Part shown: one piece after another, positions 1-36,570 of the stretch
How the letters are laid out: the number at the start of each line of letters is the position of its first letter
How positions within the stretch are numbered: position 1 is the stretch's first letter
Source: Acidobacteriota bacterium
Lineage (GTDB): Bacteria > Acidobacteriota > Terriglobia > Terriglobales > SCQP01
NCBI GenBank assembly: GCA_021826505.1
Contig: JAKAZV010000012.1
Coordinates: 1 to 36,570, forward strand
Reading direction: 5' to 3'
Length of the DNA stretch: 36,570 nucleotides
Notes under the pieces: model-generated
What the model was told of the DNA's origin: nothing
Database searches by the model: none
What the model saw: the letters and a program-made list of their open reading frames with translations, nothing else
Translations under genes and position numbers: made by a program

Positions 1-357
1 GGGCAGTCGGCGGCAAGGACCTCAAAAGCCCGGCTGGTCGAGAGCGGCTCCAACACCTGGGATTCAGAAAAACCCCGGGAGCCAGAAGCCTCCCGATTGG
101 CAGCGAATAAATAATCCAAGCCGAGTCAAAGCCCAGCCGGCGCAAGCCGGCCCTGGTCAGGCAAAGCAAGGAGCCGCGGTTAGCTGCTGGTCGAGGATGG
201 CGGGCACTCGGGGTTTTTCATTTAGATCTTTAGACCTTATCCGGCAATGCTTCGGCGGCGCACCGGTAAAATCGCATTTTTATCTCCAGGGCCGAATGCT
301 GGAAAGGCGAATTAAAAAAAGTAGCCCCGCCGCATTTCTTCTGCTTACACTACCTGA

Positions 358-1275
358 ATGATCTGTCCCGCATGTCGCTCTGACAATGGCCCCGACGCCC
401 GCTTTTGCTCCCGCTGTGGCGCGGCGCTGGCGGCTGCGCCGGCTTCCCTGTCTTCACCCCAGCCATCCGGCGCGGAAAACTCCGCCGCCGCGGGCAAGCT
501 TGGCGCCGTGCCCTACTCCGTGGTCGGCTATGAAATGCAGGCCGCGAAGTTGCAATTAGGCGCGGGTCAAGCCGTTTTGGCCGAACCGGGGGCGCTGCTC
601 TACATGCGCGGCGATGTGCAGATGCAGACCGGCACTGGCGGCGGGCTGATGGCCGGGTTCAAGCGCGCCTTGGCCGGAGATTCGTTTTTTCTCACCCAGT
701 TCTCTTCCAATTCCTCCGGCGAGTTGGCCTTCGCCGCTCCCTACCCCGGCACCATCCATCCCGTCGAGATCGGCCAGACCGACTGGCTGTGCCAGCGCCA
801 TTCCTTTCTCTGCTGCAGCCCGGACGTGAGTGTCACCATCGCCTTCACTCAAAAGCTGGGGTACGGCATGTTCAGCGGCGAAGGTTTCATTTTGCAAAAG
901 CTCACCGGCCAGGGCTCGGCGCTGGTCCACGCGGGCGGGCATTTTATGCGTATGGAGCTGCAGGCGGGCGAGGAAATCCGCATCGATACCGGCAGCGTCG
1001 TCGCCTTCGACAGCCGCATCGCCTATCGCATCGAATTCGTCAAAGGCTTCAAAAACGTGCTGTTTGCCGGCGAAGGTCTGTTTTTTATCGTCCTCACCGG
1101 ACCTGGAACGGTCATCCTGCAAACTTTATCTTTTGACCGGCTGGTGAGCCGCATCGCCGCCCAGGCCGGCGCCCAATCCAATCAGGCTGGCATGGAAGTA
1201 GCCGGGCTGGGCGCGTTGGGGGGAATTCTGGGCGGGGTTCTGGGCGGCGGTGGTGGTGGCAGCGGCAGCTTTTAG
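358..1275 (+). CDS. AIM24/TIGR00266-family protein with N-terminal zinc ribbon
   Basis: N-terminus MICPACRSDNGPDARFCSRCG is a CxxC...CxxC zinc ribbon; the body (AVLAEPGALLYMRGDVQMQT...FVKGFKNVLFAGEGLFFIVLTGPGTVILQT) resembles AIM24-like proteins; Gly-rich tail. Confidence 0.8.
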   Translation: MICPACRSDNGPDARFCSRCGAALAAAPASLSSPQPSGAENSAAAGKLGAVPYSVVGYEMQAAKLQLGAGQAVLAEPGALLYMRGDVQMQTGTGGGLMAGFKRALAGDSFFLTQFSSNSSGELAFAAPYPGTIHPVEIGQTDWLCQRHSFLCCSPDVSVTIAFTQKLGYGMFSGEGFILQKLTGQGSALVHAGGHFMRMELQAGEEIRIDTGSVVAFDSRIAYRIEFVKGFKNVLFAGEGLFFIVLTGPGTVILQTLSFDRLVSRIAAQAGAQSNQAGMEVAGLGALGGILGGVLGGGGGGSGSF

Positions 1276-1289
1276 TTTCTTTAATGCCG

Positions 1290-3371
1290 CTAGCGTAGCT
1301 CTCCGCCCAGGGCGGTCAACGTTGCGCGAATGTGTTCCGCTCCTGCCTGCACTTCTTCATCGCGCAGGGTGCGGTCGGGTAGTTGCCAGCTGGCGCGCAA
1401 GAGCAGGTTTTTCATGCCCGCGGGAATCGGCTGACCGCGGAAAATTTCTACCGGCCGCACGGAGCTTAACCCCGGCAGCTCCAACTTTTCAATCGCCGCG
1501 GCAATGCTTTCCCACGCCACGGATTCCGGAAAAACACAGGAAAAATCCCGGCTGGCGGCGGGAAAGCGCGAGGGCGGCGCGATCATCCGGGCCGCGGCGC
1601 CGTGCGTCAGCAGCCATTCCAGGTCCAGGTCGCAAACCCAGGGCGCGGTGCGGAATTTCCAGCTAAGCGCCAGCCTGGGATGTAGCTGGCCCAGCACGCC
1701 CACGCAATGGCCGCCGGCCCGGATTTCGGCGCTGCGTCCGGGGTGCCAGATGCCGGCGCGCGCCGGCTGGTATTCACGCCGGCCGAGGCTAAAGCCGGAT
1801 AAGATCAACTCTGCTGCCGCCTTCAGGTCGTAAAAATCAAAGGCTCGACGCTCCCGCCAGGCGCCCTCGCCGCCGGCCGGACCGTAGCCGCCAAACGCCA
1901 GCCGGCGTGTTTCGCGGACTCGCAAGCCCTGGTCATGGCCGGCCTCGCGGCGCTGATAAATTTTCCCGATTTCAAACAGGCGCGCCGCGTCCAGCCCGCG
2001 GTTCTGATTGTGCAGCAGCAGTTCCAAAAGCGCCGGAAGGCTGGAAACCCGCAGCCAGGCTTGTTCTTCGTTCAGCGGGTTCGTGACCTCGACCGGAGTC
2101 AATTCCGCCGCGAATTCAGCGCAATGCTCCCGGCTGTCGAAGCTGAGCGACATGGCTTCGCTGAACCCGGCGCCCAATAGCTTCTGCCGCAGGGTTTTTT
2201 CCCGTGTCTGGCTGGGCGCGATCTTCACGGAACCGGAAAACGCGGGCAGCCGCGGGACAATTTGCTCATAGCCCCAGACGCGCGCCACTTCCTCGGCCAA
2301 ATCCGCCTCCATCCGCACATCCGGACGCCAGGAGGGCACCCGCACCCGCCAGACCCCGGCCGCGGCATTTTCCAGTTGAAAGCCCAGCCGGCGCAATATC
2401 TGTTTTGTCGGTTCGGTGGGAGGCGCGTTGCCCAGCCACTGCAGCAGGCATTTTTGCCGCAGCTCGATTTCCGGCGCCTTCCATCGCCGGGGATGAACAT
2501 CAATCAGGCCGGCCAGAATGCCGGCGCCCCGGGCATGGGCTTGTGCGGCGATGCGGTCGGCGGCCAGCGGCGCGGCCTCGGGATCGGCGCCGCGCTCGAA
2601 GCGATGGCTGGCATCGGTATGCAGGCCGAGCCGGCGGGCGCTGCGGCGAATCCCGGCCGGCTCAAACCAGGCGCTTTCGATCACTGCCCGCCGGGTTTTC
2701 GCGCTGATCGCGGTTTCCAGTCCGCCGATGATTCCCGCCAGCGCCACCGGGCGTTCGGCATCGGCGATCACCAGATCGCTCGTCTCCAGAACACGTTCCA
2801 CTTCATCCAGGCACAGCAGCTTTTCTCCGCTGCGGGCATAACGCACGCGCAGTTCCCCGCCTCGCAGCGTATCGGCATCGAAGGCGTGCGTCGGCTGGCC
2901 GGTTTCAAATAATGTGTAGTTGGTCAGATCGGCCAGGTGATTGATGGGCCGGGCGCCCATCTGCGTCAGGCGGTGCTGGATCAGGGCCGGAGAGTCGCCG
3001 ATCGTGACTTCTTCCAGAACTCGGGCGCAGTAACGGGCGCAAGCCTGGGGCGCATCAATATAAACCTGCAGCGCCGCGGCCGCCGGCGCGGCGGCTTCCT
3101 GGCGCTTGAGGTCAGGCTCGCCCGGAATGGCGGGGTTATGCGGCAAGGGCGCCAGGGTCTGCTCAAATAGCGCCGCCACTTCCCGGGCCACGCCATAATG
3201 CCCCAGGCAATCGGGACGATTGCTGGTGATCTCCAGATCGAGAACGGTCTCTTGATCCTGGCCCTCGATCGCCGCCACGGATAACCCGGCCATGGTCAGG
3301 CGCTCGGCGAATTCCTTTTCGCCGCCCGGCCAGTTCACGAATTCCCGCAGCCATGCCAGGGAAATGCGCAT
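1290..3371 (-). CDS. pheT: Phenylalanyl-tRNA synthetase beta subunit (short form)
   Basis: ITSNRPDCLGHYGVAREVA and VWGYEQI motifs and a C-terminal FDX-ACB-like domain; directly downstream of pheS. Confidence 0.93.
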   Translation of the reverse strand: MRISLAWLREFVNWPGGEKEFAERLTMAGLSVAAIEGQDQETVLDLEITSNRPDCLGHYGVAREVAALFEQTLAPLPHNPAIPGEPDLKRQEAAAPAAAALQVYIDAPQACARYCARVLEEVTIGDSPALIQHRLTQMGARPINHLADLTNYTLFETGQPTHAFDADTLRGGELRVRYARSGEKLLCLDEVERVLETSDLVIADAERPVALAGIIGGLETAISAKTRRAVIESAWFEPAGIRRSARRLGLHTDASHRFERGADPEAAPLAADRIAAQAHARGAGILAGLIDVHPRRWKAPEIELRQKCLLQWLGNAPPTEPTKQILRRLGFQLENAAAGVWRVRVPSWRPDVRMEADLAEEVARVWGYEQIVPRLPAFSGSVKIAPSQTREKTLRQKLLGAGFSEAMSLSFDSREHCAEFAAELTPVEVTNPLNEEQAWLRVSSLPALLELLLHNQNRGLDAARLFEIGKIYQRREAGHDQGLRVRETRRLAFGGYGPAGGEGAWRERRAFDFYDLKAAAELILSGFSLGRREYQPARAGIWHPGRSAEIRAGGHCVGVLGQLHPRLALSWKFRTAPWVCDLDLEWLLTHGAAARMIAPPSRFPAASRDFSCVFPESVAWESIAAAIEKLELPGLSSVRPVEIFRGQPIPAGMKNLLLRASWQLPDRTLRDEEVQAGAEHIRATLTALGGELR

Positions 3372-3374
3372 AGA

Positions 3375-4508
3375 TCAGGCCCCGTCCGCGTGTGCGGCAA
3401 ATTGCTCCAGGAAGCGAAGATCGCCGGAGTAGAAGCGCTGAATATCGTCTAATCCGTATAAAATCATGGCCATGCGCTCTACTCCCATGCCGAAGGCGAA
3501 GCCGCGCCATTTGCCGGTTTCATAGACTGGATTTTTTTTCGCCACGGCGCGAAACACTTCCGGGTGCACCATGCCGCAGCCCAGAACCTCGATCCAGCCA
3601 GTATTTTTGCAGGTGCGGCAACCGCTGCCCGCGCAGGCGAAGCAGGAGGCGTCCATCTCCGCGCTCGGTTCGGTAAAGGGAAAGTAGGAAGCGCGAAACC
3701 GGGTGCGGGTCGCGGCGCCAAACATGGCGCGGGCAAAATGTTCGAGCGTGCCTTTTAAGTCGGCGAAGGAAAGATCTTCGTCCACCGCCAGGCCCTCCAC
3801 CTGATGAAACATGGGAGAATGCGTGGCATCGGGCGCATCGCGCCGGTACACCCGGCCGGGCACCGCCACGCGCAGCGGCGGCGCTTGCTGCTCCATGACC
3901 CGAATCTGCCCCGGCGAGGTATGGGTGCGCAGTAAATGTCCGGGCAGGTCGGGCCCCAGATACAGCGTGTCCTGGTCATCCCGCGCGGGATGGGATTCGG
4001 GTATGTTGAGCGCGTCAAAGTTATACCACGCGCTCTCCATTTCCGGCCCTTCCGCCAGTGAATAGCCCAGGCCGTGAAAAATTCCCAGGATCCGCTCCGT
4101 GACCTGGGTTAATGGATGGGAGGCGCCGCGCGGGGCGCGGGCCGGCAAGGTCACATCCAGGGTTTCGGACGCCAGTTGTGCTTGCAGCCGCGCCGCTTCC
4201 AGAACCGCCTCAATCCGTTCCATTGCCGCTTCTGCTTCGCCGCGAAGACGGTTAAGCTGCTGCCCGATGAGTTTCTTTGCCTCCCCGGGAGCGGGTTTCA
4301 GCCAATGCTCGTTCAGTTGCGCCAGCAGGCCTTGTTTCCGCCCCAGCCAGCCATCGCGAAATGCCTGCAGCTCGGCGGCGTTGCCGGCTTGCGCGGCCTT
4401 TTCCACGCTTTCCGCCTCCCGCAGAAACTGCCCGCGGTAGGTTTCCAGCTGCGCAACAACTCCCTCTGGGCTGGCCGGAAGGGAGACGATCTGCGGGTAT
4501 TCCGGCAT
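3375..4508 (-). CDS. pheS: Phenylalanyl-tRNA synthetase alpha subunit
   Basis: Class II aaRS motifs (LRTHTSPGQIRVM, GRVYRRDAPDATHSPMFHQVEGL, FAFGMGVERMAMILYG). Start chosen at MPEYPQ (4508); ATG 4526 and TTG 4544 are in-frame alternatives. Confidence 0.93.
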   Translation of the reverse strand: MPEYPQIVSLPASPEGVVAQLETYRGQFLREAESVEKAAQAGNAAELQAFRDGWLGRKQGLLAQLNEHWLKPAPGEAKKLIGQQLNRLRGEAEAAMERIEAVLEAARLQAQLASETLDVTLPARAPRGASHPLTQVTERILGIFHGLGYSLAEGPEMESAWYNFDALNIPESHPARDDQDTLYLGPDLPGHLLRTHTSPGQIRVMEQQAPPLRVAVPGRVYRRDAPDATHSPMFHQVEGLAVDEDLSFADLKGTLEHFARAMFGAATRTRFRASYFPFTEPSAEMDASCFACAGSGCRTCKNTGWIEVLGCGMVHPEVFRAVAKKNPVYETGKWRGFAFGMGVERMAMILYGLDDIQRFYSGDLRFLEQFAAHADGA

Positions 4509-4515
4509 CAGTACA

Positions 4516-4551
4516 TTATTGAGCATGGGGGTTTTGCATGGCAAAACCCAT
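4516..4551 (-). CDS. Candidate upstream leader peptide MGFAMQNPHAQ
   Basis: ATG..TAA of 12 codons preceded by GGGGGG (spacing 7), in a different frame from pheS, ending just before the pheS ATG. Confidence 0.2.
   Translation of the reverse strand: MGFAMQNPHAQ
4529..4549 (-). promoter_or_regulatory. Hairpin directly upstream of pheS
   Basis: Perfect 9-bp inverted repeat GGGTTTTGC-ATG-GCAAAACCC (plus-strand reading). Confidence 0.6.
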
Positions 4552-4561
4552 ATAAGCGCCC

Positions 4562-4590
4562 CCCTATCGCGCCCTATGGGCGTGATAGGG
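4562..4590 (-). promoter_or_regulatory. Hairpin in the rplT-pheS spacer
   Basis: CCCTATC-G-CGCCC-TAT-GGGCG-T-GATAGGG (plus reading): 12 bp plus one wobble/mismatch, 3-nt loop. Confidence 0.6.
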
Positions 4591-4631
4591 CAATCGTGGG
4601 TGAGTCAAGCGGCCGCGACGGCCCCGGGGCT

Positions 4632-5003
4632 TCAGGCTGCGGGCGTGCGCGCCAGCGCGGCGCGGGCCTGGCTGGCCAGGGCCGCAAATCCCGATGCATC
4701 CTCGACCGCTATGTCGGCCAGAATTTTGCGGTCCAGTTCCACCCCGGCCAGCTTGAGGCCATGCATGAACTGCCCATAGGTGAGCTGGTGGGCGCGCGCT
4801 CCGGCATTGATGCGGGCGATCCACAGTGAGCGGAACTGGCGTTTGCGTTCCTTGCGGCCGCGGTAAGCGAACTTCAAGGCGCGCTCGCTGGCCTCTTTGG
4901 CTGAACGGTAAAGCTTGCTCTTGGTGAGGAAAAAGCCGGAGGTGAGGTCTAAATACTTTTTGCGGCGCTGCCGGCGATGGCTGCCGCGTTTGACTCGAGG
5001 CAT
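4632..5003 (-). CDS. rplT: 50S ribosomal protein L20
   Basis: [70 protein letters not shown] is typical L20; GGGAGA SD before ATG. Confidence 0.97.
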
Positions 5004-5171
5004 CGTTTTCTCCCGTCCGCTTGAAAGCGGCGCATTTCATTTCCCGGCCAGGCACGATTGAGCCTGGACTCAGGTCTCGCCGGCGGCCAAACCGCCGGTG
5101 TGAGCTCTCCCTGGCTATAAAGCCAAGGGCCCTGAAGCCAGACTTCCCGCCTGGCTCTTTTCCATTTTACC
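5004..5171 (-). promoter_or_regulatory. Structured rpmI-rplT intercistronic leader (five hairpins), candidate L20 autoregulatory element
   Basis: Inverted repeats at 5136-5141/5151-5156, 5109-5116/5121-5128, 5080-5086/5092-5098, 5048-5053/5062-5067 and 5017-5021/5026-5030. Confidence 0.45.
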
Positions 5172-5369
5172 TTATTCGTAAGGAATCATGCGGGCCACCC
5201 GGCGTTGATCGGCCGGGCTGATGAGGGTATCCGCATCCAGTTTGCGCTTGCGCTTGGTAGTTTTGGTGGTCAGAATATGGCGGGCAAAGGCATGGCCGCG
5301 GACAATTTTGCCGCTGCCGGTCTTGCGAAAGCGCTTGGCCGCGCCCTTATGCGTTTTGAGTTTCGGCAT
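5172..5369 (-). CDS. rpmI: 50S ribosomal protein L35
   Basis: [45 protein letters not shown] is typical L35; overlaps the infC 3' end by 23 nt. Confidence 0.97.
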
Positions 5370-5934
5370 GCTTGGGTCCTGTTCTCGAAGCGGGCGCGGC
5401 TTTTTTGGGAGCCAGAATGGCGGTCAGGGTATTGCCCTCCATGCGCGGACGGAATTCGACCTGTGCGGCCGCGTCCACATCCGCCAGCAGGCGGTTAATC
5501 AGCGCGAACCCGATTTCCTTGTGCGTAATTTCCCGGCCGCGGAAGCGAACCATGGCTTTGACTTTGTCGCCCTCGCCCAGGAAACGCACAATATTGTTTT
5601 TCTTGAACTCGTAATCGTGATCGTCACAATTGGGAAAGAACTTGATTTCCTTGATGACGATGTTTTTCTGATGCTTGCGCGCCTCGCGCGCCTTCTTTTC
5701 CATCTGGTACTGGTATTTGCCGTAATCCATGATGCGGCAAACCGGAGGCTGCGCGGTGGGCGAAACCTCAACCAGATCCAACTGGCGCTGGCGCGCCACC
5801 GTCAGCGCTTCCTGCGGCGGCATAATGCCCAGTTGCTTGCCTTCGTCATCAATCACGCGAATTTCCCGGGCGCGAATGCGCTCATTAATTCGGGTTCGCG
5901 GTTCAGGCATCCGGCGCGGACGATAGTCGGCGAT
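5347..5934 (-). CDS. infC: Translation initiation factor IF-3, predicted ATC start
   Basis: [24 protein letters not shown]...[25 protein letters not shown] is IF-3. AGGAGG (5940-5945) lies 5 nt before an in-frame ATC (5934-5932); the upstream ATG at 6015 has no comparable SD and lies at the predicted promoter. Confidence 0.85.
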
Positions 5935-6005
5935 AAAATCCTCCTGTCGCGGCCCAGACACGTCTTGCGCCTCGCGGGCGCAAATAGACTCTTGACCGCC
6001 GTTCA

Positions 6006-6014
6006 AGTATAACA
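6006..6014 (-). promoter_or_regulatory. Extended -10 promoter (TGTTATACT) for the infC operon
   Basis: Minus-strand TG-T-TATACT about 70 nt upstream of the ATC start. Confidence 0.45.
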
Positions 6015-6158
6015 TGGCGGTCCGCTATGGCATCCATGCCATGGTTGCCGCGGAAAGCCTTACAATGGAAGATGAAAAAATTTCCTGACTACGAAATAAC
6101 CCTGGCGTGCGTCTAATTGAGTGCATACCCACGGGACGAATCTCATTAAGGAGTGGCA

Positions 6159-7673
6159 ATGGCAAATTCAGGTTCCATCTGGAATGGCGCCAAGGCGCAC
6201 AAAGGCCTGGTTCTAACTCTGGTCACCGCGGTGCTGGCCGGCTCTCTGGCGCTCTATCGCACCGCTCAACACGGCCATCCGGCCCCGGTTCACTATAAGC
6301 TTTCCAGCCTCAAGCCGCTGCGGGGGCGGGCCATTGCGCCGCTGTTGGCTTTGAATCAGGCGCGGGAAGCGATCGTGAGCCGCATCATGCCGGCTGTGGT
6401 CAATATCGCGGTCACCGCCAAGCGCAAGCCACAAAGTGGATTCCAGCAGAATTCCCCGTTCAACCAATTATTTCCGTTCTTTCAGGCGCCCCATCAGCCC
6501 CAATTTGATCAAGGCATCGGCTCGGGCTTCATCATCTCGCCCGAGGGCTATATTGTGACCAACCGGCACGTGGTGGCCAATGCGACCTATGTCGAAGTCA
6601 CCATGCACAATCATGTGAAATACCGCGGCAAGGTGTTGGGAACCGACGCGCTCACCGACTTGGCCGTGGTAAAAATCAATGCTCAAAATCTGCCCAGCGT
6701 CCCCTGGGGCGATTCCCGCAAACTGCGGGTGGGAGATGCCGTGTTGGCCTTCGGCAATCCCTTTATGCTGAATTTTACTGTGACGCATGGCATCATCAGC
6801 GGCCTGCACCGCGGGAGTTATCTGGAAAGTCATCGCGCGGCTTCGGATATGATACAAACCGATACGCCGATTAATCCCGGCAACAGCGGCGGTCCGCTGG
6901 TGGACGCGCATGGGGATGTCATCGGTATTGATGCCGCTATTTTGACTCCCTCCGGCGCCTTTGCCGGCGTGGGCTACGCCATACCCAGCGATCTGGCCCG
7001 TCCGATCACGGACCAGATCATCCGTTTCGGGCATGTTGAACATGGATTTCTTGGCGTCGGTCTGAATGCTTTGACTCCTTCCAAAGCTCGCTTCTTTGGG
7101 CTTCCAGCCAATGCCAGCGGAGTTTTGATCAGCAGCGTCATCCCCCATGATCCCGGCGCCAAAGCCGGCATGGAAGAAGGGGATGTGATCGTTAGCTATG
7201 ATCACCATCCCATCCATTCCATGGGGCAGCTGCAGGTGTTTGTGCAACTGACACGGCCGGGAACCCGGGTTCCCATCGGCATCATGCGCAACGGCAAGCC
7301 CATGACGCTGCATGCCACCGTGGGTCAATTCCATCAACCCGCGCGCAAGTCCTCGAAAACCGGAGAAATCAAAACTTCCGGCGTTCGCCTGGGCATTCAG
7401 TTTGAAACCCTGACTCAGCAGATTCGCGATCAGTTGAATATTCCCAGCAATATTCATGGCGCCATTATTGAATCGGTGGTGCCCGGCAGCCCGGCTTATA
7501 ATGCCGAACTGCGCCGCGGCATGGTGATTCAGGAAGTCAACCGCCAGCCGGTGACGGGCGCGCGGCAGCTTCAATCGCTGCTGGCCTCGGCCCCGGCGGG
7601 AAAATCGGTGTTGTTGCTGGTTTATCTCAATGGCGGCAGCGCCTTCATCGTGGTTCGCATGAATCATCCCTAA
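6159..7673 (+). CDS. HtrA/DegP-type S1C serine protease with PDZ domains
   Basis: Catalytic triad contexts NRHVVA, DALTDLAVVKI and NPGNSGGPL; C-terminal PDZ-like repeats; AAGGAG SD 5 nt before ATG 6159 (the track's GTG at 6153 overlaps the SD). Confidence 0.93.
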   Translation: MANSGSIWNGAKAHKGLVLTLVTAVLAGSLALYRTAQHGHPAPVHYKLSSLKPLRGRAIAPLLALNQAREAIVSRIMPAVVNIAVTAKRKPQSGFQQNSPFNQLFPFFQAPHQPQFDQGIGSGFIISPEGYIVTNRHVVANATYVEVTMHNHVKYRGKVLGTDALTDLAVVKINAQNLPSVPWGDSRKLRVGDAVLAFGNPFMLNFTVTHGIISGLHRGSYLESHRAASDMIQTDTPINPGNSGGPLVDAHGDVIGIDAAILTPSGAFAGVGYAIPSDLARPITDQIIRFGHVEHGFLGVGLNALTPSKARFFGLPANASGVLISSVIPHDPGAKAGMEEGDVIVSYDHHPIHSMGQLQVFVQLTRPGTRVPIGIMRNGKPMTLHATVGQFHQPARKSSKTGEIKTSGVRLGIQFETLTQQIRDQLNIPSNIHGAIIESVVPGSPAYNAELRRGMVIQEVNRQPVTGARQLQSLLASAPAGKSVLLLVYLNGGSAFIVVRMNHP

Positions 7674-7697
7674 ACTGTTGGCATCCGAATGCCCTCC

Positions 7698-7736
7698 ATT
7701 CCCGCCCCGGCGGCCGTCGGGGCGGGAATTTTCTTT
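7698..7736 (+). terminator. Rho-independent terminator after htrA
   Basis: 12-bp perfect stem ATTCCCGCCCCG/CGGGGCGGGAAT (7698-7709/7718-7729), 8-nt loop, TTTTCTTT tail. Confidence 0.85.
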
Positions 7737-7745
7737 ATTACCCTC

Positions 7746-9098
7746 ATGCCACTCCTTCCCCCAGCCGGCGCTCAACCCTTAATTCAAATCATCGGCGGCG
7801 GTCTGGCGGGGCCGGAAGCGGCTTGGCAGGCGGCGCGCCGGGGCCTGCGGGTGCGCTTGCTCGAAATGCGGCCGCATGCCTCCACTCCTGCCCATCGCAC
7901 CTCGGCCCTGGGAGAGTTGGTCTGCTCGAATTCCCTGAAAAGCGAAGCCCCCCATTCCGCTCCCTGGCTGCTGAAACAGGAACTGCGGCAGGCCGGTTCG
8001 CTGCTGCTCGGCTGCGCCGCCGAAGCCGTGATTCCCGGTGGCCAGGCGCTCACAGTGGATCGCCAGCGTTTTTCGGCCGCCATCGAAAGCCGCCTGCGCC
8101 AGCATTCGAATATCGAACTCGTGCGCGAAGAAGTGCGGCAAATACCCCGCGATGGGTTCGCGATCGTGGCCACGGGGCCGCTGACCAGCCCGGCATTGGC
8201 TGAAGATCTGGCGCGGCTGACGGGAAGCCAAAGGCTCTATTTTTATGACGCCATCAGTCCGGTGGTCGAGGACGATTCCATAGACTATTCCCGGGCCTGG
8301 CAGGCCTCGCGGCATGGCAAAGGCGGTGAGGATTATCTGAATTGTCCGCTCGATCGCGGGCAGTACCAGGTGTTTTACCAGGCCTTGCTTGGCGCGGAAT
8401 CTTACCCGCTCCACGATTTCGAACCGGCGCAATACTTCGAAGCCTGCCTTCCTTTGGAGGAACTGGCGCGGCGCGGCCCGGAAACCCTGCGCTATGGACC
8501 CATGAAACCCGTCGGTCTGCGCGACCCGCGCTCCGGCCAGTTGCCTTATGCCGTGGTGCAATTACGGCGCGAGGACGCCAGAGCCGGGGCCTGGAATCTG
8601 GTCGGTTTTCAGAATCACCTGCGTTTCGCCGAACAGGCCCGCGTGCTGCGCCTGATTCCCGCCTTGGAACACGCTGTTTTTTTGCGCTTCGGGCAGGTAC
8701 ACCGCAACACTTATCTCAATGCCCCGGCGCTGCTCGATGACACTCTGGCGTTGCGCCGGCATCCGAATCTCTGGATTGCCGGACAGCTTTGCGGGACGGA
8801 AGGTTATGTGGAAGCCATCGCCACCGGATTTCTCGCCGGCGTGCATGCGGCGCGGGCCGCATGGGGACTTCCTCCGGCGCCTCCGCCGCGGGCGACGGCG
8901 CTGGGTTCGCTTATCAACTATATGCAAAAATCCCGGCCGGAAGATTACACCCCGGCCAATATCACTTTTGATCTGCTGCCGTCGCTCGATCCGCCGGTGC
9001 GCGACCGCGCCCTGCGCCACCAGGCCATCTGCGAATCAGCCCTGCGGGCCATGGCCGCATGGTGGGAGATCATTTGTCATGGCGCGAGCGTCGCCTGA
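7746..9098 (+). CDS. trmFO: FAD/folate-dependent tRNA (uracil-5-)-methyltransferase TrmFO (Gid)
   Basis: IIGGGLAGPEAAWQAARRGLRVRLLEMRP, TSALGELVCSNSLKSE and YFYDAISPVVEDDSIDY are TrmFO motifs; start moved from 7689 because that start lies before the htrA terminator. Confidence 0.92.
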   Translation: MPLLPPAGAQPLIQIIGGGLAGPEAAWQAARRGLRVRLLEMRPHASTPAHRTSALGELVCSNSLKSEAPHSAPWLLKQELRQAGSLLLGCAAEAVIPGGQALTVDRQRFSAAIESRLRQHSNIELVREEVRQIPRDGFAIVATGPLTSPALAEDLARLTGSQRLYFYDAISPVVEDDSIDYSRAWQASRHGKGGEDYLNCPLDRGQYQVFYQALLGAESYPLHDFEPAQYFEACLPLEELARRGPETLRYGPMKPVGLRDPRSGQLPYAVVQLRREDARAGAWNLVGFQNHLRFAEQARVLRLIPALEHAVFLRFGQVHRNTYLNAPALLDDTLALRRHPNLWIAGQLCGTEGYVEAIATGFLAGVHAARAAWGLPPAPPPRATALGSLINYMQKSRPEDYTPANITFDLLPSLDPPVRDRALRHQAICESALRAMAAWWEIICHGASVA

Positions 9099-9118
9099 GC
9101 AACTGAGAACAAAGCTGT

Positions 9119-9146
9119 GCGAAGCTGATCCCTTCGCCCATTTTTT
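9119..9146 (+). terminator. Weak terminator after trmFO
   Basis: GCGAAG-ctgatcc-CTTCGC then CCATTTTTT, overlapping the convergent nrdJ stop codon. Confidence 0.45.
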
Positions 9147-12096
9147 AGCTGCAGCCGCTGGTCTCTCCGCAGTTAATACACTTATAGCAGGCGCCGTTGG
9201 GCATCATGATGCTGCCGCAATTATGGCAGGCCGGGGCATCGCTGGTGGTGATCACCGGTACGGTTTGGGCCGCGCGCGGCGCGGCTTCGGCCTGGGCCGC
9301 AATCTTGGCCGAACCCGGTCCGCTTTCAATCAGGGGCAGTTGCCCCGCGGTCTCAAGTTCCTCTTTCTGTTCTCCGCGCTCGCCATGCCAATCCCCGACG
9401 CTCGCTTGCGGCGCGGGCTGGGAACCCAGAAATTTCAGCCCCAGCCAGCGGAACAGGTAATCCATGATGGATTTGGCATAACCGATCTCGGGACTGCCCG
9501 ACCACCCGCTGGGCTCAAAACGGGTATGGGAAAATTTGTCCACCAATAATTTCAGCGGTACTCCATGCTGCAGTGAAATGGAGATCGCTGTGGCGAAGCT
9601 ATCCATTAACCCGCTGATCGTCGAGCCTTCCTTGGCCATGGTCACGAAAATTTCGCCCGGCTGGCCATCTTCGTACATGCCCACCGTGATATAGCCTTCG
9701 TGGCCGCCAATCTTGAATTTGTGGGTTATGGACTGGCGCTCGTCGGGCAGCCGCCGCCGGTACGGCCGCGAGGCGGGCACCGATTGCGGCACTTCCAGGC
9801 TGTCGCCGGCGCTGGCTTGGACTTTGCTTTCCCCGGCTTTTTTCGATGCCGAAAGCGGCTGCGCTTTTTTGCTGCCGTCACGGTAAACCGCGACCGCTTT
9901 CAATCCCAGTTTCCAGCCTTCGATCAAGGCCTGCATGACGTCATCCACCGTGGCCGCTTCCGGCAGGTTGACGGTTTTGGAAATGGCGCCCGACAAAAAC
10001 GGCTGGCAGGCGGCCATCATCCGCAGATGCCCGTTGTAATGAATGCTGCGGGTGCCATTGGCCGGCTTGAAGGAACAGTCGAAAACCGGCAAATGCTCGG
10101 CTTTGATATGCGGCGCGCCCTCGATGGTTCCCGTGGCGTCCACGTAAGCCACAATGTCATGGGTTTGCTGGGCCGAATACCCGAGCCGGATCAGCGCCTT
10201 ATCCACGCTCTGATTTACGATCTTGATCACGCCGCCGCCCACCAGGCGTTTATGCTTCACCAGCGCCAGGTCGGGTTCAATTCCCGTCGTGTCGCAGTCC
10301 ATCATGAAGCCGATGGTTCCCGTGGGCGCCAGCACGGTGACTTGGGAATTGCGATAACCCCAGCGCATGCCCAGTTCCAGGGCCGTATCCCAGGCCTCTT
10401 TCGCTCCCGCATAGAGCGCGTCGGGAACATTTTGCGGCTGAATATTGTTGACCGCGGCGCGATGCATCCGCATCACGTCCAGCATGGATTCCCGGTTGGC
10501 CTTGTAACCGCGGAAACTGCCGGCCATGCCATCGCTGGTCAGGGCTTCGGCGATGCGGGCCGACTGGGCATAGGCTTCTCCGCACATGATCGCCGTCACG
10601 CAGCCGCCGTAATCGCGTCCGAGGTCGCTGTCGTATGGCAGTCCATTGGCCATGAGCATGGCGCCCAGATTGGCATAGCCCAGCCCCAGCGGACGGTAAT
10701 CGTGCGAATTACGCGTAATCGCCTCGGTCGGATAGCTGGCGTTATCCACGATGATTTCCTGGGCCGTGATCAGAATATCCACCGCCTGCCGGAATGAGGC
10801 GATATCAAAGCCTGAGCCGGAGGTGAACCGCAGCAGGTTGATCGAGGCCAGGTTGCAGGCGGAATCATCCAGGAACATGTATTCCGAGCAGGGATTCGAG
10901 GCGTTGATGCGGCCCGTGGCCTTGCAGGTATGCCATTGGTTAATGGTGGTGTCGTACTGCATTCCGGGATCGCCGCATTGCCAGGCGGCCTCGGCAATCT
11001 GGCGCATCAGCTCGCGCGCCGGCACGGTGCGCACCGGTTCACCCCGCTGGGCCCCGGCCACGCGCTTCAGGTCCCAGGCGCCATCCGCCACAACTGCCTG
11101 CATGAACTCATCGCTGACCCGCACGCTGTTATTGGCGTTCTGAAAGAAAATCGAGGCATACGCTTCGCCGTCGAGCGCCGGGTCATAGCCGGCCTCGACC
11201 AGAGTCCAGGCTTTTTTCTCCTCTTTGGCCTTGCACCAGATGAAATCTTCCACATCCGGATGGTCCACGTTGAGAATGACCATCTTGGCGGCGCGCCGGG
11301 TCTTGCCTCCGGATTTAATCACCCCCGCGAAGGCGTCAAAGCCTTTCATGAAACTGAGCGGGCCGCTGGCGGTGCCCCCGCCCGACAGGGTTTCCCGCGA
11401 GCTGCGCAAAGGCGAAAGATTGGTTCCCGTGCCCGATCCCCATTTGAAAAGCATGCCCTCGGTCTTGGCCAGGGTCAGAATGCTGTCCAGCGAATCGCTG
11501 ACGGAATTGATAAAGCAGGCCGAGCATTGTGGCTTGCGATAGCCGGTGGCGGCAAACACCGGGCGCTGGGCCTCGCGATCCCAAAACCAGTTGGCGGCAT
11601 TCGATTCCGGCTCCAGGCGATCAACTCCGCAGTTAAACCATACCGGCGAATTGAACGAGGCCTTTTGCCACAGCAGCAGGTGCGCCAGTTCATCATGAAA
11701 AATCCGGGCATCTTCCTCGTTCCGGAAATAACCGTCGCGCAGACCCCAGTCGCGCATCGTTTCCACTACGCGGCCAATCAGTTGCCGCACGCTCGATTCC
11801 CGCGAACTCGCCCCCACCTTGCCATGCAGGTACTTGGATGCCACAATGTTGGCCGCCGTCTGCGACCAGTCCACCGGGACATCCATCTCTTTCTGCTCGA
11901 AAATGGTTTCACCTTTTTCGTTCTGAATCAGCGCCGTGCGTTTTTCCCACCGCACCTCGTCATACGGCGAGACCTTGGCGTCGGTGAAAACACGCTGGAA
12001 ACTCAAGCCGCGATGTTTGCGGCCCGTCGCAACCGGAGTTGTAGTCTCAGCGGTAGTCTGGGAAACGGTGCTGGCGATGGGACCCGATTCGTTCAT
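9145..12096 (-). CDS. nrdJ: Vitamin B12-dependent (class II) ribonucleoside-diphosphate reductase
   Basis: 983 aa; NPCSEYMFLDDSACNLASINL, GLGYANLGAMLM and PTGTIGFMMDCDTTGIEPDLALVK motifs; C-terminal CHNCGSIMMPNGACYKCINCGETSGCS zinc ribbon typical of NrdJ. Confidence 0.96.
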   Translation of the reverse strand: MNESGPIASTVSQTTAETTTPVATGRKHRGLSFQRVFTDAKVSPYDEVRWEKRTALIQNEKGETIFEQKEMDVPVDWSQTAANIVASKYLHGKVGASSRESSVRQLIGRVVETMRDWGLRDGYFRNEEDARIFHDELAHLLLWQKASFNSPVWFNCGVDRLEPESNAANWFWDREAQRPVFAATGYRKPQCSACFINSVSDSLDSILTLAKTEGMLFKWGSGTGTNLSPLRSSRETLSGGGTASGPLSFMKGFDAFAGVIKSGGKTRRAAKMVILNVDHPDVEDFIWCKAKEEKKAWTLVEAGYDPALDGEAYASIFFQNANNSVRVSDEFMQAVVADGAWDLKRVAGAQRGEPVRTVPARELMRQIAEAAWQCGDPGMQYDTTINQWHTCKATGRINASNPCSEYMFLDDSACNLASINLLRFTSGSGFDIASFRQAVDILITAQEIIVDNASYPTEAITRNSHDYRPLGLGYANLGAMLMANGLPYDSDLGRDYGGCVTAIMCGEAYAQSARIAEALTSDGMAGSFRGYKANRESMLDVMRMHRAAVNNIQPQNVPDALYAGAKEAWDTALELGMRWGYRNSQVTVLAPTGTIGFMMDCDTTGIEPDLALVKHKRLVGGGVIKIVNQSVDKALIRLGYSAQQTHDIVAYVDATGTIEGAPHIKAEHLPVFDCSFKPANGTRSIHYNGHLRMMAACQPFLSGAISKTVNLPEAATVDDVMQALIEGWKLGLKAVAVYRDGSKKAQPLSASKKAGESKVQASAGDSLEVPQSVPASRPYRRRLPDERQSITHKFKIGGHEGYITVGMYEDGQPGEIFVTMAKEGSTISGLMDSFATAISISLQHGVPLKLLVDKFSHTRFEPSGWSGSPEIGYAKSIMDYLFRWLGLKFLGSQPAPQASVGDWHGERGEQKEELETAGQLPLIESGPGSAKIAAQAEAAPRAAQTVPVITTSDAPACHNCGSIMMPNGACYKCINCGETSGCS

Positions 12097-12162
12097 GACG
12101 GACTCCTGAAATCAACCCTCAACTCTGGTTTCTTGGCTAAACCAAAAATAGAGGCGATGCCC

Positions 12163-12191
12163 AAAGTATCGCTACTGATTGTGGTTGTCAA
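12163..12191 (-). promoter_or_regulatory. Sigma70-type promoter of nrdJ
   Basis: TTGACA (12186-12191), 17-nt spacer, TACTTT (12163-12168) on the minus strand. Confidence 0.7.
12169..12184 (-). promoter_or_regulatory. Degenerate NrdR box 2 within the nrdJ promoter spacer
   Basis: CCACAATCAGTAGCGA, about 10/16 to consensus, exactly 32 bp from box 1. Confidence 0.5.
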
Positions 12192-12200
12192 TCCTTTTTA

Positions 12201-12216
12201 ACCCAATATATTGTGT
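12201..12216 (-). promoter_or_regulatory. NrdR box 1 upstream of nrdJ
   Basis: ACACAATATATTGGGT matches the recalled NrdR-box consensus ACACWATATATWGTGT at 15/16 positions by hand count. Confidence 0.75.
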
Positions 12217-12285
12217 GTCCCTCAAAATGCAGCTTAAATAATTGAAATCAAAGGGGTTGTTCCGATTATCATTTTGGAACTATTT

Positions 12286-13287
12286 TTATGTTGACGCGGT
12301 GGGCCGGGATTTTTCTGCCATGGTCTCTTGCTCCGGAGCCTCATCGGAAAATGGAACAATCCATTCGATGCCGGCCAGCAAAATTAAAGCCGAAACATAA
12401 CCCCACAACACCAGCGACACTGACATGGCGAATGGGCCGTATAAACCGCGAAAATTCATGTGCGGCAAAAGCAGAATGTAAATGTAAAGCGATAATTGCC
12501 ACAGCAGCCCGGCCAGGATGGCCGCACCCAGCACCTGACGAACCGGAACACGAATATTGGGCAGAATCCAATAAACCAGAAAAAACACCGCAATGGTGAC
12601 TGGAATCGCGCCCAGATGAATCAAAACCACCGAAACCAGCCGCACCAGCGAAGGAAATCCGCCCAGCGGCAGTGTGACGTAGTGGAGCAGAAACCGGGCG
12701 AGGCGCGTGGAATATGTTTCGCTCAGCGCGGTGAGAGAGGCCGAAAGCAGTCCCAGGCTGCCGCAAGCCAGCGCCAGGCCAATGGCGATCATCCAGTTGT
12801 GCAGGTAATTGCGATTGCGGGTGGCGCCCCAGACCCGGTTCAGAGCAACTTCCAGGGGAAGAAAAATGCCCGCCGATGTCAGCACCAGTACGATGAGTGA
12901 AGCAAACTGAACTCCCTGATGATGCTCGACGATGCGCCTCAGATTGGCAATGATAAATCGGCGTCCGCTTTCGTGAGCGGCATCGGCCACCGGCAGATAA
13001 GTGGTGAGCAGCGCCAGCAGGCTGCGATAAAGCCGATCGGAATGCAATACGTTGCGCAGCAGGGTCAGCAGCAGTACGACAAAAGGAAAAAACGAAAGCA
13101 GCGCCTGCGCGGCAATGGAGAAGGCGAAGGTATGGGTCTCGGTGGCGACAATATAAAATGCCGCTCTGCGCCAGCGGCTGCGCCGGCTTCGGGTTTGAAA
13201 CAGCGAATAAAACATCCTCTCCAGTGTACGGCGAGAGCTGGTTTCATAAATTGTGTGGTTGGGTTTGGGTGAATGAGTATGCGGCAT
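12286..13287 (-). CDS. YihY/BrkB-family inner membrane protein
   Basis: FSIAAQALLSFFPFVVLLL, several TM segments, LVYWILPNIRVPVRQVLGAAILAGLLWQL and LYGPFAMSVSLVLWGYVSALILLAGIEW are YihY/BrkB-like. Confidence 0.85.
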   Translation of the reverse strand: MPHTHSPKPNHTIYETSSRRTLERMFYSLFQTRSRRSRWRRAAFYIVATETHTFAFSIAAQALLSFFPFVVLLLTLLRNVLHSDRLYRSLLALLTTYLPVADAAHESGRRFIIANLRRIVEHHQGVQFASLIVLVLTSAGIFLPLEVALNRVWGATRNRNYLHNWMIAIGLALACGSLGLLSASLTALSETYSTRLARFLLHYVTLPLGGFPSLVRLVSVVLIHLGAIPVTIAVFFLVYWILPNIRVPVRQVLGAAILAGLLWQLSLYIYILLLPHMNFRGLYGPFAMSVSLVLWGYVSALILLAGIEWIVPFSDEAPEQETMAEKSRPTAST

Positions 13288-13418
13288 TTCCAGCGAAGCA
13301 ATTCCGTGCTTTTTGCGGAATTGTGAGCGAAAGAAATGTCGTATGTGGCAGGCGATCTTGATTCTCCCCGTCTTTATGAAACCAGCCTGAAGAAAGCGGG
13401 ATGAAACCTGGAGAACGA

Positions 13419-15308
13419 TTAAGCCGGAATCAATTCATGAAGGCGTGCCGGGGGTTCTGTCTGCCGCATTCCATTATGAATTTCGGTTAAGCGGCCGCTC
13501 GCCAGCTCCCAGGTTCGCGACGGGCGCAGCGGCCCGCAGGGCCGATGGCTGACGATCAGGCAGGCGCGATGGCGCATCAATTGATGCAGTGTGGAAAACA
13601 GCTCCTGCTCATTGACGGCATCGAGTTGCGCGGTCGGCTCATCCAGCACCAGCAAGGCGGGCCGGCGAAGTAAGGCGCGTGCGATTGAAATGCGCTGCCG
13701 CTGTCCGCCGGAAAGGCAGGCGCCGCGCTCGCCCACCCGGGTTTCATAACCATGCGGCAGTTGCCGTATGAATTCATCGGCCCGGGCCAGCCGGGCGGCA
13801 AGCCGCACCTGTTCCGGGGTGGCTTGCGGGCAGCCAAAGGCCAGATTTTCCCCAACCGTGCCATCCAGCAGCACGCAATCCTGTAATACCAGCGCCAGTC
13901 CGCGCGGCACGCTGGCGTGGCCCCTCATTGGACGGCCATGCATCAGGATCCGCCCCCGGATGGGGGCATAAAGGCCAAACAGCAAATCCAGTAAAGTGCT
14001 CTTCCCCGCCCCGCTGGCGCCGATCAGCGCCACGGTCTCGTCTTTTTCCAGCCGGAACGATATATCCCGCAGCACCCAGTGCGGTGAAATATTCTCTGTT
14101 GCCGCAGTTGTTTCTTCCCCTCGGCGCGTATAGGCAAAACTGACGTTTTGCCATTCCACCACGGCCGATGCTGATGACGCATCCGGGATCCATAGATCAA
14201 TTGCATCAGTTACTTCAATCCGACCCTCTTGGCCACCGGCCGGCAAGCTCGCATCATCCGCGAAATTAAAAGAGCTGGCTTGAGGCGGTGCGGCCCAGAA
14301 TTCCAGCGCAGGCCCGGCCACAACCCAGTTCTTCCCCAGGCTTTCCCAGGCGGATGTCAGTCCGGCTAATGGCCCAAATAGCATGCCGGCATAGCCGGCC
14401 ATGGCGATCCAGGTGCCTGGACTGATCCGGCCCTGCAGCACATATGCCAGCCCAAAGGCTAAAACCGCCAGCCGGGCGCCGAGTGCAATGGCGTTCTTCG
14501 CGCCTTCAATCCCGGTGGAAAGCCAGACCATCCGCCAGAGCCGGGCAAAAACAGGCTCCACGGCGGCATAATAGCGCCGCACTTCGCTCTCGCCCGCGCT
14601 CAGGATTTTTACCGTTTTAATCGCCGCCAGGGTCTCGGCAATCCGGCCATAAATCCGGCTCCAGCTTTCCTGGATGGCGGTTTCATGGCCCAGCATCCGG
14701 CGCACACCCGCGGCCGAAATATAGATAAAAACCGGTAATGGCGCCAATGCCCACGCCGCCAGGAGCGGCGCCAGCCGCAGCATCAGTGCCACGATCAGAA
14801 CCAGGTTCAACAGATTGGGAATGAACGTTTGCAGCCCCAGCCCGAGGGTTTCGCCAAAAGCCGCGACGCCGCGATCCACGCGGGTCATTAAATAACCGGC
14901 GCCGCGCGCGTGATGGAATTCTAAGGGCGCATTATAAAAATGGCCGATCACACCCCCGGAAAGCTGCCGGCTTACGGCAAAACGGGCTCGTTGCACCAGA
15001 ATGCCCAGTCCCGATTGCATCACCGTCTGTCCCAGACTGACCACTGCCAGCCCCGCCAGCGCGGGCCAGGCGCGGGCAAAAACGCTGGCTCCTGCCTGCA
15101 AGCGCATCCCGCCTGGCCGGGCCCGCATGACCAGGTTCAGCAGATACCGCAAAAACAATGGCTCGGCGCAGCCGGCCAGCGCCGCGCAGGCGCCCAATAT
15201 CATGGCCGCTCCCAGCGTCCAGGCATGCGGCGCCAGCAGTCGCCTGACAGTGCGGCTTTGGGATTTCAATGATGATGCTGAAGGCAAACAGCCATTGTAT
15301 GCACGCAA
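13419..15308 (-). CDS. ABC exporter, fused transmembrane and ATPase domains
   Basis: Walker A GASGAGKST, LSGGQRQRISIARALL, Walker B LLVLDEPTAQLD and N-terminal TM helices. Confidence 0.9.
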   Translation of the reverse strand: MRAYNGCLPSASSLKSQSRTVRRLLAPHAWTLGAAMILGACAALAGCAEPLFLRYLLNLVMRARPGGMRLQAGASVFARAWPALAGLAVVSLGQTVMQSGLGILVQRARFAVSRQLSGGVIGHFYNAPLEFHHARGAGYLMTRVDRGVAAFGETLGLGLQTFIPNLLNLVLIVALMLRLAPLLAAWALAPLPVFIYISAAGVRRMLGHETAIQESWSRIYGRIAETLAAIKTVKILSAGESEVRRYYAAVEPVFARLWRMVWLSTGIEGAKNAIALGARLAVLAFGLAYVLQGRISPGTWIAMAGYAGMLFGPLAGLTSAWESLGKNWVVAGPALEFWAAPPQASSFNFADDASLPAGGQEGRIEVTDAIDLWIPDASSASAVVEWQNVSFAYTRRGEETTAATENISPHWVLRDISFRLEKDETVALIGASGAGKSTLLDLLFGLYAPIRGRILMHGRPMRGHASVPRGLALVLQDCVLLDGTVGENLAFGCPQATPEQVRLAARLARADEFIRQLPHGYETRVGERGACLSGGQRQRISIARALLRRPALLVLDEPTAQLDAVNEQELFSTLHQLMRHRACLIVSHRPCGPLRPSRTWELASGRLTEIHNGMRQTEPPARLHELIPA

Positions 15309-15392
15309 GATGTAACGGCAACTCGGTCAAATGACGGAGGAGAATCTCTATCGCGGGCGTGGAATCGGGCAGATGGGCCAAGTCGCGGACTT

Positions 15393-15398
15393 TATAAT
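15393..15398 (+). promoter_or_regulatory. Perfect -10 element (TATAAT) for ribA
   Basis: TATAAT 12 nt upstream of the ribA ATG; no clear -35. Confidence 0.4.
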
Positions 15399-15410
15399 GA
15401 GAACAGGTCT

Positions 15411-16031
15411 ATGCCAGCCCACTCCATTCGCAATGTATTGCCGGTTGCGGAAGCGGCGTTTCCCACCCGCTGGGCGGAGTTCCGCATTTATGGCTTTGAA
15501 TGGAGCGGCGCGGCTCCGGATGTTGACAAAGAAAGCGCGGTGGCCTTGCGCCTGGGCCATAGCACCAATCCTTTGGTGCGCATCCATTCCCAGTGTCTGA
15601 CCGGAGATGTTTTTGGCTCGCTGCGCTGTGACTGTCGCGCCCAGTTGGAATTGGCGTTGGAAATGATCGCCGCCGAAAGGGCGGGCATTTTAATTTATGA
15701 GGATAAAGAAGGCCGCGGCATCGGCCTGATGAACAAGCTGCGTGCCTACCAGCTTCAGGATCAGGGCGCGGATACGGTGGAAGCCAATCAGAAACTGGGA
15801 CTGGCGGTCGATGCCCGCGCCTACGCGCTGCCGGCCGCGATTTTGCATTATTTTGGCGTCCGGCGGCTGCGGCTGCTTTCCAATAACCCGGAAAAAATTC
15901 AAGCCCTGGAGCAGGCCGGCATCCAGGTCACGGAACGTATCGCCTGTGAGCCCGCGATCGCGCCCCAGGCCCGGCAATATCTGCGGACCAAGCGGCAAAA
16001 ACTTGGGCATTGGATCAGCCGGCCTGAATAG
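15411..16031 (+). CDS. ribA: GTP cyclohydrolase II
   Basis: VRIHSQCLTGDVFGSLRCDCRAQL, YEDKEGRGIGLMNKLRAYQLQDQGADTVEAN and RLLSNNPEKIQALEQAGIQV are RibA signatures. Confidence 0.95.
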   Translation: MPAHSIRNVLPVAEAAFPTRWAEFRIYGFEWSGAAPDVDKESAVALRLGHSTNPLVRIHSQCLTGDVFGSLRCDCRAQLELALEMIAAERAGILIYEDKEGRGIGLMNKLRAYQLQDQGADTVEANQKLGLAVDARAYALPAAILHYFGVRRLRLLSNNPEKIQALEQAGIQVTERIACEPAIAPQARQYLRTKRQKLGHWISRPE

Positions 16032-16040
16032 AATTTCTCT

Positions 16041-16274
16041 TTAAGCGCGATGCGCGGGCCGTCGCGTGCGCCGTTTATTCAACCGTAGCTCGATCAGCTT
16101 GCGGCGCAGGGTATTGCGGTGCATGCCCAATTCGCGGGCGGCATGGGACTGATTGCCGCGATTGCGCTCCAGCACCTGGCGCAGAAATTGCCGTTCAAAT
16201 TCCTGGCAGGCTTCGTCAAAGACAATGCCTTTTTCGACCATCTGCGAGATCAGTGTTTCCAGTTGCTGTTTCAC
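16041..16274 (-). CDS. Small Fis-type HTH (HTH_8) regulator
   Basis: FERQFLRQVLERNRGNQSHAARELGMHRNTLRRKLIEL is a Fis-like HTH; predicted GTG start (VKQQLETLISQMVEKG) avoids the overlap with cvpA implied by the longer ORF. Confidence 0.8.
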   Translation of the reverse strand: MKQQLETLISQMVEKGIVFDEACQEFERQFLRQVLERNRGNQSHAARELGMHRNTLRRKLIELRLNKRRTRRPAHRA

Positions 16275-16290
16275 TCGGGTTCCGGGGAGT

Positions 16291-16842
16291 TTACTGTAAA
16301 TGGTTAATGGAGCGGGCTGATCTGGCGTTAAACCAGCGGGCATGCCACTGTTGCCATCCGGCCTCAAACTGGCCGCGCAGATGCGCCGGCAGGGCATGCG
16401 CGGCCCAGTAACTGATCTGCAGCAGGTCGGGCGAGAGCCGGGAGTTGTCCACGGCATGTCCGGCCAGGGGAAAAGCCGTCAGTGCAATCAGCAGCACGGC
16501 GCAGACCAGGACCCCGCGCGCCATCCCCAGCGCGGCCCCCAGTAAACGGTCAAACCAGCGCAGTCCCGCGGCTTGAATTAATTTGCGCAGCAGATGCGAA
16601 AGCAGCGCCGCCAGTAGCAGCACGCCCACGAAGATGATAATAAATCCCGCTCCGTCGCGCAGATCGGGGCTATGAATCCAGCCTCGCAGATGCCAGCCCA
16701 CCCGCCGGTATTCCCATACCCCCAGCCCGAAGGCCAGAATCGTGGCCGCCAGCATGATGAGTTCGCGCGCCAGCCCCTGCCAGAAGGCCGCAACCGTCGA
16801 AAACCCGATAATGACCAGAAAAACCCAATCCAGCCAATTCAT
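16291..16842 (-). CDS. cvpA: CvpA-family membrane protein
   Basis: MNWLDWVFLVIIGFSTVAAFWQGLARELIMLAATILAFGLGVWEY... with four hydrophobic segments, CvpA-like. Confidence 0.8.
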   Translation of the reverse strand: MNWLDWVFLVIIGFSTVAAFWQGLARELIMLAATILAFGLGVWEYRRVGWHLRGWIHSPDLRDGAGFIIIFVGVLLLAALLSHLLRKLIQAAGLRWFDRLLGAALGMARGVLVCAVLLIALTAFPLAGHAVDNSRLSPDLLQISYWAAHALPAHLRGQFEAGWQQWHARWFNARSARSINHLQ

Positions 16843-16944
16843 AGCCCTGCCCGCAGAACCGAGTCTAGCAGGATTTCATGCCCGTGTTGCGACAAGAAAT
16901 CGATGCGAAAAAGATCGCATCTCAAGCCGCGGCGCCGCTCGTCG

Positions 16945-17841
16945 TTACGAAAGAGGATGCCCAGCCACCCATTCGTAGGCTTCCCGGTATTTAGCCGTGG
17001 TTGCGGCCACTACCTTTGCGGGCAGCTCCGGCCCGGGCGGCTGCTTATTCCAGCTCAGTGTTTCCAGATAATCGCGCACATACTGTTTATCAAACGATTC
17101 CTGCCCGTGGCCGGGGGCGTACCGGGCGCGCGGCCAGTAGCGGGAAGAATCGGGCGTCAGGACTTCATCGGCCAAAATCAGCGGCCCGCCCGCGGCCGCG
17201 CGGCCAAATTCAAATTTGGTATCGGCCAGAATCAGCCCTCGCGCCTCGGCATGCGTGGCGGCGCGGCGGTAAATTTCCAGGCTCAGCCGCGCCAGTTCGG
17301 CGGCATCGGCCGCGCCCACCAGTTGCGCCGCCTGCGTCGGCGAAATATTTTCATCATGCCCGGTCTGTGCCTTGGTGCTGGGGGTAAATAAGGGGGTGGG
17401 CAGGCGGTCGGATTCGCGCAGTCCCGGCGGCAGCTGAATGCCGCAGACCGACTGGCTGCGCTGATATTCTTTCCAGCCCGAACCGGCCAGATAGCCGCGC
17501 ACCACGCACTCGATTGGCATCATTTGCAGCTTGCGCACCAGCATCGAGCGGCCGCGCAGGGCCCCGGCATAGGGCTGGGCGGCGGCGGGAAAATCCTCGG
17601 TCCGCGCGCTGATCAGATGGTTGGGCACCACATCCGCCAGCAGATCGAACCAGAAAAGTGAAAGCTGGGTAAGAACCCGGCCCTTTTCCGGAATCGGAGT
17701 GGGCAGCACCACATCAAAGGCCGAAAGCCGGTCGCTGGCCACCAGCAGCAAGCGGTCGCCAAAATCATAAATGTCCCTCACCTTGCCGCGGGAAAGCAGC
17801 TGCAGGCCGGGAAAATCGCTTTGCATGAGCGTCTCTGACAT
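16945..17841 (-). CDS. purC: Phosphoribosylaminoimidazole-succinocarboxamide synthase
   Basis: LLSRGKVRDIYDFGDRLLLVASDRLSAFDVVLPTPIPEKG and VVRGYLAGSGWKEYQ; ATG at 17841 (MSETLMQSDFPG) chosen. Confidence 0.95.
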   Translation of the reverse strand: MSETLMQSDFPGLQLLSRGKVRDIYDFGDRLLLVASDRLSAFDVVLPTPIPEKGRVLTQLSLFWFDLLADVVPNHLISARTEDFPAAAQPYAGALRGRSMLVRKLQMMPIECVVRGYLAGSGWKEYQRSQSVCGIQLPPGLRESDRLPTPLFTPSTKAQTGHDENISPTQAAQLVGAADAAELARLSLEIYRRAATHAEARGLILADTKFEFGRAAAGGPLILADEVLTPDSSRYWPRARYAPGHGQESFDKQYVRDYLETLSWNKQPPGPELPAKVVAATTAKYREAYEWVAGHPLS

Positions 17842-17870
17842 AAATGGTTCAAGCCATCCTCGGGGAAAAA

Positions 17871-18146
17871 TTAGGGCAGACGCAACCGTTGTGTCACTGC
17901 CGGCCCCAGTCGGGAAAAATGTTTTAAATTCCAAGTATAAATAATATCGGCTTGAAATTTGAGGGCGCATCGCGCGATGAGAGCGTCATAAATCGCGCCG
18001 CCAGGAATTTCGTATTCCCCTGCTTCCGCTGGAACCGCGTCATAGTCACCCAGATCGAGCGTGATTGGATGAAATTGTGTGCGGATATCCAGAATCTGCT
18101 GATGCACCGGAGCCGCTGGCAAATCCGAAGGTTTTGGCAAAAGCAT
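17871..18146 (-). pseudogene. 5'-truncated PIN-domain (VapC-like) toxin remnant
   Basis: IPGGAIYDALIARCALKFQADIIYTWNLKHFSRLGP is the C-terminal half of a PIN domain; the N-terminal half with the first catalytic Asp is absent, and an in-frame TAG lies within the upstream repeat array. Confidence 0.65.
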
Positions 18147-18177
18147 GTTCCAACGCAGGTATGGTGCGGATGGTGGT

Positions 18178-18285
18178 GGCTGTAGCTAGGCTGTAGGTAG
18201 GCTGTAGGTAGAAAAACGTGTCTACCTACAGCCTTAAGTTTAATATATTCAAGGGTTTAGCTCATGGCTGTAGGTACTGTAGGTA
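18178..18285. repeat. 11-bp repeat array (GGCTGTAGGTA) with an inverted copy
   Basis: Copies at 18178-18188 (one mismatch), 18189-18199, 18200-18210, inverted 18223-18233, 18266-18276, partial 18277-18285. Confidence 0.9.
18199..18234. repeat. 14-bp perfect inverted repeat (hairpin)
   Basis: AGGCTGTAGGTAGA-AAAACGTG-TCTACCTACAGCCT. Confidence 0.9.
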
Positions 18286-18369
18286 AAAAATCAGCATTTT
18301 CCTATTCTCAGGCAGGATATTTTTGCGAAATGATTTCGCGTAAAAAAATGCGGCGATGCCGCTTCGTCG

Positions 18370-21300
18370 TCACCCGGCCCGCTTGACGGCTTCCTCTAAT
18401 CGCACCGAGACTATGCGCGAAACCCCCGACTGCGGCATGGTCACTCCGTAGAGCAGCGGCGCGATTTCCATGGTTTTGCGGCTGTGGGTAATGATGATGA
18501 ACTGAGTCTGCGCGCTCATTTCCCGCACCATTTGCGTAAAGCGGCCGATATTGGCGTCGTCGAGCGGCGCGTCCACTTCGTCCAGCACGCAGAAGGGGCT
18601 GGGCTGGAAGCGGAAGACGGCGACCAGCAGCGCCAGCGCGGTCATGGCTTTTTCCCCGCCCGAGAGCAGCATGGCGTTCTGCAATTTTTTGCCCGGCGGC
18701 TGGGCCACGATATCCACTCCGCCCTCGGGATTATTTTCCGCGTCGGTCAGGCGCAAAAAGCCCTGGCCTCCGCCAAACAGAGTGCGGAAAGTTTCCTGAA
18801 AATAGGCATTGATTTTTTCAAACGCCTCGGCGAACTGCTGCCGTGTGACGGTGTCAATTTCCTGAATCGCCTTTTGCGTATCGGCGATGGAATCGAACAA
18901 GTCCTTGCGCTGGGTTTCCAGGAACTGATGGCGTTGCTCGGTCTCCTGAAATTCCTCCAGCGCCATCAGGTTGACCGGTCCCAGATGCTCAATGCGATTG
19001 TGGAGTTCGCGCACTTCCTCGGCCGCCGCCGCTATAACCGCCGCATCGGGAATTTCCGCGGGAATCAGATCCGGGCTCAATTCCTGGCCGAGGTCGTGCA
19101 GAAAGGTCTGGGCCAGATGCTCAAGATCGGAAGCCATGCGCGCCAGCCGCACCTCGCAGCCATTTTGCCGTTCCCGCAGTCCATCCCAGGTCGTGCGCAA
19201 GGCCTGAATTTCGGGTTCCAGTTCCCGCAGCCGGGCGCGCTGGGCATCCAGCGCCGTGGCTTCTTTAGCCTGGAGTTCCGCTTGCTGATCGCGCTGCAGG
19301 GTCATGACGGCTACGGCTTCCTGGCTGGCCAGAATCGCCGCCGAAAGCTCCTGGCGCCGCCGTTCGGCTTCTTCCGCCTCCTGCTGGTGGCGTAGCGCTT
19401 GCTGCTCCAGATCGCGCAGCCGGGCTTCCAGGCGCTGCAATTGCCCGGTCAGCGCCAGCGAGCGCTCCTCCAAACGGGCTAGTTCGGACTGGGTTGCCGC
19501 CTGATGCTGACCGGCTTCTTCCCGCCGCAGCCGCGCGGCATGGCTGGCGTCGGCCAATTGCTGCTGTTCGGTTTCCGCCGCATTCCGGGCCTGATCGGCG
19601 GCCAGGCGCTGCTGGCGCAGTGTCTCCAGGCGCGCCTCCGTCGCCCGCCGCTCGTTCTGACCGCGCTCCAACTCGCCTGCCAATTGCCGCTGGCGGTCCA
19701 TGGCGCGAGTCCATTCCCGCCCCGCCTGTTCGAGCAGTTGCCGGTTGGCCAGAGTTTCTTTTTCCACTTCATGCGCCCCGGCCTGCAGCGCTTGATTTTC
19801 GCCTTCGGCGGCGGCCAGTTCGGCCTCCAGCGCCGTAATGCGAAGCTCCAGTTTTTCCAGATTTTCGCGCACCTCTTCTTCGTTGCGCGTGGTTTCGCGC
19901 AGCTCCCTTTTCAGCGAGAGCGGACCCACGCCGGAGCGCACCCCGCCGCTGACCGTCTGGCGATGAAAGCACTCACCCTGGGCGGTCAGAAAATATGCCC
20001 GCGGGTTCTCGCCCGCCAGCCGCCGGGCCAGCTCGCCTTGGGGAACGATGTAGCCGCTGCCTAGCTTGGGCAGAATGTGTTCAAGCGACTGGCCAAATCC
20101 ATTTAATATGCGCACACATTTTTTCAGCGGCAGTGGGCGTTCGCCGCCGCCCGCCTCTGGATCGGGGCCGGCGCCGATCTCGCCGGGTGAGAACATGGAA
20201 TATTGGCCGTCCTGGGGGTGCACCAGAAAGGTGACCCGGCCTTGCGCATCCTGCCGCACAATCCCCAGGCCGGCATCGGCCTCATCCCAGTTGTGCACCA
20301 CCACGTAATTCAATTCATCCCGTAAAAACTCTTCCACCACGGCCTCATACGCGGGGTCCACTTCCAGAAAATCGGCCAGCACTCCCAGCGGGCGAAATCC
20401 GCCCGCCTGGCCTGCGGGCTGAAATAGATTGCGCACCGCCTCGCTGCTGTAGCCATGGTGGGCGATCATTTCTTCCAGCGAGCGGCACCGGGCCTGCGCA
20501 TCCGCCTTGCGCGCGCGCAGTTCTTCCCTGCGCGGCTTGAGCTGGCGCAATTCCTCCCGTGCGGCCGTCAGTTGCTCCGCCACCGCGGCTTGCCGCCGGG
20601 CCAGCTCGCTATGGGTCTGTTGCAGGCTATGCCCGTTCGCTTCCAGCTCCCGCCGGCGCGCTTCGTGCGCCTCGGCTTCGGCGCGCGCCGCCGTTTGCTC
20701 CTCGTTGCAGCGGGTTAACTGGCGATCGAGGACCGCCGCCGCGGCTTCATTTTCCGCCGCCTGATGCCCCAGCGCCGAAATTTCACTTAAGGTTTGCAGC
20801 AGCCGGAGGCGCAATGCCTCGCTTTGCTGTTCCAGTTCCGCCGCCAGTTGCGCCTCCCGCTGGCTGGCGGCGCAGGCTTCCTGATGGCGCATGCGCGCGG
20901 TTTCAACTTCCCCGGCCAGCGCCTGGGAATCCTGTCCCAACCGGGACTGTTCCTCGCTTAACTCCGCCCGCTGGCCGGCCAGGCCTTGCAGCGCGGCTTC
21001 CCGCACCGTCTGCTGGCGCGCCAGATCCTCAATCTGCTGCCGGTGGAATGCCATCTGGCTCTGGGCGCGGTCGCATTCCAAAGTCAGCCGGTTCAATTCC
21101 ATTTCCGCCGCCCGCAGCCGGACTTCATGCTCCTGCGCGGTCTGCTGGGTCTGGGCGCGATCGGCATCGAGTTGCCGCACGCGCCCCTGCGCGGCTTCGG
21201 CTTCGCCGCGCAACTGCTCGAACTCGGCCTGGCATTCGGTTTGCTGGCGCCCAAGCACGCCGGCCTGGGACACCAGCACATACCGCAATTTATGGTCGTG

Positions 21301-22152
21301 TTCGGCTTTCAATTCCCCATAGCGCCGTGCCTTCGCCGCCTGCCGCTTGAGCGAAGCCATCTGGCGGGTGACTTCCTCGAAAATATCGTTAATCCGGGCG
21401 AGATTCTGGCGCGCCGATTCCAGCTTGGCCTCGGCTAGCTTTCGCTTGGCTTTATATTTGGTGACTCCGGCAGCTTCTTCGATAATGCTGCGGCGTTCGT
21501 ATGGCTTGGCCGCCAGAAGTTGCCCAATCCGGCCCTGCTCGATGATGGCATAGGATTCCGGTCCCAGCCCGGTGCCCATGAATATGTCTTGAATGTCGCG
21601 CAGGCGGCAGGGACGGCCGTTGAGCAGATATTCGCTGTCGCCGCTGCGGAACAGCCGCCGGGTGACCACCACCTCGCCTGCCCGCTGCTGGGTGGGAAAT
21701 TTGCGCCGCTTGCGAATGCTCAACACCACCGCGCCAGTGGTAACGGCGCTTTCCGTTTGCCCGTCCGCATCGGACACAGTCTCATTTACCGGACCCGCGG
21801 AGGCCGGCGCGGTCTCGGCCGTTTCCCAGCCGTCTTCGATTTCTATCGCCGGGTCTTCCACATCTTCGTTGGTTTGATAGACCTCGGGATCAATCAGTGT
21901 CAGGCTGACCTCGGCCAGGCCGCTGGCGGTCCGGTCGCGGCTGCCGGCAAAGATCACATCTTCCATGCGCTGGCCGCGCAGCGATTTGACCGATTGTTCG
22001 CCCAGCACCCAGCCGATGGCATCGGCGACGTTGGATTTTCCGCAGCCATTGGGCCCTACCACCCCCGCCACGCCATGGCCGGGGAACTGCAGTTCGGTGC
22101 GGTCGCAAAACGATTTAAAGCCTTGAATTTGCAGCTTTTTAATTTTCAGCAC
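18370..22152 (-). CDS. smc: Chromosome segregation protein SMC
   Basis: Walker A GVVGPNGCGKSNVADAIGWVLGEQ, coiled coils, hinge region, LSGGEKAMTALALLVAVF, CVLDEVDAPLDDANIGRF. Predicted GTG start (VLKIKKLQIQGFKSF) with GGAGG 7 nt upstream; the track start at 22272 is over-extended. Confidence 0.96.
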   Translation of the reverse strand: MLKIKKLQIQGFKSFCDRTELQFPGHGVAGVVGPNGCGKSNVADAIGWVLGEQSVKSLRGQRMEDVIFAGSRDRTASGLAEVSLTLIDPEVYQTNEDVEDPAIEIEDGWETAETAPASAGPVNETVSDADGQTESAVTTGAVVLSIRKRRKFPTQQRAGEVVVTRRLFRSGDSEYLLNGRPCRLRDIQDIFMGTGLGPESYAIIEQGRIGQLLAAKPYERRSIIEEAAGVTKYKAKRKLAEAKLESARQNLARINDIFEEVTRQMASLKRQAAKARRYGELKAEHDHKLRYVLVSQAGVLGRQQTECQAEFEQLRGEAEAAQGRVRQLDADRAQTQQTAQEHEVRLRAAEMELNRLTLECDRAQSQMAFHRQQIEDLARQQTVREAALQGLAGQRAELSEEQSRLGQDSQALAGEVETARMRHQEACAASQREAQLAAELEQQSEALRLRLLQTLSEISALGHQAAENEAAAAVLDRQLTRCNEEQTAARAEAEAHEARRRELEANGHSLQQTHSELARRQAAVAEQLTAAREELRQLKPRREELRARKADAQARCRSLEEMIAHHGYSSEAVRNLFQPAGQAGGFRPLGVLADFLEVDPAYEAVVEEFLRDELNYVVVHNWDEADAGLGIVRQDAQGRVTFLVHPQDGQYSMFSPGEIGAGPDPEAGGGERPLPLKKCVRILNGFGQSLEHILPKLGSGYIVPQGELARRLAGENPRAYFLTAQGECFHRQTVSGGVRSGVGPLSLKRELRETTRNEEEVRENLEKLELRITALEAELAAAEGENQALQAGAHEVEKETLANRQLLEQAGREWTRAMDRQRQLAGELERGQNERRATEARLETLRQQRLAADQARNAAETEQQQLADASHAARLRREEAGQHQAATQSELARLEERSLALTGQLQRLEARLRDLEQQALRHQQEAEEAERRRQELSAAILASQEAVAVMTLQRDQQAELQAKEATALDAQRARLRELEPEIQALRTTWDGLRERQNGCEVRLARMASDLEHLAQTFLHDLGQELSPDLIPAEIPDAAVIAAAAEEVRELHNRIEHLGPVNLMALEEFQETEQRHQFLETQRKDLFDSIADTQKAIQEIDTVTRQQFAEAFEKINAYFQETFRTLFGGGQGFLRLTDAENNPEGGVDIVAQPPGKKLQNAMLLSGGEKAMTALALLVAVFRFQPSPFCVLDEVDAPLDDANIGRFTQMVREMSAQTQFIIITHSRKTMEIAPLLYGVTMPQSGVSRIVSVRLEEAVKRAG

Positions 22153-22193
22153 GGCACATCCTCCCAGGCCGCCGCCTTCCCAGCCGGCCGCAT

Positions 22194-22209
22194 CCACAGC
22201 ATTTCGAGT
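22194..22209 (-). promoter_or_regulatory. Candidate NrdR-like box 2 upstream of smc
   Basis: ACTCGAAATGCTGTGG, about 10/16 to NrdR consensus, 31 bp from the candidate box at 22225. Confidence 0.35.
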
Positions 22210-22224
22210 CACGCGACGAGACAG

Positions 22225-22240
22225 CCACAATATATCGTGG
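22225..22240 (-). promoter_or_regulatory. Candidate NrdR-like box 1 upstream of smc
   Basis: CCACGATATATTGTGG, 13/16 to NrdR consensus, overlapping a TATATT -10 element. Confidence 0.5.
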
Positions 22241-22257
22241 GTCTGTGGCAAAGACAA
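22229..22257 (-). promoter_or_regulatory. Candidate sigma70 promoter of smc
   Basis: TTGTCT (22252-22257), 17-nt spacer, TATATT (22229-22234) on the minus strand. Confidence 0.5.
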
Positions 22258-22395
22258 GAAAAACAAATCCACAGGGCAAAATATAAAATAGTGCCCTTCA
22301 CTCTTGCGTCAAGAGGCGTTGTTCTCAATTAAAATGCATGAAATGTAGCGGAAAATGCCGGTAGCTGCAAGAAGCATACCATAATTGAATTCCCG

Positions 22396-22779
22396 TCAAG
22401 CCAACTCGACCCGTACCTGGCCGACAGGGTCCGCCAGGGCATGATCGCAGGTCAACAGCGTCGCATCCAGAGCTTCCGCGAGGGCCACATAGCAGGCGTC
22501 GTAAGCGGTTAAATGATCACGTAATTGCCAGATGCGGGGCAAAACAATCCAATGCGCATACCGGCGCAGGGGAAGATCGAGCAGAATGCCCCAGGCCTGC
22601 GCGGCGTGTTCCGTGGTTAAAATCTTTTTCTGACAATAGCGCCGGAGCGCCTGTAAGACTTCCAAATCGAGTAGATGCGGGACATGCAGTGTTTCGGCAA
22701 AAATCCGTTTCTCCACGCGTTCGCCCGTGGGAGTTCGCAGAAGTAGTTCCAGCAGCGCGGACGCATCTAGCACGATCAA
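22396..22779 (-). CDS. PIN-domain ribonuclease toxin (VapC/FitB-type)
   Basis: MIVLDASALLELLL...LEVLQALRRY...LTAYDACYVALAEALDATLLTCDHAL has the expected PIN acidic residues; TTG start overlaps the antitoxin stop (TTGA). Confidence 0.9.
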   Translation of the reverse strand: MIVLDASALLELLLRTPTGERVEKRIFAETLHVPHLLDLEVLQALRRYCQKKILTTEHAAQAWGILLDLPLRRYAHWIVLPRIWQLRDHLTAYDACYVALAEALDATLLTCDHALADPVGQVRVELA

Positions 22780-23006
22780 TGGCTGCTTCTTTCGCGGCGA
22801 ATGATTTGCGCGGGCGTTGGGCGCGGCGCCACGCGCGGCAGTTGCGCCAGGCGCTTGCGAAGTTCTTCAAGGGTGGGCCGTTCGAGCGACTGGCCAATTT
22901 CAGCCAGAAGATATTCTGAAAGCGACATGCCGGCCATGGCGGCGCGCGATTTCAACTCCCGGTGCCAGGCATCGGGCACATTGCGGATTTGCACCATGAC
23001 GGCCAT
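22776..23006 (-). CDS. FitA-like ribbon-helix-helix antitoxin
   Basis: VQIRNVPDAWHRELKSRAAMAGMSLSEYLLAEIGQSLERP is FitA/VapB-like; start at MAVMVQIRNVP fits the predicted TSS. Confidence 0.85.
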   Translation of the reverse strand: MAVMVQIRNVPDAWHRELKSRAAMAGMSLSEYLLAEIGQSLERPTLEELRKRLAQLPRVAPRPTPAQIIRRERSSH

Positions 23007-23012
23007 GTCAAA

Positions 23013-23041
23013 AGAATACCCCCATGCAAAACGCATATCAA
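23013..23041 (-). promoter_or_regulatory. Toxin-antitoxin promoter with small palindrome
   Basis: TTGATA (23036-23041), 17-nt spacer, TATTCT (23013-23018); ATGC-AAAAC-GCAT at 23024-23036. Confidence 0.6.
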
Positions 23042-23054
23042 TTTAAAAGGCAAC

Positions 23055-23086
23055 AAAAAGGGCGGCCCGTGGGGGCCGCCCTTTTT
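23055..23086. terminator. Strong bidirectional intrinsic terminator
   Basis: AAAAAGGGCGGCCC-GTGG-GGGCCGCCCTTTTT, 14-bp perfect stem, after the TonB receptor stop. Confidence 0.92.
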
Positions 23087-23110
23087 GGCAGTCAAGCTTA
23101 CGATTCCCGG

Positions 23111-26100
23111 TTAGAAGTGTAAATTCGCCGAGAACTGAATCAACCGCGGCGAGGCATCACCGCCCAGGAAAGAGCCCAGGATGCTCGTCGGAGCGCTGAC
23201 CGCGGATGTCAGCAAGCCAAAGTTGCTTGGCTGGTTCAAGTTGTGGCCAGGCAAGTAAAAATTGGGATGGTTGAAGAGATTAAAGGCGGAAAATCCGAAG
23301 CCCAACCGGGGGCCATTTTCTCCCGTCAAAGCAAAACTCTTCTTCAATGTCAAATCCGTATCGAAATAATTCGGACCATGATACTGATTCCGCATCTGGT
23401 TGCCAAAGAAATTCTGCGATCCCGCGGGTGTAAACATCGCAGCCGTTAGACATGGCGTGTTAACCGCGCTGGCAGTACAGTTCACCGACCCCGAGACAGG
23501 ATTGGCAAATACCGTACCGCCATAATTCGTCCCGGAAATCAGATTAGTGGCTGCTGAGTTAATCACGGTAAAGGGGAAGCCGGTATGGTAGAAAACCGTG
23601 CCTGCGACCGTCCATCCGCCAATCGCATCGTTGAGCAAGGCATCGCGGGAGGAAATGGGCAGCCGGTAGACATAGTTGGCATTGAATACGTGCCGCAGAT
23701 CATAATCGGAATTCCCGTAGTTGGCATTGGGGTTAAACGGATTCTGAGGATTTCCGTAGCTGGCATTGGTAGTGAATGGCAGATCGCCGCCATTGGAGAC
23801 CATATCCAGCGCATGGCTGTAGGTATAATTGGCGGTAATTTCTCCGCCGTTAAACCGGTACTGCACTGAAGTCGCCAGTCCGTTATAGTTGGAGCGCCCA
23901 ATGCTCTCCGCCTGGGTGACACCGGAAAATCTGGAATCGGCCGGCGCGGAGGGCAATCCGACAAAGCAGCTGCCGGGACAGAATGCATTCAAGCCGTTAT
24001 TCAGGAACAATTCGTTCATGCCGCGGTTGCCGACATAATTCAAGGTCAATGCCAGGTTGTCCGTGAACTGGTGCTCCACCGCCAGGTTCCATTCCTGATA
24101 CATCGGAATTTTCACCTGGGCATCCGTGGTGGTAAATCCAGGCGGGCTGAACAGAGGATCAGCTGCCGCAATTTGCGCCGCGGTCTGTCCCGCCGCAAAC
24201 CCTTTTTGAAAACCAGCATTGGCCGCGGCCGCATCCGCGAAAAGATTGGATGTTTCTCCGGGTGAAATGTTATCGAAAGCTGGAACGAATGTCGGATCAT
24301 ACGGCGGATTCTGTGAAAGGTTATCCACTAATCCCGCGGGAAAAGCATCATAAAATAGTCCATATCCGCCCCGCAGCACCGTGTTATGCCCGAATGGCCG
24401 GTACGTGAAGCCAAATCGTGGCTGCCAGAGCAGTGACTGCTCGGTCGGGAATGCTTGATGCAGGCCGGATACGATCGTCTGGTTGTAAGGAATATTGGGG
24501 TTGTGATTGATGGATCCGAAGGGGCCGGAGAAATTCGCGAAGCAATTATGCTGACAGACCGGGTTGGAATTATGGTCAAATCGCAGTGCGATAGTCACCT
24601 TGAAATTCGGCTGCATCTGCCAGTCATCTTCAATGTAGGCGCCCAATTGATAATCCGCGATGGGTTCCGTCAGACTTTGTGGAAAACTCATTTGTAATAT
24701 GCTGAGATTGCCGGAAGCTCCGGTAACCGGATCGGTTCCACCGTTATAGAGCGCGTCCAAGGTGAAGGGAATCAGCAAACCGCTGGAGAAAAACCCATAA
24801 TCCTGGTCGCTCACATCATAGCGCCGGAAATTGATCCCGGTTTTCAGGGTCTGATTGCCATACGTTTTGGACAAATCGTCAATCATCTGAAATTGGGTGA
24901 CGTTGCGCCCTTGCGGCCAGATATAATTTTCACCGCCCAGATTGCTTAAAGATCCATCTCCCATTAATAAAGTCGTGGGAAATGCTGCCAGAGTTTGGGC
25001 CGGATTCAAATTATTAAAAATGGCGGAATACCATTGATCCGTAAATTCCAGATTGTTGATCGTGGTGGAATTAAACACATGATTCCAGCTCAACTGGCCC
25101 TGATATTCCGGTTGAACGCTGGTGGCGTTGAACAGCGAATTGATCGGATCGGTGTACGTGGCTTGAGTGCCGTGATCCGTCTGGAAACGGAAAAATACGT
25201 GGTCGTTATCGCTTACGTTCTGATCAACCCGAACCGCGAGCAGATATTCATGCGTGAAATTCCCCGCCGTGGACCTGAAGGTTAAAGTGCAAGGCACTGT
25301 AGTACCCAAACCACCACTTCCGGTAAATGATGCTCCTCCAGCAGCACTGCAAGTAGCCGCTGGGCTATTCGCCGCCACCGCGCCACTGGCGCCGGGAGCT
25401 GCGTTGTAAAGAGAAAACATGTTCTTATAAAACGGAATCGACTTGGTCAATCCCAGGGTGGTCAGATTCGCTAATGTGTCGCTTTCGAACAGCGGCGATG
25501 GAATAAATGCCTGCTGGCTGGTGGGAATGACCACCCGCAGGCCTTCATAATCCACAAAGAAAAAGGTCTTATTGTGGAAAATCGGTCCGCCAAGGTCCGC
25601 TGCCCATTGATTCGCGTTATCAAAGGGCCGTTTCACCCCGGCCGCATTATTGAAGAAATCATTGGCGTTCATGGCGCGGCCATTCCATTCCCAGGTGGCA
25701 TCGCCATGAAATCGATTGCCACCGGATTTGGTCACATAGTTGACCGTGGCGCCGGCCAACTGTCCATATTGCCCCGAATAGCCGTTATTGGTGACGGTGG
25801 CCGAGGCAATCTCGTTTTGCCCGAGTGTCAGGTTCGTGGCGCCGGAGTTGTTCAGGTTAAGAAATGGATCATTATCGTTCTGGCCATCGAGCGTGAATAA
25901 ATTGGAAGTTGCAGGCAGCCCGTAGGTCGAAAAATTGCCATAACCCATCTCCGTATTCATAACCGCGCCGGGAGATGTCTGCGCAATATCCGTGATGTCA
26001 TTGCCGGGATTCGGCAAATTCTGGATCTGCTGCTCGGTAAAATGCGTGGAGACGTTGGCGGATGAGGTTTGCAGCAATGGCGTGCTGCCGGTCACATTCA

Positions 26101-26491
26101 CCACTTGCGTCGCAGATCCGAGTTGCAGACTGAAGGGAGCCGACGTGGTGCCGTCGAGCACGACATTGACAACCTGGGCCGAGGTCTTGAAGCCTTTGGC
26201 CGTCACCGTGACCTTAAATTGTCCCGGTGCCAGCAGCGGAAAGTTATATCTGCCCTGGGCATCGGTGGTGCGGGTTGCCGTGGTTCCCTGGGACAGACTC
26301 AACAGGGTTACCGTGGCGCCCGGCACGGCCGCGCCCGATGGATCGGTCACCGCGCCGCTCACTGCGCCAGTGGTAAATGACTGTGCCAGCAATGCGGCCG
26401 ACAGACCTGCAATAGCAAAAACCGCGAAGAGAATTTGGCGAATTTTCATAAAATTCATGTTCCTCAGCGAACTTTTGATCTCGATTTGCAC
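23111..26491 (-). CDS. TonB-dependent receptor with N-terminal carboxypeptidase-regulatory-like domain (Oar-like)
   Basis: Signal peptide; GAVSGAVTDPSGAAVPGATVTLLSLSQGTTATRTTDAQGRYNFPLLAPGQFKVTV; plug and long beta-barrel region; C-terminal RLIQFSANLHF. Start may be at the MNFMK or MKIRQ methionine. Confidence 0.92.
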   Translation of the reverse strand: MQIEIKSSLRNMNFMKIRQILFAVFAIAGLSAALLAQSFTTGAVSGAVTDPSGAAVPGATVTLLSLSQGTTATRTTDAQGRYNFPLLAPGQFKVTVTAKGFKTSAQVVNVVLDGTTSAPFSLQLGSATQVVNVTGSTPLLQTSSANVSTHFTEQQIQNLPNPGNDITDIAQTSPGAVMNTEMGYGNFSTYGLPATSNLFTLDGQNDNDPFLNLNNSGATNLTLGQNEIASATVTNNGYSGQYGQLAGATVNYVTKSGGNRFHGDATWEWNGRAMNANDFFNNAAGVKRPFDNANQWAADLGGPIFHNKTFFFVDYEGLRVVIPTSQQAFIPSPLFESDTLANLTTLGLTKSIPFYKNMFSLYNAAPGASGAVAANSPAATCSAAGGASFTGSGGLGTTVPCTLTFRSTAGNFTHEYLLAVRVDQNVSDNDHVFFRFQTDHGTQATYTDPINSLFNATSVQPEYQGQLSWNHVFNSTTINNLEFTDQWYSAIFNNLNPAQTLAAFPTTLLMGDGSLSNLGGENYIWPQGRNVTQFQMIDDLSKTYGNQTLKTGINFRRYDVSDQDYGFFSSGLLIPFTLDALYNGGTDPVTGASGNLSILQMSFPQSLTEPIADYQLGAYIEDDWQMQPNFKVTIALRFDHNSNPVCQHNCFANFSGPFGSINHNPNIPYNQTIVSGLHQAFPTEQSLLWQPRFGFTYRPFGHNTVLRGGYGLFYDAFPAGLVDNLSQNPPYDPTFVPAFDNISPGETSNLFADAAAANAGFQKGFAAGQTAAQIAAADPLFSPPGFTTTDAQVKIPMYQEWNLAVEHQFTDNLALTLNYVGNRGMNELFLNNGLNAFCPGSCFVGLPSAPADSRFSGVTQAESIGRSNYNGLATSVQYRFNGGEITANYTYSHALDMVSNGGDLPFTTNASYGNPQNPFNPNANYGNSDYDLRHVFNANYVYRLPISSRDALLNDAIGGWTVAGTVFYHTGFPFTVINSAATNLISGTNYGGTVFANPVSGSVNCTASAVNTPCLTAAMFTPAGSQNFFGNQMRNQYHGPNYFDTDLTLKKSFALTGENGPRLGFGFSAFNLFNHPNFYLPGHNLNQPSNFGLLTSAVSAPTSILGSFLGGDASPRLIQFSANLHF

Positions 26492-26604
26492 TCAAACGAA
26501 TCAGTTGAGTCTTGCTCTGCCTGAAACCTGGGCATTATCGCGTCTCTCGTGGACGCATCTGTGCGAATAAATGAAACGAATGTATGGGCACGTTTTAAGC
26601 CAAA

Positions 26605-26636
26605 GTTTATTGTATAAATAAACCGTTTATAATCAA
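26605..26636 (-). promoter_or_regulatory. Promoter/operator-like region of the TonB receptor gene
   Basis: TTGATT (26631-26636), 16-nt spacer, TACAAT (26609-26614), overlapping GTTTATT-GTATA-AATAAAC at 26605-26623. Confidence 0.45.
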
Positions 26637-26730
26637 TTACATATGAAGAAAATTATGAAAATTTTACAGCCCGTAAATCCAATTTCGTGTATTTAACCCG
26701 CCATGACAATTCAAAATATGGTATTTTGTA

Positions 26731-26760
26731 TTTCCGGATGAATCCGTAATTCATCGGAAA
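26731..26760 (-). terminator. Hairpin overlapping the glucosidase stop codon, possible 3'-end element
   Basis: TTTCC(G)GATGAAT-CCGTA-ATTCATCGGAAA, 12 bp with one bulge; no U tract. Confidence 0.35.
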
Positions 26761-29003
26761 TCAACGGAAATCATCAGCGCTTCGCCCTGCACCTCGATCA
26801 CATTACAAAAAGTCCGATTGCCGCGCCGGCTGAACTCCAGACTCACCTGCGAGGCGCCAATGCGCAGATTGCGCAGCCGCAGCCAGTCTAGCCATGCGGG
26901 CAGACGGGGATTGAAAATATGCAGCTCGCGCCGGGGTGCGTTGGGCCGCAGTCCAAGCATGGCCTGCAATAGCATGAACCAGGCGCCCGAGGCCCACGCC
27001 TGTGGTGAACAGGCAACTGGATAATTCACCGGCGCGTCCCACTCGCGCCGCGCAACTCCCACAAATAACTCCGGCAATCGCAGGTCGCGAAAATGTGCCG
27101 CGGCCTGGTATAGACCTGTGAAGATCCGCTCGCTGGCTTCACTATGGCCGTAGAGCGCCAGACCCAGCCCGAGCAGCGCGTTATCGTGTGGCCAGACCGA
27201 CCCCCGGTGATAGCTTAATGGATTAAATACCGGCTCCGAAGCGGCCAGCGTCCGCACGCCCCAGCCGCTGAACATATCTTCGCGCATCAGGCGTTGGGCC
27301 ACCAGTGCCGCCCGCTCCGGCGCCACAATCCGGCTCCAGAGTAAATGGCCGGGGTTCGAAGTAATGACTGCCACGGGTTGCCGCTCTCCGACCGGATCAA
27401 ATTTCGTCCCATGGCCCTGGGTGTTTGTTTTTTCCTGGGTCCGCCCCGCCAGCGCCAGGGCGTAAAAATTTTCCTCCGCCAGCCAGAATGTCCGTTCAAA
27501 CTTTTCCGCCAGTTTTCGCGCGTCCTGTTCGACCCGGTCCGCTTCGGCAGATTCGCCTAAATGCCGCAGCAGCCTCGCCCAGCGGAAGCGGGCATCGTAG
27601 GCATAGCCCTGCACCTCGCACAGCGCCACTGGAGCTGTCGCCAGCGCGCCATCGCGATACAGAATCGCGTCCCAGGAATCTTTCCATCCCTGGTTTGCCA
27701 GACCGCGCTCGGACTGCTTCCGGTAATCGAGAAATCCATCGCCGTCCGTGTCACCATAGGTTTCCACCCACTGCAGCGCTTTGCGTCCAGCCGGCAGCAG
27801 TTCATGTAAAAGTTGCTGGTCGCCGGTCCATTGATACCACTCGCTCAGGGCGACGAGAAAAAGCGGCGTGCTGTCTATCGAGCCATAATAAGGATCAAAC
27901 GGCATTTCCCCGGCCCGCGTCATTTCCCCTTCGCGCATTTCGTGGAGAATTTTTCCCGGCTCTTCGTCCCGCCGCGCATCGAGCTTTTTACCCTGATGCC
28001 GGGCCAGATAGCGTAGCGTGTCGGCCGCCAGCGCGGGATCGAGCGGCAGCGTCTGCAGGCTGGCGATCAGCGAATCGCGGCCAAAGGGCGTGGCAAACCA
28101 GGGAATGCCGGCGGCAATGGCGTGGCCGCGGACAGTTTCGCCGTCGCCGAATGGAATGCGTAAGGCGTAAAAATCGCTGGATGCAGTGGCCAGACAGGTA
28201 TTGAATACATCGTCGGAGGACTCAAATACCGTAGCTTGCCGGCTCCAGGCCTGTAAGGCGGTCTGCCGAAATTTGGCCACGGCATCAAAGCCCCGCCGCT
28301 GGATCCGGTGAGCGTCATCGCCGGCTTGCGGTGCGATCCGCACTTCCAGCATCCAGACTTGCCGGGGCGAAAGTTTCACATGAAAGCAGGCCCGGCGGAG
28401 GCTGAGTTCGTCCGGCGCGGGCGTGAACTCGACTGCCGTCTGGCGATCGAGTTGATCCAGGCCGTGATACCGGAACACCACGGAAGATGCCGAGCATCCG
28501 GGATTTGCATAGCTGCCGCGGCGCTCACGCCGCAGTCCGCGCACCTCAAACACATCGGCGAAATCGGCGGCGAACCATAACTCCAGTTCCAATTCCGCGG
28601 AATGAAGATGGTAATTTTCCAGCCTCAGCCGGTCAAACAATCCGTCGTCCAGCACTTGCTCGCGGCGGATATGCACGGTATTTTCCGGCAGCTCGAACGA
28701 GTCGCGGTTCATCGCGGCGGGGGTGGTAAGCTCGATCTGTGCCAGCTGATTGGCGCGCACGCTGGCCGAAAGCACCACCGCGCGATGTTGGTTCACGCGC
28801 AGTTCATAGTGGCTTAAAAAGCGCGTGTCCTGAAAAAACAGGCCTACATCCGCCGCCCCCGGCGGCGTGATATCTCCGGCCAGCGTGCTGGCCAGAAAAA
28901 TTTTCCCGTCCAGCAGAGTGAGATTGTTAATGCGGCGCGGTTCGGACTGGAATTCACCCGGCTCGGCAGCATGGGAAACCGGCAATATGGCTGGAGGGGG
29001 CAT
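26751..29003 (-). CDS. Amylo-alpha-1,6-glucosidase / glycogen debranching enzyme-like protein
   Basis: N-terminal FFQDTRFLSHYELRVN; GIPWFATPFGRDSLIASLQTLPLDPALAADTLRYLARHQGKKLDARRDEEPGKILHEMR; NQGWKDSWDAI; HRGSVWPHDNAL. Confidence 0.9.
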   Translation of the reverse strand: MPPPAILPVSHAAEPGEFQSEPRRINNLTLLDGKIFLASTLAGDITPPGAADVGLFFQDTRFLSHYELRVNQHRAVVLSASVRANQLAQIELTTPAAMNRDSFELPENTVHIRREQVLDDGLFDRLRLENYHLHSAELELELWFAADFADVFEVRGLRRERRGSYANPGCSASSVVFRYHGLDQLDRQTAVEFTPAPDELSLRRACFHVKLSPRQVWMLEVRIAPQAGDDAHRIQRRGFDAVAKFRQTALQAWSRQATVFESSDDVFNTCLATASSDFYALRIPFGDGETVRGHAIAAGIPWFATPFGRDSLIASLQTLPLDPALAADTLRYLARHQGKKLDARRDEEPGKILHEMREGEMTRAGEMPFDPYYGSIDSTPLFLVALSEWYQWTGDQQLLHELLPAGRKALQWVETYGDTDGDGFLDYRKQSERGLANQGWKDSWDAILYRDGALATAPVALCEVQGYAYDARFRWARLLRHLGESAEADRVEQDARKLAEKFERTFWLAEENFYALALAGRTQEKTNTQGHGTKFDPVGERQPVAVITSNPGHLLWSRIVAPERAALVAQRLMREDMFSGWGVRTLAASEPVFNPLSYHRGSVWPHDNALLGLGLALYGHSEASERIFTGLYQAAAHFRDLRLPELFVGVARREWDAPVNYPVACSPQAWASGAWFMLLQAMLGLRPNAPRRELHIFNPRLPAWLDWLRLRNLRIGASQVSLEFSRRGNRTFCNVIEVQGEALMISVDFR

Positions 29004-29014
29004 GCAAGGCTGGC

Positions 29015-30118
29015 TCAGGCGGCCACGGGGGTTACAGCGCCGGTTTGACGCAGAGGCTGGGCGGCGTTGGCCGGGGAAGATTTGCGATTTGCTAGTTGAC
29101 GAGCATACAAGGATGCATAGCGGCGGGCCATTTGACGATAATCAAAACGTTCCTCGACCCAGCGGCGGCAGCATGCCGCATCGGGCAACGGCCCCTGGGC
29201 CCGGCGAGCCATTTCCTCTACCGTGCCGCACAGCCAGCCCGAAATTCCCTGTCCCACCACCTCCGGCGCCGACCCGCGCGCAAAGGCCAGCACCGGCGCG
29301 CCACAGGCCATCGCCTCAATCATCACCAAACCAAAAGGTTCTTCCCATTGGATCGGAAACAGCAGCGCCCGCGCCCGGCCCAGAACCTCATTCTTGCCTT
29401 TCAAGTCCAGCTCCCCGGCATATTGAATCTTGCGTCCATCCACCCGCGGGCGAATCCGGGTCTCCCAGTAGTCTTGAAAAATGGGTTGAATCTCTCCCGC
29501 CAGCAACAGCGGAATTCCACTCAGCAGCGCGGCGTCGATTGCCTGTTCAACTCCTTTGATCGGCGCAATGCGCCCTAAAAACACCAGATATTCCCGTGCG
29601 CCATTGCCTTTTTGGTATTGCGTAAGATCCAGGCCATGATGAATCGCCTCCATCCGCGGCAGCCCGGCATAGCCGGTTTTCACCTGGGCCGCGCTGATGC
29701 CGTTAAAGACAACCTCGGGAAAATGCGCGTAATACATCGCCAGACCGGGATCGAAGGGATGATGCAGGGTATAGACGAAGGGCGGCATGCCGGCAAAACG
29801 GGAAAAAGCCAGGCCGGGCGCGTTCTGCAAATGGATCAGCTCGCAACTGCCGGCCGCATCAGAGCAGGCCCAGCTCGAATGGTTCAGGTCCTTCAGGCTG
29901 GCGTGCGGTTCGGTGGCCAACGGCCATTCGCCGCGCGGAAAAAGCCACCGTATCTCAATGCCCGGCAGATGCGACTCCCCATTGGCATAGATCACCGGCT
30001 CCAGTCCACAATCTTTCAATCCCAGAGCCAGATTGGTCAGAAAAAGTTCCGTGCCCCCATAGCGTGGAGGTGGAACCGGAATAAATGGAGGTGCGACGAG
30101 GGCTATGCGCATACCCAT
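29015..30118 (-). CDS. Glycosyltransferase family 4
   Basis: IALVAPPFIPVPPPRYGGTELFLTNLALGL, YLVFLGRIAPIKGVEQAIDAA and EPFGLVMIEAMACGAPVLAFARGSAPEVV. Confidence 0.9.
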   Translation of the reverse strand: MGMRIALVAPPFIPVPPPRYGGTELFLTNLALGLKDCGLEPVIYANGESHLPGIEIRWLFPRGEWPLATEPHASLKDLNHSSWACSDAAGSCELIHLQNAPGLAFSRFAGMPPFVYTLHHPFDPGLAMYYAHFPEVVFNGISAAQVKTGYAGLPRMEAIHHGLDLTQYQKGNGAREYLVFLGRIAPIKGVEQAIDAALLSGIPLLLAGEIQPIFQDYWETRIRPRVDGRKIQYAGELDLKGKNEVLGRARALLFPIQWEEPFGLVMIEAMACGAPVLAFARGSAPEVVGQGISGWLCGTVEEMARRAQGPLPDAACCRRWVEERFDYRQMARRYASLYARQLANRKSSPANAAQPLRQTGAVTPVAA

Positions 30119-30244
30119 GCATCGGGCCGGCTTGAACCGCCCCAGACCAGAATTTTTTCTCAGGTAGTTATATGGACGCCGCGCCCCCTCTTTCGGCTGC
30201 TTTATGGAAAATTTAAATTCAGAGCAGGGCCGAAAGGAAATGGC

Positions 30245-30691
30245 TCACCAACTGCTGTACGGCGTGCCTTCCAACGAGGTTTGCTGGCTTCCGCTATGCA
30301 CATCCACAATGCCCGGTTGCTGCTGGCTCAGGCTCATAATCGAATCATCGGTTACCGGCACCCAGGTGGTGGATGAGCGGGTGAAAGGGTCCACCGGCAG
30401 TTGGCGCAGATACCCCGCCGTAACCAGATCTTGCAGCGTCTGCGGCGCGGTTTGTTTATCGAGCGTGTACTGGCCGATCAATGTGCGCATCTGATACAAA
30501 TCATCCCGCAGCACCGCTTCGCGGGCATGAATAATGGTGGTGCGGTAAATGGGCGCGGCGATGGCCAGCAGGATGGTCAAGATGGCGATGACCACCATTA
30601 ATTCCACCAGCGTGAAGCCACGCTCGTCACGCATCCGGATCCGGCGATTCAATTCAGTTAATTGCAGCATGCAGCAAAATTCCGTCTTCAA
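30245..30691 (-). CDS. Type II secretion/type IV pilus pseudopilin (GspG-like)
   Basis: GFTLVELMVVIAILTILLAIAAPIY prepilin cleavage/methylation motif; C-terminal LEGTPYSSW. Start may be internal (MRDERGF). Confidence 0.88.
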   Translation of the reverse strand: MKTEFCCMLQLTELNRRIRMRDERGFTLVELMVVIAILTILLAIAAPIYRTTIIHAREAVLRDDLYQMRTLIGQYTLDKQTAPQTLQDLVTAGYLRQLPVDPFTRSSTTWVPVTDDSIMSLSQQQPGIVDVHSGSQQTSLEGTPYSSW

Positions 30692-30697
30692 CCAACT

Positions 30698-31195
30698 TTA
30701 CCAGTCTTTATAGGGTGTGCCGTCGAGGGCAATCCCGTTGCTCCGGGTATAGACATCGAAGACATCCTGTCCGCCCCAACTGCTGGAATGCGGAGAATCT
30801 TGATCCGAGCGCAGCCCCCAATCGTGGGAATCGGTCATCGGATCCCTGGGAATTTTTCGCAGAAAACGCATTCGCTTGCCGTTCACATCCACGCCGCGCA
30901 CCAGAACTTCAAGCGTGGGCGGGTAGCCATCGCTGCCCAGCTTGATGCGGAAGGCCCCGGTATCGGCGGCATTCTTGTAACGATCGATGGCCCGCCGCAT
31001 TTCATGCAAGTCGTGGCGCAGTCGTTTTTCTTTTTCGCGCTTGACCACAACCCGGGTCAAAGGCAGCGCCATGCTGGTTAAAACCAGCAGAATGGCCGTG
31101 GCGACAATCAATTCCACCAAGGTCATGCCCGTGCACTGGCGGCGTGTGCGTGGTTCTTGCAACCCAGGGCAAAGCATATTTAATTCCAGCGACAC
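30698..31195 (-). CDS. Type II secretion/type IV pilus pseudopilin (GspG-like)
   Basis: GMTLVELIVATAILLVLTSMALPL motif; C-terminal LDGTPYKDW. Confidence 0.88.
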   Translation of the reverse strand: MSLELNMLCPGLQEPRTRRQCTGMTLVELIVATAILLVLTSMALPLTRVVVKREKEKRLRHDLHEMRRAIDRYKNAADTGAFRIKLGSDGYPPTLEVLVRGVDVNGKRMRFLRKIPRDPMTDSHDWGLRSDQDSPHSSSWGGQDVFDVYTRSNGIALDGTPYKDW

Positions 31196-31321
31196 TGCTT
31201 TTTTCTATTGTAGGGCATCTGCCCGCCGGTCAATGAGCACTGGCGCACATGGACGAGTTTCCCTGCCTCCTCGGCGGCCTTTTTCATTTACCCTGAAAGA
31301 CGGGCTTAACGCCCGTTCCGC

Positions 31322-34129
31322 ATGCCCGCACGCACCGCCAAAACACGTCCCGCCGCGCCGCCCGCCCGCGACTTGCCTTTACGCCGTGAAGTCAGCCTGC
31401 TCGGCCGCGCCCTGGGCCAGATCATCCAGGAACAGGAAGGGCCGGAAACCCTGGCCCTGGAGGAGGAAATCCGGGAATTATGCAAGCAACTGCGCGAGCA
31501 GCCTCCAGCGGCGGACGCGGCCCGCCTGGAAACCCGGCTCACGGCCCGGATGGCCGGTCTCACGGGAGAAGACGCGGCCCGCATTGCGCGCGCCTTCAGC
31601 ATCTACTTCCAATTAGTGAACGTTGCGGAACAACGGCAGCGCATCCGGCGCCGCCGGGCGCGCCAGCGCGATGGCCGGGCGCAGCCCGGCTCCCTGGCCG
31701 AAACCTTGCTGGTTTTGCGCGACCAGGGCTGCTCCGCGGAAGCTGCCGCGCAACTGCTGCAGTCGCTGCATCTGGAACTGGTGCTGACCGCGCATCCGAC
31801 CCAGGCCCTGCGGCGCAGCGTGCTGCACCGGCTGGATGAAATCGGCCGGCTGCTCGAGCGGCGGGAGACCACGTTGATGACCCCGCCCGAGCTGGAGCAA
31901 TGGCAGGCGCAGCTGCTGCAGCAGATTGAAACTCTCTGGCTGACCGATGCTAACCGCGGAGAACGTCTGGGCGTGCTCGATGAGGTGCGCGGCACGCTCT
32001 ATTACTTTGAAGATATTTTTTTCGCGGTCCTGCCCCGGCTGGCGGCTTCTTTGCAGGCCGCCTGGCGAGCCGCCTATCCCAATGTGAGCGCGCCCGAATG
32101 CGGCCAATGGCTGAGCTTCGGCTCCTGGGTGGGCGGCGATGCCGACGGCAATCCTCATGTCAATGCCGAAACGGTGCGCGCCACGGCGGAGCTGCACCAG
32201 AAGATTCTGCGCGAGTTTTATATCCGCCAGTTGGATACGCTTTTTTTCCAATGCGGTCAATCGGAGCGGGCTTTTAACGATCCCGCCTGCCCGGCTCATC
32301 GGGAATTATGCCGCCGGCTGGCGCAATATCGGGAAGAGCTGGGCGGAGCCGCCGCCCGCTGGCAGGCCGAACCGGCGCGGGAATGGATTGCCTATATGCA
32401 CCGCCGTCTGCGCGCCGACCGCGCTCCCGCCTATTCCTCGCCCGCCGCCTGGAACGCGGATCTGGAACTGTTGCGCCTCGCCCTGCGCGGCGGCCCGGCG
32501 CCGGCGCCGGCGGCGCGGCGCGCGGCCGAGCGGGTCGAGCATTTGCAGGTGATCCTGAACTGCTTTGGGTTCCATCTCGCCCGGCTGGATGTGCGCAATA
32601 ACAGCGCCGCGCACTCCGCCGCCCTGGCGGCCCTGAGCGGCGAAGCGGCCCCGTTGACGGCCGAGCAATCCCAGCTTCGCTATCGCCAATGGGCGCTGGC
32701 GCCGCCGGCCTGGCCCCGGCCCGAAGCGGCCGCGGGCGTTTTCGGTCTGTTTGAAGCCATCGCCGCGGCCCGCCGGACGGCCGGTCCGGAGGTGATCGTA
32801 AATTATGTCATCAGCATGACCCGCCACGCCGGCGATGTCTGGGCCGTGATTGCGCTGGCGGCGCAGGCTGGTCTGGCGGTGCTTTCCGGCTCGGACGAAT
32901 TGCGGCTGGATATTCATCCCGTGCCGCTTTTTGAAACGGTAGACGATCTGGCCAATGCCCCACGCGTGCTGGAGCAGTTGTTCCGTGATCCTGTCTATCG
33001 CCGGTATCTGGCCGGCCGCGGCCATCGCCAGCAGGTGATGGTGGGCTATTCCGACAGTAACAAAGACGGCGGATATCTGAGTTCCCATTGGCGGCTCTAC
33101 CAGGCACAGCGCGAAATGACGGCCATCGGCCGTCATTTCGGGGTCTATCTGGAGTTTTTTCATGGCCGCGGCGGCACCGTGGCCCGCGGCGGCGGCCGCG
33201 CCTTCGAGGCCATCCTGGCCCTGCCGCCGGGAACCGTGCAGGGACGCCTGCGCATCACCGAGCAGGGCGAAGTCATCCACAGCAAATACGGCGACCCGGT
33301 GCTGGCCGAACGCAACCTGGAATTGGCCTTGTCGGGCCTGATCCGGCAGCGGGCGCGCGAACTGGAACTGGAGTCATCCCACGCCGCTCCGGCGCCCGCC
33401 GCCGCGGCCATGCCCGCCGATGCCGCACCCGAAGCCTGGCATTCATGTCTGGAAGAACTCAGCCAACGCGCTCTGGCGGCTTACCAGGCCCTGGTGCCGC
33501 GTGATCCCGATCTGATGCGCTTTTTCTGGGAAGCCACGCCCATCCGCGAACTGGGCGATCTGAATATCGGCTCCCGCCCCGCGTTTCGCGGCAGCCGGCA
33601 GGACTTTGAACAGCTCCGGGCCATTCCCTGGGTCTTTGCCTGGACTCAGGCGCGGGCTCTCATGCCCGCCTGGTATGGCTTGGGCAGTGCCCTGTTGCCC
33701 GGCCTGAGCCGGACTTCCACCCGCGCCCTGCTGCGCGAAATGTACCGGCAGTGGTGGTTCTTTCGGGATTTGTTGGATAATGCCGAAATGTCGCTGGCCA
33801 AGGCGGATATGCGCATTTTGCGCCAATATGCCGCGGCCGCGCCGCACCCGGAAAGTGCGTTGCGCACGGCCGCGCGGCTGGATGAGGAATATGCGCGCGC
33901 CTGCCGCGCGGTGCGCATCATTATCGGCGAAAAACAATTGCTGGCCCGCAATCCGGTGCTGCGCCGCTCCATTCGCTTGCGCAATCCCTATGTGGACCCG
34001 CTCAGTTACTTGCAAACCCAGTTGCTGGCCCGTAAACATGCCCGTGGGGGCAAGCTCTCCGGGCTGGAAAACCATGCTCTGTTACTGACCATCCAGGGCA
34101 TTGCCGCCGGCTTGCGCAACACCGGATAA
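31322..34129 (+). CDS. ppc: Phosphoenolpyruvate carboxylase
   Basis: LVLTAHPTQALRRSVL, GSWVGGDADGNPHV, VMVGYSDSNKDGGYLSSHW, EFFHGRGGTVARGGG and C-terminal ALLLTIQGIAAGLRNTG are PEPC motifs. Confidence 0.97.
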   Translation: MPARTAKTRPAAPPARDLPLRREVSLLGRALGQIIQEQEGPETLALEEEIRELCKQLREQPPAADAARLETRLTARMAGLTGEDAARIARAFSIYFQLVNVAEQRQRIRRRRARQRDGRAQPGSLAETLLVLRDQGCSAEAAAQLLQSLHLELVLTAHPTQALRRSVLHRLDEIGRLLERRETTLMTPPELEQWQAQLLQQIETLWLTDANRGERLGVLDEVRGTLYYFEDIFFAVLPRLAASLQAAWRAAYPNVSAPECGQWLSFGSWVGGDADGNPHVNAETVRATAELHQKILREFYIRQLDTLFFQCGQSERAFNDPACPAHRELCRRLAQYREELGGAAARWQAEPAREWIAYMHRRLRADRAPAYSSPAAWNADLELLRLALRGGPAPAPAARRAAERVEHLQVILNCFGFHLARLDVRNNSAAHSAALAALSGEAAPLTAEQSQLRYRQWALAPPAWPRPEAAAGVFGLFEAIAAARRTAGPEVIVNYVISMTRHAGDVWAVIALAAQAGLAVLSGSDELRLDIHPVPLFETVDDLANAPRVLEQLFRDPVYRRYLAGRGHRQQVMVGYSDSNKDGGYLSSHWRLYQAQREMTAIGRHFGVYLEFFHGRGGTVARGGGRAFEAILALPPGTVQGRLRITEQGEVIHSKYGDPVLAERNLELALSGLIRQRARELELESSHAAPAPAAAAMPADAAPEAWHSCLEELSQRALAAYQALVPRDPDLMRFFWEATPIRELGDLNIGSRPAFRGSRQDFEQLRAIPWVFAWTQARALMPAWYGLGSALLPGLSRTSTRALLREMYRQWWFFRDLLDNAEMSLAKADMRILRQYAAAAPHPESALRTAARLDEEYARACRAVRIIIGEKQLLARNPVLRRSIRLRNPYVDPLSYLQTQLLARKHARGGKLSGLENHALLLTIQGIAAGLRNTG

Positions 34130-34152
34130 ATCCGGCCGGTTTTCACCCGCCA

Positions 34153-34554
34153 TCAGAAGAAAAGATTTTGCATCCACGCCCGCCGGCGCGGGTCGCGCAG
34201 CCCCAGACTGGTCCAGACCAGAACCCCAAAGATGACAGGAAACCAGCTTCTGTCCGCTAAACCGCTGTGCACCATGGCGTCAACCGCTCCGCCCAGATAC
34301 GCGGTCAAGAGCGCCACCCCCCAGAAAGCCGTGCGCGGCGCAATATAGAAAATCGTGCTGATCAAAAGTGTGATGCCGACGCCGATCACTTCAGCCTTGC
34401 TGTAACCCATCTTGCCGGCTGCGGCCGCGGTCGTCGCCGTATAAAGAATTTTGCTGATCGCGTCAAATAATAAAAACGCGGTAATCAGGCCGCTCAATAT
34501 CCAGCCCGTCCAGTGTGCGGCGCGGGAAGACGGCGTGGTTTCCGTTTCGGTCAT
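34153..34554 (-). CDS. DoxX-like membrane protein
   Basis: Four hydrophobic helices with LTAYLGGAVDAMVHSG; AAGGAG SD 6 nt before the internal ATG at 34554. Confidence 0.75.
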   Translation of the reverse strand: MTETETTPSSRAAHWTGWILSGLITAFLLFDAISKILYTATTAAAAGKMGYSKAEVIGVGITLLISTIFYIAPRTAFWGVALLTAYLGGAVDAMVHSGLADRSWFPVIFGVLVWTSLGLRDPRRRAWMQNLFF

Positions 34555-34756
34555 ATTTGTCTCCTTGTAGCATTCCTTTGAACAGACTGATTCCATCATG
34601 TCTGACTATGCCGTGCAAGGCTTGAAACTCGACCATGCGTCAGATCTGGAGAAAACAAGCGGGTCGCGGAATATCTGAACTGTCATTTCCGCATGGGAAA
34701 CACCCAGCCGCCTGGCCAGAGATGTGCCGAAAGATCTTTCGAATATGACCCCTGCT

Positions 34757-34797
34757 TAAAAAGCACAGCCGGCGCCGCGGATCGCGGCGCCGGCTGC
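34757..34797 (-). terminator. Rho-independent terminator of rpoC
   Basis: CAGCCGGCGCCGCG/CGCGGCGCCGGCTG 14-bp perfect stem, 3-nt loop, followed on the minus strand by TGC then TTTTT. Confidence 0.9.
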
Positions 34798-34823
34798 AAA
34801 TGAGCTCATCGTTGCCGGGGATT

Positions 34824-36566
<1,743 letters not shown>

Positions 36567-36570
36567 GATG

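Follow-up and report, generated by a model that had tools for sequence, protein, structure and literature searches.

Results

A pair of NrdR boxes lies upstream of smc

The window analysed here is a stretch of 36,570 nucleotides from an Acidobacteriota metagenome-assembled genome (MAG) of 2.75 Mb that is 89.6% complete (assembly GCA_021826505.1, contig JAKAZV010000012.1). On its minus strand it encodes smc (18370-22152), a condensin ATPase of 1260 amino acids that starts with GTG at 22152, is full length and has the SMC_N (Pfam, 1.5e-60) and SMC_hinge (2.5e-10) domains. A Shine-Dalgarno-like GGGAGGA (22159-22165, minus strand) precedes the start codon. Further upstream, the minus strand reads CCACGATATATTGTGG at 22240-22225, which matches 13 of 16 positions of the NrdR-box consensus acaCwAtATaTwGtgt (published as acaCwAtATaTwGtg, cited in PMC4009431). 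A second, degenerate box, ACTCGAAATGCTGTGG (minus strand, 22209-22194), matches 10 of 16 positions and lies exactly 31 bp downstream, which leaves a spacer of 15 bp. A predicted sigma-70 promoter, TTGTCT-17-TATATT (22257-22229), is one of two sigma-70-like sites in this region, and its -10 lies inside box 1, so that the boxes are at -10 and about +21.

The window also encodes nrdJ (9145-12096, minus strand), the B12-dependent (class II) ribonucleotide reductase and the standard target of NrdR, recognized from its translation and an orthologue search in relatives. It is preceded by ACACAATATATTGGGT (12201-12216, minus strand) and, 32 bp away, CCACAATCAGTAGCGA (12169-12184, minus strand). The earlier note, which described the smc pair correctly, stated that nrdJ has the same arrangement. 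This has to be corrected: the kind of pair is the same, but the register is different. The nrdJ boxes straddle the -35 of the predicted promoter TTGACA-17-TACTTT (12163-12191, minus strand) at -52/-20.

The genome contains a canonical nrdR gene (our locus G000:C40:59469). The encoded protein, MKCPFCGHLEDKVVDSRESKE..., has a Zn ribbon (2.0e-21) and carries D15 and R17, the residues reported to read the NrdR box (PMC9110341).

The pair at smc is unlikely to be a chance match

To score the sites, a palindromic position weight matrix (PWM) was built from 20 distinct boxes upstream of nrdJ in the relatives, and a softened version was also used. The nrdJ box of this genome is one of the 20 training sites, but no smc site is. 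In 339 kb of this genome, window included, the two best pairs at a spacing of 30-32 bp are those of nrdJ (26.9 bits; 19.3 and 7.6 for the single boxes) and smc (24.3 bits; 18.4 and 5.9). No position in the 303 kb outside the window reaches the score of smc box 1, and a partner as good as box 2 at an allowed spacing has P = 0.002. No pair of 16 bits or more occurs in 703 kb of control DNA, and 0 of 3000 shuffles of the smc upstream region reach the pair score. In the sister species box 1 is identical, box 2 is conserved at 15/16 and the predicted promoter is conserved, while the DNA upstream has diverged. A third high-scoring pair in the window (26677-26724, 18.8 bits, 32 bp apart) lies in DNA of 31% GC upstream of a gene for a TonB-type outer-membrane protein (23111-26491). 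It is not conserved in the sister species (4.1 bits) and is therefore taken as chance. A covariance-type model (CM) built from nrdJ pairs learned the whole nrdJ promoter and found essentially only nrdJ, so it says nothing about smc.

The pair is conserved across the phylum

smc upstream regions were read from 59 genomes of an order-level set (58 of the order plus one Bryobacteraceae record) and from 60 genomes of 36 other families of the phylum, which were not used to train the PWM. Compared with 1140 real 350-bp windows (99th percentile of the pair score 7.4, maximum 13.9), 49/59 and 44/60 smc regions exceed the 99th percentile (0.6 expected for the latter set), and 40/59 and 27/60 exceed the maximum. 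nrdJ gives 48/53 and 41/53. Regions upstream of 239 other ORFs reach 8.7 at the 99th percentile and 11.1 at most. Since the genomes within the order are related, their counts are not independent events and the family count is the fairer measure: 27 of the 36 other families have a genome above the 99th percentile.

When we asked where the best partner of the strongest box lies within 16-60 bp on either side, the smc promoters of the other families gave 31 (21 cases), 32 (12) and 30 bp (2), altogether 35 of 41 cases with a strong box; in the order-level set it was 30 or 31 bp in 32 of 47. Spacers are 14-16 bp in most relatives. This is the spacing at which NrdR acts in vitro and in vivo: it binds boxes with spacers of 14-17 bp (30-33 bp between centres) and of 24-27 bp, but poorly at other spacings (PMC12051234).

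Notably, the pair occupies three fixed registers relative to the predicted promoters, which are consensus predictions. It is at -81/-51 in most of the families numbered f1 and f2 in our set and some others, at -55/-24 in families f24, f15, f46, f58 and others, and at -10/+21 in the window's genus, in families f71, f11, f70, f27 and f32 and in parts of f21. For comparison, nrdJ is at -50/-20. The repeated exact registers argue that the pair acts on smc transcription. The upstream neighbours of smc vary and mostly point in the same direction as smc, so a divergent gene is not the usual owner of the site.

In contrast, the regions upstream of scpA, the SMC partner gene, have no pair above the 99th percentile in 30 relatives (0/30). 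NrdR was found in 284 of 297 genomes of the phylum. One genome with a strong smc pair (G182) has no NrdR hit, perhaps due to an assembly gap. Of the 16 phylum genomes without a pair, most have a co-directional ORF close before smc, so smc is probably read from an upstream promoter there, but not all of them are explained by an operon. In the genus g14, five genomes (G031, G036, G045, G046 and G059) have no nrdJ match; the smc boxes are degraded in G031, G036 and G046, whereas G045 and G059 keep good ones.

A DnaA box overlaps the proximal box in a sister family

In f2, a sister family, a perfect DnaA box, TTATCCACA, overlaps the proximal NrdR box of smc by five bases in 38 of 46 genomes, about -110 to -160 from the smc start (for example at the loci L026, L042 and L060). 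It occurs in only 3 of 1140 background windows and in 1 of 53 nrdJ promoters. In the genus g7 the DnaA box remains while the NrdR box has decayed. The window's family has no exact DnaA box upstream of smc (0/12).

Discussion

NrdR is described as a dedicated repressor of ribonucleotide reductase genes. Based on conserved sequence evidence, we predict with high confidence, although without binding or expression data, that the site upstream of smc is a paired NrdR operator. The earlier note had proposed control of smc by NrdR as a link between chromosome condensation and dNTP supply, and this inference is supported: an nrdR gene is present, and the pair is conserved upstream of smc orthologues in the genus, the order and most of the other families sampled. 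In the model that we favor, the NrdR tetramer binds the two boxes, three helical turns apart, when dATP is high relative to ATP. Since in this genome one box covers the predicted -10 and the other lies at about +21, binding should exclude RNA polymerase and repress smc together with nrdJ. When dNTP demand is high, NrdR would let go and both genes would be made. Binding, nucleotide dependence and repression are inferred from the biology of NrdR (PMC9110341, PMC12051234) and from site placement; the supposed purpose of matching the supply of SMC to DNA synthesis is also an inference. These bacteria thus probably couple chromosome folding to the supply of DNA precursors. smc carries the pair and scpA does not, which suggests that the dosage of SMC itself is the controlled quantity.

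Other explanations appear less likely. The palindrome CCACAA...TTGTGG could be a by-product of a DnaA box in a promoter mainly controlled by DnaA, as the situation in f2 and g7 might suggest. However, neither the window's family nor the 60 phylum promoters have an exact DnaA box upstream of smc, yet they carry the full palindrome and its partner at 30-32 bp, and DnaA explains neither the palindrome nor the spacing; we regard this as unlikely. Equally improbable is another, unknown regulator. Short palindromes can be shared between regulators and binding data do not exist, but the site model comes only from nrdJ promoters, the three-turn spacing is characteristic of NrdR (PMC12051234) and NrdR is nearly universal in the phylum. 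A chance match around an AT-rich -10 could be favored by the TATATT inside box 1 and by the weakness of box 2, but this is very improbable in view of the shuffling experiment, the control DNA and the conservation in the sister species and, in different registers, across the phylum.

The direction of control is less certain. Where the boxes are at -81/-51, they lie upstream of the -35 and simple occlusion is less obvious, and NrdR of P. aeruginosa was reported to activate topA (PMC4409342). On the other hand, the box on the -10 in the window's genus fits repression, and the topA claim is questioned because that promoter has a single box (PMC12051234). Activation of smc, at least in the species with the upstream register, where the direction is open, is possible but less likely.

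The arrangement at smc resembles the NrdR operators of ribonucleotide reductase operons (nrdHIEF, nrdAB, nrdDG, nrdRJ) in having two 16-bp palindromes with centres about three turns apart that overlap a sigma-70 promoter, here a predicted one, in a genome with nrdR. It differs in that the controlled gene is smc and that in many families the pair lies upstream of the promoter instead of across it. topA of P. aeruginosa, likewise a DNA-topology gene with an NrdR box, is the only target outside ribonucleotide reduction discussed in the papers read; it has one box, whereas smc has a correctly spaced pair conserved across a phylum. smc would be the best-supported NrdR target outside the ribonucleotide reductase genes. 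No paper that we reviewed names such a target with two boxes, and literature searches for NrdR with smc, condensin or Acidobacteria found no relevant paper, although a mention in Rodionov and Gelfand 2005 cannot be excluded. DnaA-controlled promoters such as that of E. coli nrdAB are comparable to the f2 smc promoters with their perfect DnaA box, but the window's own smc promoter has no exact one.

It is tempting to speculate, and somewhat more likely than not, that control of smc by the dATP sensor NrdR is an ancient trait of the Acidobacteriota, that the operator has moved between the three registers and that in one family it has fused with a DnaA box. The replication initiator and the dNTP sensor would then compete for one site and set the supply of condensin by both signals.

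Single boxes are also found apart from such pairs. A strict single-box pattern applied to 60 genomes gave about 21 sites, of which 6 were at smc and 2 at nrdJ; the other sites lack a good partner. At three loci (L131, L148 and L150, around position 1501) near-perfect single palindromes, CCACAAGATNTTGTGG, have no spaced partner, and in L148 and L150 they are followed by TGTTTTGTGCCC, possibly a different repeated element. At the loci L144 and L146, from two distant genomes, NrdR-like single boxes lie near genes whose translated products look alike (small membrane proteins).
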